Shown here in pieces: positions 1 to 55,709 of a stretch of DNA of 55,709 bases. The position numbers were made by a program, and so were the translations under genes. Numbering within the stretch: the stretch's first letter is position 1; the number at the start of each line of letters is the position of its first letter. Under the pieces are notes generated by a model. It ran no database searches, was not told where the DNA came from, and saw only the letters and a list, made by a program, of their open reading frames with translations. This stretch comes from Verrucomicrobiota bacterium (GTDB lineage: Bacteria > Verrucomicrobiota > Kiritimatiellia > SS1-B-03-39 > UBA6053), in the NCBI GenBank assembly GCA_020831625.1, contig JAFIGD010000033.1:1-55709 (forward strand), written 5' to 3'.

Positions 1-34
1 TGCGGCTCAATCGGTACGAGGCGGAGGCCTGAAT

Positions 35-125
35 TGAGCCGGGCCGTTGGCCCTGTGTGAATGGTGTGGGGGCTGAGACCCAGTCCTGACGGACCGGGCT
101 GGGATGAGCCGGGCCGTTGGCCCTG
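35..125. repeat. Two direct copies of a GTT-loop hairpin repeat
   Basis: A 21-base sequence starting TGAGCCGGGCC occurs at 35-55 and again at 105-125, 70 bases apart. Each copy contains the perfect hairpin GGGCC-GTT-GGCCC (41-53 and 111-123). The same build, a 4-6 bp stem closed by GTT (AAC on the other strand), recurs at the far end of the window near 55.2-55.6 kb with different stem sequences. No gene is seen in 1-160. Function is unknown; a dispersed intergenic repeat is the simplest reading. Confidence 0.7.
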
Positions 126-164
126 ATTTCAATTACGATTAGATTCTTCCGGGGGAGGATGAGA

Positions 165-193
165 TAAACATGTGTTTATGTTCTGCCTATAAT
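165..193 (+). promoter_or_regulatory. Candidate promoter for the GIDE-LemA gene
   Basis: TAAACA (165-170), a 17-base spacer and a perfect TATAAT (188-193) make a sigma-70 type promoter. Transcription would start near 200, which leaves a leader of about 90 bases before the ATG at 290. An ATG at 170 with a GGAGG upstream opens the same frame, but it lies inside this promoter and would add about 40 residues unlike the rest of the protein. Confidence 0.45.
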
Positions 194-289
194 ATTTATG
201 CCCTAGGGAATGAGCTTTCACCAATTCCGGGATGCGCCCGGAGGCCGGAGGGGTTGCAATTTCCGGGCGTGGGGGTATCGGGTGTCGGC

Positions 290-1261
290 ATGATCCGGGG
301 GATTGGACATCTGTTTTTGGCGCAAACGCCGAATGCTTCATTCGGGGAAGTGTTCGTTTGGGATCCGGAGACGGTGTCTAATTACTGGACCTTTTCGGGG
401 CTGGCGTTTTTGGCGGCGGTGGTTTGTTTGTCGCTGGGGCTGCATGCGCGGCGGAAAAAGCATTTGATTGACGATTTGCCGACGAGCAAGGTGGCCGGGG
501 TGTTTATCGGTTTGGTGGAACTGAAGGGGACGGCGGAGTCGGAGGCTCCGTTTGTCAGTCATTTGAGGGGGGCGAGATGCGTGCAATATCAGTGGCGGGT
601 GGAGGAGCATTGGCGCAAAACCGAAACGGTGCGGTATCGGGACAAGGACGGGAACTCCCGCACGCGCACTAAAACCACCAGCGGGTGGCGGACGGTGGAC
701 CGGGGCGGGCGGATCGGGCCGTTTTATCTGCGGGATGACACGGGTGTGATCCGGATTCTGGGCTGGCTGGGGATGACGTACAACAGTCTGGTGTGTGTGC
801 GGGAGCGGATGCGGCGGGCGTGGTCGACGGTGGATGTGGAACTCAAGCGGCGGGCCACGCTGATTCCAAAGCTGGTGAATGTTCTGCAGGGGTTGAAAGC
901 GCATGAGCGGTCGGTACAGGAGGCGGTCATGCATTTGCGTACACAGCAGGGGGCGACCGAGCCGGGCCGGGCGGGGCCGGATCCCCGGGGATGTGTCTCG
1001 CAGCTCCGGGCGGCGGTGGAGGCGTACCCGGTGTTGAACACTGACGCGGCGTTCAGGAAGCTGCAGACGGAACTGGTGCACACGGAAGAGCGCATCGCGC
1101 TGGCGAGGAGCTATTTCAATGAGGTCTGCACCCACTACAACACGCGCCTGGAGGTGTGGCCGGACCGTCTGGTGGCGCGACTGGGGGCGTTTCCTCCGCA
1201 TCCGCTGATCGTGGCGCACGATTTCGAGCGGGCGGAGGTGCGGGTGAATCTGGTCGACTGA
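290..1261 (+). CDS. GIDE-LemA fusion membrane protein
   Basis: A 323-residue membrane protein. One transmembrane helix lies at about 33-50. Residues about 65-156 resemble the bacterial GIDE domain: conserved CVQYQWRVEEHW near 97, a Trp near 133, and FYLRDDTGVIRI at 145-156. From 164 the sequence is LemA-like, with YNSLVCVRERMRRAW, the hallmark DVELKRRATLIPKLV (182-196), and a C-terminal helical region with AFRKLQTEL and ARSYFNEV. The GIDE domain stops abruptly, without its usual C-terminal part, and runs directly into LemA, so this is a fusion or an internal deletion. The start is the ATG at 290; 170 is the alternative. LemA proteins are membrane-anchored helical bundles of unsettled function. 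The fusion is clear; the role is not. Confidence 0.75.
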   Translation: MIRGIGHLFLAQTPNASFGEVFVWDPETVSNYWTFSGLAFLAAVVCLSLGLHARRKKHLIDDLPTSKVAGVFIGLVELKGTAESEAPFVSHLRGARCVQYQWRVEEHWRKTETVRYRDKDGNSRTRTKTTSGWRTVDRGGRIGPFYLRDDTGVIRILGWLGMTYNSLVCVRERMRRAWSTVDVELKRRATLIPKLVNVLQGLKAHERSVQEAVMHLRTQQGATEPGRAGPDPRGCVSQLRAAVEAYPVLNTDAAFRKLQTELVHTEERIALARSYFNEVCTHYNTRLEVWPDRLVARLGAFPPHPLIVAHDFERAEVRVNLVD

Positions 1262-1282
1262 GCGCGGTCCTTTTATAAACGA

Positions 1283-2344
1283 TCACTGTCCATTGGATTC
1301 CGGCGGGGGGCGGAAAAAGAAGCTGACTTCAGTCATTTGTCGCGCGATTTCACGTTCATAGACGGTGAGGGATTCGTCTTCGGAGTGCTTTTGGTGGCGG
1401 GACTGGTGGTGTTTGTCCATTCCGACCAGGCCGATCATCAGCAGGGTCATGCAGAGGGTGAATCCTAGGCCGCGTTGACGGAAACACTGGGCTCCGAGTA
1501 TGGCCGTCAGCACGAGCAGAAAGAATTGCGGGCCCGTCCACTCGATCAGGGCGAAGAGTCCGGGATCCAGGGAAATTCCGCGCCTGTATGGGGTGTGGGA
1601 AAGCGCCGCGTGGATTTCCCCGGCGCGGGCGGCGGTGAAATCCTCCACGGAAACGGGCTGTCCGGGGTCATCCCTGGTGATGGGGGTAATGACGCCGAAC
1701 GCGACAAGATCAATCCCCCGGTTGGGAATCGGTGAATACGGGTGCCGGGGCAAAGAGGCCCGATGGCGGTTGAAAAGCGGAAACACCTCAGGCATGCTGA
1801 CGGCGAAGGATCTGGTGCCGCCGCTGTATTCTGAAAAAGCATGCGAGATGTTTGCCTGGATTTTGTAATCCAAGTGCCGGGGCTGTCTCCACTCCCGGAT
1901 GTTTCCCAGGCGGAGGGTGATTCGCAGGTCACGATCGGCGGGTCGCATGTCCAGGGTTTGAAGTTCATCCTGTCCCTCCGGCCAGGGCAGACGGATTTCC
2001 CGGGCCTCCAAAGGAAAAAAGGACTGATCCTGGAGGGTCCCGGCCACAACGTGAACGAGCAGATCGAATTCGCCGGCTGCAAGGGCGTCGGTCGAGAGTT
2101 CCGCGGTCTCCAGAGGAACGCGGAGTTCGTCTGAGGGGCTGGATGCCGGGGATTCCCGGAGTTGGGAGCGGAATCCGTGGACCATGGCCGTCAGCAAAAA
2201 GAAGGCCAGCAGACCGCAAACCACCCGGACCGCCAGGGGGCGGTGGCCGCGGCGGCGGCGGAAAATGAACCCGCGGGCGGCCAAAAAGGCGAACGCCAAT
2301 AGGATGATGAGAAGGATCAAGGGGGATATTATTATCTTAGTCAT
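1283..2344 (-). CDS. Membrane protein at the end of an ABC transporter operon
   Basis: A 353-residue protein of unrecognised family. Two transmembrane segments lie in the first 60 residues (ILLIILLAFAFLAA and VVCGLLAFFLLTAM). A long extracytoplasmic stretch follows, then two more hydrophobic segments near 270-310 (FFLLVLTAILGA and LCMTLLMIGLVGM) and a charged His-rich tail. It begins 4 bases after the permease-like gene ends, so it is the last gene of the gntR-ABC operon and may belong to the same exporter or stress-sensing complex. No catalytic motif is visible. Confidence 0.7.
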   Translation of the reverse strand: MTKIIISPLILLIILLAFAFLAARGFIFRRRRGHRPLAVRVVCGLLAFFLLTAMVHGFRSQLRESPASSPSDELRVPLETAELSTDALAAGEFDLLVHVVAGTLQDQSFFPLEAREIRLPWPEGQDELQTLDMRPADRDLRITLRLGNIREWRQPRHLDYKIQANISHAFSEYSGGTRSFAVSMPEVFPLFNRHRASLPRHPYSPIPNRGIDLVAFGVITPITRDDPGQPVSVEDFTAARAGEIHAALSHTPYRRGISLDPGLFALIEWTGPQFFLLVLTAILGAQCFRQRGLGFTLCMTLLMIGLVGMDKHHQSRHQKHSEDESLTVYEREIARQMTEVSFFFRPPPESNGQ

Positions 2345-2348
2345 GACA

Positions 2349-3239
2349 TTATTCTCCAGCGGAGGGGGAAGGAGGGATGCTGCGCAAAGGTTCTTCTTGA
2401 AGCCGCGTCTCGGGCGGGGGCTCGAAATCGACGGAGGTTGACGCTTGGAGCCAGTAAAAACTCATCAATATAAATACCGCCACGATGATGACCAGAATCA
2501 GCGCGATGATGCCGCCGGGACCGGCTTTTGTCGTGGCGGGTCCGGGGTGACCTTCTTTTTGTTGGTATTTGCGGCCGCATCCCCAGAGGATGAGGGCGGC
2601 GGCGGCGAACATGAGGGCGGCGGACAGATCGCCCCGGGGACGCTCCCAGAGCGCGGATTCGAGCGCCGCGCCTCCCAAAATCATGCCGCCGGTGACCAGG
2701 ACGCCGAGAACGAGGGCCAGGAACACGCCGCTCCGGTTGACCGTCAGGGCTGAGAACCCGTACAGGCAGGCGAACAACAGCGCGGGGATGCTCACCGACC
2801 AGGGCCACAGGAGTGTAACATGCTCCAAGCGAAACGGCCCGGTGAATCCGGACGTGACAAACAGCCCCCACAGAACCTGCGGCGCCTCCACGCGCAGCGC
2901 CCAGACGCCCAGGGTGGAGAGCAAAAGCAGCGGGAGACCGCCCAGGGCGGCCTGCGCCCAAAAGAGCTGCCCCCGGGTGGGCGGCAGACTGAAGAGCATC
3001 TCCTCGCTCTCCTCCTGTCGGGCGCCGCTGCCCAGCCAAAGGCCGATCACCAGCGCGAACAGGATGCCGAAGGCCAACAAAATACCGGGATGGATAACCA
3101 TCTGCAGCACCCAGAGGGTGAGAATCCAGGTGTGGACGAAGCCCATAAGGGCGAAGCCGGTCATCCGCCAGCCGCGGCGGAAGACGCCGTGCAGGATTTG
3201 TTTTTGAAAGTCATCGACGGGGAGCGGGAGGGTGTTCAT
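2349..3239 (-). CDS. ABC transporter permease-like membrane protein
   Basis: A 296-residue protein with about six to seven hydrophobic segments (for example FALMGFVHTWILTLWVL, ILLAFGILFALVIGLWLG, ALLFACLYGFSALTV, VFLALVLGVLVTGG and a final GGIIALILVIIVAVFIL). This suits the ABC-2 or YtrC-type membrane subunit that partners a single ATPase. Its ATG overlaps the ATPase stop by 4 bases (ATGA), which implies translational coupling and sets the start at 3239 rather than further upstream. The acidic, Pro-rich tail is hydrophilic. The substrate is unknown. Confidence 0.75.
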   Translation of the reverse strand: MNTLPLPVDDFQKQILHGVFRRGWRMTGFALMGFVHTWILTLWVLQMVIHPGILLAFGILFALVIGLWLGSGARQEESEEMLFSLPPTRGQLFWAQAALGGLPLLLLSTLGVWALRVEAPQVLWGLFVTSGFTGPFRLEHVTLLWPWSVSIPALLFACLYGFSALTVNRSGVFLALVLGVLVTGGMILGGAALESALWERPRGDLSAALMFAAAALILWGCGRKYQQKEGHPGPATTKAGPGGIIALILVIIVAVFILMSFYWLQASTSVDFEPPPETRLQEEPLRSIPPSPSAGE

Positions 3240-4135
3240 GACAGTCCTTCTTTTTGCAGTTCGAGAAACAGGTCTTCCAATCCCAGGGGGAATTCGCGGA
3301 AGCGTGTGCGGGGGAGGGCGCGGATGCTGTTGAGCTGGTCGGGATGCTCGAGACGCACCACCGCCTCCAGGACCGGTCCGGAGCGTTGTTCGCGGAGCAC
3401 GCCGGGGATTTTCACGTCCGGGGGCACATCGGTCTCGTCGAACACAAGCTGCACCCGGCAATAGTTCTCCCGCAGTTCATCCAAGGGGGCGGAGAGGACG
3501 ATGCGTCCCCGGTCCATGATGCCGATATGATCGGCCACGCGTTCCAGATCGCCGATGATGTGGGTGCTCAGCAGTACCGTGAGGCCCTCGCTTTCTCCGA
3601 GCGCCTCCACGAGCGCGCCCAGCAGTTCCCTGCGGGCGACGGGATCGAGGCCGGCGGCGGGTTCGTCCAGCAAAAGCGCTTCGGGACGCGGGGCGAGGGC
3701 GAGGGCCACCGCCGCTTTGCGCTGCTCGCCGCCGGACATCTGGTGGAAGCGTTTGCGGGGGTTCACTTCGAACCGTCCCAACATGCCGCTGAACCCTTCC
3801 GAGTCCCAGCGGGGATAATATCCGGAGATTTCGTCGGCATATTCGGAAAGCGTCAAGTTTTGGGGCAGGCGCGGGGATTGGGGCACAAAGGTGATGCGTG
3901 CCCGGTGCCTCGCCGGGGCGGTGAGCATGTTTTCGCCTAAAAGGGCCGATTCGCCGCGGTTCGCGCGCAGCAGGCCCATCATGAGGCGAATGGCGGTGGT
4001 TTTGCCGGCGCCGTTGCGGCCGATGAGGCCGTATACCGCCCCTTGGGGAACGGCGAGATCGAATCCGTTGACGGCAAGCACATTGCCGGGAAAGACCTTG
4101 GCCAGATCGCGTGCTTCGATTGCGGGGTGCGTCAT
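3236..4135 (-). CDS. ABC transporter ATP-binding protein
   Basis: A 299-residue ABC ATPase. Walker A is GLIGRNGAGKTT (36-47), the Q-loop lies in FVPQSP near 84-89, the signature is MSGGEQRKA (133-141) and Walker B is LLLDEP (154-159) followed by AAGLDP; the switch His is in STHI. The C-terminal 80 residues are a regulatory extension typical of BcrA/YtrB-like exporters. The gene overlaps gntR upstream and the permease downstream by 4 bases each, so three proteins are made from one coupled message. Members of this family export antibiotics or other amphipathic compounds; the substrate cannot be told from sequence. Confidence 0.9.
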   Translation of the reverse strand: MTHPAIEARDLAKVFPGNVLAVNGFDLAVPQGAVYGLIGRNGAGKTTAIRLMMGLLRANRGESALLGENMLTAPARHRARITFVPQSPRLPQNLTLSEYADEISGYYPRWDSEGFSGMLGRFEVNPRKRFHQMSGGEQRKAAVALALAPRPEALLLDEPAAGLDPVARRELLGALVEALGESEGLTVLLSTHIIGDLERVADHIGIMDRGRIVLSAPLDELRENYCRVQLVFDETDVPPDVKIPGVLREQRSGPVLEAVVRLEHPDQLNSIRALPRTRFREFPLGLEDLFLELQKEGLS

Positions 4136-4560
4136 GTGCGTTTTTCTCCTCTGTGTGGGGGTTCTGCCGGGGAAATTGGCGGGGTCATGTTCAGGCGCTC
4201 TTCTTCAAACCATTCGCGCAGGTCTTCGGGAGAGGCTTTCATTTGCAGGGCCTCCACCCACAGCTGCCGCAGCATGTGCCGCAGGATTTCCTCGCGTTCC
4301 CGGGCTCCGTGGCGGGGGGCGGCCTCGCGGACAAAGACGCCTTTGCCCCGCTCCGAAACCACCGCGCCCCCGTTTTCCAGCTCGGCATAGGCCTTGGCCA
4401 CCGTGGCCGGGTTGAGGGTCAGTTGCGCCGCCAGCTCCCGGATCGACGGAAGCCGGTCGCCCGGCCGCACCGTGCCCGACGCGATCAGATGGGTCATCTG
4501 ATCGCGGATCTGCCGGTAAACCGGCATGCCTGAATGGGGGTCTATCCGAAGGGGCAGCAT
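4132..4560 (-). CDS. GntR-family repressor, YtrA type
   Basis: A 142-residue regulator. The N-terminal winged helix (about 10-78) carries the GntR pattern: PVYRQIRDQM, PGDRLPSIRELA, LNPATVAKAYAELE and GKGVFV. A short helical C-terminal region of about 60 residues replaces the large effector domain of other GntR proteins; that length is typical of the YtrA subfamily. It is the first gene of the operon with the ABC transporter and so probably represses it until an effector such as an antibiotic is sensed. The promoter and palindrome just upstream (4582-4610) fit autoregulation. Confidence 0.88.
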   Translation of the reverse strand: MLPLRIDPHSGMPVYRQIRDQMTHLIASGTVRPGDRLPSIRELAAQLTLNPATVAKAYAELENGGAVVSERGKGVFVREAAPRHGAREREEILRHMLRQLWVEALQMKASPEDLREWFEEERLNMTPPISPAEPPHRGEKRT

Positions 4561-4581
4561 TTGAGGGCCTGAAACGTGATG

Positions 4582-4610
4582 TGTATTGCTGTATTACAAC
4601 ACTAATACAA
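4582..4610 (-). promoter_or_regulatory. Promoter with GntR-type operator for the ABC operon
   Basis: Read leftward there is TTGTAT (4610-4605), a 17-base spacer and AATACA (4587-4582). Overlaid on this is a perfect inverted repeat, TGTATT-N8-AATACA (4590-4609). A repressor bound there would block RNA polymerase. Transcription would start near 4575, about 15 bases before the GntR ATG. Confidence 0.55.
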
Positions 4611-4648
4611 TTAGAGGCTTGAGCTGTCAATCGGTTTTATTTAATCGT

Positions 4649-6898
4649 TCAGGGGGAACTGAATTGCCAGAAGACGCGGTAGAAGGCGAGGTCGGTGAGA
4701 GGGGGGCGGACTTCGTAGAGGTCTTTGCCGTTTTCGGTGGTGACGTAGGCGGGGATGAGGGCGGTGTCGGTCCAGGTGATGAGATCGGTGGAGATTTGGA
4801 CGGTGGCGGTGATGTCCGGGGCGTCGGGGTTTTGTCCCCAGCGGATGACGAGGGTGCCGTCTTCCGGGAAGGCGAAGGGGCGGTCGCTGAGGTCGGGGTT
4901 GAGGGGATCCCAGCCGTGGGCGTAGCTGACGAGATTGGGGACGCCGGCGTCGTTGGGGGCGGCGAGCGGCTCCATGAGGGCAGGGTCGGTGCCTTCGGGG
5001 AAGGTTTCGTAGGCCCAGCGGGCGAACGTGTCGGGCGGGGGGACGACGGTGAGGTGCAGCACCCGGCCTTCGACGGGGCTTCCGTTGATCTCGAGGGTGT
5101 GGGGGACGGTTTCGAAGAGGACTTCGCCGTCTTCGGGGGTGAGGAGGCGGTATTCGTCATCTTCCAGGAGATAGACTTCCGTTTGGGCGGAGGACAGATG
5201 AGAGAGGAAATCGGCCTGTTGATCGGTGAAAAAGCCTCCCCGCCAGGTTTGACCCGGAGCGGGGGTGTCGGTGACGAGGTAAATCCGGAGAGTGGACCCG
5301 GCGGAAAGGGGGGCGGTGAAGGGCGTGGCGGCGGTGAGGCGGAGGGTTTCGTTACCGCCGGGGGTGTCGTTGGCGAAGAGGAAGGAGAAGGAGAGGCCCT
5401 GGGATCCGTTCACGCTTGCGGCGGTGAGGATGCCGCCAGAGGGCTGGACGCGGCCGCCGCCTTCGATCGGCGGAAGGGTGCCGGAACCGGTGAGTCCCGC
5501 GCCGGGTTTGAGAATCAACCGCTCGGAGCTGGAGAGATCGGCATGAACCGTGAGGAGACCGCCGTGGACCCAGGTGACGCCGCTGTACGAGGTGTTGCTG
5601 TTGACTACCAGGTGGCCGGAGTCCACGGCGAGGCCGCCGCTTCCGCCGGTGACGGGGCCGTTGAGCTGAACCGTGCCATCGCCCAGAATTTCCAGAAGAT
5701 GCCCGTTGAGGTTGAGCGATTGAACCGAGACGGTGCCGTTTCCGGTGCTCCACACCTGGCTGGAGCCGAGAGCGAGCGGGGCGGTGAACTGCTGCAAGGT
5801 GTCGGCGTACAGGGTGAGGCCGCCCCGTCCGACAGTCAGGGTGTTTGATCCGCTGAAGGTAAATGTTTGGTTTCCGGTAAAATAGAGGCCGCGCAGCGTG
5901 TAGTTGGTGTTTATGTTGACGGAGAGCGAGTCGGCGGTGTCGCCGTCAAAGAGAACGAAACGGTCGGAGGTCGCATTGGTTGTGGGTGGCCTGTTCCCGC
6001 TGATGCCCCAGGCGGAATTTTGGTTTATGTTGGTGCTGGAGGAGCCCACCCAGGTGTGGGAGTGTGGGCCGACCACGCGCAGAGCGCGGCCGTCGGGGCG
6101 CATGAGGTCGTTGAGGGAATTGATGACCTGGAAGGTTCCGAGGAAATTGTGGGCGTTCACGGTATCATTGATTCCCGCATGGTTGCCAATAAGGGCGATT
6201 TCGCTTTGTCCGTTCGGATTGGTCCAGAGGGCGAAGGCGGGGCCGCCGGAGTCCAGGTCCTCCAGTTGCAAATCAGTTCTGGGGGTTGTGAAGCTGTGTG
6301 TGTTTCCGCTGACGGTTACGGAATTGATGGGCGTTCCCGCCACGCGGGTGCTGTTTGTGGATACGGAGCCATGTCCGTAAATGAGCAGGGGGGTGTTGTT
6401 GTAGGCGGTGGTGGCGTTGGATGTTGAGGAGGTGTTCCGGTCCAGAACCCCGTAGCGCACCGGCATGGCGGTCTGGCTAAAAGGCGTGTTGAGAATGCCA
6501 AGGGATAAATCGCCCACGGTTTGATTTTGAAAAACCACGCCCAGTTCCGTGGCGATAACCTGTCGTTGGGTCCGATCGTGCCGTGTGCCGTCGGCTCCGA
6601 AAATCCGGACGGTGCCCGCGCCGCCGAAATGCCGGGCGACCAAATAGTGTTGGGGGCTGACGAACCCAAAGCTTTTTTTGGGACTGTTTGAAGCCCAGCC
6701 CACGCCGCTCCAGTCGAAAGGGAGCCCGACGAAATCCGGCGAGGTGTTCGGAACCGGGGCGGAGGGGTAGCCGCCGCTGAAGCGGTCGTGCGCTTCGGGG
6801 TCATAGCCGGTGACCGTCATGCCGAACGCGAGCCCTCCGGCCTGGAGGATCAGGACGGTGAGGCATAGGCGAAGCGATCGACGGCGGATTGGAGTCAT
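4649..6898 (-). CDS. Exported trypsin-like protease with autotransporter beta repeats
   Basis: A 749-residue exported protein. The signal peptide (about 1-26) has RRRSLR before a hydrophobic core. Residues about 30-270 look like a chymotrypsin-fold protease: His90 in LVARHFG, Asp130 in VGDLSLGIL and Ser217 in LDSGGPAF could be the triad. Residues about 320-500 are Gly/Asn/Thr-rich beta-strand repeats of the passenger-associated (PATR) kind, such as GGSGGLAVDSGHLVV and GAGLTGSGTL. The C-terminus carries a Verrucomicrobia-type motif (FARWAYETF, then PNLVSYAHGWDPLNP) and a final beta domain. No membrane beta-barrel is seen, so it is not a classical autotransporter. It is monocistronic and divergent from aroB. 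Confidence 0.72.
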   Translation of the reverse strand: MTPIRRRSLRLCLTVLILQAGGLAFGMTVTGYDPEAHDRFSGGYPSAPVPNTSPDFVGLPFDWSGVGWASNSPKKSFGFVSPQHYLVARHFGGAGTVRIFGADGTRHDRTQRQVIATELGVVFQNQTVGDLSLGILNTPFSQTAMPVRYGVLDRNTSSTSNATTAYNNTPLLIYGHGSVSTNSTRVAGTPINSVTVSGNTHSFTTPRTDLQLEDLDSGGPAFALWTNPNGQSEIALIGNHAGINDTVNAHNFLGTFQVINSLNDLMRPDGRALRVVGPHSHTWVGSSSTNINQNSAWGISGNRPPTTNATSDRFVLFDGDTADSLSVNINTNYTLRGLYFTGNQTFTFSGSNTLTVGRGGLTLYADTLQQFTAPLALGSSQVWSTGNGTVSVQSLNLNGHLLEILGDGTVQLNGPVTGGSGGLAVDSGHLVVNSNTSYSGVTWVHGGLLTVHADLSSSERLILKPGAGLTGSGTLPPIEGGGRVQPSGGILTAASVNGSQGLSFSFLFANDTPGGNETLRLTAATPFTAPLSAGSTLRIYLVTDTPAPGQTWRGGFFTDQQADFLSHLSSAQTEVYLLEDDEYRLLTPEDGEVLFETVPHTLEINGSPVEGRVLHLTVVPPPDTFARWAYETFPEGTDPALMEPLAAPNDAGVPNLVSYAHGWDPLNPDLSDRPFAFPEDGTLVIRWGQNPDAPDITATVQISTDLITWTDTALIPAYVTTENGKDLYEVRPPLTDLAFYRVFWQFSSP

Positions 6899-6992
6899 TC
6901 ACACACCATACACCAAAGCGGCTGAAAAATATAATGAGATGAAGAGAAATGAAGCATGAACTGGAAATTTGATGGGGATTTTGGAAACAGAT

Positions 6993-7020
6993 GGATTGTA
7001 TTTTCGGGGGAGTGTACATA
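6993..7020 (+). promoter_or_regulatory. aroB promoter-like block shared with dprA
   Basis: GGATTG (6993-6998), a 16-base spacer and TACATA (7015-7020) lie 10 bases before the aroB ATG. The whole block 6993-7024 matches the one upstream of dprA (9049-9081) at 28 of 33 aligned positions, with one single-base gap in the spacer. The -35 is weak compared with TTGACA. There is little room for a ribosome binding site, so the message may be nearly leaderless. Confidence 0.5.
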
Positions 7021-7030
7021 AAGCTTCTCT

Positions 7031-8128
7031 ATGAGCACATTGGACACACTGACGGTTGATTTGGGCGAGCGGGGGTATGAGATTCGGATCGGAAGCGATG
7101 TGCTTTCGGAGCTGGGGGGGATGTGCGCGGAGTTGTTCGGGGCGCGGAAAACGCTGGTGGTGTCGGATGAGAACGTGGCCGCGCATTATCTGGACGGGGT
7201 GGTGGCGGGTCTGGAGGCGGCTGGCTTCGCGGTGGCGTCGCTGGTGTTGCCGGCGGGCGAGGGAACGAAGTCGGTGGAATTTTTGGCGAAAATCTGGGAG
7301 GCGGCGGTGGTGGCGAAGCTGGATCGCAAGAGTTTTCTGGTGGCTCTGGGGGGGGGGGTGATCGGGGATTTGGCTGGCTTTGCGGCGGCGAGTTATCTGC
7401 GGGGGATTCCGTTTGTTCAGGTGCCGACGAGTCTGCTGGCGATGGTGGATTCGGCCGTGGGCGGGAAAACGGGCATGAATTTGCCGCAGGGCAAAAATCT
7501 GGTGGGGGCCTTTCATCAGCCGGCGCTGGTGCTGGCGGATTTGGCGGTGCTGGACACCTTGCCGGAACGGGAGTTCAACGCGGGCATGGCGGAGGTGATC
7601 AAGTACGGGATCATTTGGGACGCGGAGATGTTCGCCCGAATTGAGTCGAATGTGGCGGCAATACGGGGAATGGACCGGGATTTCTTGCGGGAGCTGGTGC
7701 GGCGTTCGTGCGAGATCAAGGCGGAGGTGGTGCGTCAGGATGAGCGGGAGGGCGGGGTGCGGGCTCTGCTGAATTACGGGCACACACTGGGTCATGCGAT
7801 TGAGAATGTGCAGGGGTACGGGGAGCTGTTGCACGGGGAGGCAATCGCGATCGGGATGGCGTACGCCTCGAAGGTGTCGGAACGGCAACGGGGTCTGCCC
7901 CCGGAGGCGACGGCGCGGCAGGCGGCGCTATTCCGGGCGTTTGATTTGCCGGTGTCCTGGGCCGGACTGGCGTGGAAGCCGTTGTTTGAGGCGATGACGG
8001 TGGACAAGAAGGCGGAGAACGCCTTGCCGCGGTTTGTGTTGATCGATTCGATTGGGAAGGCGCTGTTGCCGGAGGGGGTGACCGAGCCGGTTTTGAAGGA
8101 CGTGTTCACGAAAGGTCTACAGGAATGA
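7031..8128 (+). CDS. aroB: 3-dehydroquinate synthase
   Basis: A 365-residue cytoplasmic enzyme that converts DAHP to 3-dehydroquinate, step two of the shikimate pathway. The NAD-binding GGGVIGDLAGF, the substrate loop PTSLLAMVDSAVGGKTG(M)N, and the metal ligands in AEVIKYG, NYGHTLGHAIE and HGEAIAIGM are all present. Length and motif order match single-domain AroB. It starts 10 bases after a promoter-like block and stands alone; downstream are paired hairpin repeats. No other aro gene is in the window. Confidence 0.97.
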   Translation: MSTLDTLTVDLGERGYEIRIGSDVLSELGGMCAELFGARKTLVVSDENVAAHYLDGVVAGLEAAGFAVASLVLPAGEGTKSVEFLAKIWEAAVVAKLDRKSFLVALGGGVIGDLAGFAAASYLRGIPFVQVPTSLLAMVDSAVGGKTGMNLPQGKNLVGAFHQPALVLADLAVLDTLPEREFNAGMAEVIKYGIIWDAEMFARIESNVAAIRGMDRDFLRELVRRSCEIKAEVVRQDEREGGVRALLNYGHTLGHAIENVQGYGELLHGEAIAIGMAYASKVSERQRGLPPEATARQAALFRAFDLPVSWAGLAWKPLFEAMTVDKKAENALPRFVLIDSIGKALLPEGVTEPVLKDVFTKGLQE

Positions 8129-8137
8129 TTTTCGACG

Positions 8138-8187
8138 TTTTCCGACCCTCGGAAACCGGTAAGACTCTTTTTCCGATCATCGGAAAA
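8138..8187. repeat. Paired TTTTCCGA/TCGGAAAA hairpins, copy A
   Basis: Two hairpins follow aroB. The first is TTTCCGA-CCC-TCGGAAA (8139-8155); the second is TTTTCCGA-TCA-TCGGAAAA (8169-8187). The TTTTCCGA starts (8138 and 8169) are 31 bases apart, the same spacing as at 31374/31405 and 55666/55697. The repeat lies between the aroB stop and a RAYT transposase relic, a REP-like setting. It might also stop or stabilise the aroB message, but no T-run follows. Confidence 0.8.
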
Positions 8188-8269
8188 GCAATAAATGCCA
8201 GCTTTCCAAAACCTTAATAGAAAAACGAGGAACAAGTTGACGCGATGGGGGATACGGGTTGTTGCATCA

Positions 8270-8506
8270 TTACTCGACTCCTTTGATTTCGGCGATGGTT
8301 TTGGCGAAGACCGCCAGGACTTCTTCTGAGTTTTCGGCCTGTCCATATCCGCTCCATGCATAGTTGCCGGGGTTTTTGCAAATCCCGGCACGCATCGGAT
8401 TGAGGTCGATGTAGGCCGCCACGGAACACAGGGCTTCGGGACAGGGACTGTCTTTCAGCATTTTCTGTGCGCACCTGTTGCAAAGGAGTGTGCGCACCTG
8501 TTGCAA
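8270..8506 (-). pseudogene. C-terminal relic of a REP-associated (Y1/RAYT) transposase
   Basis: The open stretch encodes 78 residues. The central part, AYIDLNPMRAGICKNPG followed by NYAWSGYG, is the conserved C-terminal segment of REP-associated tyrosine transposases (usually YIHLNPVRA..DP..Y.WSSY). The catalytic HUH and Tyr part is missing; an intact RAYT is two to three times longer. The first residues come from a short tandem repeat (8466-8507), so the start codon is not meaningful. It is a fragment left after decay or partial transposition. Paired hairpins lie 83 bases beyond its 3' end. Confidence 0.7.
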
Positions 8507-8507
8507 A
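8466..8507. repeat. Two tandem 23-base units
   Basis: TGTGCGCACCTGTTGCAAA occurs at 8466-8484 and 8489-8507, a 23-base period. It covers the 5' edge of the transposase relic and contains TGTGCGCAC, itself a near-palindrome. It may be a trace of the element's end. Confidence 0.6.
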
Positions 8508-8518
8508 AAATAATCGAG

Positions 8519-8556
8519 TTGACTAAATGAAGCATATTGCTACATTATGAAATATG
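8519..8556 (+). promoter_or_regulatory. Toxin-antitoxin promoter and possible operator
   Basis: TTGACT (8519-8524), a 16-base spacer and TACATT (8541-8546) precede the antitoxin ATG at 8554, so the predicted transcript starts at about the start codon. A perfect inverted repeat, CATATT-N12-AATATG (8533-8538 and 8551-8556), overlaps the -10 and the ATG. That is where an autoregulating antitoxin would be expected to bind. Confidence 0.5.
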
Positions 8557-8769
8557 AGCACAGTGATCCGGATATCCAGTGATTTGGCGCGGGAGGCCAG
8601 AACCCGAAGTTCAGTCGAAAAGCGATCTCTTACGGGCCAGATTGAGTTTTGGGCCTCGATCGGGAGAATTGCGGAAGAAAACCCTGAGCTTCCCTATTCC
8701 TTTATCAAAGAACTTTTGATTGCACGGGAAGAAGCGAAAAGCGCCAGGGAAGAGTATGTCTTCGGGTAG
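8554..8769 (+). CDS. ParD-like antitoxin
   Basis: A 71-residue protein opening with STVIRISSDLAREARTRSSVEKRSLTGQIEFWA. A short beta strand followed by helices is the ribbon-helix-helix layout of ParD-like antitoxins (TA_anti type), in which SxTGQIEFWA is characteristic. The charged helical C-terminus should bind the toxin. The stop overlaps the toxin start by 14 bases, so translation is coupled. It is likely leaderless, starting at the predicted transcript start. Confidence 0.8.
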   Translation: MSTVIRISSDLAREARTRSSVEKRSLTGQIEFWASIGRIAEENPELPYSFIKELLIAREEAKSAREEYVFG

Positions 8770-9043
8770 CCGGGTTCTCGCAAGTCCTTTGTTTGGACGG
8801 AAAGTCAAAAAGCTTAAGGCAAACGAAAAGAAAGAATTGGATGCTGAGATAAAGCGGCTATTGGAGAACCCAACGCTGGGCCAGGAAAAAAAGGGGGACC
8901 TTGAAGGGATTCGGGTTCACAAGTTCAAGATGAACCGTCAGCAAATACTTTTGGCCTACGAGGTTACCGAGTCGGAGCTGACCCTGCTTACCTTCGGTTC
9001 GCATGAAAATTATTATCGGGATTTGAAGCGTTATCTAAACTGA
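8756..9043 (+). CDS. RelE/ParE-type toxin
   Basis: A 95-residue protein from the ATG at 8756, which has AGGGAAGAGT just upstream inside the antitoxin gene; an earlier in-frame ATG at 8720 is less likely. Features are a Lys-rich N-terminal helix region (FGRKVKKLKANEKKELDAEI), LLENPTLGQEKKGDLEGIRVHKF, then strands QQILLAYEV and ELTLLTFGSHENYYRDLKRYL. This is the RelE/ParE toxin pattern, probably an mRNA interferase or gyrase poison; which one cannot be told. It is coupled to the antitoxin. Base use is less GC-biased than in the neighbours, which fits horizontal transfer. Confidence 0.8.
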   Translation: MSSGSRVLASPLFGRKVKKLKANEKKELDAEIKRLLENPTLGQEKKGDLEGIRVHKFKMNRQQILLAYEVTESELTLLTFGSHENYYRDLKRYLN

Positions 9044-9048
9044 ATGAA

Positions 9049-9077
9049 GGATTGTTTTTTCGGAAAAGTTGTACATA
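9049..9077 (+). promoter_or_regulatory. dprA promoter-like block shared with aroB
   Basis: GGATTG (9049-9054), a 17-base spacer and TACATA (9072-9077) lie 8 bases before the preferred dprA ATG at 9086. The block overlaps an in-frame upstream ATG at 9044, which argues for the later start. It matches the aroB block at 28 of 33 positions including TTTTCGG and GTACATAAAGC. Confidence 0.5.
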
Positions 9078-9085
9078 AAGCCAGT

Positions 9086-10189
9086 ATGACAGAACGGGAC
9101 GCGTATATTGCTTTGAATATGTTTGAGGGGATCGGCCCGGTGCGGGTGCGGGAGTTGTTGTCGATTCTGGGGTCGGCCTCGGCGATTCTGACGGCATCGC
9201 GGGAGGAATTGGTGCAGGCGAAGGGGGTGGGGATGAATCTGGCGGAGAATCTTTTGCGTCAGGCGGACACGATGGATGTGGAGGCGGAGATCCGCCGCGC
9301 CAAAGAAGCAGGTGCGGTGATTGTGACGCGGGCGGATGAGGGCTATCCGGAGGCGTTGAAGCATATTCACGATCCGCCCCTGGCACTGTATGTGAAGGGG
9401 ACGCTGCTGGGGACGGACCGTCACGCGATCGCGGTGGTGGGGTCGCGGCGCTGCACGCATTACGGCCTTCAGGTGGCGGACCGGCTGAGTTTTCAACTGG
9501 CGAAACAGGGCTACACGGTGATCAGCGGTTTGGCGCGCGGCATTGATGCGGCGGCACATCAGGGGGCCATCAAGGGCAAGGGGCGGACGCTGGCGGTGCT
9601 GGGCTGCGGGATTGATCAGGTGTATCCGGCGGAACATGCGGAGCTGGCGGCGGCGGTGGCGGGTTCGGGGGCGGTGATCAGTGAGTTTCCGATCGGATTC
9701 AAGCCGAGCCGGAATTCGTTTCCGCAGCGCAACCGGATTGTTTCGGGTATGTCGCGGGGAGTGCTGGTGGTGGAGGCGGCGCTGGGGTCGGGCGCTTTAT
9801 TGACGGTGGACGAGGCGACGGAACAGGGGAAACTGATTTTCGCGGTGCCGGGGCGCATAGATAATCCGAGCGCGGGCGGGTGCAATCATTTGATCAAAAA
9901 CGGGGCGAAACTGGTGGAGGATGTGGATGATATTTTAGACGAGTTTGAGTATTTGATCTCCCCGAAGCCGGAGGGTCGGGAGGATCCGGAGCATGTGAAG
10001 CCACAGGTGCAGTTGACCGAGCCGGAGGCGAAAATTCTGGAGGTGCTTGGCGACGAGGAAATGGAGCAGGATCAGCTTACCCGCGCCAGCGGTCTGAGTG
10101 CATCGGCGGTGGCGACGGCGCTGATCATGCTGGAGATGAAGCGGCAGATCATGACCCTACCCGGCCGGAGGATTCGGAGGAAGTCCTGA
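9086..10189 (+). CDS. dprA: DNA processing protein DprA
   Basis: A 367-residue protein that binds incoming single-stranded DNA and loads RecA during natural transformation. An N-terminal helix-hairpin-helix region (ALNMFEGIGPVRVRELL) precedes the Rossmann-like core: AVVGSRRCTHYG, ISGLARGIDAAAHQGAI, TLAVLGCGIDQVYP, PQRNRIVSGMSRGVLVVEA, SGALLTVDEATEQGK and VPGRIDNPSAGGCN. A C-terminal winged helix (DQLTRASGLSASAVATALIMLEM) follows. The start is placed at 9086, after the promoter-like block, not at 9044. Its last 33 bases overlap the end of the convergent ATP-grasp gene. No other competence gene is nearby. Confidence 0.95.
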   Translation: MTERDAYIALNMFEGIGPVRVRELLSILGSASAILTASREELVQAKGVGMNLAENLLRQADTMDVEAEIRRAKEAGAVIVTRADEGYPEALKHIHDPPLALYVKGTLLGTDRHAIAVVGSRRCTHYGLQVADRLSFQLAKQGYTVISGLARGIDAAAHQGAIKGKGRTLAVLGCGIDQVYPAEHAELAAAVAGSGAVISEFPIGFKPSRNSFPQRNRIVSGMSRGVLVVEAALGSGALLTVDEATEQGKLIFAVPGRIDNPSAGGCNHLIKNGAKLVEDVDDILDEFEYLISPKPEGREDPEHVKPQVQLTEPEAKILEVLGDEEMEQDQLTRASGLSASAVATALIMLEMKRQIMTLPGRRIRRKS

Positions 10190-11650
10190 GCCGTTGGATT
10201 TGGCGATGAGGCGGTCGTTGAAGACGTTCATGATGCGGTCGTAGAGTTCGGGGCCGAGGAGTTGGTCTTCGACATCGGATTCGATGCTGGGGTTGTCGTT
10301 GACTTCGATGATGCTGGGCTTGCCTTTGATTTCCTTGAGGTCCACGCCGTAGAGGCCGCGGCCGACGAGATTGGCGGCTTTGAGGGCGGTTTGCACGATT
10401 GCTTTTGGGGCGTCCTCCACGCGAAAGGTCTGCCAGGCACCGCTGGTGACGGTGTCGCTGTTGGCGTTTTCGTAGATTTGCCAGTGACTGCCGGCCATGA
10501 AGTATTTGCAGGCGTAGAGGGGTTTGCCGTCGAGAATGCCCACACGCCAGTCAAAGTCGGTGGGCACGAACTCCTGCACCACGAGGAGGGCGGAGGATTC
10601 GAGCATTTTTTCGGCGAGGTGGAGGAGTTCGCCCTCGTTTTCGGCTTTGAGAACCCCTTGGGAGAAGGAGCTGTCGGGAAGCTTGAGGATGCAGGGAAAG
10701 CCGATGGTGGTTTCGACTTCGCCGAGGTTGTCGCGGTGCAGCACCATGGAGCGGGGCGCGGGGAGTTTGTGGTACTTGAGCATCTCCAGGAGATAGACTT
10801 TGTTGGCGCAGCGGAGAATGGAGGCGGGGTCGTCGATGACGACGAGGCCGTCTTTTTCGGCCTGCCGCGAGAAGCGGTAGGTGTGGTGGTTGACGTAGGT
10901 GGTTTCGCGCAGGAAGAGGGCATCGTATCCGGGGAGGTGGATGAGGTCGTCGCGGGTGATGAGTTCGGCCTCGATGTCGAGTTTGTCGGCGGCTTTGATG
11001 AAATTCTCCAGCGCCTTGGAATCGCTGGGGGGGAGTTTCTCCTTGGGATCGTGGAGAATGGCCATCTGATAGCGCGGAGGCTTGGGACGGCGGACGCGGT
11101 GGCGGCGGGAAAAATAGCTTTTGGCGAATTCGAGGACGGCATCGCGGTGGTTGTCGGGCACCTGATTGATGGAGATGGGGTAGATGTTGGTGATTTCCCA
11201 GTGCTCCTCCTCGCCTTTGCGCTGAAACAGGGCGCGCAGCAGCGGGGCGCGGAAGTGGGTGAAGAGCTTGCGGGCGAGCGGGTCGTGGGCGGCGGTGATG
11301 TTGCGGCCGAAGTAGATGCTGAGGGTGAAGCGGTCGCTTTTGATGCGCCTGAGGCTGCTTTGAATGGTTTGTTCGAGGTCTTCGGATACAAGGCGCAGGA
11401 CGCCCCGGTGGTTGAGATCGCGGAGGGTGCCGGTGTCGGGCACGGGCTGGTGGCCTCGGGCTTCGGCGAGGAGGCTGACGTAGTAGCCGGTGCTCTGGTA
11501 GCGGTAGGAGCGGCAGAGGTTGAAGACCCGGGCGGTGGCGCGGAAGTAGTCTTCGTTGGTGAGGTAGTCCCGGGAGGAGATGATGTCGACGTTGTCCACT
11601 TTCAGGGGCCAGCGGTCGGGTTGATCCACAACAAGGTATGTTTTTTTCAT
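10157..11650 (-). CDS. RimK-like ATP-grasp ligase with RLAN domain
   Basis: A 497-residue protein. Residues about 1-165 match the RimK-like ATP-grasp N-terminal (RLAN) domain, with SRDYLTNEDYF, ARVFNLCRSYRYQSTGYYVSLLAEARG and LSIYFGRN. The ATP-grasp fold covers about 200-480: INQVPDNHR, ASILRCANKVYLLEML, FPCILKLPDSSFSQGV, VVQEFVPTDFDWRVGILDGK, LYGVDLKE and the metal-binding IEVNDNPS. Relatives join glutamate or other amino acids to a peptide or small molecule. The C39-like peptidase gene ends 12 bases upstream, so the two form a ligase/peptidase pair. The substrate is not known. The 3' end overlaps dprA convergently by 33 bases. Confidence 0.88.
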   Translation of the reverse strand: MKKTYLVVDQPDRWPLKVDNVDIISSRDYLTNEDYFRATARVFNLCRSYRYQSTGYYVSLLAEARGHQPVPDTGTLRDLNHRGVLRLVSEDLEQTIQSSLRRIKSDRFTLSIYFGRNITAAHDPLARKLFTHFRAPLLRALFQRKGEEEHWEITNIYPISINQVPDNHRDAVLEFAKSYFSRRHRVRRPKPPRYQMAILHDPKEKLPPSDSKALENFIKAADKLDIEAELITRDDLIHLPGYDALFLRETTYVNHHTYRFSRQAEKDGLVVIDDPASILRCANKVYLLEMLKYHKLPAPRSMVLHRDNLGEVETTIGFPCILKLPDSSFSQGVLKAENEGELLHLAEKMLESSALLVVQEFVPTDFDWRVGILDGKPLYACKYFMAGSHWQIYENANSDTVTSGAWQTFRVEDAPKAIVQTALKAANLVGRGLYGVDLKEIKGKPSIIEVNDNPSIESDVEDQLLGPELYDRIMNVFNDRLIAKSNGSGLPPNPPAG

Positions 11651-11662
11651 GCGGGGAGGAGG

Positions 11663-12376
11663 TCAGGCTTCAATATTTTTTGGGTGGAGGACGACAAGGT
11701 TGGCATCGTAGGTGACAATGCCGAGGAGAATGGCGTTGAGGACGCGGTCAACGGGCACATCGTAGATCGGATTTTCGCCGATGGCGTTGGGATGATATGG
11801 ATCGGCCACGCGCAGGGTTTGCCGGTCGGGATGGTTTCCGCAAATGACCACAAAATGGCCTTCGGGCGTGCCGGCGAATTCATCATGCACATCGGTTTCG
11901 GCGATCACCCGTTTTTCCTGATAGAGGTAGGTGGAGTTCAGACCGGTGAGGATGGGCAGACTTTGTTTGAGGTAGTGGTGGATGAGCCCGGCGTTGAGTT
12001 CCCGGGAGGTGATGCGGCCGCCGAGTTTGAGGAAGTCTAGGTAATGGCGGCTGGCCCGCTGAAATCCGGCGCGGGTTTTGACCTGCATTTGTTGTTCCAG
12101 CTTGTGAATCAGATTGGTGTCCGGATCCTGAAACCAGGTGGGGTCGAACATGTAGAGATTGTAGGTGATCAGTTCGACATCAAAGCCGTGCCGGAGCGCG
12201 TGCTGACCCAAAAGCACGCCGTGGGTGCCGCCGTTTTTAAGCTGGGGGATGACCTTGACCAGATGATTCAGACCGGTTTCGAGCCCGAAATAGCGGTAGA
12301 GCGCGTGCAGGCAGGTCGCTCCGCAGGTCACCTGATCCGGCTGGCGTTCGATTTTAAAGGGAATAGAATGGTCCAC
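11663..12376 (-). CDS. C39-like cysteine peptidase paired with the ATP-grasp ligase
   Basis: A 237-residue cytoplasmic protein with no signal peptide, starting at GTG. The fold is papain-like, C39 type: Gln15 and Cys18 in QVTCGATCLHALYRYFG, His174 in PEGHFVVICG and Asp192 in VADPYHP form a plausible active site. A helical insert of about 70 residues follows YNLYMFDPTW. It lacks the transporter part of bacteriocin C39 exporters. Genes like this are known beside RLAN ATP-grasp genes and are thought to trim or remove the peptide that the ligase makes (inference from family context). The downstream ligase starts 12 bases after this stop. Confidence 0.8.
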   Translation of the reverse strand: MDHSIPFKIERQPDQVTCGATCLHALYRYFGLETGLNHLVKVIPQLKNGGTHGVLLGQHALRHGFDVELITYNLYMFDPTWFQDPDTNLIHKLEQQMQVKTRAGFQRASRHYLDFLKLGGRITSRELNAGLIHHYLKQSLPILTGLNSTYLYQEKRVIAETDVHDEFAGTPEGHFVVICGNHPDRQTLRVADPYHPNAIGENPIYDVPVDRVLNAILLGIVTYDANLVVLHPKNIEA

Positions 12377-12492
12377 GGCGCGAACTCTCTCAGAGTGGGC
12401 GCAGAAAGCAATGCCAAACCGCGCGGGGCTTTGTCCGCTTGATGAGGCGGATCAGACGGTTCTGACAGATCGGTCGGATCGGACGGAGTGCT

Positions 12493-13719
12493 TTAGCCGG
12501 CGGAGGCGGCGATGCGGGGGGGCGGGGCGTCGGCGGCGAGGATGCGCATGGAGGGGACGGGTTCGTAGATGCGCTGGTGGTTTTCGATGCCGGCGAGGCG
12601 GTAGGATCCGCTGCGGTAGCGGTCGGTCCGGTAGTTCTCGCCGGTGGCGGGGAGGGCGTGGTTGTAGAATTCCTCGTATTCGGCGAGGGTGAGGTTTTGC
12701 CGGTTTTTGAGCAGATCCTGATGCAGGCGGGTGTTGAGGTGATCGCGGTAGCCTTCGATGACTTTGCCGCCGAAGAAGGCGCCCATGCAGCCGCTGCCGT
12801 AGGAGAAGAGGCCGATGCGTTTGCCGGTGAGGTTTTTGGGGCCGGTTTCGAGGAGGGAGAGGAGGCCCATATAAAGTGACGCGGTGTAGGCGTTGCCGAT
12901 GCGGCGGTTGTAGGCGAGGGAGGGTTCGACCTGGGCCTGGAGGTCTTTGGCGGCCAGTCCGGCGTTTTCGGCGCGGGCGAGGTGGAGGTGGGCTTTGAGC
13001 CCCATGCGGGAGAAGGGGAGGTGATAGCAGAAGTGCGCGAAGTCGGCGAAGCAGGCTCCGCTGTCGTCTTTGTAGTGTTTCCAGGCCTGTTCGAGGGCGT
13101 TGAGGTAGACTTTGATGGAGTATTTGCCGTCCACGAGGGCCTCGTCACGGTAGTTGGGGCGCCAGAAGTCCATGACGTCTTCGGTGTAGTAGCCGACATG
13201 GGGGTCGATGCGGAGAATTTTGGCGTCGGCGGAGAGGACCATGGCGACGGCGCCGCCGCCCTGGGTGGGTTCGCCGGCGGAGCCGAGGCCGTAGCGGGCG
13301 ATGTCGGCGGCGATGATGAGCACTTTCTGCTCGGGGTGCATGGCGACGGTGGAGAGGCCGAAGTGCAGCGCGGAGGTGCTGCTGCAGCAGGCCTGCTTCA
13401 TTTCGACGGTGCGGCAGTTGGCGGGCAGGTCGAGCAGCTTGTGGACGTAGATGGCGGCGGCTTTGGATTGATCGATCCCGGATTCGGTCGCGAAGATGAC
13501 GGTGCGGATTTCGGAGCGGTCGACCCCTTCGAGGGCCTGCCGGGCGGCGTTGGTGCCGAGGGTGACCACATCCTCGTCGGGCGCGGGGACGGACATGTAC
13601 TCCTGGCCGATTCCCTGATGGTATTTGGCGTAGTCCACATTGCGGGCGCGGGCGAGATCGTGCAGATCCAATCCGTAGCGTGGAATGTACATGCTGATGG
13701 CTTCGATTCCTGGATTCAT
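12493..13719 (-). CDS. mvaS: Hydroxymethylglutaryl-CoA synthase
   Basis: A 408-residue cytoplasmic thiolase-fold enzyme that condenses acetyl-CoA with acetoacetyl-CoA to HMG-CoA, the entry to the mevalonate route. The catalytic residues fall at the same numbers as in characterised bacterial MvaS: Glu79 (ATESGIDQSK), Cys111 (MKQACCSSTSA) and His233 (HFCYHLPFSRMG). YTEDVMDFWRPNY (178-190) is also diagnostic. The start has GGAGAATC upstream. No other mevalonate gene is in the window; neighbours are a winged-helix regulator upstream and the C39/ATP-grasp pair 116 bases downstream, all on one strand. A beta-branching synthase is a less likely alternative. Confidence 0.92.
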   Translation of the reverse strand: MNPGIEAISMYIPRYGLDLHDLARARNVDYAKYHQGIGQEYMSVPAPDEDVVTLGTNAARQALEGVDRSEIRTVIFATESGIDQSKAAAIYVHKLLDLPANCRTVEMKQACCSSTSALHFGLSTVAMHPEQKVLIIAADIARYGLGSAGEPTQGGGAVAMVLSADAKILRIDPHVGYYTEDVMDFWRPNYRDEALVDGKYSIKVYLNALEQAWKHYKDDSGACFADFAHFCYHLPFSRMGLKAHLHLARAENAGLAAKDLQAQVEPSLAYNRRIGNAYTASLYMGLLSLLETGPKNLTGKRIGLFSYGSGCMGAFFGGKVIEGYRDHLNTRLHQDLLKNRQNLTLAEYEEFYNHALPATGENYRTDRYRSGSYRLAGIENHQRIYEPVPSMRILAADAPPPRIAASAG

Positions 13720-13773
13720 AGTTGATTCTCCGGGTTCATTCGTTAAAAATATAACGGTTTTGAAATTTGTCCA

Positions 13774-14139
13774 TTAAGACGCGGTGGCAAAAGCGCCGAG
13801 AGGGGCGTTTCCGGTGGCACTGTTTTTGAGTGCTCCGTGCAGAACCCGTTCGAGGGCTTGCAGATAGAGATGAAATTCTTCGCGGCCCCCGGGTGAAAGA
13901 ATGACCTGGGTGTGTGCCTTTCGGCCGCGTCCGGCGCGGTGCATGCGGACAATGTTGCCTTCTTCGAGGACCTTGAGGTGGCGGCTGAGATTGCCGTCGG
14001 TCATGCCGCAGCGCTGTTTGAGGTCCTGAAAGCCGAGGCCGCCCGGGCGTTCGCAGAGGGCGGTGACCAGGGCGAGCCGGGCGGGTTCGTGAAATTTTTT
14101 CTCGAGGTCGTTCCAGTGGGGTTTGTCGAGGTCGATCAT
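13774..14139 (-). CDS. Winged-helix transcriptional regulator
   Basis: A 121-residue protein. Residues about 10-95 form an ArsR/MarR-like winged helix: PARLALVTALCERPGGLGFQDL, then GMTDGNLSRHLKVLEEGNIV as recognition helix, and a basic wing (RAGRGRKAHTQVILS). No metal-binding Cys pair is seen. Its ATG overlaps the stop of the upstream membrane-protein gene by 4 bases, so the two are coupled. The palindrome at 14819-14839 upstream of that gene is the likely target, giving autoregulation. Confidence 0.8.
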   Translation of the reverse strand: MIDLDKPHWNDLEKKFHEPARLALVTALCERPGGLGFQDLKQRCGMTDGNLSRHLKVLEEGNIVRMHRAGRGRKAHTQVILSPGGREEFHLYLQALERVLHGALKNSATGNAPLGAFATAS

Positions 14140-14780
14140 GGGGTTTTCTCCGGTGGGGGATCTTGCCAGAGGCGTTCGAAGGCGGCATAGCGCCGCTGGT
14201 CCGCGTACAGGATGAGTCCGCCGGCCCATTCGCCGGCGAAAAAGACGACGCCCATGGGCCAGGGATTGAGAAAGGTGAGGTTGGGGTTGAGGAGGCACAG
14301 CGCGCCGGCGAGAATGTAAAAGACGCCGACGATGCCGATGGCGCCGGGGAGCACATAGCGGGAAGCGAGATTGGTGAGCCCGAACATGCACATCCAGACG
14401 CCCATCAGCGGATCAAAATCGCGGCCGAGCATGAGCACCAGGGTGAAGACCGCGCCGACAAAAAGGGGGGGCATGACGTCCAGGAGCGGTCCGAGGCGGC
14501 GGACGTTGCGTTTGATGAGCGGATCGCGCCAGAACCAGTAGATGAGGGAGCCGAGGTTGAGGAACATGGCGGTTCCGAATACCGCGCCCCAGGCGAGAAT
14601 ATGGGCGTAGTGGCTGGATTCGATCCATTGGCGGTCGAGGAGAAACGCCATGGCGATGGCGACGGTGCCGGACAGAATCCGTGCGGGGCCGGACCAGCCT
14701 TTGAAGCGCTGCTGTTCGAGCAGCGCCCGTTTCAGATGCCGGACGGTGTCCAGCGCGTCATGGAGGGGAAGAATATTCAC
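14136..14780 (-). CDS. Multi-pass membrane protein coupled to the regulator
   Basis: A 214-residue protein from the GTG at 14780 (a TTG at 14843 lies within the palindrome and is unlikely). About five hydrophobic segments are visible, including ILSGTVAIAMAFLL, ILAWGAVFGTAMFLNLGSLIYWFW, PLFVGAVFTLVLML, YVLPGAIGIVGVFYILAGALC and a final FFAGEWAGGLILY. It is not a recognised transporter. Membrane-protein/winged-helix pairs of this kind are frequent and the membrane protein may sense the signal (inference). Confidence 0.68.
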   Translation of the reverse strand: MNILPLHDALDTVRHLKRALLEQQRFKGWSGPARILSGTVAIAMAFLLDRQWIESSHYAHILAWGAVFGTAMFLNLGSLIYWFWRDPLIKRNVRRLGPLLDVMPPLFVGAVFTLVLMLGRDFDPLMGVWMCMFGLTNLASRYVLPGAIGIVGVFYILAGALCLLNPNLTFLNPWPMGVVFFAGEWAGGLILYADQRRYAAFERLWQDPPPEKTP

Positions 14781-14818
14781 GGGTTGGGTGTATGGCGGAT
14801 AGGGGTGATCCGTTTTCT

Positions 14819-14839
14819 TTACTTTACACCGCAAAGTAA
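14819..14839. promoter_or_regulatory. Palindromic operator candidate
   Basis: TTACTTT (14819-14825) and AAAGTAA (14833-14839) form a perfect 7-bp inverted repeat with a 7-base centre, 39 bases before the GTG of the membrane-protein gene. Size and symmetry suit a dimeric winged-helix regulator such as the one encoded by the second gene. No clear -35/-10 pair was found. Confidence 0.55.
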
Positions 14840-14861
14840 TCAACCCGGAAATGAAAAAAAA

Positions 14862-15575
14862 TTATTCGGAGAGGGGCTGAGGGTCGGGCATGTCGAGGAC
14901 GCCGTCGATGAGAAGCGTCCAGCCCTGCGGGGGGAGTTCGTTCAGGCCGGGCTGGGAGACGAGGGTTTCCCGCAGGAGAAAGGAATCGTCCTCGCCGGTG
15001 GTTTCCAGGGCAGTGTCGAGTTCCGGGCCGCTTTCGATTTTCCAGACGCCGCGCCATTGAAGGGATTCGGCTGGGAGGCGGAAGACGACGGGCGCTTCGG
15101 GGTCCACGGGGGCGATGGCGGTCATTCGGGTGGTCCACTGCAGGGCGGCGGTGTCCTGAGGGAGTGAGAGCAGATGGGTTACGCGGAGGTGAAAGGGGGG
15201 GCCGAAGGTTTGCGTGAGGAGCACGGTTTGACCGCCTTCGCTGGTGATCCAGCCGCGGGCCTGCCAGCGGGGTTGCGGAACACCTTCCAGGCGGGGCAGC
15301 GCTTCGGTCAAGTCTGCCGGATCGCCCGGCAGCAGGGTGACGGGTGCGCTGAGGGCGTTGGGCTGGCGGAGTTTTCGAAAGGAAACCACGCCGTCATGGT
15401 CGGGTGAGACGATAATTTCGAGATAGCGGTTGGAGAGTTGGTAGACTTCGCCCCAGGTTTCGGATTGAATGCGGGAGAGCGGGGCTACCGGGAATTCATC
15501 CGCTAAGGTTAATTCCGTCGGAAATAAAAAAACAAGGAATCCCAGACAGGGTAAAAAGGGAACAAAAAACCGCAT
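14862..15575 (-). CDS. Exported protein of unknown function
   Basis: A 237-residue protein with a signal peptide (MRFFVPFLPCLGFLVFLFP, cleavage probably after LTLA near residue 25). The rest is beta-rich and resembles a galactose-mutarotase-like or DUF-type sandwich (YLEIIVSPDHDGVVSFRKL, LRVTHLLSLP, ALQWTTRMTAI), which often binds sugars. That comparison is weak. It stands alone, divergent from hldD with 126 bases between starts. Confidence 0.6.
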   Translation of the reverse strand: MRFFVPFLPCLGFLVFLFPTELTLADEFPVAPLSRIQSETWGEVYQLSNRYLEIIVSPDHDGVVSFRKLRQPNALSAPVTLLPGDPADLTEALPRLEGVPQPRWQARGWITSEGGQTVLLTQTFGPPFHLRVTHLLSLPQDTAALQWTTRMTAIAPVDPEAPVVFRLPAESLQWRGVWKIESGPELDTALETTGEDDSFLLRETLVSQPGLNELPPQGWTLLIDGVLDMPDPQPLSE

Positions 15576-15701
15576 AAAGTCAAGTCTAACGGATCTAAAG
15601 TTAAAAAACCAGCGGAAAGCGTCACAGAGTCGGGCCCGGGGTATGGAATGCACATTTTTGTTCACTTGCGCTGTGGGAAGATTTGAAGTAGAGACAGGGA
15701 T

Positions 15702-16667
15702 ATGAATGAAATTAAGTTTATTGTGACCGGCGCGGCCGGCTTTATCGGGCGGAATTTGGTTGCGGAGCTGAATGCCCGCGGGGAAGAGCGTATTCTTTTG
15801 GTGGATGAGCTGGGGTCCACGGAAAAATGGCGCAATTTGGTGGGGCTTCGGTACGAGGACATCTGGGATCCGGAGATGCTGCGTCAGACGGTGCTGAATG
15901 ACACGGAACCCGGGGGTATTGAGGCGGTCATTCATCTCGGTGCGTGCAGCGCCACCACGGAAACGGACGCGGATTATCTGTTGGACAATAATTACCGCAC
16001 CACCCGCGATCTCTGCGAGTGGTGTCTGCGGCATGACATCCGGTTCGTGTATGCCTCCAGCGCGGCGACGTACGGTGACGGGGAGTCGGGGTATTCCGAC
16101 GAAGACGCGAAAACACCGGGCTACGCTCCGCTGAACATGTATGGATATTCCAAGCATATGTTTGATTTGTGGGCCTTGAAGCATGGCTTGTTTGACCGGA
16201 TCGCGGGGCTCAAATATTTCAATGTGTACGGACCTTTTGAGCAGCACAAGGGGGATATGCGCTCGGTGGTGCACAAGGCGACGGAGCAGATTCTGGCGGA
16301 GGGCAAGGTGACGCTGTTCCGCAGTCACCGTCCGGACTACGAGGACGGCCGGCAGTTGAGGGATTTTGTGTTTGTGAAGGATGCGGTGGCGGTGACCCTG
16401 TGGCTGGCGAAGGGCGGGGCTCCGTCGGGATTGTTCAACTGCGGAACCGGCACGGCGAGAAGCTGGCTGGATCTGACCCGGGCGGTGTTCGCGGCATTGG
16501 AGCGGGAGCCGGTGATTGAATTCATGGATATGCCCGCGCACTTGCAGCCGAAGTATCAGTATTACACCTGCGCGGACATGAACAAGCTCCGTGCGGCGGG
16601 TTATACCGCTCCGTTCACCACATTGGAGGAGGGCGTGTCGGCCACGGTCCGGACGCTGGTGTCATGA
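15702..16667 (+). CDS. hldD: ADP-L-glycero-D-manno-heptose 6-epimerase
   Basis: A 321-residue short-chain dehydrogenase-fold enzyme that makes ADP-L,D-heptose for the LPS inner core. NAD(P)-binding TGAAGFIGRNL (9-19), HLGACSATTETDADY, the catalytic S-x-YxxxK region (SSAATYGDG, then MYGYSKHMFD), LKYFNVYGP and DYEDGRQLRDFVFVKD are all typical. It overlaps the GspC-like gene by 4 bases (ATGA). rfaE2 at 36.4-36.9 kb serves the preceding step. Together they indicate a heptose-containing LPS. Confidence 0.95.
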   Translation: MNEIKFIVTGAAGFIGRNLVAELNARGEERILLVDELGSTEKWRNLVGLRYEDIWDPEMLRQTVLNDTEPGGIEAVIHLGACSATTETDADYLLDNNYRTTRDLCEWCLRHDIRFVYASSAATYGDGESGYSDEDAKTPGYAPLNMYGYSKHMFDLWALKHGLFDRIAGLKYFNVYGPFEQHKGDMRSVVHKATEQILAEGKVTLFRSHRPDYEDGRQLRDFVFVKDAVAVTLWLAKGGAPSGLFNCGTGTARSWLDLTRAVFAALEREPVIEFMDMPAHLQPKYQYYTCADMNKLRAAGYTAPFTTLEEGVSATVRTLVS

Positions 16668-17566
16668 CGATCCTTTTTCTAAAAAAATGGCTGATGCCGG
16701 CGGGCGTTTTGGTGTCCGCCGGTCTTCTGTGGATGGGGATTCAGGTGTTCCGGGTGTTTTATGTTCCGGTGGCGGAGCCGGTTGCAGGGCCGGGTCCCGA
16801 TCTGCGGGGCGGTGAGCGGGTTTCCCTGCCGTCGCTGGATGTGTTTTCGCGTCCGGGGGAGGAGGATCTTGACCGCCGGGCGGCGTCGCTGATGCTTTCG
16901 GGCACCATACAGCTTGAGGGGGGCACCCGCGAGGACGGCGGCGTGGATTTTGTGGCGCTGGTGGACGACGGGGAAACGGGACGTCAGCATCTGGTCGCGG
17001 TCGGAGAGGCGTTGGGTCCGTTCCGGGTGAAGGAAATTGGCCGGGAGTATCTGACGATCTCCAAAGATGACCGGAACTGGCAGTTGGAAATGACCGGAGC
17101 GGTACGGGTCTGGGCGGGGCGCGGCGGCTCTTCGCGGCGGAACGGGGAAGAGGGGGCGATGACCTGGGAGGACATGCCCGCGCTGGAAACAACGCCTTTC
17201 GGAAAGCGGGTGGCGCATAATCAGTGGGTGATCCAGCGCGAGGCGGTGCATGCTTATGTGCGGGATCTGATTGAGGATCCCGCGCGGGCGGTGAAGCTGT
17301 ATGACTCCTTTCGGGAAGCCCCGCCAGTGGGCGAGGACGGGCTGGCGGGCTTCAGTATTCAGAAGCGCGGGGAGCATGATTTTTTCCGCGCGATGGGATT
17401 AGAGGACGGGATGGTGATTCGTGCGGTGAATTCGATGGAAATGAGAAGTCAGGCCCGTGCGGAGTTTATGGTGCGGGCGTTTATGCGGGGGGAACTCGGC
17501 GCGGTGATTTTGGATATTGACCAGCCGGACGGCGAAATAGGCAAAAACATCTACATTATCCGGTAA
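16664..17566 (+). CDS. GspC-like type II secretion protein
   Basis: A 300-residue bitopic membrane protein. It has a short cytoplasmic start, one transmembrane helix (about 9-30), a linker, a homology-region-like beta domain (about 68-150) and a C-terminal PDZ-like domain (about 235-295) with FSIQKRGEHDFFRAMGLEDGMVIRAVNSMEM. This is the order of GspC, the inner-membrane protein that contacts the secretin in type II secretion. It is coupled to hldD by a 4-base overlap and followed by cysS. No other secretion gene is close, so it is an orphan here. Confidence 0.65.
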   Translation: MTILFLKKWLMPAGVLVSAGLLWMGIQVFRVFYVPVAEPVAGPGPDLRGGERVSLPSLDVFSRPGEEDLDRRAASLMLSGTIQLEGGTREDGGVDFVALVDDGETGRQHLVAVGEALGPFRVKEIGREYLTISKDDRNWQLEMTGAVRVWAGRGGSSRRNGEEGAMTWEDMPALETTPFGKRVAHNQWVIQREAVHAYVRDLIEDPARAVKLYDSFREAPPVGEDGLAGFSIQKRGEHDFFRAMGLEDGMVIRAVNSMEMRSQARAEFMVRAFMRGELGAVILDIDQPDGEIGKNIYIIR

Positions 17567-17625
17567 CGGTTTCCCGGGGTGTTTCCGAACTTGCGGCCCT
17601 TGCAGTTTGCGGGTATTGGGTGGGA

Positions 17626-19026
17626 ATGAACTTACGCATTCACGACACGCTGACCGATTCGCTTCAGGATGTTCTTCCCGCCGATGGAAAACGAGTGGGA
17701 TTTTATTGCTGCGGACCGACGGTGTATGCGGCGGCGCATATTGGCAATTTCCGGACGTTTGTGGTTCAGGATATTTTCCGGCGCGCGCTGGAGTTGTCGG
17801 GTACGCCGGTGAAGCATGTGCGGAATCTCACCAATGTTGATGACAAAACGATCCGGGAATCGCAGGCGCAGGGACAGAGTCTGCAGGCGTTCACGGGGTA
17901 CTGGACGGAAAAATTCCACGCGGACTGCGAGGCGTTGAATTTGCTGCGGCCTCAGATTGAACCGGGGGCGGTGGAGCATATCGCGGAGCAGATCGCGCTG
18001 ATCCAGACGCTGATGGACAAGGGGCACGCGTACCAGGCCGGGGACGGGTCGGTGTATTTCCGGGTGGAGAGTTTTCCGGCCTACGGCCGCCTGTCGCGGG
18101 TACAGGAGCGGGAACTGACCACCGCGACGGCGCAGAGTGATGATGAGTATGACCGGGATTCGCTTTCGGATTTCGCGCTGTGGAAAGCGGCCAAGCCCGA
18201 GGACGGGCCGAACGTGTGGGAGAGTCCCTGGGGTAAAGGACGGCCGGGCTGGCATTTGGAGTGTTCGGCGATGAGCATGAAATATCTGGGGCCGAGTTTT
18301 GATGTGCATTCCGGCGGGATCGATCTGACCTTTCCGCATCATGAGAACGAGATTGCCCAGAGCGAGGCGTGCACGGGCGAGACGTTCGCCCGGCTCTGGT
18401 TCCATGTGGTGCATTTGATGGTGGACGGCCACAAGATGAGCAAGAGCCTGGGGAACATGTACACGCTGGAGGACTTGCGGGCGAAGGGGTACAGACCGGA
18501 GGAGGTTCGTTATGCTCTGATCGCCGGGCATTACCGCAAACATTTGAATTTCACGATGGCGTCTCTGGACGCGGCCCGGCCGAATTTGCAGCGGCTGGCG
18601 AAGTTGGAGAAACAGCTGCATCAGGCGGCGGGAACCCCGAAGCGGCCTCCTTACGGGGTCTTGTGCAAAACCCGGCCGGACTGCGGCCGGTTTAGTCCGG
18701 CGTTCGAGGCCTTGCTGGAAAATCTGAATGTGCCGCGGGCCCTGGGGGAACTGTTCAAAGCCGCGGGTGAACTCGAGAAGGCGCCTCAATCGGTGACGGC
18801 GGAGGATTATACGGGCCTGGTGGTGATGCTGGAGGCCCTGGGGCTGCGTCTGCCGGAGGTTGAGGCGGTGACGGCTCCGGAGGAGATCCACGTGCTGGCC
18901 CGGGCACGGCTGGAGGCCCGGAAAAACAAGGACTGGGCCCGGTCCGATGAGCTTCGCGATCAGCTTTCCGCCCGGGGCTGGGCGGTGAAAGACGCCAAAG
19001 ACGGGTACGAACTGGAACCGGTTTGA
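17626..19026 (+). CDS. cysS: Cysteinyl-tRNA synthetase
   Basis: A 466-residue class I aminoacyl-tRNA synthetase. The zinc/HIGH region CCGPTVYAAAHIGNFRTF, HLECSAMS, GGIDLTFPHHENEIAQSEA and the KMSKSLGN loop are present, followed by the DALR anticodon region. A GTG six bases earlier is in frame, but the ATG at 17626 is preferred. Cysteine synthesis genes lie at 25 kb, not linked. It starts 59 bases after the GspC-like gene. Confidence 0.97.
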   Translation: MNLRIHDTLTDSLQDVLPADGKRVGFYCCGPTVYAAAHIGNFRTFVVQDIFRRALELSGTPVKHVRNLTNVDDKTIRESQAQGQSLQAFTGYWTEKFHADCEALNLLRPQIEPGAVEHIAEQIALIQTLMDKGHAYQAGDGSVYFRVESFPAYGRLSRVQERELTTATAQSDDEYDRDSLSDFALWKAAKPEDGPNVWESPWGKGRPGWHLECSAMSMKYLGPSFDVHSGGIDLTFPHHENEIAQSEACTGETFARLWFHVVHLMVDGHKMSKSLGNMYTLEDLRAKGYRPEEVRYALIAGHYRKHLNFTMASLDAARPNLQRLAKLEKQLHQAAGTPKRPPYGVLCKTRPDCGRFSPAFEALLENLNVPRALGELFKAAGELEKAPQSVTAEDYTGLVVMLEALGLRLPEVEAVTAPEEIHVLARARLEARKNKDWARSDELRDQLSARGWAVKDAKDGYELEPV

Positions 19027-19065
19027 GGTTGGGGATCTCAGTAACCGCTGAACGGTCGGCGGGGG

Positions 19066-19097
19066 CGATTACGATTACGATTACGATTAAGATTAAG
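19066..19097. repeat. GATTAC hexamer tract
   Basis: Between the convergent cysS and AsmA-like genes is a run of GATTAC units that changes to GATTAAG at its end. Related text (CAATTACGATTAGATT) occurs at 130-145. It is a short intergenic tandem repeat; no terminator hairpin was seen between the two genes. Confidence 0.6.
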
Positions 19098-19107
19098 AAA
19101 GGATGGG

Positions 19108-22100
19108 TTAGGGGGCGGGTTGGGTTTCGGGGCCGAGGAGGATGTCGAGGCCGCGGAGAATGCGGTCGGTGCGGCCGGAGGGCCGGGGCGTGGGCGACGG
19201 TGTCGGGGTCGAGGGCGCGGGAACGGGTGTGGGGGTCGGCGCGGGGGGGGCGGTCTGTGGTTCCGGACCCGGGGCGGGTGTCGGGGTGGGTGTTGGAGCA
19301 GGCGTCGGCGTGGGGCGGGGGCCCTCGCCGCTGAGGATGCCGCCGATGCCGCCGAGGATCTCGCGGGCGCGTTCGTCGCGGAGGAGTCCGCTTTCGGTGA
19401 CCCCGCCGACGAGCAGTCCGGTGAGGACGGAGCGGCGGATGTCGATGTCGGGATCGCCGAGAGTGCCGCGGATCTGCACAAAGGACGGAAGGGCGATGCG
19501 GTCGTCCCGCAGACGGTCTTCGCGATAGAGGCGGACGCGGCGGGCGAGATTGGTTTCGAGGGCGATCTGAACGGGTATGTTGCGGATGCGGGAGGCTTCG
19601 AGGTCGTCGTCGAGGTCGACGGTTCCGGCGGCCTGAATGCGGAGCAGTTCGTTTTCGACATTCAGGGTTTCGAGGAGGAGCTGACCGGTTTTCAGGCGGC
19701 TGCGGAGGCGGATTTCGTCGAGGTGCGGTTCGAGCAGGTCGGAAGGTTGCACTCCGAGGGCCGGGGCAAGGGCGCGGAGGAGGGTGGTGAGCACATTGCC
19801 GAAGGATTTGAGTCCGCCGTTCTCGAGGGCGGCGAGGTCGTTGAGGTTGAAGTCGCTTTCGGTGATGAGGGCGTTCAGGTGCCCTTCGAGATGGGCGCGG
19901 AGGGAGGGGCCGGTGACACCGGCGCCGGAGAGTGCGAAATCGGCTTCGAGGATGCCGGAGAAGGTTTCGGCCAGGGCGGGGTCCCGGGTGTGAATAAGCG
20001 GGGCGAGGGCGACGGGGGCGAGGCGGGCCCGGGCCTGGTACTTGAATCCGGGGACGCTCAGGTCGAGGGCTCCGCCGGCGCTGACCGGGGCGTTCTCCAT
20101 GGTCAGGTTGAAGGTGTTGAGTTCGATTCCGGCGGGGGCGAGAAGGGTGAGGATTTCCAGCGCGTCAACCTGCAGGCCGTGCAGGAGGAGGGTGGCGATG
20201 TTGACGCGCAGGGTGCCGTCCTGAACGGGGAGGGTCACGGGCTCGGGCTCGGTTTGGGGCCCGGCTGTGGTTTGGGCTTCCGCGGGCACGGCGGGGCCGG
20301 CGGAAGTTGCCTGTGGAATCCAGGGGCTGAGGTCAATCCGGTCGCCGTTGAGGCTTACATCGAAGGTCAGGGCGGCGGGATCGGCAAACCCGAGTCGGCC
20401 TTGGAGGTTGAGGCGGTTGTCGGCTTCCGCGGTTTCGGCCCAGGAGAGGGTCAGGCCGCCAATGCTGACGTGCCCGGGCGCGGCGCGGACGGTTCCGGTC
20501 AAACCAAAGGGCGGGAAGGGACGGGGCGGCGCGGTTTGGCCGCCGGGCGTTTGTACGTGATCCAGCGAAAGATCCAGGGTGAGGTCGTATTCCTCCTCCG
20601 AGGGCGCGGCGTCGCCATTGAAGCGGAGGCGCAGGCCCTGCAGGTCGTGTTCCTGAAAGGTCCCGTCGCGAATGACAAGGGTGAGGGCGGGCGTCAGGGC
20701 GGGGAGGCTGTTGAAGGAGGCCTGGCGGAAATCGAGGCTTCCGGTGAGGAGGCCGTCGCGGATGCTGAGGTCGGGGGGCGGTTCGGGGAGAAGCCCGAGC
20801 AGGGTGGCGGGATTGGCGCGGAACTGGTTGGCGAGGCTGATTTCGCCGGTGGCGGTTTGGAGGGTTCCCCGGGTTTGCACCTGCGCCAGGGGCTGTCCGC
20901 GATGGGTGCTTTGCAGGTTGAGGGATTCGATGTTGAGGGTCTTGAGGTCGGACAGGGCGCTTCGGAGTTCGAGGGTGAGGCCGAGGTGTTCCCGGGTGTC
21001 GTCCCCGAGGGTGAACCCGAGGTCGTCGAGATGCGCGTTCGCGGTGAGCTGTAAATCGCGTCCCTGGTTGATGACGGTCAGTTCCAAGCGGCTGTTCAGC
21101 GTTCCGCCGGTGAGTTCCGGAGGCAAAAAGGCTTTCCAATCCTGCACGCGCAGGTTGGTGGCGGCGAGGGTGAGCTGAATGTCTCCGAAATGCACCGGTT
21201 CTTCCGACCACTGGATGCGGGTCGCATTTTGGAGTTGAAGCGCGAGGAGGGTTTCTTCCTGCTGATTTTGTACGGTGCCCTCGAGGCGTTGGAGGTCGGC
21301 GGTTTTGGCGGTGAGGTCCACGGTGGAGGCCTGGCTGAACCGCAGGGTCACCGGTGGAGTTTCAAATTCGGGGCTTTTGATTTGCACGGTTTGTCCGTGA
21401 AGTTCGGCATCGGAGTGGATGAGGGTGCCGTCGTTCGCGAGCCGCACGCGGGCATCGGCGGTGAGCCGGGTGTCGCCGAAGGAGATGCCGGCGGGGGCGC
21501 CGAGGAGGTTGAGGAGTGCGGGGCCGATGTCGCGGACGCTGAGGGTGAGTTCCGCGCTGCGGGCGGTGGGATTAAAGGGGCCGGAGAGTTCAACGCGGCC
21601 GAGGGATTCGCCGGCGGGGTTGTGGGCGGTGAACCGGGCGTGCCGCAGGGTGTCGGGGGTGGCGTCCATCTGAAGCCGCAGAGTGGACAGATCGGATATT
21701 TCGCCGAAAACCCCGTCGGCCTGGGTGATGTTGGTTTCCAATTCCAACAAGGCGTTTTTGGGGAGGAGGTCCGGACCCAGCGTGAATTCCGAATTGAGGG
21801 TGGACCGCGCGCGCAGGGTGCCGGTTTCGTGGAGCTCGATGAGGGTGTCCGCGCTGAGAGTGAGCGCGGCGGGGAGGTCGGTGATAAGATTGCGCAGGCT
21901 GAGGTTGATGCCGGTGACGGTGAGGGTTTGCGCGGAGTCGGTGTGGCGGAAGGTACCGTTTTGAATGCGGATTTCGCCGATATGGAGGTTGAGATCGGCT
22001 GGGGCGGGTGTCGGAGCGGCTTCGCGGGGCGGACGGGGATCGGCTTCCGCGGGAAGTGCGCGGAAGTGGATGACCGGATCCAGGAGTTCCAGTTGGTCAA

Positions 22101-22401
22101 AGCCGGTTTGACCCCGGAGAATATTGCGGAGGGAAAAGTTCAGGCGGAGGCGGGGAAGGTCGGCATTGAGGGAGTCGTCGTGTTTCCGAAGGGTGAAGCC
22201 GGTGACTTCGAGGCTGGAGAAGGGGTTGAGGCGGATGGATTCCGCGGAAAGGTCGGCCTCCATGGCTTTGCCCGCCCGGGGCAGGACAACGGTTCTCAGG
22301 AAAACATCACGGGTCAGGAGAACGCCAAGGAGCAGCAGCAGGACCGGCAGGGTGAGAAGGCCGGTCAGAATTTTTTTAGCGCGGGACGTTTTGGGGGGCA
22401 T
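19108..22401 (-). CDS. AsmA-like envelope protein
   Basis: A 1097-residue protein. One N-terminal transmembrane anchor (about 10-30: ILTGLLTLPVLLLLLGVLL) is followed by a very long beta-rich periplasmic region with repeated strands typical of AsmA/DUF748/TamB relatives: ADLSAESIRLNPFSSLEVTGF near 48, PRLRLNFSLRNIL, and DLNLHIGEIRIQNGTF. Near residue 995-1035 is LRDERAREILGGIGGIL, then about 50 residues of Thr-Pro-Ala-Pro repeats and a short C-terminal copy, RTDRILRGLDILLGP. Such proteins bridge inner and outer membrane and are linked to lipid transport. The start overlaps the Frag1-like gene by 26 bases. Confidence 0.75.
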   Translation of the reverse strand: MPPKTSRAKKILTGLLTLPVLLLLLGVLLTRDVFLRTVVLPRAGKAMEADLSAESIRLNPFSSLEVTGFTLRKHDDSLNADLPRLRLNFSLRNILRGQTGFDQLELLDPVIHFRALPAEADPRPPREAAPTPAPADLNLHIGEIRIQNGTFRHTDSAQTLTVTGINLSLRNLITDLPAALTLSADTLIELHETGTLRARSTLNSEFTLGPDLLPKNALLELETNITQADGVFGEISDLSTLRLQMDATPDTLRHARFTAHNPAGESLGRVELSGPFNPTARSAELTLSVRDIGPALLNLLGAPAGISFGDTRLTADARVRLANDGTLIHSDAELHGQTVQIKSPEFETPPVTLRFSQASTVDLTAKTADLQRLEGTVQNQQEETLLALQLQNATRIQWSEEPVHFGDIQLTLAATNLRVQDWKAFLPPELTGGTLNSRLELTVINQGRDLQLTANAHLDDLGFTLGDDTREHLGLTLELRSALSDLKTLNIESLNLQSTHRGQPLAQVQTRGTLQTATGEISLANQFRANPATLLGLLPEPPPDLSIRDGLLTGSLDFRQASFNSLPALTPALTLVIRDGTFQEHDLQGLRLRFNGDAAPSEEEYDLTLDLSLDHVQTPGGQTAPPRPFPPFGLTGTVRAAPGHVSIGGLTLSWAETAEADNRLNLQGRLGFADPAALTFDVSLNGDRIDLSPWIPQATSAGPAVPAEAQTTAGPQTEPEPVTLPVQDGTLRVNIATLLLHGLQVDALEILTLLAPAGIELNTFNLTMENAPVSAGGALDLSVPGFKYQARARLAPVALAPLIHTRDPALAETFSGILEADFALSGAGVTGPSLRAHLEGHLNALITESDFNLNDLAALENGGLKSFGNVLTTLLRALAPALGVQPSDLLEPHLDEIRLRSRLKTGQLLLETLNVENELLRIQAAGTVDLDDDLEASRIRNIPVQIALETNLARRVRLYREDRLRDDRIALPSFVQIRGTLGDPDIDIRRSVLTGLLVGGVTESGLLRDERAREILGGIGGILSGEGPRPTPTPAPTPTPTPAPGPEPQTAPPAPTPTPVPAPSTPTPSPTPRPSGRTDRILRGLDILLGPETQPAP

Positions 22402-23068
22402 GGGGTGTTTTCAGGTGAAGGGTGAGTTTTTGCCGGGACCAGAGGAGGGAGACGAGGGCGAAGTTGATGTGCATAAGGAAGGCGAAGTTCCATTCGATGA
22501 TATTTTCGGTGTTGGCATCGCGGAAGGCGTGGGCGGCGGGGATATAGACGATCCCCATGATCAACATGCTCACACAAATCCAAAGAAAAAGCGCGATGAT
22601 GCGTTTGGGAAAGAGCGCGGTGCGGGCATTGAACTCGTGAAGGCGGGCGGCGAGAAAGAGCTGCGCGAGCCCGGTGCCGCCGAAATAGATCGTGGTGCCG
22701 AAGCGGCGGAGCCAGCCGTAAAAGCGGCCGTCGGTGCCGAGAAACACGACGTAAAGGACCAAAAAGACGGCGCCGGTGACCCCGAGGACCGTGAGGGTGT
22801 TCACTGATTTCATGTGCGGATCCAGGCGCAGCAGCCAGACGCGGGTGATGAGCCAGAAGCCGGCGAGGACGGTAGTGAGCGGCAGCAGGGTCATTCGGAA
22901 AAGATGAATGGCGGGGTCCTGCCGGGCGGCGGCGCTGATGGAGGTGCATCCGCTGAAAAACGGGAAGCAGACCGGGATTTGTTCCAAATGCGTGGATATG
23001 AGATAACATGCCGCAATGACGGTGCAGGGAACAAGAAAACAAAGAAGAGCTAATCGGTCACAACGCAT
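22376..23068 (-). CDS. Frag1/DRAM/Sfk1-like membrane protein
   Basis: A 230-residue protein with about six transmembrane helices. The first extracytoplasmic loop, FPFFSGCTSISAAARQDPAIHLFR, is like the short conserved loop of the Frag1/DRAM/Sfk1 family (PxISxxG...P). Eukaryotic members act in lipid and lysosome biology; the bacterial role is unknown. It is read through into the AsmA-like gene, whose start lies inside it, so both may act on envelope lipids (inference). Confidence 0.6.
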   Translation of the reverse strand: MRCDRLALLCFLVPCTVIAACYLISTHLEQIPVCFPFFSGCTSISAAARQDPAIHLFRMTLLPLTTVLAGFWLITRVWLLRLDPHMKSVNTLTVLGVTGAVFLVLYVVFLGTDGRFYGWLRRFGTTIYFGGTGLAQLFLAARLHEFNARTALFPKRIIALFLWICVSMLIMGIVYIPAAHAFRDANTENIIEWNFAFLMHINFALVSLLWSRQKLTLHLKTPHAPQNVPR

Positions 23069-23160
23069 ACCCGAATTTCATCACACTTTGATGAAGATGC
23101 AAGGAAATAAGCGTGTTGGGGATTGATTCACCCTGCGGATTATGAAAAGAAATCCGGGTT

Positions 23161-24588
23161 ATGAAACAACAACCCCATATTCTTCTGATTACGACGGACC
23201 AACAGCGCTACGATGCGCTGGGCTTTAACGGGAATTCCGAACTGGAGACACCGAATCTGGACGCGCTGGCGGCGCGGGGTGTGAATTTCGACCGCGCGTA
23301 CGTGACCTGCCCGGTGTGTATTCCGGCGCGGCGGACGCTGCTGAGCGGTCAGCATCCGGTCACACACGGGCTGCGCGGTTACCGGGACGGGTTGGCGTTT
23401 GATCCGCCTTACACGCTGCCGGGGCTGCTGGGAGACGCGGGGTATCAGACGCAACTGGTGGGGAAACTGCATTTGCATCCGATGGGGAAGTGTTACGGTT
23501 TTGATCATATGGTGCTGAGCGAAAGCAGCAACTGGCGGCCGACGTCGCCAGAGCAGAACCGGAATGATTATGTCCGCTGGCTGCGGCGGCACGGTGTCGA
23601 GGATCATCCCCATGCGCACGGGATTGACGGGAACGGGCGGCTGGTGGCTCCCTGGGGACTGGAGGCGCGGTATCATCACAACAACTGGCTGGCCTCGGAA
23701 GCGGCGCAGTTCCTGTGCGAGGACCGCGACCCCACGCGTCCGTTTTTTCTGCATTTGAGTTTTTTCCATCCGCATCCGCCGCTGGTGCCGCTGCCGTACT
23801 ATTTGGACCGTTATGAGAAAAAGGATTTGAGCGGACCGGCGATGGGGGACTGGGCGGTCGGCGGCACGGCGCCGGTCGGTTTGCAGTCGGCCAGTGATAT
23901 CGGTCCGTTCGACGGGGAGGGCATTCGCCGGGCCAAAGCGGCGTACTACGCGTTGATCAATCATATCGATGACTGTGTCGCGCATGTGCTGGAGCGCTGG
24001 CGGGAATATGGGAATCCCCGCGGCAAAGAGCCGCTGCTGATTTTATTCAGTTCGGATCACGGGGAAATGCTGGGGGATCATCATTTGTTCCGGAAGAGTC
24101 TGGGCTATGAGGCTTCCGCCAAGGTTCCGTTTTTCATTTCCGGCCACAATATGGATCTCGATGTCAAACGGAGCGACGCGCTGGCCTGTTGGGAGGATGT
24201 CCTGCCCACGCTCGCGGATTTCGCGGGTGTCGAACTGCCGGAGCCCTGCGACGGGCGTTCCCTGGCCCCGCTTTGCCGCGGAGAGGTGGATGAGAACCCC
24301 AGAGATCAGATTTTCGGGATGTGCGAGGCCAGCATGACGAATTACTTTCTGGTGCACGGACCGTATAAGTACATTTGGTTCACGAAAACCGGGGATGAGC
24401 AGGTGTTCAATGTTCTGGAGGATCCTTCGGAGCTTCATGATCTTTCTGAAGACGAAGTGCTTCTGGCGTCCCTTCGGGACCGCATGGCCTCGGAAATTGC
24501 GCAGGCTGGGGGCGTTGAATACGATGTCACCGCGCTTCGCCCGTGTCGGAATGAGACGCCACGCATTATGTCGGATCGCTTGCGTTAG
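23161..24588 (+). CDS. Sulfatase, Cys type
   Basis: A 475-residue alkaline-phosphatase-superfamily sulfatase. The active-site signature is C53-I-P-A-R-R-T-L-L-S-G63; Cys53 is oxidised to formylglycine. Metal ligands lie in TTDQQR (11-16) and SSDHGEMLGDH near 300, and the Lys/His pair in GKLHLHPMG. No signal peptide is present, so substrates are probably small sulfate esters, or it is exported by another route. The nearest known types are choline-sulfatase and aryl-sulfatase. The Cys type needs a maturase that is not in this window. Confidence 0.88.
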   Translation: MKQQPHILLITTDQQRYDALGFNGNSELETPNLDALAARGVNFDRAYVTCPVCIPARRTLLSGQHPVTHGLRGYRDGLAFDPPYTLPGLLGDAGYQTQLVGKLHLHPMGKCYGFDHMVLSESSNWRPTSPEQNRNDYVRWLRRHGVEDHPHAHGIDGNGRLVAPWGLEARYHHNNWLASEAAQFLCEDRDPTRPFFLHLSFFHPHPPLVPLPYYLDRYEKKDLSGPAMGDWAVGGTAPVGLQSASDIGPFDGEGIRRAKAAYYALINHIDDCVAHVLERWREYGNPRGKEPLLILFSSDHGEMLGDHHLFRKSLGYEASAKVPFFISGHNMDLDVKRSDALACWEDVLPTLADFAGVELPEPCDGRSLAPLCRGEVDENPRDQIFGMCEASMTNYFLVHGPYKYIWFTKTGDEQVFNVLEDPSELHDLSEDEVLLASLRDRMASEIAQAGGVEYDVTALRPCRNETPRIMSDRLR

Positions 24589-24922
24589 GCCTGCTTCCTC
24601 CCTATGAAAATATGGGGTATTGTTCAGCCTTCAGATAATACGGTTAAGCCCGCAGCGTGTGCTAATTTATTCTGGCGTTGATCAAAGCCCGCAAAATTCT
24701 TTGCCCCGAGGACCAGGGCCATGGCCACATGCTTCCACTTGATGCAGCCATGTAAAGGGCAAGGGTGGTCGGACCTTTTGGATGAGGCGACTCGCGTCTG
24801 TTGTTTTTTCATCCGGCGCATACAAGGAGCATAACAATCCGGTATCGTAAGGGGGAATTTTTTAGGAAAAACCCATTAAAATCACTACTTTCTTTTGAGA
24901 TAACTTTTCAAATTTTTAATCC
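24589..24922. other. Intergenic stretch, no recognised gene
   Basis: Between the sulfatase stop and the cysK promoter. A leftward open frame (24624-24821, 65 codons) has a CPLHGC motif but no family I recognise and no ribosome binding site; it may be a relic. The 3' half is AT-rich and unstructured. Confidence 0.4.
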
Positions 24923-24951
24923 TTGTAATCCCACTAGGGATAGTGTAGATT
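24923..24951 (+). promoter_or_regulatory. cysK promoter with palindromic spacer
   Basis: TTGTAA (24923-24928), 17 bases, TAGATT (24946-24951). The spacer holds two small inverted repeats: ATCCC-ACTA-GGGAT (24928-24941) and CACTA-GGGA-TAGTG (24932-24945). A repressor bound here would cover the core promoter. A Rrf2/CymR-like cysteine regulator is one possibility, unproven. A good AAGGAG lies 8 bases before the cysK ATG. Confidence 0.5.
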
Positions 24952-24982
24952 AAAACCAACCAATCGAAAAGGAGTTGTTTTT

Positions 24983-25987
24983 ATGTCCGCATATTATGGC
25001 GTGGATTCGCATGTGGGGAATACCCCGCTGATTCATTTACGAAAGCTGTCGGAACTCACGGGATGCACCATCCTGGGGAAGGCCGAATTCATGAATCCGG
25101 GCGGTTCGGTGAAGGACCGCGCGGCGCTTGGCATTATTCTGGACGCGGAGGCGCGCGGTGAACTCAAACCGGGCATGACCATTGTGGAGGGCACGGCGGG
25201 CAACACCGGGATCGGCCTGACGGTGATTGGCGCGGCGCGGGGATACCGCACGGTGATCATTATTCCGGAAACGCAGTCGGCGGAAAAAATCGAGTTGTTG
25301 CGGAATCTGGGTGCGGAGGTGATTCCGGTGCCGGCGAAGCCGTACAAAGATCCGAACCATTACACGCACATCGCCCGCCGCAAGGGGGAGGAGAACGCGG
25401 ACTGGTTCTGGGCCAACCAATTTGACAACGTGGCCAACCGCGCCGCGCATGAAAAAACCACGGGGCCGGAAATATGGGAGCAGACAAAAGGCGAAGTGAC
25501 CTCGTTTGTGGCCGCGATCGGCTCCGGCGGTACGCTGGGAGGCGTGGCTAAAGCGCTGAAGGCAAAGAATCCCGGGATTGTCACCGTTTGTGCGGATCCA
25601 CAGGGCGCGGCGATGGGCAACTGGTTTAATCACGGTCAGACGGAAGCCAGCGACGGGGACTCGAATGCGGAGGGGATCGGCCAGTCGCGGGTCACGGCCA
25701 ATGTGGAGGGGATTCCGGTGGATCACGCGTTCACGATTGATGACCAGACGGCGCTGACGATTATCCGGCACCTGAACCGCACCGAAGGTTTGTTTCTCGG
25801 TCTGTCCAGCGGCGTGAACGTGGGGGGCGCGGTTCGCCAGGCACTCAAAGGCGGTCCGGGACAGGTGATTGTGACGATTTTATGTGACACGGGCGTGAAG
25901 TATCAGTCCAAGCTGAACAACCCCGACTGGCTCGCCGCACAGAATTTGAAGGAGGATCTCCCGATTGAATCGGTGTTGGATCTGTAA
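24983..25987 (+). CDS. cysK: Cysteine synthase
   Basis: A 334-residue PLP enzyme that makes cysteine from O-acetylserine and sulfide, or S-sulfocysteine from thiosulfate. The PLP lysine is in NPGGSVKDRAA, the phosphate loop is GTAGNTGIG, and the substrate-loop text VGNTPLIHL, SGGTLGG and LSSGVN all fit. It is first in a tight three-gene run with a periplasmic rhodanese and a TsuA-like transporter. That context points to thiosulfate as a sulfur source, so CysM-type activity is possible. It has a strong ribosome site. Confidence 0.92.
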   Translation: MSAYYGVDSHVGNTPLIHLRKLSELTGCTILGKAEFMNPGGSVKDRAALGIILDAEARGELKPGMTIVEGTAGNTGIGLTVIGAARGYRTVIIIPETQSAEKIELLRNLGAEVIPVPAKPYKDPNHYTHIARRKGEENADWFWANQFDNVANRAAHEKTTGPEIWEQTKGEVTSFVAAIGSGGTLGGVAKALKAKNPGIVTVCADPQGAAMGNWFNHGQTEASDGDSNAEGIGQSRVTANVEGIPVDHAFTIDDQTALTIIRHLNRTEGLFLGLSSGVNVGGAVRQALKGGPGQVIVTILCDTGVKYQSKLNNPDWLAAQNLKEDLPIESVLDL

Positions 25988-26014
25988 ATTGAACCCCCAA
26001 AAAAGGATAAGACC

Positions 26015-26932
26015 ATGAAGTTATTCAAATTGATAACAGTACTGTCGGGCACATTGCTGTCCGGCGCGGGCCTTCAGGCCTCGGAAGCGCTGGTGACAAC
26101 CGACTGGCTGGCCAACAACCTCGAAAGCCGCGATGTGCGGGTGCTTGAGGTGAGTGTTGAGGCCGGCAAATACGAGCAGGGGCATATCCCCGGCGCCGGA
26201 AATCTGGTGTGGCACACGGATCTGGTGGACAATCCCAACCGCGACATTGTCACCCGCGAAAACTTTGAAAACCTGATGTCCCGCTTCGGTGTGACCCCGG
26301 AGACGACGGTGGTCCTGTACGGCGATCACGACAACTGGTTCGCCGCCTGGGGCGTCTGGGTTTTTCATGTCTACGGCCACACCAATGTGAAGCTGCTCGA
26401 CGGCGGCCGCCGCAAATGGGAAGCCGAACGTCGGCCCATGGACACGATGACCCCGACCTTCCGCCGCAGCGCGTATGAGGTTACCAACGTAAACGACACC
26501 CTGCGCGCGTTTCTGCCGGACGTGGTCGCCGCGGCCCGGGGCGAAAAAGACGCGGTGCTGGTGGATATCCGCACCCCGGATGAATTCAGCGGCCGGGTGA
26601 TCGCGCCCGCCGGAATTCAGGAACTGGCCATTCGCGCCGGACATGTGCCGGGCGCGGTCAATGTGCCCTGGAACACGGCGGTGAATCCGGCCGACGGCAC
26701 CCTGCTGTCCGCTGAGAATCTGCGGGATATTTACGCGCAACGCGGGATCGACGGCACCAAGCCGGTGATTGTGTATTGCCGCATTGGCGAGCGTTCCGCG
26801 CACACCTGGTTTGTGCTGAGTCAGATTCTGGGATATGACGTGCTGCAGTACGACGGCTCCTGGACGGAATACGGCAATGCCGTCGGCGTGCCGATCAACA
26901 ACCCCACCGGGACTGTCTGGACCGGTAAATAA
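26015..26932 (+). CDS. Periplasmic thiosulfate sulfurtransferase (rhodanese)
   Basis: A 305-residue two-domain rhodanese with a signal peptide (MKLFKLITVLSGTLLSG, cleavage near ALQA/S). The N-terminal domain keeps WLANNL, HIPGAG and VVLYGDHDNWFAAW but has Asp in place of the active Cys, so it is structural. The C-terminal domain has AGHVPGAVNVPW and the active loop CRIGERSAH. It starts 27 bases after cysK with AAAGGA upstream. It would move sulfur from thiosulfate in the periplasm, before uptake by the next gene product. Confidence 0.88.
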   Translation: MKLFKLITVLSGTLLSGAGLQASEALVTTDWLANNLESRDVRVLEVSVEAGKYEQGHIPGAGNLVWHTDLVDNPNRDIVTRENFENLMSRFGVTPETTVVLYGDHDNWFAAWGVWVFHVYGHTNVKLLDGGRRKWEAERRPMDTMTPTFRRSAYEVTNVNDTLRAFLPDVVAAARGEKDAVLVDIRTPDEFSGRVIAPAGIQELAIRAGHVPGAVNVPWNTAVNPADGTLLSAENLRDIYAQRGIDGTKPVIVYCRIGERSAHTWFVLSQILGYDVLQYDGSWTEYGNAVGVPINNPTGTVWTGK

Positions 26933-26945
26933 GGAAATCCCCTGA

Positions 26946-28151
26946 ATGAATCACCCCTCTGAAGCGGCTTCACGTTTTAAATTTTCGATTGTGTTGCGTT
27001 TGCTGGCGGTTCTGCTGGCGGGAGGGGGGATCTTCTGGGCCTGGCGGCTGCACGGTCACGAACTGTACGGCCGCCGGGAATCCTGGACGCTGATGTCGGG
27101 ACTGCTGTTTGGATGGACCCTGCAGCGGTCCCGCTTCTGTTTTTTCTGCATGTTGCGCGATTTTTTCTCCAAGAAAGACAGCCGCGCGGTGCTGACGGTG
27201 ATTCTGGCCCTGGCGGTGGGGGTGGTGGGGCATGTGGTGATTTTCGGGGCCTGGATTCCGGACGCGACTGCGGGTCATTTGCCCCCGCGGGCCCACATTG
27301 GACCTGTCAGCTGGGTGCTGATTCTGGGGGGAGTGGTGTTTGGCATGGGCATGTCTTTTTCCGGCTCGTGCATCAGCGCGCATTTTTATCGCATCGGCGA
27401 GGGCTCGCCCTTGTCGCCGGTCGCCTTGATCGGCGCGTTGGGCGGGGTGATTCTGGCGCTGCGCTCCTGGAATTTTTTCTATTTGCGCACGCTGATCGAC
27501 GCGCCGATTCCGTGGATACCCGCCTGGGGCGGATTTTCGCTGAGTCTGGTCCTGGCCCTGATGATTCTGGCCGCGCTGGCCCTTTGGCTGATGCGCTGGG
27601 TTCCGGTTTCCTCAGAGACGCGTGAGAAACTGACCGTCAAAGGGCTTGCGGACCGTGTTTTTGTGAAATTCTGGTCCGGCTGGGCCGGCGGCATTCTGGT
27701 GGGGCTGATTTCGACCTTCGCGCTGTTCCGCGCCAATCCGCTGGGCGTCACGGCGGAAATGAACCGGATCGCCCGCAATCTCGGGGCGCGGTTTGAGTGG
27801 CTGCCGACGCGTCTGGAGGGTCTGGACAGCTTCCGGGGCTGCCGCACCGAGCTGGATGCCGGAATGTTCACGCCGAATGCCCTGTTTGTGATCGCGATTG
27901 TGATGGGCGGTTTCATCGGCGCACTGGGCATGGGGGAATGGTCGCTTTCCAAACCGAAGCCGAAGGCGTATCCGCTGGCGCTGGCCGGCGGGGTGATGCT
28001 CGGCTGGGGCAGCACCCTGGCCTTTGGCTGCAGTATCGGAACCCTGCTGTCCGGCATTCACGCCGGAGCCCTGTCCGGCTGGGTGTTTCTCGCAGCCATG
28101 ATCGTCGGCGTGTATGTCACCCTGCCGGTCCGCAACTGGGCGGAGCGGTGA
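26946..28151 (+). CDS. YeeE/YedE (TsuA-like) thiosulfate transporter
   Basis: A 401-residue membrane protein with about nine to ten helices. The conserved Cys motifs of the family are seen: SRFCFFCMLRDFF near 58, FSGSCISAHFYRIGEGS near 138 and AFGCSIGTLLSG near 360. Such Cys residues line the thiosulfate path in TsuA. It starts 13 bases after the rhodanese stop and is the last gene of the cysK operon. The conserved loops and the rhodanese neighbour make thiosulfate the most likely substrate. Confidence 0.85.
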   Translation: MNHPSEAASRFKFSIVLRLLAVLLAGGGIFWAWRLHGHELYGRRESWTLMSGLLFGWTLQRSRFCFFCMLRDFFSKKDSRAVLTVILALAVGVVGHVVIFGAWIPDATAGHLPPRAHIGPVSWVLILGGVVFGMGMSFSGSCISAHFYRIGEGSPLSPVALIGALGGVILALRSWNFFYLRTLIDAPIPWIPAWGGFSLSLVLALMILAALALWLMRWVPVSSETREKLTVKGLADRVFVKFWSGWAGGILVGLISTFALFRANPLGVTAEMNRIARNLGARFEWLPTRLEGLDSFRGCRTELDAGMFTPNALFVIAIVMGGFIGALGMGEWSLSKPKPKAYPLALAGGVMLGWGSTLAFGCSIGTLLSGIHAGALSGWVFLAAMIVGVYVTLPVRNWAER

Positions 28152-28164
28152 TCCCCGTTTAAGG

Positions 28165-28193
28165 TTGTCAGGGGCCTCCGGGTTTCGTAACGT
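28165..28193 (+). promoter_or_regulatory. Candidate promoter of the ECF sigma gene
   Basis: TTGTCA (28165-28170), a 17-base spacer and TAACGT (28188-28193). The predicted start, near 28200, is adjacent to the ATG at 28201, so the message may be leaderless. Confidence 0.4.
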
Positions 28194-28200
28194 GGCGCTT

Positions 28201-28770
28201 ATGAGTAGAACCCTGGACCCGATGAAATGGCTGGATGATCACGGTGACATCCTTTACCGCTATGCGCTGGCCCGCACCCGGAATCCGGAACTTGCGGAGG
28301 ATTTGGTTCAGGACACCTTTCTGGCGGCGCTTAAAGGCGCGGAAAGTTTTTCGGGGCGCTCCGAGGAGCGCACCTGGCTGGTCGGGATTCTGAAGCACAA
28401 GATGATCGATTACTTCCGCAAGCACCGGCGTGAATCGCTCGCGGACGATCTTGAAACGCGCGATCATGATCCGCATGCGTATCTCGACCGCAAAGGCCAC
28501 TGGAAGGTCGGACAGTCCGAATGGATCACCCAGCCCGAAAAAGCCTATGAGCGCAAAGAGTTCTGGGAAGTGCTCAACGGCTGTATGGACCACCTGAACG
28601 ACCGGCTCAAAGCGGTGTTCGTGCTCCGGGAACTGGAGCAGAAAAACGCCGAGGAGATCTGCAAACAGCTCGATATCAGCTCCTCCAACCTCTGGGTCAT
28701 GCTGCACCGGGCCCGCCTGCAACTTAAAACCTGCATGGAAGTCAATTGGCTCCAGCGCAAACCGGAATAA
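28201..28770 (+). CDS. ECF-type RNA polymerase sigma factor
   Basis: A 189-residue sigma-70 family protein. Region 2 (ILYRYALARTRNPELAEDLVQDTF, RTWLVGILKHKMIDYFRKHRRE) and region 4 (LKAVFVLRELEQKNAEEICKQLDISSSNLWVMLHRARLQLK) are complete, with a linker of about 60 residues between. This pattern matches a subgroup that usually has an anti-sigma zinc-finger gene immediately after. Here the next gene is a methyltransferase, 2 bases after the stop, and no anti-sigma gene is seen. The trigger and regulon are unknown. Confidence 0.88.
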   Translation: MSRTLDPMKWLDDHGDILYRYALARTRNPELAEDLVQDTFLAALKGAESFSGRSEERTWLVGILKHKMIDYFRKHRRESLADDLETRDHDPHAYLDRKGHWKVGQSEWITQPEKAYERKEFWEVLNGCMDHLNDRLKAVFVLRELEQKNAEEICKQLDISSSNLWVMLHRARLQLKTCMEVNWLQRKPE

Positions 28771-28772
28771 CC

Positions 28773-29582
28773 ATGGACGACTTTAACGGTTTCACCGCCC
28801 GCACCGCCCGGTATTGGGACGAACTGGCAAACGACTATCAAAAATCCACCACGATTTCCGTGAAGGATTTTCATTACGGTCCGCTGCTGCCCGGGGACAG
28901 CGAACTGAATCTGCTGCCCAAACCGCTGACGGGGACGCGCTGCCTGGAACTCGGCTGCGGCGCCGCGCAAAACAGTGTGTACCTCGCCCGCAAAGGCGCG
29001 GAATGCGTGGCGGTGGATGTGAGCCGGGAGCAGCTCAACCACGCCGAAAAACTGGCCGACGGCTACGGGGTGAGCCTGGATTTACAGCTTCTCGATATGG
29101 AGGCGCTGCCGGAGGAACTCGGGACGTTTGATCTCATTCATTCGGCCTACGGGGTTCCCTTTGCGGCGAATCCCGAGGCGCTCATCCGGCGCTGCGCGGA
29201 GTTGCTTCGGCCCGGTGGGGTGCTGCTGTTCAGTCTGGGGCATCCCGTGTACGCGGGCGAATGGACGGAGCTGGACGAGGAGGAGCGGGGAATATTCCTG
29301 ACCAGTTATTTTGATCCCACTCCGGATGTCCGGGAAGGGGAGGGCGAGGAGGCGGTGGTTTGCGCCCGCGCCTATCCGGTCTCCGAAGGCGTTGAATGGA
29401 TTCTGCGCGCCGGCCTCCGCCTCACCGCGCTGCGCGAACCCGCCGCCCTGCCGGTCCATCAGATGGAGCGGGAAGAGCGCCGTAAACGCGTGCCGTATTA
29501 CAGTCCCGAATGGGCGGAACAGGTCTTCGAAATGCAACGTTTCCCGATCGTCAATATCCTGAGAGCGGAGAAGGCGGTTTAA
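28773..29582 (+). CDS. SAM-dependent methyltransferase
   Basis: A 269-residue class I methyltransferase. Motif I is CLELGCGAAQNSVYLA (near 57-72), motif II includes VAVDVSREQL, and motif IV is GTFDLIHSAYGVPF followed by LLRPGGVLLFSLGHPV. The start at 28773 lies 2 bases after the sigma-factor stop, so it is probably translated with it. The substrate is unknown; it may be the sigma factor's main target or its modulator. The 3' end overlaps the convergent outer-membrane gene by 4 bases. Confidence 0.8.
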   Translation: MDDFNGFTARTARYWDELANDYQKSTTISVKDFHYGPLLPGDSELNLLPKPLTGTRCLELGCGAAQNSVYLARKGAECVAVDVSREQLNHAEKLADGYGVSLDLQLLDMEALPEELGTFDLIHSAYGVPFAANPEALIRRCAELLRPGGVLLFSLGHPVYAGEWTELDEEERGIFLTSYFDPTPDVREGEGEEAVVCARAYPVSEGVEWILRAGLRLTALREPAALPVHQMEREERRKRVPYYSPEWAEQVFEMQRFPIVNILRAEKAV

Positions 29583-30334
29583 AACAGATACGAAACCGTC
29601 ACAATAGACGTCAACCGGCCTTTGTCTGAGACGAGGGGGCTGTCGGTCCAGCTGGAGTCGAGCCATTCGTAGCGGAGGCCGGCGGTGGCCAGCCAGCGTT
29701 CGGAAAAGCGGTACATCGCCATGCCGGAGAGATAGGGATGGACGGAGACATCGGGGCGGTACCGCGGACGGTCCTCGCGGGCCTGGGCTTCGGAGACCGC
29801 CACCCGGTCGCGGGTCCACAGTTTGTCCTGAAACCGAACGCCGCCGGAAACACTGCCGGAAAGGGGCAGGAAGGGGCGGCCGATCCGCCGGGTGACCCCC
29901 AGCACCGATTCCACTCCGTCATGGGCTCCGAACACATCGCGGTCGGCGCTGAGGCTGACGCTCCAGTCCGGATTCAAATTCCGCTGCACGCCCAGGCCCA
30001 GAAGCAGGGTGGTGCTTCGGTCGCCCATGCCTTCCAGAAACGTGGAGTCGTCCTCGTCAAAGGCGCCGAAATCCACCTGACCTCTGAGCCAGAGGTGCCA
30101 ATCCGAAACCGTGGCTGCGCGGTACCGGAGGAACGGGCCGTACCATTCCAGCGTCTGGCTCCGATACGATACAAACGGGAGCACCCGGGTTTTGCCCGTG
30201 GCCCCCCGGTAGGGTTGGGAATCCGTGGTCGCAAAAACGCCCCCCGACCAGGGCCGGGGGGCGGGAGGCTGCGCGGTCAACGGAAGACCAGCAACGAGAC
30301 TTAGGACGATACAAAGAAGAAAATGAATTCGCAT
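29579..30334 (-). CDS. MipA/OmpV-like outer membrane protein
   Basis: A 251-residue protein with a signal peptide (about 1-21, ending LTA). It consists of alternating amphipathic beta strands and ends in the aromatic YLF, as outer membrane barrels do. Text such as GGVFATTDSQPYRGATGKTRVLPFVSYRS and LFLP-type strands fits the MipA/OmpV family, which scaffolds murein synthesis or responds to envelope stress. It lies convergent with the methyltransferase and next to an exported lipoprotein. Confidence 0.7.
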   Translation of the reverse strand: MRIHFLLCIVLSLVAGLPLTAQPPAPRPWSGGVFATTDSQPYRGATGKTRVLPFVSYRSQTLEWYGPFLRYRAATVSDWHLWLRGQVDFGAFDEDDSTFLEGMGDRSTTLLLGLGVQRNLNPDWSVSLSADRDVFGAHDGVESVLGVTRRIGRPFLPLSGSVSGGVRFQDKLWTRDRVAVSEAQAREDRPRYRPDVSVHPYLSGMAMYRFSERWLATAGLRYEWLDSSWTDSPLVSDKGRLTSIVTVSYLF

Positions 30335-30364
30335 ATTGTTTGAATCGTCCTCAAGAGCGGGAGC

Positions 30365-31267
30365 TTACATTCCGCCCATCATCATGCCCATCAATCCGCC
30401 GAGGACCGCGTTGAATTCCTCCTGATTCCGGGCGTTCAGCAATTGATCCAGGATTCCGTTGGCCATGGAGGTCATCATCATCACCTGCGATTTCTGTTGC
30501 GGATCAATGGTGCCCATATTTGCAACTCCGGCCCGCATTTCCTGAATCATCTCCGTCCAGTCATCGGCCAGATCTTTGGGAATCCATTTACCCTCGACGC
30601 GGACAAAGTCCACATCCTCGGGTTCCTCATCCGGCGTGGAGATCCGCACCACGGCCTGATCGCCGTCCTGAGACACCAGCTCGGCCTCCATGTTTGCGAA
30701 GACTTCTTTGATTTCGCCCGGATCGCCAAAGCCGGGAAGGTTGGGAAGGTTGGGGCCACTGCCCTGCATCTCATCGGCAGCCTTCATGAGATCGGCGCCG
30801 GTGGTGGAGAGGATCCGGCCCAGATCCGCGTTGCGGAGCTTGTTCAGATCCATGAGATCGCTTTGCTTCAAAATCGAAAAGAGTTTGACCGCCTGGTCGT
30901 AATCCTTTTCGATCGCCTCGCGGCCGCCCATCATCGCGGCCATGTCACTGGCAAGAAAGAACCGCTTCTGTTTACGGAGCACTTCCTCCAGTTTGCTCAG
31001 CGTGCCGGTGCCCGCGGACCAGATCTCCTCATCCATGGCGGAGGCGAAATTGCGGACCACACCGTTCAAATCCGCCTGGAAGCTTTCGGGCAGCATGTGC
31101 CAGGCACCGCTGGGATCATTGTTTTCGATCGATTTCGCGACATTCAGGATGGCCTGATCCGGCGTGTCGGCCGGGGGCGGCGGAGCGCCGGCTTTGTCTC
31201 TCCGGCCGCAGCCGGAAATTAGTAATGCGGAAATCAGGAGCGGAAAATATTTCAGGGGTTTTGTCAT
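30365..31267 (-). CDS. Lipoprotein of unknown function
   Basis: A 300-residue lipoprotein: the signal ends in LLISG-C (Cys20), the lipobox. A short Pro-rich linker is followed by a mostly helical, acidic domain with NVAKSIENNDPSGAWHMLPESF and a VFANMEAELVSQDGDQAVVRIS strand region, then a Met-rich C-terminus (MMMTSMANGIL, GLMGMMMGGM). No known family. It starts from the divergent region 31268-31539. Confidence 0.7.
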   Translation of the reverse strand: MTKPLKYFPLLISALLISGCGRRDKAGAPPPPADTPDQAILNVAKSIENNDPSGAWHMLPESFQADLNGVVRNFASAMDEEIWSAGTGTLSKLEEVLRKQKRFFLASDMAAMMGGREAIEKDYDQAVKLFSILKQSDLMDLNKLRNADLGRILSTTGADLMKAADEMQGSGPNLPNLPGFGDPGEIKEVFANMEAELVSQDGDQAVVRISTPDEEPEDVDFVRVEGKWIPKDLADDWTEMIQEMRAGVANMGTIDPQQKSQVMMMTSMANGILDQLLNARNQEEFNAVLGGLMGMMMGGM

Positions 31268-31337
31268 GGTGATATCCTCTTAGGGTGTAGGGTCGGTACA
31301 GTGTTGAAGTTAAACTCCTAAACATTTGACGCATCCA

Positions 31338-31438
31338 GTGCAACCCCGGAAACGAAAATCATCCGAAAAAACCTTTTCCGAGGTTCGGAAAAGTGCCCGG
31401 TGCTTTTTCCGAACGTCGGAAAAGGAATTCGGTTGCAC
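31338..31438. repeat. Paired TTTTCCGA/TCGGAAAA hairpins, copy B, with flanking inverted repeat
   Basis: Two perfect 8-bp hairpins: TTTTCCGA-GGT-TCGGAAAA (31374-31392) and TTTTCCGA-ACG-TCGGAAAA (31405-31423), 31 bases apart. They are enclosed by GTGCAACC (31338-31345) and GGTTGCAC (31431-31438), an 8-bp inverted repeat. The whole lies between two divergent genes (lipoprotein and exported protein), so it could be a regulatory site rather than a transposon trace. Confidence 0.85.
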
Positions 31439-31539
31439 GAAGGGTTTACTGTCAACCCCTCCGAGCCTTGCTTCCGGCACGTCTTCGCAGGATAGTGATC
31501 GTTTAAGAAGGCGTTTACACCCCGTTCTGGAGACTTGTT

Positions 31540-32124
31540 ATGAAATGGTTCTTACGTTTAGGATTGATCTGTCTGGCCGGCGCGGCTTCATCCGGCGCTG
31601 AGTCGCTGGTCAAAAATTTTGACATGGCCGAAGTCGGCGATCACGGCTATCCCGCCGAATGGCATATCTCGCATCCGGTTCATTTGGAGCGGAATAATAC
31701 TCAGGCCGTCCGGGAAATGGTGACGGAGGGACAGAACACGTTCCCGGTGTTGAGGATCATCAAACCCGATTCAAACGACAATGTGGGGCTGGGCAGTCAG
31801 GAAATCGAGATCCCGGAAGGCACGGCCGCGATTTTTATTCAAGCCCGGATGCGGGCCGTGAATGTAACGTATGGCTCCAAATTCTGGCATGCTCCGGGCG
31901 TGGGGCTGTCGTTCCTTTATGACGACGGACGAAGCCGCTCCGGCAGTTTGGATCAATGGTTGAAGGTTCCGGAAGGGGATTCGGGCTGGGTGCTCTATGA
32001 GGTCACGATTCCGGTGACCGATAACGCGCCGAGAGCCAGTGTCGCGGTGGTCGCGCATGAATGGACCGGGATTTTAGACATCGACTGGATTCTGGTGCGG
32101 GCTGTTCCCGAAAACGGAGAATGA
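31540..32124 (+). CDS. Exported protein of unknown function
   Basis: A 194-residue protein with a signal peptide (MKWFLRLGLICLAGAASSGA, cleavage near SGA/ES). The mature part is beta-rich with a galactose-binding-like look: NFDMAEVGDHGYPAEWHIS, FPVLRIIKPDSNDNVGLGSQEIEIPEG and TAAIFIQARMRA. This layout is common in carbohydrate-binding modules of exported PVC proteins; the assignment is weak. GGAGA lies before the start. The HAD phosphatase begins 33 bases after its stop. Confidence 0.6.
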   Translation: MKWFLRLGLICLAGAASSGAESLVKNFDMAEVGDHGYPAEWHISHPVHLERNNTQAVREMVTEGQNTFPVLRIIKPDSNDNVGLGSQEIEIPEGTAAIFIQARMRAVNVTYGSKFWHAPGVGLSFLYDDGRSRSGSLDQWLKVPEGDSGWVLYEVTIPVTDNAPRASVAVVAHEWTGILDIDWILVRAVPENGE

Positions 32125-32156
32125 TCCTCACCGGAAATTTTTTCCATAAGAAGAGT

Positions 32157-32843
32157 ATGAAAGAAATCGCAGATTGTCCGGCGGCGGTTCGCGGCGTCAT
32201 TTTTGATATGGACGGGGTTTTGTGTGATTCGGAGCCGTTGATTGCGGAGGCCGCCTGCCGGATGTTTTCGGAGACGTATGGTGTGGAGGCGGTGCCGTTG
32301 GATTTTGAGCCGTTCATCGGCACCGGGGAAGACCGCTTTCTGGGGGGAGTGGCGGAAAAATACGGGGTGACGCTTTCTCCGGCCCGCGATAAACAGCGGA
32401 CCTACGCGCTTTATTTGGAAATGATCGTCGGCCGCCTGCAGCCGGTGGCGGGTGCGGTGGCGTTTGTGAAGCACTGCCGGGCCCTCGGAAAAAAGATCGC
32501 GGTGGCGACCAGTGCCGACAAAATTAAAATGGACGGAAACCTGAAGGAAATCGGCCTGCCCCCTTCCTTTTTCGATGTGTGTGTGACCGGGGATGATGTC
32601 CAACGGAAAAAGCCGGACCCCGAGACCTTTTTGAATGCCGCCGCGCGCCTGGGCCTGCCCACGGCGGATTGTCTGGTGGTCGAGGATGCGGTGAACGGAG
32701 TGCGGGCGGCGAAAGCGGCCGGGTGTGTTTGTTTGGCGTTGACCACCAGTCTTTCCGAAGCGGCACTGCGGGCTGCCGGTGCGGATGCGGTCCGGACCGA
32801 TTTCAGGTCATTTTTTGAGTGTGACATCCATCGCAACGCATGA
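32157..32843 (+). CDS. HAD-superfamily phosphatase, beta-phosphoglucomutase-like
   Basis: A 228-residue HAD hydrolase. The nucleophile motif is FDMDGVLCDSEP (16-27), motif II is VATSADK and motif III/IV are KKPDPETF and VVEDAVNGV. A helical cap follows the first motif. The order and cap type resemble beta-phosphoglucomutases and related phosphosugar phosphatases. It is cytoplasmic. The GTG of the orphan antitoxin gene lies within its last 23 bases. Confidence 0.85.
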   Translation: MKEIADCPAAVRGVIFDMDGVLCDSEPLIAEAACRMFSETYGVEAVPLDFEPFIGTGEDRFLGGVAEKYGVTLSPARDKQRTYALYLEMIVGRLQPVAGAVAFVKHCRALGKKIAVATSADKIKMDGNLKEIGLPPSFFDVCVTGDDVQRKKPDPETFLNAAARLGLPTADCLVVEDAVNGVRAAKAAGCVCLALTTSLSEAALRAAGADAVRTDFRSFFECDIHRNA

Positions 32844-33069
32844 AGCAAAGACACATTTATCCAAGTATTTGGATCGTGTGCAACATGGAGAAACCATCAT
32901 CATTACCCGGGGAAGGAAGCCCATGGCGAAACTGGTGCCTTTTGATGAGCCTCCTCCCGTAAACATTCCGAAAGTGGGCGAAATGCTGGATAAACCTGTT
33001 GAAATCTCCTCAGTTCGGACCGCAAACTGCGCGCCCTGGGAGCGAATGTGGTTTGGGAGTAAGATGTGA
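32821..33069 (+). CDS. Orphan Phd/YefM-type antitoxin, possibly frameshifted
   Basis: An 82-residue protein from a GTG overlapping the HAD stop. SIATHEAKTHLSKYLDRVQ and GETIIITRGRKPMAKLVPF are the Phd/YefM DNA-binding fold. The tail after EISS is odd (Cys-, Trp-rich, ending FGSKM). In the frame starting at 33015 the same DNA reads SDRKLRALGANVVWE then TAA (33060-33062), a charged and amphipathic tail like those of intact antitoxins. A one-base shift near 33007-33014 would explain this. No PIN or RelE toxin follows, so this is an orphan or decayed module. Confidence 0.6.
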   Translation: MTSIATHEAKTHLSKYLDRVQHGETIIITRGRKPMAKLVPFDEPPPVNIPKVGEMLDKPVEISSVRTANCAPWERMWFGSKM

Positions 33070-33297
33070 GTGTGAGTTAAAAGGCAAGATACGGGCTTGC
33101 CTGTATTGCGTAGGAATCTCATTTCGGGATCCGGATAAAACCACCCCAAGCACGGGACAAGACCGCTGGCTGTTGTGTGTTCAGTCCCGTGCCATGATGT
33201 TTTTTTTGGGCGTTTCCCTGGATGAGATGTCTGCGCGGCCCGGGACAAGCCCGGCCTTGCTCTCTTAAATTAACAGGTATTTTAAAGATGGCGGTAC
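33070..33297. repeat. Intergenic region with CGGGACAAG repeats
   Basis: GCACGGGAC (33150-33158) pairs with GTCCCGTGC (33184-33192), a 9-bp inverted repeat. A second hairpin, CCGGG-ACAAG-CCCGG, is at 33240-33254. Both contain CGGGACAAG. No coding sequence is convincing. These look like dispersed repeats inserted after a decayed toxin-antitoxin unit. Confidence 0.5.
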
Positions 33298-33330
33298 AAA
33301 AAAACGCCGGTCGGTTGACCGGCGTTTTTT
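33298..33330. terminator. Bidirectional rho-independent terminator
   Basis: A 12-bp stem AAAACGCCGGTC/GACCGGCGTTTT with loop GGTT (33301-33328) is flanked by A and T runs on both strands. It sits just 3' of pntB (leftward) and ends transcription from either side. Confidence 0.9.
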
Positions 33331-33349
33331 GATTTAAGGATTCGAAGGC

Positions 33350-34708
33350 CTATTCTTTGAACGCGGTGACCAGGGCCTGAACACTGGCTTTGGCGTCGCC
33401 GAGCAACATGCGGGTGTTCTCGCAGAAGAACAGCGGGTTCTCCACCCCGGCGTAGCCGGGGCGCAGACTGCGCTTGAGCACGATGCAGGTTTTGGCGAGG
33501 TCCACGTTGATGATGGGCATGCCCCAGAGCGGACTGGTTTCGTCGGTGCGCGCGGCGGGGTTGACCACGTCGTTGGCGCCGATAACGATCGCCACATCGG
33601 TGGCGGCCATGTTGGGGTTGACGTCGTCAGGTTCGACGAGCTGCTCGTAGGGCACGTCGGCCTCTGCAAGCAGCACGTTCATGTGACCCGGCATCCGTCC
33701 GGCCACGGGATGGATGGCGAAGGAGACTTCGCATCCGTTTGCCTCGAGGAGTGCGCCGAGTTCTTTGACCGCGTGCTGGGCCTGGGCGACGGCCATGCCG
33801 TATCCGGGCACGAACACCACGCTGGAGGCGGATTCGAGGATGTAATAGGTGTCGTCGGCCGAGATCGGCTTGGCTTCACCCTCCACATCCTTGCCGGCTC
33901 CGCCGGCGTCGGCACTGCCGAACCCGCTGAAGAGCACGTTGCTCAAACTGCGGTTCATGGCTTTGCACATGATTCCGGTCAGAATCAGTCCCGAGGCTCC
34001 CACCAGCGCACCGGCGACAATGAGCACGGTGTTGCTGATGATGAAACCGGCGGCGCAGGCGGCCAGTCCGGAGTAGGAGTTCAACAGGGCGATCACCACC
34101 GGCATGTCGGCCCCGCCGATGGGAATGACCACCATCACGCCGAAGGCGAAGCTGAGCAGCACCGCGAGCACGATCCAAACGCCGCTGAAGTTGAAGGTGA
34201 AGAGCAGACCGCCCGCAAGCAGGGCGCCGAGAAGCGCGATACTGATAATTTGCTGGCCTTTGAACTGCACCGGCTTGCCGTCGATTTTTTCGGAGAGCTT
34301 AAGGTAGGCGATCATCGACCCGGTGAAGGTCACGCCGCCGATGACCACCGCGAGGTAGAGCGGAATGGCTTGGGCGACGGTCAGTTGACCTCCGGGCGGA
34401 TTCACCTGGGAGGCCCAGCCGACGAAGAGCGAGGCGATCCCGCCGGAGCCGTTGAAGAGGGCGACCATTTCCGGCATGCCGGTCATGGGGACCTTTTTCG
34501 CGGCGACGGCGCCGATGGCGGAGCCGATGGCGATGCCGAGCAGGATCCAGATCCAGGAGAACCCCGATCCGACCAGGGTGGCGACGACCGCCAGGCCCAT
34601 GCCGCAGGCGGAGAGCATATTGCCCTGACGGGCGGTGCCCGCCGAGCCGAGGCGTTTCAGACCGAGAATAAAGAGAACGGACGCGATAATGTAGACGAAT
34701 TCCTGCAT
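33350..34708 (-). CDS. pntB: NAD(P) transhydrogenase beta subunit
   Basis: A 452-residue subunit. About nine transmembrane helices (first 260 residues) form the proton channel (dII); the C-terminal domain (from about 280) binds NADP(H): VPGYGMAVAQAQHAVKELG, GRMPGHMNVLLAEADVPYE, DDVNPNMAATDVAIVIGANDVVNPAARTD and KRSLRPGYAGVENPLFF. With PntAA and PntAB it makes NADPH from NADH using the proton gradient. GAGGTC lies before the ATG. The terminator is 20 bases after the stop. Confidence 0.97.
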   Translation of the reverse strand: MQEFVYIIASVLFILGLKRLGSAGTARQGNMLSACGMGLAVVATLVGSGFSWIWILLGIAIGSAIGAVAAKKVPMTGMPEMVALFNGSGGIASLFVGWASQVNPPGGQLTVAQAIPLYLAVVIGGVTFTGSMIAYLKLSEKIDGKPVQFKGQQIISIALLGALLAGGLLFTFNFSGVWIVLAVLLSFAFGVMVVIPIGGADMPVVIALLNSYSGLAACAAGFIISNTVLIVAGALVGASGLILTGIMCKAMNRSLSNVLFSGFGSADAGGAGKDVEGEAKPISADDTYYILESASSVVFVPGYGMAVAQAQHAVKELGALLEANGCEVSFAIHPVAGRMPGHMNVLLAEADVPYEQLVEPDDVNPNMAATDVAIVIGANDVVNPAARTDETSPLWGMPIINVDLAKTCIVLKRSLRPGYAGVENPLFFCENTRMLLGDAKASVQALVTAFKE

Positions 34709-34710
34709 GA

Positions 34711-35133
34711 TCAGACCTCCTCTTTCTTCTTGGACTTAAACATGCCCAGCATGCGGTCGGTGACGAGGTAGCCGCCGACCACGTTGACGGTGGCGGTGAT
34801 GACCGCGAGCAGGCCCAGGATAATTGCGGCGGGACCGCTCACATTCTGCATGGCCAGCAGTGCGCCGACAATGGTGATGCCGGAAATGGCGTTGGACCCC
34901 GACATCAGCGGCGTGTGCAGCTGCGAGGGGACTTTGGTGATGAGTTCCACGCCCAGGAAGATGGCGAGGGCGAAGACGAACAGGGTCAGCCCCAGGTTTC
35001 CGCCGCCGGAAACGGCAGCCGCGGTTTCGCCGGCGGCTTCCATCATTTCGGCCTGATGTTGAAGCATGGCTTCTTTGAGCAGCCCGAGTTCCCTCTGCAG
35101 GTGCTCAAGCAGTGAAATTTGTTCTTCCAGCAT
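34711..35133 (-). CDS. pntAB: NAD(P) transhydrogenase alpha-2 subunit (membrane part)
   Basis: A 140-residue protein holding the membrane part of the alpha chain. It starts with a helical segment EEQISLLEHLQRELG, then four hydrophobic helices (NLGLTLFVFALAIFLGVELI, SNAISGITIVGALLAM, AAIILGLLAVITATVNVVGG and others) and the Lys-rich tail after TDRMLGMF. In E. coli this is fused to PntA; a split alpha subunit is common elsewhere. Two bases separate it from pntAA and two from pntB. Confidence 0.93.
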   Translation of the reverse strand: MLEEQISLLEHLQRELGLLKEAMLQHQAEMMEAAGETAAAVSGGGNLGLTLFVFALAIFLGVELITKVPSQLHTPLMSGSNAISGITIVGALLAMQNVSGPAAIILGLLAVITATVNVVGGYLVTDRMLGMFKSKKKEEV

Positions 35134-35135
35134 AA

Positions 35136-36263
35136 TTAACCGATCCTTTCTTTGATCACGTTGTGGACCACTTCGCCCGCGTGGGTGAGCAGGGAGCCTT
35201 CGATGATTTCATCGTCGCGCCGCAGTTCGAGGACGCTGGTTTCTTTGTTCCAGAAATGCTGCACGAAGTTAAAGAGGTTGCTTCCGTACATTTGGCTGGC
35301 ATCGTAGGGGACGCGGCCTTCGAGGTTGGTGTCGCCGACGACGGTGACGCCGTGGAGAACGACATCCTCATCCGGTTTGGACCCTTCGACGTTGCCGCCG
35401 GAGCCGGCGGCCATGTCGACAATCACGCTGCCGGGGGTCATGCCCGCGATCTGCGCGTCGGTGATCAGTTTCGGAGCGGGCCGGCCGAACAGTTTGGCGG
35501 TGGTGATGACGATGTCGCTTTTGGCAATCGCCTTGCCCATGGCCTCCTGCTGCTTGGCGAGCTGCTCGGGGGTGAGTTCCTTGGCATACCCCCCGGCGGT
35601 CTGACCGGTTTCGCCGAGATCGATTTTCAGGAACTTTGCGCCGAGAGAGGCGACCTGCTCCTCCACGACCGGACGGGTGTCGAACGCCTCAACGCGGGCA
35701 CCGAGACGCTTGGCGGTGGCGATGGCCTGGAGTCCGGCGACACCGGCGCCGATCACGAACACCTTGCAGGGGGACAGGGTCCCGGCGGGGGTCATCATCA
35801 TCGGCAGACTGCGCTGCAGCTTGGCGGCGGCCTGAATGACGGCCGCATAGCCGGCGAGACTGGCCTGGGAGCTGAGCGCGTCCATCTTCTGGGCGATGGT
35901 GGTGCGCGGAATCATTTCCATGCAGACCGCGCTCACCTTGGCGGCGGCGAAGGCCTTGACGTTGTCGAGATCGAAGAACGGATCGAGATAGCTGACGTGA
36001 ATCGCGCCCTCTTTGAGGCCCTCGGGACCGGAGGGTTTGTTGAGGCGGAGGACGACATCGGCTTCGGCAAGGGCGGCCTTGAGATCGGCGGCCACGGTGG
36101 CACCGGCCTCCTCGTAGGTTTTGTCTTCGATGTGCAGCGTGGATCCCAGACCGGCTTCCACCTGAACGGTGGCGCCGAGTCCGATGATCTTCTTCACGGC
36201 CTCGGGGAGGACCGGAATCCGGGTCTCACCCGGTTTGGTTTCTTTAGGAATGAAGAATAGCAT
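35136..36263 (-). CDS. pntAA: NAD(P) transhydrogenase alpha-1 subunit
   Basis: A 375-residue soluble NAD(H)-binding subunit (dI). It begins with LFFIPKETKPGETRIPVLPE, like alanine dehydrogenase; contains RLNKPS and SYLDPFFD; the Rossmann motif is VFVIGAGVAGLQAIATAKRLGA; and it has the mobile loop text DMAAGSGGNVEGS. The start is at 36263, within ATG-CTA-TTC; a longer open frame upstream is not protein-like. It is the first gene of the pnt operon. rfaE2 lies upstream on the same strand, 127 bases away. Confidence 0.96.
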   Translation of the reverse strand: MLFFIPKETKPGETRIPVLPEAVKKIIGLGATVQVEAGLGSTLHIEDKTYEEAGATVAADLKAALAEADVVLRLNKPSGPEGLKEGAIHVSYLDPFFDLDNVKAFAAAKVSAVCMEMIPRTTIAQKMDALSSQASLAGYAAVIQAAAKLQRSLPMMMTPAGTLSPCKVFVIGAGVAGLQAIATAKRLGARVEAFDTRPVVEEQVASLGAKFLKIDLGETGQTAGGYAKELTPEQLAKQQEAMGKAIAKSDIVITTAKLFGRPAPKLITDAQIAGMTPGSVIVDMAAGSGGNVEGSKPDEDVVLHGVTVVGDTNLEGRVPYDASQMYGSNLFNFVQHFWNKETSVLELRRDDEIIEGSLLTHAGEVVHNVIKERIG

Positions 36264-36390
36264 AGGCTTTTGGGGTTGGGGTTGGTAAAACGATAAAAAA
36301 CTTTCCTTTACTTCATCTAATCGAACGAAATGAATTTGAAAGGAAACAAGCGTAATTTTTTCCCTATGGTAACGCTTAAATGTTATTTGT

Positions 36391-36930
36391 TCAGGCTTTA
36401 TCCGGCGAACGCTGCTTTTGGGGATCGAGTTGAGCGGGCCGCCCGGTGAAGGTGCGGCAGATTTTGTCGAGAAGGTCGGAGGTGGAGAGGCCGTCGACCA
36501 TGGGAGCGAGGCGGACTTCGCCGCCGTTGGCCTCGACAATGTCGCGGCCGCTGACGTAATGGCTCCAGTCTTCGGCTTTGACGAGGATATCGGGCAGAAG
36601 CTGCGCGATAAGATCCTTGGGCTCGTCCTCGTCGAAAAGCACCACGGCGTCGACGCATTCGAGGGCGGCCAGCAGGGCGGCGCGGTGGGGTTCGGCGACC
36701 AGCGGCCGCTTGTCGCCTTTGATGCGGCGGATGGAGGCGTCGGTGTTAAGACCGACGATCAGGCGGTCGCCCTGGTTGCGGGCCCATTCGAGATAGGCGG
36801 TGTGCCCCGCGTGCAGCAGATCAAAGGTGCCGTTGGTCATGACCACGGTTTCCTGGGCGGCCTGCCAGAGACACCGCAGCTCTTTCGCGGTTTCCGGCGG
36901 CAGGATTTTGCTTTGTGCGGATAAAGACAT
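36391..36930 (-). CDS. rfaE2: D-glycero-beta-D-manno-heptose 1-phosphate adenylyltransferase
   Basis: A 179-residue nucleotidyltransferase. The HxGH signature appears as TNGTFDLLHAGHTAYL; the strand VGLNTDASIRRIKGDKRP and the metal region VLFDEDEPKDLI follow, then YVSGRDIVEANGGEV. This is the separate adenylyltransferase half of HldE. It makes ADP-D,D-heptose, substrate of HldD at 15.7 kb. The kinase half is not in the window. The tail (SPDKA) is short. Confidence 0.93.
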   Translation of the reverse strand: MSLSAQSKILPPETAKELRCLWQAAQETVVMTNGTFDLLHAGHTAYLEWARNQGDRLIVGLNTDASIRRIKGDKRPLVAEPHRAALLAALECVDAVVLFDEDEPKDLIAQLLPDILVKAEDWSHYVSGRDIVEANGGEVRLAPMVDGLSTSDLLDKICRTFTGRPAQLDPQKQRSPDKA

Positions 36931-37420
36931 GCCTTCCTTGTGTCAGATTGTCACCGGAAGTTCAAGCATTGAAAGGAGCGCCAACCGTGCGCGCCATATT
37001 ACGGGGAAAGTTGAACCACGGACCCGCCTGCAACGACTATGTCGCAGACATTGCGGGCAGGTGGACACGGATGGACACGGATATTTACCCGCCGCAGGTT
37101 GGCTTTGGGGCACGTCATTTTTGAACAGAAGGAAGCAAAGAGAGCGAAGGGCTTTGAGGCAGGAGGGATAAAACCACTGATGACACTGATGCACACTGAT
37201 CTTTGGGGCAGGGGGGCTTTGAGGCGGAAAAAGTTTAACCACGGATGGATGAACACGGATCTTTGGGGCAGAGAGGTGGGGCATAGCCTGGTGGGAGTAG
37301 ATCCCGGAAGAAGACCAGGGAGAGTGAGAGACAAGAGAGACAAGGGGCGGTAAGGCGGGGAGGGGAGAGAAATACACCGGGTAAAAATTTCATTTTTCTT
37401 CGTGCACTCTTTTGAAAACA
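36931..37420. repeat. Mosaic of CACGGAT-type intergenic repeats
   Basis: No gene is seen. Short units repeat: ACCACGGA and GGACACGGAT near 37015-37082, then GATCTTTGGGGCAG at 37198-37211 and again at 37258-37271, exactly 60 bases apart. AACAGAAGGAAGCAAAG at 37124-37140 resembles AACAGGAGGCAGCAGAG at 55485-55501 (19 of 26 over the longer unit). Such texts are dispersed repeats rather than genes. Open frames here are products of the repeat. Confidence 0.65.
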
Positions 37421-37436
37421 GGCGTAAACTATAAGT

Positions 37437-37598
37437 ATGAGTAAAAATCGGACTAGTCAGAGCGGGCAGACGATGCTGGAGTACACGCTGGTGTTGGCCC
37501 TAACCTTGGGTGTGTTGATCAGCCTGGGGTTTTTCGTGTATGTCTTTAAAGAACACGGTGGACGGATTCTGGACCTGGTGTCTTCAACATACCCCTGA
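37437..37598 (+). CDS. Small Flp-type pilin (53 residues)
   Basis: A 53-residue prepilin. SQSGQTMLEYTLVLAL is the class III (Flp) processing and helix motif: Gly at the cleavage site, Glu five residues after it, then a hydrophobic stretch LVLALTLGVLISLGFFVYVF. It continues as a short tail ending TYP. It begins the Tad locus, 125 bases upstream of the second pilin. Its leader of about ten residues is as expected. Confidence 0.78.
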   Translation: MSKNRTSQSGQTMLEYTLVLALTLGVLISLGFFVYVFKEHGGRILDLVSSTYP

Positions 37599-37657
37599 AA
37601 TTTCATCCGCATTACAGTAAATTTAAGCTTGTTTTCTTAACGTTTGCAGATTTAACT

Positions 37658-37663
37658 TATAAT
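37658..37663 (+). promoter_or_regulatory. Perfect -10 box for the main pilin
   Basis: TATAAT at 37658-37663 lies about 60 bases before the second pilin ATG, with only a weak -35 (TCTTAA, 17 bases upstream). A GGAGG sits at 37713-37717. It suggests the second pilin is strongly and separately transcribed, as major Flp pilins are. Confidence 0.45.
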
Positions 37664-37723
37664 GAATTCGTACATCTTAATCGAATGCAACTCAATCGCT
37701 TCCAAGGAAGCTGGAGGTCTATA

Positions 37724-37936
37724 ATGAACCATCAGAATAAACATGTAAAGAAAAGCGGCCAGACCATGGTCGAGTATATCATCATCGTCGTGATTGTCGC
37801 CATTGCCGCGATTGCGGTGTTCGGGGTCTTCAGTGACCGCATCCGCGGCATGCTCGGCGGCGCGACCGAAGAGCTGGGCGGGGACTCCGGTTCCGCCACC
37901 TCGGAAACGTCTGTCAGCATCATGCAGGGCCTCTAA
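37724..37936 (+). CDS. Flp/Tad major pilin
   Basis: A 70-residue prepilin with leader MNHQNKHVKKSG. The processing motif is SGQTMVEYIIIVVIVAIAAIAVFGVF, with the conserved Glu-Tyr. The mature part ends with DRIRGMLGGATEELG and a Ser-rich tail. Strong GGAGG ribosome site 6 bases before ATG; a hairpin lies after the stop. It is likely the main subunit of the pilus. Confidence 0.85.
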   Translation: MNHQNKHVKKSGQTMVEYIIIVVIVAIAAIAVFGVFSDRIRGMLGGATEELGGDSGSATSETSVSIMQGL

Positions 37937-37949
37937 ACCTTTGTCACTT

Positions 37950-37981
37950 CGCCGTACAAGGACATGCAGGTCCTTCCGGCG
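37950..37981 (+). other. Stem-loop after the main pilin
   Basis: AAGGAC-N6-GTCCTT (37958-37975) with an outer CGCC/GGCG pairing. No T-run follows, so it is not a classical terminator. It may protect the 3' end of a processed pilin message and lower expression of the following genes, as seen for other pilin operons. Confidence 0.45.
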
Positions 37982-37997
37982 GGGTCGGGTGTCCCCC

Positions 37998-38645
37998 ATG
38001 AGCAGCGTTTCCCGTCGGCAACGTCCCCGCGCCGCGTGCGCCAAGGCAGCCTGTTCCCGTAAAGCGGGCCAGGCGGTGCTGGAGTCTTTCGGAGTCATGA
38101 TGCTTTTGTGTCTGATTCTGTTCGGCATGGTGCAGCTGGTGCTGATGCAGACGGCGGCGGAGATCAATCAGTACGCGGCGGACGCCTCGGTCCGGGCCCG
38201 CACGGTGGGGTTTAATCCATTTATGGTTTATAAAGTGAACCGCGTGGCCAGCATCGCCAATGCCGGGCGGATGGTGACGCCGGATGCCATTCCCGCAGGT
38301 GATGCGGATCTCTGGAATCAGCAAACTGCGGGGGAGGCCTTCCGCACCGCGATCCGAAGCAATCCCCGGTCGCGCCAGTTCAGGGAAATCGAGCAATGGA
38401 CGATTCCGCTTTATCTGGGGGCGCAAAATCATGCGTTGCTGCCCGGTATCCTGGAGTATGCGGACTGGGATGAGGTGAGCGCGCCGATCTACACCGGTAG
38501 TCCCGGCCGGACGGTCGGGGTGCGGACGCGGCAGAACTTCCGCTTGCGGATGCCGTTCTGGCGTGCGTTTTCGTCCAGGGATCATATTCGACTGGATGCC
38601 GAGGCGCGTCTGGCCGATCATTCAGACCTTTATTTAGATCGATAA
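37998..38645 (+). CDS. TadE-like pseudopilin
   Basis: A 215-residue protein. After a basic leader, RKAGQAVLESFGVMMLLCLILFGMVQLVLMQ is the TadE membrane and processing region (G-Q, Glu+5). The rest, beginning YAADASVRARTVGFNPF, is an extracytoplasmic beta-rich part. A minor pilin of the Tad system. It is followed 1 base later by the TadG-like gene. Confidence 0.75.
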   Translation: MSSVSRRQRPRAACAKAACSRKAGQAVLESFGVMMLLCLILFGMVQLVLMQTAAEINQYAADASVRARTVGFNPFMVYKVNRVASIANAGRMVTPDAIPAGDADLWNQQTAGEAFRTAIRSNPRSRQFREIEQWTIPLYLGAQNHALLPGILEYADWDEVSAPIYTGSPGRTVGVRTRQNFRLRMPFWRAFSSRDHIRLDAEARLADHSDLYLDR

Positions 38646-38646
38646 G

Positions 38647-40062
38647 ATGAATGTCCATTCTCATTCCCGCAAATCCGGTCAGACGTTGATTTTCATGACC
38701 ATGGTGGTGGTGATGCTGGCGTTCGCGGCCCTGTTTTATTTTGACGTGCATAAGCTTTTGCATGTGAAGGCGGTGAGCCGGAACGCGGGGGATGCGGCGG
38801 CACTGGCGGGGGCGCGCTGGCAGGCGATCAGCCTGAATTTAACCGGCGATCTGAATTTGGCGCAGGCGCTGGCGCACATCGAGAGCCTGTCCGCGGGTCA
38901 GCCGCCGGGGGCGGACGCGGAGGCGATTGAGGAACTGCAGCGCCGCATCGCCTTCGCGGGTCCGGTGTTCGGATTCATGGCGGCGCAGCAGGCGGCGAAA
39001 AACAACGGCATCTTTAATCAGCCGCAGTTTGCTGATTCGCTCCGGGCCCATATTTCAATTGTGGAGACGGAATATGTGCAGACGCTTCCGGAGCCGTTCG
39101 CACCCATGCCGCCGTATGGGAACGCCTGGATGGAATACGCGGATATGTTGCGGGTGTTTGTTGAGAACGGTCTGGCGGTCGACGCCGCCTGGACCTATTT
39201 CGGCGCGTATGCCAACACGAATCATCTGTTGCTGAACCCGGCGTTTTACGACGCGATCGCGGGACGGAGCTGGTGCTGGTTTCACAACAACGCGATGGAC
39301 ACCCTGCAGAATTATTCCGATTGGACGGAGTGGGGCGATTTGCCGCTCATTTTGCGGGCCCGTCCGGTGAACGCCGAGGTGTTCGGGCTGCATTTGCAAC
39401 GCTTCGGGGTCATTGACCGAATCCCGGTGCTGAATCCCGATTTGAGCTGGGCGGAAACGTTCACCCGGCTTCGGAATGCAAGGGCGGACGCCGATCCGGA
39501 ACTGCTTGAGGACTACGATGCCAACTGGGCCTATTATTCGGGCCGCTGGTCGAGTTGGTCCGCGCGCATTCCCGAAGGCTTTCCCTGGGATGCGGATATC
39601 CGTCCGGAGTTCAATTACGGCGGCGCGGACGCGGCCGTGAGCATTCGGACAGAAACGGAGCGGCATACCGGCTTCCAGGGCGGTGACACGGTGAATTGGA
39701 CCGCCGGCGCAAAGCCTTTCGGCGCTTTGGAGGGGCCCGCGCGTCCGAACACGTATGGTCTGGTGCTTCCCGCGTTCACGGATGTGCGGCTGATTCCGAT
39801 TGACGCCACTCTCAGCGCCGGCGGCGGGGCGCTGCGTCCGGGCTGGCTGGAGTTTATCATGATTTATCTGCCGGATTACATTGCCCACGGCCCCAGCGTG
39901 CTGCCTCCGGGCAACTGGTACGCGCAGCAACTGCGTACCTGGGAGCAAAATCAGTTCCGTCAATCCGGGATTCAGTGGATCCTCGCCAATTCCGCCCGTT
40001 GTCACCGTCCGCCGCCCGGCTCCGGCGGCGGCAGCTCAGGAGGGACGATGCATGGACACTAA
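38647..40062 (+). CDS. TadG-like pilus-assembly protein
   Basis: A 471-residue protein. RKSGQTLIFMTMVVVMLAFAALFYFDVHKL at the start is the Tad-like transmembrane and processing segment, followed by AVSRNAGDAAALAGARW. The large extracytoplasmic part has no family I recognise. It ends with a Gly/Ser/Pro tail. The next gene begins inside its last 11 bases. It is probably a scaffold for pilin assembly. Confidence 0.72.
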   Translation: MNVHSHSRKSGQTLIFMTMVVVMLAFAALFYFDVHKLLHVKAVSRNAGDAAALAGARWQAISLNLTGDLNLAQALAHIESLSAGQPPGADAEAIEELQRRIAFAGPVFGFMAAQQAAKNNGIFNQPQFADSLRAHISIVETEYVQTLPEPFAPMPPYGNAWMEYADMLRVFVENGLAVDAAWTYFGAYANTNHLLLNPAFYDAIAGRSWCWFHNNAMDTLQNYSDWTEWGDLPLILRARPVNAEVFGLHLQRFGVIDRIPVLNPDLSWAETFTRLRNARADADPELLEDYDANWAYYSGRWSSWSARIPEGFPWDADIRPEFNYGGADAAVSIRTETERHTGFQGGDTVNWTAGAKPFGALEGPARPNTYGLVLPAFTDVRLIPIDATLSAGGGALRPGWLEFIMIYLPDYIAHGPSVLPPGNWYAQQLRTWEQNQFRQSGIQWILANSARCHRPPPGSGGGSSGGTMHGH

Positions 40063-40687
40063 GAGAGAGGTTAGAGGTCAGAGGTTAGAGGGTAGAGCTA
40101 AGAGGATAGAGGATAGAGGTCGGAGGAGTGCATTGCACCCTCTGAATTCTGCCCTCTACCCTCTACCCTCTGAATTTCCCTCCAAATCCGGCCAGTCGAT
40201 CATCGAATTCTGCATCGGGCTGGTGGGGATTTTGACGGTGATTGCGGGGGTGTTTCAGTTGGGCCTGCTGGGCATGGGGCGCACGCGGGCCCGGGTGCAG
40301 GCGACCCGAATCGCCACCGAACGCAGCATGATGGCGGAAAGTGTTTCAGGCGTGTTTGTTCCCCAATATATTTATCAGATGGACGCGGGGCGGGACGGAT
40401 ACAGCTATTCGGTGGATGACCGGGCCATCACTTCGAATCCGGATGAGGCGTACGACCGGCTGGTGCGTCCCATGGCTCCGAATCAGATGCGGATGTACTC
40501 GCCCCGCAGCGAGGTGTCTCAGATGCGGGATTCGACCGATATGATGATGGCCATGGGGCTGGTTCCCGGCACCGGCCGCACCAATGGAATTCCGGTCCTG
40601 CCGGTGGTCCGCCGCCTGTTTTTTAATCGTCAATCGGTGGACATCGATGTGCGGGTCTGGTCCACCCGCACCGGAGACATTTACTGA
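40052..40687 (+). CDS. TadE-like pseudopilin with repeat-derived leader
   Basis: A 211-residue protein. The TadE-type motif KSGQSIIEFCIGLVGILTVIAGVFQLGLLG begins only near residue 46. Residues 1-45 (MDTKREVRGQRLEG and on) come from a repeat with 20-base inverted arms (40078-40097 and 40154-40173, one mismatch). No ATG or GTG lies between the repeat and the motif, so the repeat supplies the only start. Other pseudopilins here have leaders of 8-30 residues. The mature domain carries MRMYSPRSEVSQM and RLFFNRQSVDIDVRVWSTRTG. It overlaps the next gene by 1 base. Confidence 0.72.
   Translation: MDTKREVRGQRLEGRAKRIEDRGRRSALHPLNSALYPLPSEFPSKSGQSIIEFCIGLVGILTVIAGVFQLGLLGMGRTRARVQATRIATERSMMAESVSGVFVPQYIYQMDAGRDGYSYSVDDRAITSNPDEAYDRLVRPMAPNQMRMYSPRSEVSQMRDSTDMMMAMGLVPGTGRTNGIPVLPVVRRLFFNRQSVDIDVRVWSTRTGDIY
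40061..40183. repeat. GAGG/CCTC inverted-repeat element inside a gene
   Basis: TCAGAGGTTAGAGGGTAGAG (40078-40097) pairs with the complement at 40154-40173, 19 of 20. Around them are further GAGGATAGAG and CCCTCTGAA units. RNA from here would fold into a long hairpin at the start of the coding sequence. It looks like a dispersed intergenic repeat inserted in frame. Confidence 0.8.
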
Positions 40688-41361
40688 TGCGCCGCCGGGT
40701 TTTCTTTTTGATGCTGACCCTTGCGGGGGGATTTGGAACCGGGCAGGTTTTTCAGCGGCGTCCCCGGGCTCTGCCCGGCGAGTGGACGCGGGGAATTCAG
40801 GCGCCGTTCCGCTTGCAGGAGGGCCGCGGCGAAACCGAACTCTTCGCGGTGGACGGTTCGCTTGCGGATATTGAGCACGATTTGCGGGCGCGGCACGGGG
40901 ACGATCTGGCCTGGATGCCGGGAGAGCATGTCGCCTGGGCCGTGGCGCTGTCGCGGGGCGAACTGCACCGCTATCTGATTCAGCCGCAGCCGGATTTGAG
41001 CGGATTCTGGGTGGTGTCCATGCGGCAGCGGGTTTCGGAGGCGGGCCGGCCGGGCATTCCGCCCGAATCCCACCAGCTTCGGGAAATTCCGGCCTTTCCT
41101 CAAAGTCAGCCAAGCTTTTTCACGCAAAACGAGGACACGCGCATGTCGCTGGAGGTGTCGGTGACGTTTGCGCCTCCCGAGTCGGTGATCCGGCAGTTGG
41201 ATGAGGCGCTGCTGGGGGACGGCTGGACGCCGGCGCCGACGAATCTCGGCGGCATGAGGCTGTATTTTCGGCGGGATCATCTTGCCATCGTCAGCGCAAA
41301 CCGCGACAAGGAGGGCACCACCCGCGTGGTCAGACTTCACAAACCGTCAGGAGTTCGCTAA
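40687..41361 (+). CDS. Unknown protein of the Tad locus
   Basis: A 224-residue protein of no recognised family. The first 20 residues are hydrophobic after RRR (VFFLMLTLAGGFGTGQVF), so it is probably exported or anchored. A beta-rich middle and a C-terminal EVSVTFAPPESVIRQLDEALLGDGW and LAIVSANRDKEGTTRVVRLH follow, which could be a small periplasmic domain. It overlaps the gene before by 1 base and precedes cpaB by 33 bases. Confidence 0.6.
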   Translation: MRRRVFFLMLTLAGGFGTGQVFQRRPRALPGEWTRGIQAPFRLQEGRGETELFAVDGSLADIEHDLRARHGDDLAWMPGEHVAWAVALSRGELHRYLIQPQPDLSGFWVVSMRQRVSEAGRPGIPPESHQLREIPAFPQSQPSFFTQNEDTRMSLEVSVTFAPPESVIRQLDEALLGDGWTPAPTNLGGMRLYFRRDHLAIVSANRDKEGTTRVVRLHKPSGVR

Positions 41362-41394
41362 GGGAGTTCGTTCCCGCATCGGAGACAACAACGT

Positions 41395-42222
41395 ATGAAA
41401 CAAAAACTGGTTTTGATTATCGCCGGAGGCATGGGGCTGCTCGCTTTTGTGCTGACGCATGTTTACCTGAACAACGAACTCGAACGGATTTATGAGAACG
41501 CCGCCACGGTCTCGGTGATTGTCGCCCGGGAATCGCTTCCCGCAGGCACGGAACTGACGTTGCAGAACATGGAGGTCATTACCGTGTTCGAGGCCAGTGT
41601 GGGCCGTCAGGTGTTCCGGGCCGATCAGCGCGAAATTCTTCAGGGCCGCACCCTGCGGTATCCGCTGCAGCGCGGCGACATGGTGAGCTGGGTGCATGTG
41701 GGCGCGAATCTGGATGAGATTACCGGCCTGGCTCCGGCGATCCGCTCGGGGATGCGGGCGATTTCGGTTCCGGTGTCCGCCGAAACCGCAGTGAGCGGGC
41801 TGGTGCGTCCGAACGACCGTGTGGACATTCTCGGGACCTTCAGTTTTGTGTCGGAAACTAATCCGGCGGAGATGGAGACGGTGACGTTCACGGTTCTGCA
41901 GGACGTGACGGTGCTGGCGACCGGGCAGGAAACCGCCCGGCAGGAGCTGGAGGTGGTGGGCGGCGCGCGCAGACGCGGAAGCTACAACACCGTCACCATC
42001 GCGGTGTTTCCGCAGGAGGCGGAACTGCTGGCGTTCGCGATGAACACCCGGGGGAGTCTGACGCTGACGCTGCGCAATCCCTCCGACACCGGGGTGCCGG
42101 TCAGCGGCGATCCGGTGAATTTTGATCATCTGCAGCGGGAACTGCCGCGGCTGAGCGAAAGCCGCCAGCGGGCGCTGCAGGAGCTGCGCGGCTCCGGTAA
42201 TTCGGGAACCTCGGGACGCTGA
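41395..42222 (+). CDS. cpaB: Flp pilus assembly protein CpaB
   Basis: A 275-residue protein with an N-terminal transmembrane helix (KLVLIIAGGMGLLAFVLTHVYL) and a SAF/CpaB domain (VARESLPAGTELTLQNMEV) followed by the RcpC-type region (RAISVPVSAETAVSGLVRPNDRVDILGTF). CpaB lies in the periplasm and guides the growing pilus to the secretin. It is 2 bases upstream of the FHA-TadA gene. The Tad secretin normally nearby is absent. Confidence 0.88.
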   Translation: MKQKLVLIIAGGMGLLAFVLTHVYLNNELERIYENAATVSVIVARESLPAGTELTLQNMEVITVFEASVGRQVFRADQREILQGRTLRYPLQRGDMVSWVHVGANLDEITGLAPAIRSGMRAISVPVSAETAVSGLVRPNDRVDILGTFSFVSETNPAEMETVTFTVLQDVTVLATGQETARQELEVVGGARRRGSYNTVTIAVFPQEAELLAFAMNTRGSLTLTLRNPSDTGVPVSGDPVNFDHLQRELPRLSESRQRALQELRGSGNSGTSGR

Positions 42223-42224
42223 CC

Positions 42225-43946
42225 ATGGCCAGTCCCCTGCAACTGGTGATCCAACAGGAAGGCAAAGCGGAGCAGCGCTTTAATCTTCCGTTCGGCATTT
42301 ACACGCTGGGACAGGACCAGGCCAATAAACTGGTGCTGAAAGATGAAAGCGTCTCCTGGAAGCACGCGGTGCTGAGTGTGCGCGGGGACGAACTGGCCGT
42401 GGAGGATCTGAACAGCGCGACCGGCACCTATGTGGACGGGCAGCGGGTGCGCAACCGGCAGGTTTTCGCGGCGGGAAGCCGGTTGCAGATCGGGGTGTTC
42501 ACGCTGAAAATTCTTGAACCCGCGCCACCCAAAACGGCGACGCCTCCGCCGTCACCCCCTTCCGCTCCCCCTCCACCTCCCGGGCCGGTTGCGTCCCCGG
42601 CCCCGAAAGAAACGCCGCCGCCGCATGAACGCCGGTCGACCCTGAGTCCCGAGGCGCGCATTCGCCGCGACATTAAACGGCAGGTGCACAAAGAACTGCT
42701 CGACCGCCTGGATCTTCGCCGCATGACCGCCGAGAATATCGGGGAAACCGCGCTGCAGGACCGCGCCCGCGAACTGGTCGATCAGATTATCCATGATGTC
42801 CGCGGCCGTCTGCCCGCGAAAATCGATCCGCAGAAACTGGCCGATGAAATTTACAATGAGGCGGTCAAACTCGGACCGCTGGAGGATTATCTGGCGGATG
42901 ATTCGATCACCGAAGTGATGGTCAACGGGCACGATCAAATTTATGTGGAGCGCGAGGGGCGGCTGGTGAAAGCGGAGACCACGTTTGTGGACGATGCCAG
43001 TGTGCAGGCGATAATCGAGCGGATTGTGGCCCCGCTGGGCCGCCGCATCGACGAGAGCAAACCCTATGTGGATGCCCGCCTGCCGGACGGCAGCCGTGTG
43101 AACGCGATCATCCATCCGCTCTCGCTGGTGGGTCCGTGCATCACCATCCGGAAATTCTCCAAAATCCCGTTCACGGTGGAGAAACTGATCGAATTCAACG
43201 CGCTCTCGCGCGGGGCGGCGGAATTCATCGATATTTGCGTCAAGGTGCGCAAGAACATCATTGTTTCCGGAGGAACCGGCACCGGGAAAACGACGTTTCT
43301 CAACGTGGTCAGCGGCTATTTGCCGGAAACGGAGCGGATTGTGACGGTGGAGGACGCGGCGGAGCTGCGGCTGCCGCAGGAGCATGTGATCCGGCTGGAG
43401 TCGCGGCCGGCGAATATCGAGGGCACGGGCGCGATCACCATCCGCGATTTGGTGCGGAACGCGCTGCGCATGCGGCCGGACCGGATTGTGGTCGGCGAAT
43501 GCCGCGGCGGCGAGGCGCTGGATATGCTGCAGGCGATGAACACCGGTCATGAGGGATCGCTCACCACCGTGCACGCGAACACGCCGCGGGATGTGATTTC
43601 GCGGTTGGAAACCATGGTGCTGATGTCCGGGATGGAGCTGCCGGTGCGGGCGATCCGAGAACAGATCGGCTCCGCGATTCATTTGATTATTCATCTGGGG
43701 CGTTTCACCGACGGCTCCCGCCGGGTGTCGCGCATCACCGAGGTCTGCGGCATGGAGGGTGATAAAATTATCCTTCAGGATCTGTTTGAATTCAAACAGG
43801 AGGGGCTGGATACGGACGGCAAGGTGGTTGGAAAACTTCTGCCGACCGGGAACGTCCCGACCTTTGTGGATGAAATTCGCGCGCGGGGGCTGCAGTTGGA
43901 TCCGGGCGTGTTTGATCCGTCGCGCGCAGAGGAGTTCGCCCGATGA
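42225..43946 (+). CDS. tadA: FHA-TadA/CpaF fusion ATPase
   Basis: A 573-residue secretion ATPase. Residues about 1-97 form an FHA domain ([30 protein letters not shown]); the usual GR and SxxNG are partly changed. A Pro-rich linker (about 99-134) leads to the CpaF fold: [27 protein letters not shown], Walker [11 protein letters not shown] (349-358), [10 protein letters not shown] and [30 protein letters not shown]. It powers pilus assembly. The FHA part suggests control by phosphothreonine. Its stop overlaps tadB by 4 bases. Confidence 0.92.
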
Positions 43947-44833
43947 ATTTTGCCGCCTTTCCCTGGATGATCGCGCTGTTGTATCTCGGTTGCTTCGGGC
44001 TCATGGCCTATGTGCTGGTCACCGGCATTCGCGACGCGGTGGACGGGGTGTCGGATCAGTATTCCCGTCAGACCTCCCGCGAACTGGAGAATTTGTTTCT
44101 GTTTATTCCGGCCCAGCGAATCGCCTCGCTTTCGCAGACGGTGTCGGTCATCGGTTTTTTTCTGGGGTTTTTATCTGTCGGGAATCTCGGGTCTCCGCAG
44201 GGCATCCTCGCGGGCCTGGTGGCGGGCGGATTTTTGTTTACGCTGCTCCAGGCGATTCCGACCCTGGTCATTCGGGTGCTGAAAGTGCGGCGGCTGGAGC
44301 AGTTCAATGTGCAACTGACCGAGGCGCTGGTGACGATGAGCAATTCGCTGCGCGCGGGGTTCAGTGTTCAGCAGGCGTTTGAGGCGATTGTGCAGGAGGG
44401 CCGCAAGCCGATTTCGCAGGAGTTCGGCGTGTTTGTGCAGCAGACTCGCGTGGGTGTGCGTTTTGAGGACGCGCTTAAAAATCTGGAGGAGCGGGTGGGC
44501 AGCGACGACCTTACGCTGATGGTGCGGGCGGTGGAAATCGCCCGTCAGACCGGGGGCAACCTGACCGAGGTGTTTGAACTGATCGCCTCCACGATCCGCG
44601 AGCGGACCCGGATTGAAGGCAAAATCAAATCCATGACCGCCATGGGACGCCTGCAGGGAATTGTGGTGGGGATGATTCCGATTTTTCTGATGATCGTCCT
44701 GTTTATGCTCGATCCGGCGATGATGATGAATTTTGTCACCTCGCTGGAGGGGATCGCGGTGCTGTTGCTGACGGTGGTGCTGTTGCTGGCCGGCTTTGTG
44801 GTCATTCGTAAAATTGTGAACATCGAAGTGTAA
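43943..44833 (+). CDS. tadB: TadB pilus-assembly platform protein
   Basis: A 296-residue inner membrane protein of the GspF fold. Helices near the N-terminus (WMIALLYLGCFGLMAYVLV) and two near 70-110, then the cytoplasmic domain ALVTMSNSLRAGFSVQQAFEAIVQEG with EVFELIASTIRERTRIEGKIKSM, and two final helices. It is paired with TadC below as the assembly platform for TadA. The 4-base overlap with tadA couples them. Confidence 0.9.
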   Translation: MNFAAFPWMIALLYLGCFGLMAYVLVTGIRDAVDGVSDQYSRQTSRELENLFLFIPAQRIASLSQTVSVIGFFLGFLSVGNLGSPQGILAGLVAGGFLFTLLQAIPTLVIRVLKVRRLEQFNVQLTEALVTMSNSLRAGFSVQQAFEAIVQEGRKPISQEFGVFVQQTRVGVRFEDALKNLEERVGSDDLTLMVRAVEIARQTGGNLTEVFELIASTIRERTRIEGKIKSMTAMGRLQGIVVGMIPIFLMIVLFMLDPAMMMNFVTSLEGIAVLLLTVVLLLAGFVVIRKIVNIEV

Positions 44834-44836
44834 CCC

Positions 44837-45811
44837 ATGAATACCTCCTTTCTCCTTTTAGCCCAATCCGACGTGTGGATCCCGCCGGTCAGCGGACTGG
44901 GACGCCTGGCGGTGATCGCCTGGACACTGGCGGCGCTGCTGGCGGGGGGCTATATGGGTTCGCAACTGATGCAAATCCGCTACGCCACCCTCGCCGACGG
45001 ACAGCGGGCCCGGCGCAAACTGCCGTTGAGTTTTATTTTGCTGTTGCCGTTCACGGTGAATGTGAAGCGGTTTCACCGGACCAAGTATCAGCGGCTGCGC
45101 GCCGAGACGGAGACGCAACTGGTCGCCGCCGGATACGACACGGTGCTGAGTCCGGTCGAATTTCTGGCGCTGCGCCTGTTGGTGCCGCTGGTGATGGGCA
45201 CCGGATCGATTCTGCTGCTGTATCTTTTGTTCGCCCGTTTGCCGGGGGGGATTGGCGAGGGGATGCGGGAACGTCAGGGGCTTTTGTTCGTGGCCCTGTT
45301 TTTATATTTTGTGATGAGCCCGAGACTGTGGCTCAAGCGAACCATCCGGGAGCGGCACCGTCAGTTCGACCGGGCGCTGCCGTTTGTGCTGGATTTGCTG
45401 ACGCTGTCGGTGGAGGCGGGGATGGATTTCATGAGTTCGATCCGGCGGATCATTGAGCGCCGCAAGGTGGACGCGCTGAGCGAGGAGTTCATCCGCGCGA
45501 CCCGGGAAATGCAAATCGGGCGCACCCGGCGCGAAGCCTTGAAAGACATGGCGAAACGGGCGCAGCATCCGGATTTGAGTTCGGTGGTGTCGGCGCTCTG
45601 TCAGGCGGATGAACTGGGGGTCGGCATGGGCACGATTTTGCGGATTCAGGCGGATCAGATCCGGCAGCGCCGTTTTCAGCGGGCGGAAAAACTGGCAAAC
45701 GAGGCGCCTGTGAAGTTGCTCTTCCCGCTGGTTTGCTTTATTTTTCCCAGTGTCTTTCTGGTCCTGCTCGGACCCATTCTTTTGGAAATGCTCAGTACGG
45801 GGATCTTTTAA
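44837..45811 (+). CDS. tadC: TadC pilus-assembly platform protein
   Basis: A 324-residue GspF-like membrane protein. FRLLVPLVMGTGSILLLYLLFARL-type helices near 110-135, a cytoplasmic domain with RALPFVLDLLTLSVEAGMDFMSSIRRIIER and LGVGMGTILRIQADQIRQRRFQRAEKLANEAPVKLLFPLV, then the last helix LVCFIFPSVFLVLLGPILLEML. It forms the platform with TadB. Three bases separate the genes. Confidence 0.9.
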   Translation: MNTSFLLLAQSDVWIPPVSGLGRLAVIAWTLAALLAGGYMGSQLMQIRYATLADGQRARRKLPLSFILLLPFTVNVKRFHRTKYQRLRAETETQLVAAGYDTVLSPVEFLALRLLVPLVMGTGSILLLYLLFARLPGGIGEGMRERQGLLFVALFLYFVMSPRLWLKRTIRERHRQFDRALPFVLDLLTLSVEAGMDFMSSIRRIIERRKVDALSEEFIRATREMQIGRTRREALKDMAKRAQHPDLSSVVSALCQADELGVGMGTILRIQADQIRQRRFQRAEKLANEAPVKLLFPLVCFIFPSVFLVLLGPILLEMLSTGIF

Positions 45812-45813
45812 TT

Positions 45814-47259
45814 ATGAATCCAACCCAACCCCACTTTATGATTGAGGAAGGCCCGGAACGCGGCCGCGAGATTGTGGTGCCGCCGGAGGGCGCCCGCATG
45901 GGCCGCGCCACCGAGAATGATATCTCCATCGCCGACGCGGCCATGTCGCGCTTTCAGTGCCGGGTCTATTTCCGCGACGGCTTTCTGCATGTCATGGATT
46001 TGGGCAGCACGAATGAGACGCTGGTGAACGATCAGCCGGTCTCCGATCAGGCGCTGCGGCACGGCGACCAGATATGGATCGGCGATTCGCTGCTGCGGGT
46101 GGTCAAAGACGGTCTCGGCGAAAACCGTCCGCCTGCTGAACAGTCTCTGGCCCCGGAAGCGGAGGCGCCGATTGTGTTTAAAACAGAGCCGGATGAGCAA
46201 AGGCCCGCGCCGGTGCCGCCGCCCGCCCAATCCTCCAGGCCCGAACCGAACGTTTTGCCCACGCCCGAATCGCTGCACCCGGAGGGGGAGCTTGACCTTG
46301 GCCTGGGAAAACAGCGGTCAGGATCGGTTCATGAGGATTCAAATGAATCGCCCGCCAAAACCAATTATCTGCTCATCACGCTGGTCACGATTCTGTTGGT
46401 CTTTCTGGTGGGGCTGGTGTATCTGATGCTGACGCCGCAGGCCAACCGCGGCGGTTCCGCCGCGGCTGCGGTCAATGAGCGGACGCTGGCGGTGAATCTT
46501 GAACGGGTTCGGGCCGGGGAGGGCAATATTTACCGCTTCGCGGTGAGGATTCAGCCCGACGGATCGGTGTATGCCGAGGTGCATGACCTGGTCAATGAGC
46601 ACAATATTATCCGTGAGCATCAGGCGTCGGAGGATTCCTTTGACCGTCTGACCCAGCAAATTCTCGACCGCCGGGAGGGGTTTTCCCGCTTGCGGGGCGA
46701 CTATGAAGGCGTGGCGGTGGATGTGCACGAGGCCACGGAGATCACGCTGTTGACGGGCGCGGACATCCGCACCGTCCGGGTGTCGAATCATGTGGAGCCC
46801 CCGGCGTTTGAAGGCATGAAAGATCAGATTATCGCCTGGGTGGAGAACGAACTGAATCTCGACAATCTGTCCCGGTCGCCGCGGGAGCTGCGCGAACTGG
46901 CCGACCGCGCCTGGCAGAACGCCCAGCGGCTGCACAACGAGCGCGACGTGAAAAACGAGAATCTCTGGCAGGCCACCCAGCAGCTTCGGGAAATGATTTG
47001 GCTGGTGGACACGCTTGAGCCCAAACCGGAGTATTACCGCCAGGGGCTGGAGTTGCGGGATCAATGGCGGGAGGAACTCGAACTCCGCGTCCGCAATATG
47101 CGCTTTGAAGCCGCCCGGGAGTACCAGGTGGGGAATCTGAACCGGGCGCTGGAAATTTACCGCCGCGTTCTGGCCACCTTCCCGGAGCAGTCCTCCACGC
47201 TGTACCAACAGACCTTCACCAATATCATCCAACTGGAACAGGAGCTTCGCCGCCGATGA
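45814..47259 (+). CDS. FHA-domain membrane protein of the Tad locus
   Basis: A 481-residue protein. An FHA domain (about 8-95) has RMGRATENDISI, SRFQCRV (Gln where His is usual) and DLGSTNETLVND. A Pro-rich linker leads to one transmembrane helix near 190-212 (LLITLVTILLVFLVGLVYLML). The periplasmic part includes a helical, TPR-like C-terminus (REYQVGNLNRALEIYRRVLATFPEQ). It starts 2 bases after tadC and its stop overlaps the PEGA gene by 4 bases. It could carry a phospho-signal from cytoplasm to periplasm. Confidence 0.82.
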   Translation: MNPTQPHFMIEEGPERGREIVVPPEGARMGRATENDISIADAAMSRFQCRVYFRDGFLHVMDLGSTNETLVNDQPVSDQALRHGDQIWIGDSLLRVVKDGLGENRPPAEQSLAPEAEAPIVFKTEPDEQRPAPVPPPAQSSRPEPNVLPTPESLHPEGELDLGLGKQRSGSVHEDSNESPAKTNYLLITLVTILLVFLVGLVYLMLTPQANRGGSAAAAVNERTLAVNLERVRAGEGNIYRFAVRIQPDGSVYAEVHDLVNEHNIIREHQASEDSFDRLTQQILDRREGFSRLRGDYEGVAVDVHEATEITLLTGADIRTVRVSNHVEPPAFEGMKDQIIAWVENELNLDNLSRSPRELRELADRAWQNAQRLHNERDVKNENLWQATQQLREMIWLVDTLEPKPEYYRQGLELRDQWREELELRVRNMRFEAAREYQVGNLNRALEIYRRVLATFPEQSSTLYQQTFTNIIQLEQELRRR

Positions 47260-48599
47260 AATCTCTTCTCTTTTTTCCGTTCCTTTTGTCGCTGCTCCTG
47301 CTCACCGCCTGTGAATCCAATCGGCCGGGCCCGCAAGGCGAGCTGTTTATCCTGTCCGAACCCGCCAACGCCTCGGTGGAGGTCAACGGCGAATTCATCG
47401 GCACCACCCCGCTGAGCGAACGCCTCCCCGCCGGGGAGTTGCTGGTCGCGGTGCGCCGGGAAGGGTTTCACACCGAACGCTTTTCATTGACCCTCCCCGA
47501 AAACGGCCGCCAGGCCCGCGAACTCAATCTCCGTCCGGTGCACGGACTGGTTCTGATTGATTCGGAACCGCAGGGAGCGGCGGTGACGCTCGGCGGGGTT
47601 TTCCAGGGCAACACCCCGCTGGCCCTGCACAACGTCCGGCTGGGGGAACACCGGGCGCGGCTGGTGCTGGCCGGATTCAACGAGAAGGATGTGGTGTTTC
47701 AGGTGGAGGACCGCATTCCCCGCCGCGTGTCGGTGGAAATGGACTCCAACTCCGGGCGTTTGGTGATCACCTCCACGCCGACCGGCGCGGGCGTGTTTGT
47801 GGACGGACGCAGTGAGGGCATCACCCCGCTGTCGATTGAGCGCGTTCCCCAGGGCGAGCGCGATATCCGGCTGCAACTGGCCGGATACGAACCGTATCAG
47901 ACCGCGCTGCGGATCACGCCCGACGACACGTCCCGGGTGGACGCGACCCTCCGCCCTCAGCCGGGGGCGCTGGAGGTTGTCACCATTCCCACCGGATCCA
48001 GAATTTACGTGAACGACGAATTCCGCGGGGAAAGTCCGGTGTTGCTCGAGCGTTTGACCCCCGGAGCGTATGTGATCCGCGCGGAGCGGCGGGGGTATGC
48101 CGACGAGGCCCGCACCGTGCGTGTCGGCCGCGGAGAGTCGCTGGTTGAGGAGTTCCGCATGGAGCGGAACAGCGGAACCCTGGAAATCATCACCCGTCCC
48201 GCCGATGTGAGGGTGATTATTGACGGAGAGTACATGGGGACCACCCGCGCGCGGGGGACTGATGTGATTTCCGAACCCCTGCAGGTGGATCTGCTTTCAC
48301 AAGGGGCGCACACATTACAATTAGTCCGGGAAGGTTATGTGTTCGAAAATAAACGGTTTATGATTGTCAAAGACGAGGTCACCGCGTTAGAAGAGACTTT
48401 GCGGAGGATTTTCATCCCCAACACCGTCATCCGCGTCGGCACCGGACAGGATCAGGCCATCACCGGCCGCCTGCACCGCCGTCATCCGAACGGCGACGTT
48501 GAGCTGGAGGTCCGCGAAGGTATTTTCCGCACCTTTTCCGCCAACGACATCCGATCCATTGAGCCTCTCCGGCAGGAGGAGCGATTAGAGGAAGAGTAA
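47256..48599 (+). CDS. PEGA-repeat lipoprotein
   Basis: A 447-residue lipoprotein: lipobox LLTA-C19. Five PEGA repeats follow, at about 30-93, 98-162, 168-233, 238-303 and 308-383, each with a P-x-G/N-x-x-V/I-x-x-(D/N)G-x-x-x-G-x-(T)P core and a ...G...V...A.GY end. A small barrel near 388-436 (GQDQAITGRLHRRHPNGDVEL...IRSIEPL) resembles the SHD1-like domain of the two following proteins. PEGA proteins often bind S-layer or peptidoglycan. It could anchor the pilus at the outer envelope. Confidence 0.85.
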   Translation: MKSLLFFPFLLSLLLLTACESNRPGPQGELFILSEPANASVEVNGEFIGTTPLSERLPAGELLVAVRREGFHTERFSLTLPENGRQARELNLRPVHGLVLIDSEPQGAAVTLGGVFQGNTPLALHNVRLGEHRARLVLAGFNEKDVVFQVEDRIPRRVSVEMDSNSGRLVITSTPTGAGVFVDGRSEGITPLSIERVPQGERDIRLQLAGYEPYQTALRITPDDTSRVDATLRPQPGALEVVTIPTGSRIYVNDEFRGESPVLLERLTPGAYVIRAERRGYADEARTVRVGRGESLVEEFRMERNSGTLEIITRPADVRVIIDGEYMGTTRARGTDVISEPLQVDLLSQGAHTLQLVREGYVFENKRFMIVKDEVTALEETLRRIFIPNTVIRVGTGQDQAITGRLHRRHPNGDVELEVREGIFRTFSANDIRSIEPLRQEERLEEE

Positions 48600-48604
48600 C
48601 GATC

Positions 48605-49321
48605 ATGAAAATTTTTATGCTGAGCTTTTTGTTTCTCGGAAGTATCCTCGCGACCGAACCGGTAACGCTGACCAACCGTGAGGGCCGGAGTTTGCAGGCG
48701 AGAATTGTACAGACCCATGGTGACAATGTTCAGATTCAGACTCAGGACGGGCGCCTGTTCACACTGGATGTTAACACGCTGGATGATGCCAGTCAAAAAA
48801 TCATCCGGGAAGTGCAGGCGCGGCGTTTATTGGAAGACGGAATTTTTCAAGTCACGTTCAATCGGAGAAATCTGGAACGGGAGATAGACCGGACCCGCAG
48901 CGCCCGTGAACAGAATGCCAATCTTCAGCATATCGTAACGGTTACCAACACCCGTGCGCGGGAATTTCCGAAACTGGAGGTCCGGTATATGCTTTATCAT
49001 TTTTCACCCCAACTGGCCGCGCCAAACCGTGATGCGGGAACCCGAACCACCTACCGGGGAACGGCCGCCCTGGAAGAGATCGGGCAATTTGGGAGCGGGG
49101 AGTTTGAAATGGAGCCTGTTGAAATGCGTTATCATCGATTACAAGCCGGTTGGCGGTATGCCGGCGGGGGGCGTCGAAGCGCACGGGACACAATCGAGGG
49201 GATTTGGATCCGGTTTTACGAAAACGGTCTTTTGGTGGGCGAGTTTCAACAGCCCACAGCTTTTTTTAGAAACCGGGAATGGAATGAGGAGTACGCCGGC
49301 GCGAGGGCGCTGAGTCGTTAA
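48605..49321 (+). CDS. Secreted SHD1-like protein, copy 1
   Basis: A 238-residue protein with a signal peptide (MKIFMLSFLFLGSILA/TEP). Residues about 20-70 are a small barrel with LTNREGRSLQARIVQTHGDNVQIQTQDGRLFTLDVNTLD, the pattern of SHD1-like domains in PVC proteins. The second half has REFPKLEVRYMLYHF and EGIWIRFYENGLLVGEF. A paralogue follows at 49460. It starts 5 bases after the PEGA gene, so it belongs to the Tad operon. Confidence 0.72.
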   Translation: MKIFMLSFLFLGSILATEPVTLTNREGRSLQARIVQTHGDNVQIQTQDGRLFTLDVNTLDDASQKIIREVQARRLLEDGIFQVTFNRRNLEREIDRTRSAREQNANLQHIVTVTNTRAREFPKLEVRYMLYHFSPQLAAPNRDAGTRTTYRGTAALEEIGQFGSGEFEMEPVEMRYHRLQAGWRYAGGGRRSARDTIEGIWIRFYENGLLVGEFQQPTAFFRNREWNEEYAGARALSR

Positions 49322-49459
49322 ATGCATATGCCGCAAAAGATAAGGCGGAATGAGAGTTGAGCATGTATAAACGCTGTTTCATTTGCCTGTATGCTGACAC
49401 CCCAGCGACATAATCTATAGAACCGCAACGGCTGAAAAAATGACTCGAGGTGAACCAAA

Positions 49460-50158
49460 ATGAGATTTGTATATATTTCCGCATTTTTTGCGTTCACATT
49501 GTTTGGAGCGATAACCAAAGCCAATGAATCTGTAAAACTCACAAATCTGGACGGTCGAAGTATTGAGGCCCGGATTTTAAGGTTTCAAAATGATGCCGTG
49601 GACATTCAAACCGCCGACAATCGACTTTTCACGATAAGAATGGACACGCTGGACAAGGAAAGTCAGGAGCGTGTCCGTTCCTGGCAATCCGATGCCTGGA
49701 TGGAATCCAATCCCCTGGATATCACCATCACCAGAAGGAAGGTTGATCGAAATGTTTCCACCGCATACCGCTACCGCAGGGAAACGGCGAGACTGATTCA
49801 CACGGTTCAAATACAGAACCGGCGCATGGCCCGTGAAATTCCGAAGCTTGAGGTTCGCTTTATACTATATTACAGGCCCAGAAGATATTATGCGATGACA
49901 CAAAGGCCTACGATCACGTATAAAGGAACCACCACAATTGAAACGTTAAGGCAATTCGGCACTGACAGTTTTGAGATGCGTCCAATCGACACCTATTCAT
50001 GGCGTCATGGCTCCATGCGTTATGAGGATGAGATTGATGGTATCTGGATTCGCTTTTATGAAAACGGAAAACTGATCGGGCAGCATCAGGAGCCGCCCTC
50101 ATATTTTACCGGGCGCAATTGGGATACCGATTTCCGGAACGCTTCAGAATTTCCGTAG
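49460..50158 (+). CDS. Secreted SHD1-like protein, copy 2
   Basis: A 232-residue paralogue of the previous gene, with a signal peptide (MRFVYISAFFAFTLFGAITKA). It shares LTNLDGRSIEARILRFQNDAVDIQTADNRLFTIRMDTLD, REIPKLEVRFILYY and DGIWIRFYENGKLIG. It is more AT-rich and less codon-biased than its neighbours. A 138-base gap with possible own promoter separates it from copy 1. The 3' end overlaps the AddB-like gene by 15 bases. Confidence 0.72.
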   Translation: MRFVYISAFFAFTLFGAITKANESVKLTNLDGRSIEARILRFQNDAVDIQTADNRLFTIRMDTLDKESQERVRSWQSDAWMESNPLDITITRRKVDRNVSTAYRYRRETARLIHTVQIQNRRMAREIPKLEVRFILYYRPRRYYAMTQRPTITYKGTTTIETLRQFGTDSFEMRPIDTYSWRHGSMRYEDEIDGIWIRFYENGKLIGQHQEPPSYFTGRNWDTDFRNASEFP

Positions 50159-52882
50159 GCCGGATTTAAACCCTTCCGCCCCATACACTAACAGTCCCTC
50201 AAACTCGTCAAACCGAACGTCTTCGGACGGCGGACCCCAGATGCCCTGTTGGATGCAGTCGACGATGTGGGCCAGGGCCGCCCGCGCAGAGTCGGCCTGC
50301 TCCTGTTCTTCCGGCCAGATCACGATTCGGGTGTCATTTACCGCCTTGGGCAACTGAAAATACGCCACCTCCAGTGGCAGGGACGGGTCGCACCCGTCCT
50401 GTGTCTCGGCCAGCCAGCGGTACATCGGCAGTTGCAGATCGGTCCATTGGCGTTCGCGGCCTTTGGCATTGACAGTCCATAAGGCCTCGGCCTCGGATTT
50501 TCGGGTGCCGAGGTGGGCTTTTTCGGGATCGGTCGGCTGATCGCTGGTCTTATAATCAAGAATTCGCAGACCTTTTTCGGGATGAAAGTCGATGCGGTCG
50601 ATTTTTCCGCGAATTGTGAGTCCGTTGATCTCCCGTTCGCAGTCGCGTTCGGTGGCGAGGATACGCCAGCCCTCCTCTAGCAGTTGCGCATGCAGTTCGG
50701 CGGCGGCGTGAAGACGGCGGCGGGCGTTGCGCACCAGCACTTCGACGGCCATGTTGTAGCGGCTTCCGTAGAGGTGGCGGACGCGCCGGTCCAGATCTGC
50801 TTCCAGACCTTCGCGAATACGCTCCGGCGGGGCGGGTTCGGCGGGGAGGCCGTGTTGGAGCACGGCGTGGATCAGGCTGCCGAACGCGGCGGCATCCGGT
50901 TCGCGCACATCATCGGTCGCGTGCCGCATGCCCAGAATCTGACGCAGATAAAAGCGGGTGGGGCATTGAAGGTATCCGCGCAGGGCGGTGACCGAAAGGC
51001 TGTTCAGCGGTCTGGCGGATGGACGATTGAGATCGAGCAGCAGCCCGGGGGCGGCGTGGGGCGTGGCTTGTGGCGGCGGGGGATCGGAAAACAGACGTTC
51101 GGCGCGGGCCAGCAATTGCGGGTCGGTGCACTGAAACAGCAGCCGCGAAGGATGGAGCGGGCCGCCGGCACTGTCGCGCTTCATGCAGAGAATCCGCACC
51201 GCGCCGGGGGCGCGGCAGCGGTTCAGGGTATGGAAGAGGTACGCGTCCCGCGCCAGCCAGTCGCGGTCGGAGCGAAGGTTCAGCGCCGCCCGCAATCCGT
51301 CCGGCAAAAACGGATCGGCCACCCGGGTGCCGGGCACCTGACCCTCCTGCAGGCCGATGAGCAGCAGGGCGGGGGCGGGGTGATACGCCAGTTCGAGCCA
51401 GCCTTCGGCGGTGACATCGCCTTCGACCCGCAGGGGGTCGACCGAGCTGTCCCGCAGGAGCTGGAGCACCAGTTCCGGATCGGGGGGGCGTCCCGCGTCC
51501 TCCCGCCGGGTGGCGTCCTGCAGCACCTCCGACACCGCGTCCGCCACCCGCAGGGCAAAGCGGCCCTCGGGTTCGGAGGGATTCAGCTTCACTTTGCCGT
51601 ACACCTCTTCGAGCACCGCCAGCCGTTCGGCCGCGCCGCGGGCGGCGATCCAGGACTTGAGCCGGTCCCAGGCGGCCCGCAGCTCGGGGTGATGAAGGGT
51701 TTCGTCGATGGAGACGGCGCTTCCGGGCACATGCTCGGCGGCATAGTCGTCCCAGAGGCGCAGGAGAGGTTCGGGCCGGTCGGTCAGGGCGCGGAGAAGA
51801 TCGGGATTGCGCCAGAGCGTGCGCAGGCTGATGCCGTCGTCGCGGGTGCGGGCGTCGGAGAGCTGCATGAGCAGCCGGGCGGGCGGACGGGAGCCCAGCC
51901 GCACCGGCGCGGGATCGTACAGCTTCCGGTCCACGCTTTGCAGATCGTCGTGCAGGCGGGAGGAGAGCAGGGGATCGAGCATGCCGAACGCGAGGTCCGG
52001 GCGTTCAGGGCCGTCGGCCAGCAGTTCCGCCACCCGCCGGGAGAGGGCCGGGGGATCGGCGAGCTGTTCGATCCAGCCTTCGGGATCGGTGTCGGGACCG
52101 ATGTGCCGATCGCCCCAGACCGGCAGCGGGCGGCCCCAGGGATCGAAGAGTTCCGCTTCCGAGGGTTCCGCATGCACCCAGACCTCGATCGGTATCCGGT
52201 TGAGGAGCCGTTCCCAGCAGGTGAGCACCAGCGGTGAGGGATCGGGGACGGCGGCAAGAACGATGCGTTCCACGCCGTCGGGGGGCGTGTAGTCCCGCGA
52301 CCGGGCGCGCTTGGCATCGCAGGGATCCGCAAGGTCGAGTTCGGCAAGCGCATGTCGGTAGGCGGATTCGAGGCGGGCGAGTTCGCGCCAGCGCGGCCGT
52401 TCATCCTCTTCGGGATGAATTTCCGCGACCGCGCGCAGGTCCAGATCGCCGTCCACCAGGGCGTCGCGCACCTGTTGCACGCGGCGTCCGAATTCCAGTC
52501 CGGCGGAAAAAGACAGCTTTTCGGTGCGGCCCGGCATGAGTGCCGGGAGCGTTTCCGGGTCGGTGCCCGAGAGCACCTCCGCCCAGACCTGAAGCACGTC
52601 AAAGGGATGGGCCATTTGCTCCCCGTCCTCGGGAAACAGGAAATGGTTGGGGGTGACCACCCGCATGGACAGCACCGCGGTGCCGCCGCGCTCGCGGACC
52701 TCACGGGCGAGGTATTCCCGGAGGCGGCGGCCCGCCTGTCGCGTGGGCGCCACCAGCATCACCGCGCCCAGGTCCAGCGGGCCCTGAATCCGCTCCGGCA
52801 ACAACCGGTCGGCCAGTTCCGGCAACAGCGGACGGGTCGGATCCAAAAAGACGCGGGAGGGTGGGGAGGCGTTTGACGTCAT
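50144..52882 (-). CDS. AddB-like PD-(D/E)XK nuclease
   Basis: A 912-residue protein. The N-terminal part (VAPTRQAGRRLREYLAREV) is AddB-like and lacks a Walker A, as an inactivated helicase fold does. The nuclease is C-terminal: YLQCPTRFYLRQILG, FGSLIHAVLQ, GKIDRIDFHPEKGLRILDYKTS (Asp-Tyr-Lys near 776-778) and QLPMYRWL, the RecB nuclease core. Only one of the four Cys of the AddB iron-sulfur cluster is obvious. The helicase partner AddA is not in the window. The start is at 52882. Confidence 0.82.
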   Translation of the reverse strand: MTSNASPPSRVFLDPTRPLLPELADRLLPERIQGPLDLGAVMLVAPTRQAGRRLREYLAREVRERGGTAVLSMRVVTPNHFLFPEDGEQMAHPFDVLQVWAEVLSGTDPETLPALMPGRTEKLSFSAGLEFGRRVQQVRDALVDGDLDLRAVAEIHPEEDERPRWRELARLESAYRHALAELDLADPCDAKRARSRDYTPPDGVERIVLAAVPDPSPLVLTCWERLLNRIPIEVWVHAEPSEAELFDPWGRPLPVWGDRHIGPDTDPEGWIEQLADPPALSRRVAELLADGPERPDLAFGMLDPLLSSRLHDDLQSVDRKLYDPAPVRLGSRPPARLLMQLSDARTRDDGISLRTLWRNPDLLRALTDRPEPLLRLWDDYAAEHVPGSAVSIDETLHHPELRAAWDRLKSWIAARGAAERLAVLEEVYGKVKLNPSEPEGRFALRVADAVSEVLQDATRREDAGRPPDPELVLQLLRDSSVDPLRVEGDVTAEGWLELAYHPAPALLLIGLQEGQVPGTRVADPFLPDGLRAALNLRSDRDWLARDAYLFHTLNRCRAPGAVRILCMKRDSAGGPLHPSRLLFQCTDPQLLARAERLFSDPPPPQATPHAAPGLLLDLNRPSARPLNSLSVTALRGYLQCPTRFYLRQILGMRHATDDVREPDAAAFGSLIHAVLQHGLPAEPAPPERIREGLEADLDRRVRHLYGSRYNMAVEVLVRNARRRLHAAAELHAQLLEEGWRILATERDCEREINGLTIRGKIDRIDFHPEKGLRILDYKTSDQPTDPEKAHLGTRKSEAEALWTVNAKGRERQWTDLQLPMYRWLAETQDGCDPSLPLEVAYFQLPKAVNDTRIVIWPEEQEQADSARAALAHIVDCIQQGIWGPPSEDVRFDEFEGLLVYGAEGFKSGLRKF

Positions 52883-52967
52883 TCGCGCAGAATAGTCGAA
52901 GCGGCACGCATGTGCCACCCTTTTTTAAGTTGAACCGATTCCGGATTCCCATAGGAGAATGCGAATC

Positions 52968-54164
52968 ATGACTATTTCCGAACAACTTGATCTTCTGACA
53001 TCGCGGGCCGTGGATTTGCACAGCCGCGAAGAGCTTGAAAAAAAACTGATCCGCTCGCAGCAGACCGGCAAGCCGCTGCGCATCAAATACGGCGCCGATC
53101 CGTCCGCGCCGGACATTCATCTGGGCCACACCGTCGGCCTGCGCAAACTGCGGGAGTTCCAGGAGCTGGGGCATACCGTGGTGTTTATTATCGGCGATTT
53201 CACCGGCATGATTGGCGATCCCAGCGGAAAATCCAAGACCCGCAAGGCACTGACCCGCGAAGAGGTGGCTGAAAACGCCAAATCGTATCAGGAGCAGATC
53301 TTTAAAGTGCTGGATCCGGCGAAAACCGAACTGCGCTTCAACGGCGAATGGTTCACGCCCATGACCTTCGACGAGGTGATCCGCCTCAGTGCCAAAGTCA
53401 CGGTCGCGCAAATGCTGCAGCGGGATGACTTCGCCAAGCGGCACGCGGGCAATCAGCCGATTTCGCTGGTGGAATTTCTGTATCCCCTCATTCAGGGGCA
53501 CGACTCCGTGGTGGTTGAGGCGGATGTGGAGCTGGGCGGAACCGATCAGTTGTTCAACCTGCTGCTGGGCCGTGAACTGCAGAAGCAGGCCGGTCAGGAG
53601 CCGCAGGTGGTCATGACCCTGCCATTGCTGGAGGGTCTGGACGGGGTGCAGAAAATGTCCAAGAGCCTGAACAACTACATCGGGATTTCGGAACCGCCCA
53701 AAGAAATGTTCGGCAAGGCGATGTCGATCAGCGACGAGCTGATGTGGCGTTATTTCGAGCTGGTGCTCGGCTGGACGGGGCCGAAGGTTGAGGCCCTGCG
53801 CGGTCAGGTGGAACAGGGTGTCCGCAACCCGCGGGAGGTGAAGGACGAACTGGCTCAGGCGATGATCGCGCAGTTCTATGACGAGGCCGCCGCGAACGAG
53901 GCCTCCGCCGAATTCGCCCGTGTGTTCTCCAAAGGCGCCCTGCCGGAGGATGTGGAAACCGTTTCGCTTTCCGCCGAAACCGCTCTGCTCGATGTGCTCG
54001 CGGATCACGGACTGGTCGCCAGCAAAGGCGAGGGCCGCCGACTGCTCAAGCAGAACGCGGTGAAGCTCGACGACGAAACCGTCACCGACCCGTTTTTAAC
54101 CCTGGCTCCCGGCGAAGAGCATGTCCTCAAAGTCGGCAAACGCCGTTTTCTGAAACTTCTGTAA
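52968..54164 (+). CDS. tyrS: Tyrosyl-tRNA synthetase
   Basis: A 398-residue class I aminoacyl-tRNA synthetase. Catalytic text: KYGADPSAPDIHLGHTVGLRKL (HIGH as HLGH), GGTDQLFNLLLGREL, and KMSKSLNNYIG (KMSKS). The C-terminal S4 domain (GRRLLKQNAVKLDDE) binds tRNA. An AGGAG at 52953-52957 fits the ATG at 52968 (spacing 10) better than an ATG at 52959. The SecD-like gene follows after 7 bases. Confidence 0.96.
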   Translation: MTISEQLDLLTSRAVDLHSREELEKKLIRSQQTGKPLRIKYGADPSAPDIHLGHTVGLRKLREFQELGHTVVFIIGDFTGMIGDPSGKSKTRKALTREEVAENAKSYQEQIFKVLDPAKTELRFNGEWFTPMTFDEVIRLSAKVTVAQMLQRDDFAKRHAGNQPISLVEFLYPLIQGHDSVVVEADVELGGTDQLFNLLLGRELQKQAGQEPQVVMTLPLLEGLDGVQKMSKSLNNYIGISEPPKEMFGKAMSISDELMWRYFELVLGWTGPKVEALRGQVEQGVRNPREVKDELAQAMIAQFYDEAAANEASAEFARVFSKGALPEDVETVSLSAETALLDVLADHGLVASKGEGRRLLKQNAVKLDDETVTDPFLTLAPGEEHVLKVGKRRFLKLL

Positions 54165-54171
54165 CGAATTC

Positions 54172-55167
54172 ATGGCCGCCAAAGATCGCGTGCATTCTTT
54201 AAGCGAAGATAAAATTTCCGGCGGAACCCGGGTGGCGAAGTGGAGCCTGATTTGTGCGGTTGCGGCTTTAATTTTTTCAATTTACGTTCTCGTTTCCATC
54301 AGCAAAGATAAGGTGTCGGACCGCGTTTCCGCGCTGCGGACTCCATTGGAAACCGCGGCGGTGCTTGTCTTGTCCGATCCCTCCGCCTCTCGCGACGAAG
54401 TAACAACCGTGCTTGCCAACCGCCTCCGGACGGCAGGAATTCCCCACCGGATCCTTCCGGTTGAATCAGACAAACTTGAGGTTCAGTTCACAGCCCGCGA
54501 CACGCCGGACGCTGATGAGGTGCTTGGCCTCATCCTGCGGCCGGCTGTACTCGCGTTTCGCTTGGTTCACCGTAACAATGAACAACTCATACCAAAATTG
54601 TTTCAACAGGAAATCGCGCCGCCGGGCTTCACGATCCTTTCTGTTAACGGGCAGGATTACTACCGTCACGACTCCGGAAACATTCCCCCGGATGATTTTG
54701 CCGAACAGATTGCCGCCACCGGAGAGATTTCGCCTCTGTATAAACTGGTTTTGGAGAGGACCTATGTTGGCGGTTTTACCGAGCCGCTGTTTCTTCCCCA
54801 CTATGTGAACCGTCGCACGATGTTGGATGGTTCATCGGTCAAAAGTGCGAAGCCTCAAACGGACATGTTCGGCCGATTTGAGATTGCCCTCACGTTTTCT
54901 GCGGCGGGGGCAAAAGAATTTACGGAACTCACCCGGAATTATGCTGCCCGGGGGCCTGAAAACCCATCCGATTGGGGGCGTCAACTGGCCATCATCATCG
55001 ACGATATTCTCTATGCATCCCCCACCATCACCGGCCCGATTTTTGGAGGGCAGGCTGTCATCAGCGGGAATTTCAGCAAAGCCGAGGCCGCTGTCCTCGC
55101 CAGTGCGATCAACGCGGGCCCTCTTCCCACCCGCCTGGAACTCGTCGAACTCCGCAAAATCCGTTAA
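54172..55167 (+). CDS. SecD-like P1 head-domain protein
   Basis: A 331-residue protein with one N-terminal transmembrane helix (about 22-43: WSLICAVAALIFSIYVLVSI). The periplasmic part is like the P1 head of SecD: RFEIALTFSAAGAKEFTELT and ASPTITGPIFGGQAVISGNFSKAEAAVLASAINAGPLP. The six-helix channel part of SecD is absent. Base use is less GC-biased than that of tyrS, 7 bases upstream. It could aid export or be a degraded SecD. The role is uncertain. Confidence 0.7.
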   Translation: MAAKDRVHSLSEDKISGGTRVAKWSLICAVAALIFSIYVLVSISKDKVSDRVSALRTPLETAAVLVLSDPSASRDEVTTVLANRLRTAGIPHRILPVESDKLEVQFTARDTPDADEVLGLILRPAVLAFRLVHRNNEQLIPKLFQQEIAPPGFTILSVNGQDYYRHDSGNIPPDDFAEQIAATGEISPLYKLVLERTYVGGFTEPLFLPHYVNRRTMLDGSSVKSAKPQTDMFGRFEIALTFSAAGAKEFTELTRNYAARGPENPSDWGRQLAIIIDDILYASPTITGPIFGGQAVISGNFSKAEAAVLASAINAGPLPTRLELVELRKIR

Positions 55168-55657
55168 GTTCTGCATGCTTGGCTGAATGATTCAACCGTC
55201 GAAGATTTGGGTCGTTTCTTTATCCCAACGGGATACAACCCGTCAGCCAGGGGCAACGCCCTGACGAGTATACACATCTCAAGAATTCAAGATGCGCATG
55301 TATTTTTCCCGGAACGGGTAACTTACCGTAGCCGTGGGTTTCGAGCGCAGCTAGACACCCACGGTGGGAACATAAAAGGAATTACGCATCCTGAAGGGAT
55401 GCCCCAAAGCCTTCGTTTCCTTCCTTACCTTCAGTAAAAAAATCGGCGGATTGGAACGGGAGGAAGAATAGAAGAGGGGGTTTAAACAGGAGGCAGCAGA
55501 GAAAACAGAGCAAATTCAACGCATTTCCCCTCTGCTCTCTCCGCTCTCTCCTGTTCAAAAAAATGTGTATACTCGTCAGGGCGTTGCCCCTGGCTGATGA
55601 GTAGAATGCCGTTGGCATTTAGAGTGGATTAGAATGGATGACTGATATTTCCCTTCA
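55168..55657. repeat. Hairpin-repeat mosaic with 35-base inverted repeat
   Basis: No gene is seen; frames reading SARGNALTSIHI on both strands come from the repeat. A perfect 35-base inverted repeat (55243-55277 and 55563-55597, TCAGCCAGGGGCAACGCCCT...) flanks 285 bases. Triloop hairpins TATCCC-AAC-GGGATA (55221-55235), GGGC-AAC-GCCC (55251-55261) and AATGCC-GTT-GGCATT (55605-55619) share a loop but not stem sequences. Two further hairpins, CCGTGGGT/ACCCACGG (55332-55364) and GCATCC/GGATGC (55386-55402), lie between. AACAGGAGGCAGCAGAG at 55485 resembles 37124. Confidence 0.75.
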
Positions 55658-55709
55658 GATCCGCGTTTTCCGACGTTCGGAAAACGCGGATCGAATTTTT
55701 CCGAGCGTC
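55658..55709. repeat. Paired TTTTCCGA/TCGGAAAA hairpins, copy C (partial)
   Basis: TTTTCCGA-CGT-TCGGAAAA (55666-55684) extended by GATCCGCG/CGCGGATC to a perfect 16-bp stem. A second TTTTCCGA starts at 55697, again 31 bases on; the window ends inside its partner arm. Confidence 0.8.

Follow-up and report, generated by a model that had tools for sequence, protein, structure and literature searches.

Heptamer-repeat hairpins in pseudopilin leaders of Kiritimatiellia: in-frame insertions that are probably tolerated because the leader is removed

The tad pilus locus described here raises the question of how a hairpin repeat came to occupy the 5' part of a pseudopilin gene, and how the gene can carry it. 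The locus lies in a window (the whole stretch of DNA analysed, 55,709 nucleotides) of a 4.9-Mb genome, here called G000, which the names of its closest named relatives (MAGs labelled 'PVC group' or Verrucomicrobia, and Kiritimatiellaeota bacterium B1221) place in the class Kiritimatiellia. It was compared with genomes of a sister species (G002), of another member of the same genus (G001) and of further relatives. The operon consists of Flp-like genes, a first TadE-like gene (here TadE2), a tadG-like gene, followed by an open reading frame for a TadE-like protein of 211 amino acids, and genes for RcpC and an FHA-ATPase; the Pfam matches among the neighbours of the TadE-like gene are Tad, Flp_Fap, RcpC and T2SSE. 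The TadE-like protein itself has a prepilin-type motif G/xxxxE with a hydrophobic stretch after it (SGQSIIEFCIGLVGILTVIAG), and G000 has one prepilin peptidase (PF01478, E=5e-20). With the known TadE, TadG and Flp pseudopilins (Pfam PF07811, PF13400 and PF04964) the 211-residue protein shares the GQ motif, the Glu at +5 and the setting in a tad operon that also has genes of the RcpC and TadA types; it differs from them in its Pfam TadE score of 13.3 bits, which is below the cut-off of 22.9, and in a leader of about 47 residues that ends in G. A TadE match at E≤0.1 was obtained for 25 of its 28 aligned orthologues, the best being 2.3e-7.

The 20-base inverted repeat with 19 complementary positions that the preliminary description had reported is indeed present, and the reading frame passes through it into the motif SGQSIIEF, which follows the repeat as had been stated (Table 1). 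The left arm consists of tandem heptamers AGAGGNN, visible as period-7 self-similarity, and the right arm of their heptameric complement CCTCTNN; a longer pairing of 35 nt (77%) was detected at the same hairpin. A chance palindrome was ruled out, as the inverted-repeat score is 17.5 and the maximum in 712 kb of Markov-shuffled sequence was about 15. In all six frames of the insert, only that of the tadE-like gene is open, stops being present in each of the other five.

Table 1 Features of the tadE-like locus (positions in the window)
Feature	Position	Strand	Remarks
tadG-like gene	38647..40062	+	Pfam Tad PF13400, E=2.8e-6; stop overlaps the tadE start
Shine-Dalgarno-like AGGAGGG of the tadE-like gene	40038..40044	+	Within the end of the tadG-like gene, outside the repeat; no difference in G002 over 40036-40064
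TadE-like pseudopilin ORF, 211 aa	40052..40687	+	M1 at 40052; conserved GQ motif SGQSIIEF from 40187; mature part about 165 aa
Inserted heptamer-repeat hairpin	40064..40186	+	123 bp, 41 codons, residues 5-45; not in short-leader orthologues; period-7 array
Left arm of inverted repeat, TCAGAGGTTAGAGGGTAGAG	40078..40097	+	19/20 complementary to right arm
GGAGGAG-TGCA-TTG in hairpin loop, possible alternative in-frame start	40122..40135	+	TTG and GGAGGAG also in G002
Right arm of inverted repeat, CTCTACCCTCTACCCTCTGA	40154..40173	+	19/20 complementary to left arm

The comparison with repeat-free orthologues that had been proposed as a check was made. Four relatives, G005, G007, G008 and G010, share both the start and the SGQ motif with few residues between them, the leaders up to the motif being VDIKKQHPTKSGQ, MDIKHHKSGQ, MDTKTLHSKSGQ and MDTNHKKSKSGQ, respectively. 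The leader of Kiritimatiellaeota bacterium B1221 is unfilled as well. Since these leaders are short where the tadE-like gene of G000 has 41 extra codons, the repeat has been inserted, at a place 3' of codon 4 and 5' of the motif. Used as a query against its own genome, the insert gave 54 matches, the weakest of which are likely due to chance, at about 30 further places; the matches inspected were arrays of its heptamer in other arrangements. Related genomes gave 43 (G002), 15 (G001) and 1 (G003) matches. The same leader was thus found in G002 together with dispersed repeats, rather than in a genome that lacks the repeat elsewhere, the finding that would have refuted the earlier proposal. The proposal that a mobile repeat became part of a gene fits these data well, with a dispersed family, empty sites in orthologues and only the tadE frame open, except that the repeat does not appear to have brought the start. 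The repeat would have to be mobile. MITEs have terminal inverted repeats and a target-site duplication; the repeat has inverted arms, inspection of the empty sites in G005, G007, G008 and G010 gave no clear target-site duplication, and no transposase or other mobilising enzyme was identified for it. In the same genome, genes of the four-helix-bundle type PF05635 (23S rRNA intervening-sequence type; L061, L062 and others) are flanked by short tandem-repeat arrays, in some cases with opposite orientation on either side, and may be connected with the spread of the repeats.

The start of translation was placed within the repeat by the preliminary description, which had residues 1-45 encoded by it and its flanks. 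The ATG at 40052 is preceded at 7 nt by AGGAGGG and overlaps the tadG-like stop codon TAA (40060-40062), and this arrangement of start codon, ribosome site and stop is kept in relatives without the repeat. An origin of this start codon from the repeat is therefore unsupported, the ATG being older and outside it, and the residues encoded are 5-45. Contrary to the earlier statement that no start codon lies between the repeat and the motif, the loop contains an in-frame TTG (40133), 4 nt after a Shine-Dalgarno-like GGAGGAG (40122-40128), so that an internal start is possible. In that case the repeat would provide a start after all, with an untranslated first half. Both elements are kept in G002, and AATGCAG, the heptamer of a related family (f3), itself has ATG codons, of which some are in frame with the GQ motif. 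We consider translation from the TTG very improbable, given the good Shine-Dalgarno sequence of ATG 40052 and its conservation in repeat-free relatives, the position of the TTG in a strong hairpin, and the fact that the frame is open 5' of it where both other forward frames have stops. TTG is also usually a weaker start codon.

The insertion is one of a series. A profile built from the 28 orthologues matched 150 of the 346 genomes of the class, from which we retrieved 80 loci, each at most 10 kb long; many of the assemblies are fragmented. The inverted-repeat count was too weak a measure, as terminators and imperfect arms blur the signal, and recurrence was therefore scored as period-7 self-similarity, for arrays in the 200 bp that precede the GQ motif of tadE. 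The tadE leaders of these 80 tad loci contained 23 such arrays in 20 genomes, against at most 4 in other 200-bp bins; control lags of 5, 8, 10 and 11 gave 0-1 genomes in the leader bin, and lags 6, 9 and 12, which also score there, are attributed to glycine codons at the end of tadG. The units vary, with AGAGGTT in tadE of G000, a GTGCGGA type in G001, and GTCAGCG/GTCTGTC, AATGCAG/CATTCTG, GAAGTCA/CCGACCT, GAGGACA/CCGTCCT and others elsewhere, and right arms often finish 2-9 bases 5' of the motif. In all 20 genomes the array can be read without a stop in the GQ frame, compared to 19 of 40 cases for the other two frames. The 20 filled leaders represent about eleven families rather than 20 independent events.

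In a strict automatic test, 23 of 48 arrays had a GQ motif at most 60 nt downstream, where 1.7 were expected and 7 was the maximum in 1000 random placements. Another 13 of the remaining 25, read by eye, lie in leaders of Flp, TadE2 or TadG (e.g. MVNGQWSMVNGQWSMVNGQW...SSRGQAMAEY), which brings the arrays in pseudopilin leaders to 36 of 48, or three quarters, including the 13 assigned by eye. Canonical prepilins of the FTLIEL type had a heptamer-array leader in 3 of 53 cases, one of them in G000. Spread of such leaders through the phylum was rejected, as none of 39 TadE homologues from its other classes had one. Leaders may be a preferred site of insertion or may merely be more tolerant, and they may be the loosest sequence of a tightly packed tad operon.

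Arrays are also found elsewhere, which counts against an account based on removable leaders. A gyrase/topoisomerase A-like protein, named from its sequence motif, has an in-frame array in its N-terminal extension in G000, G001 and G002, and none in G003; at this site (L027, about 1480-1660) AGAGGTC and GTCACTC arrays are in frame, and those of G001 and G002 differ. Heptamer arrays were also seen some 2.2-2.9 kb past the tadE motif, within or close to the Tad FHA-ATPase gene (L162 = G187; L143 = G331), and one of those in G331 is in frame, with the FHA part on one side and the ATPase part on the other. With the topoisomerase A-like N-terminus and the Tad ATPase region filled in this way, exclusive occurrence in prepilins was rejected.

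In another possible origin, slippage and snap-back copying at exposed positions would generate the arrays on the spot, without insertion of an element. A site may indeed persist while its unit changes: an intergenic site just past a coding end (L200, about 1184-1225; G000:C7:3913-3951) has an AGAGGTC array in G000 and a GAATGCG array in G002, and the leader of one minor prepilin (GFTLLEILLVV) has a GTCACTC array in G000 (L200, about 1430-1500) and an AGAGGTC hairpin in G002 (L232). The number of units in the topoisomerase A-like array varies as well, with several indels between G000 and G002. An origin in place nevertheless seems rather unlikely, as one heptamer family at some 30 genomic places would need copying of units between sites, and relative to the empty sites the insert is a whole two-armed block.

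The insert in the tadE-like gene has been kept to an unexpected degree. In G002 it has equal length, no indels and 115 of 123 identical positions (93.5%), compared to 384 of 495 (77.6%) in the mature part of tadE (Fisher p = 2e-5) and 1139 of 1405 (81%) in tadG (Fisher p = 2e-4). At third codon positions the identity is 88% in the insert and about 60% in the genes. The insert is part of a block (40036-40186) that has no differences up to 40064 and 8 in the 123 positions thereafter, between flanks at about 80%. The spacer before the first Flp-like gene (about 36900-37400; 36987-37387 compared) can barely be aligned with G002. A neutral passenger would not be expected to show higher conservation than the gene around it, and either selection or recombination between lineages could explain this comparison of two genomes. 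With recombination, the filled site would have been exchanged between the G000 and G002 lineages after their split by recent homologous recombination, the insert otherwise being a neutral passenger. The sharp edges of the block and the different heptamer elements of the two genomes at another prepilin leader would agree with such an exchange, which we regard as a less probable course of events, on balance doubtful; the edges lie near functional boundaries (Shine-Dalgarno sequence and motif), as selection would also give, and only two genomes were compared.

Selection might act on the mRNA. The strong fold across the start that had been predicted was borne out by calculation for G000 (-75.5 kcal/mol, z = -4.2), and in it AGGAGGG is paired with UUCCCUCC at the end of the insert. 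The insert could thus have been taken over as a control element, with a hairpin that tunes translation of tadE after tadG, perhaps via pairing of the Shine-Dalgarno sequence. The conservation of positions 40036-40186 in G002, far above that of the flanks and including third codon positions, agrees with such a role, as does the fact that all 3 changes in the long stem keep the pairing. The in-frame array of the topoisomerase A-like gene evolves fast, with indels; repeats are therefore not conserved by default. Yet a role in control is quite improbable. The best fold in G002 is weaker (-64.5, z = -2.5) and leaves the Shine-Dalgarno sequence unpaired, 26-34% of random substitution sets preserve the structure as well as the observed ones, most orthologues have no hairpin, and the leader region is not generally more folded (mean z -0.33 in 80 genomes). 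Sequestration of the Shine-Dalgarno sequence is thus not a conserved feature, and a regulatory fold conserved across the family is unsupported.

The explanation that we prefer, with a probability of roughly 0.7, is that in-frame insertions of heptamer hairpins are tolerated because the pseudopilin leader is removed. Prepilin leader peptides, the length of which varies, are located in the cytoplasm and cleaved off by prepilin peptidase (PMC10191384). A dispersed, two-armed tandem-heptamer repeat would have entered the tadE-like gene in frame, after codon 4 and ahead of the SGQ motif, either before the split of G000 and G002 or in one lineage from which it passed to the other. Translation from the old ATG would read through the hairpin and add 41 residues to the leader, and this leader, on the cytoplasmic side, should be cut by prepilin peptidase after the G of SGQ. 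The mature pseudopilin would be unchanged, and the insertion therefore tolerated. Such tolerance would also explain why, throughout Kiritimatiellia, different heptamer hairpins have come to fill Tad pseudopilin leaders again and again. It is conceivable, though unlikely, that more has happened, namely that the leaders of pilus-type proteins are favoured by heptamer palindromes, some of which became functional, and that selection now holds the insert in tadE, either as a segment of the leader or as an element of the mRNA. This would be a selfish repeat domesticated into a secretion leader.

The closest parallels to tolerated palindromes in genes are two groups of protein-coding palindromes, the Rickettsia palindromic elements (RPE) and those of Wolbachia, which are short (100-150 bp), dispersed, located in frame in genes and co-translated (PMC10969869, PMC2229807). 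The tadE insert resembles RPEs in being a palindromic repeat of 123 bp whose heptamer arrays are shared by about 30 other places, and in its in-frame position in a gene whose relatives lack it. However, RPEs are families of fixed sequence, whereas the arms in Kiritimatiellia consist of tandem heptamers with a unit that changes from genome to genome and, at one site, even from one sister species to the other; the copies share only heptamer units, with variable arm length and unit, and have no single conserved sequence or peptide. They also show a preference for removable leaders in pilus-type proteins. Direct repeats of heptamers occur as the STRR of cyanobacteria. The TAACTGA repeats of Beggiatoaceae and Cyanobacteria are likewise dispersed arrays of 7-base units, many near start codons, but they are direct, nearly all intergenic and of one unit (PMC4679880), while the arrays in Kiritimatiellia are two-armed, often in open frames and of many units. 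A MITE-type repeat also contributes to a signal peptide in Yersinia, where the palindromic sequence YPAL/RU-2 has become fused to YPO1552 (PMC2229807); that case concerns the signal peptide of one gene, and the present one prepilin-type leaders, repeatedly. The open-access literature searched contained no account of pseudopilin leaders with heptamer palindromes, which does not prove that there is none.

Palindromic repeats that seem to be translated in frame would thus occur in Kiritimatiellia as a second lineage, distant from Rickettsia, and a simple reason can be offered for their location, i.e. a peptide that is cut off. Some caution is required with predicted pseudopilin leaders in these genomes, as they often consist of repeat sequence. 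The recurrence throughout the class, with different units at one site, provides a natural series in which the entry of repeats into genes, the keeping of a site while its unit changes, and the gain of function by a leader may be followed.
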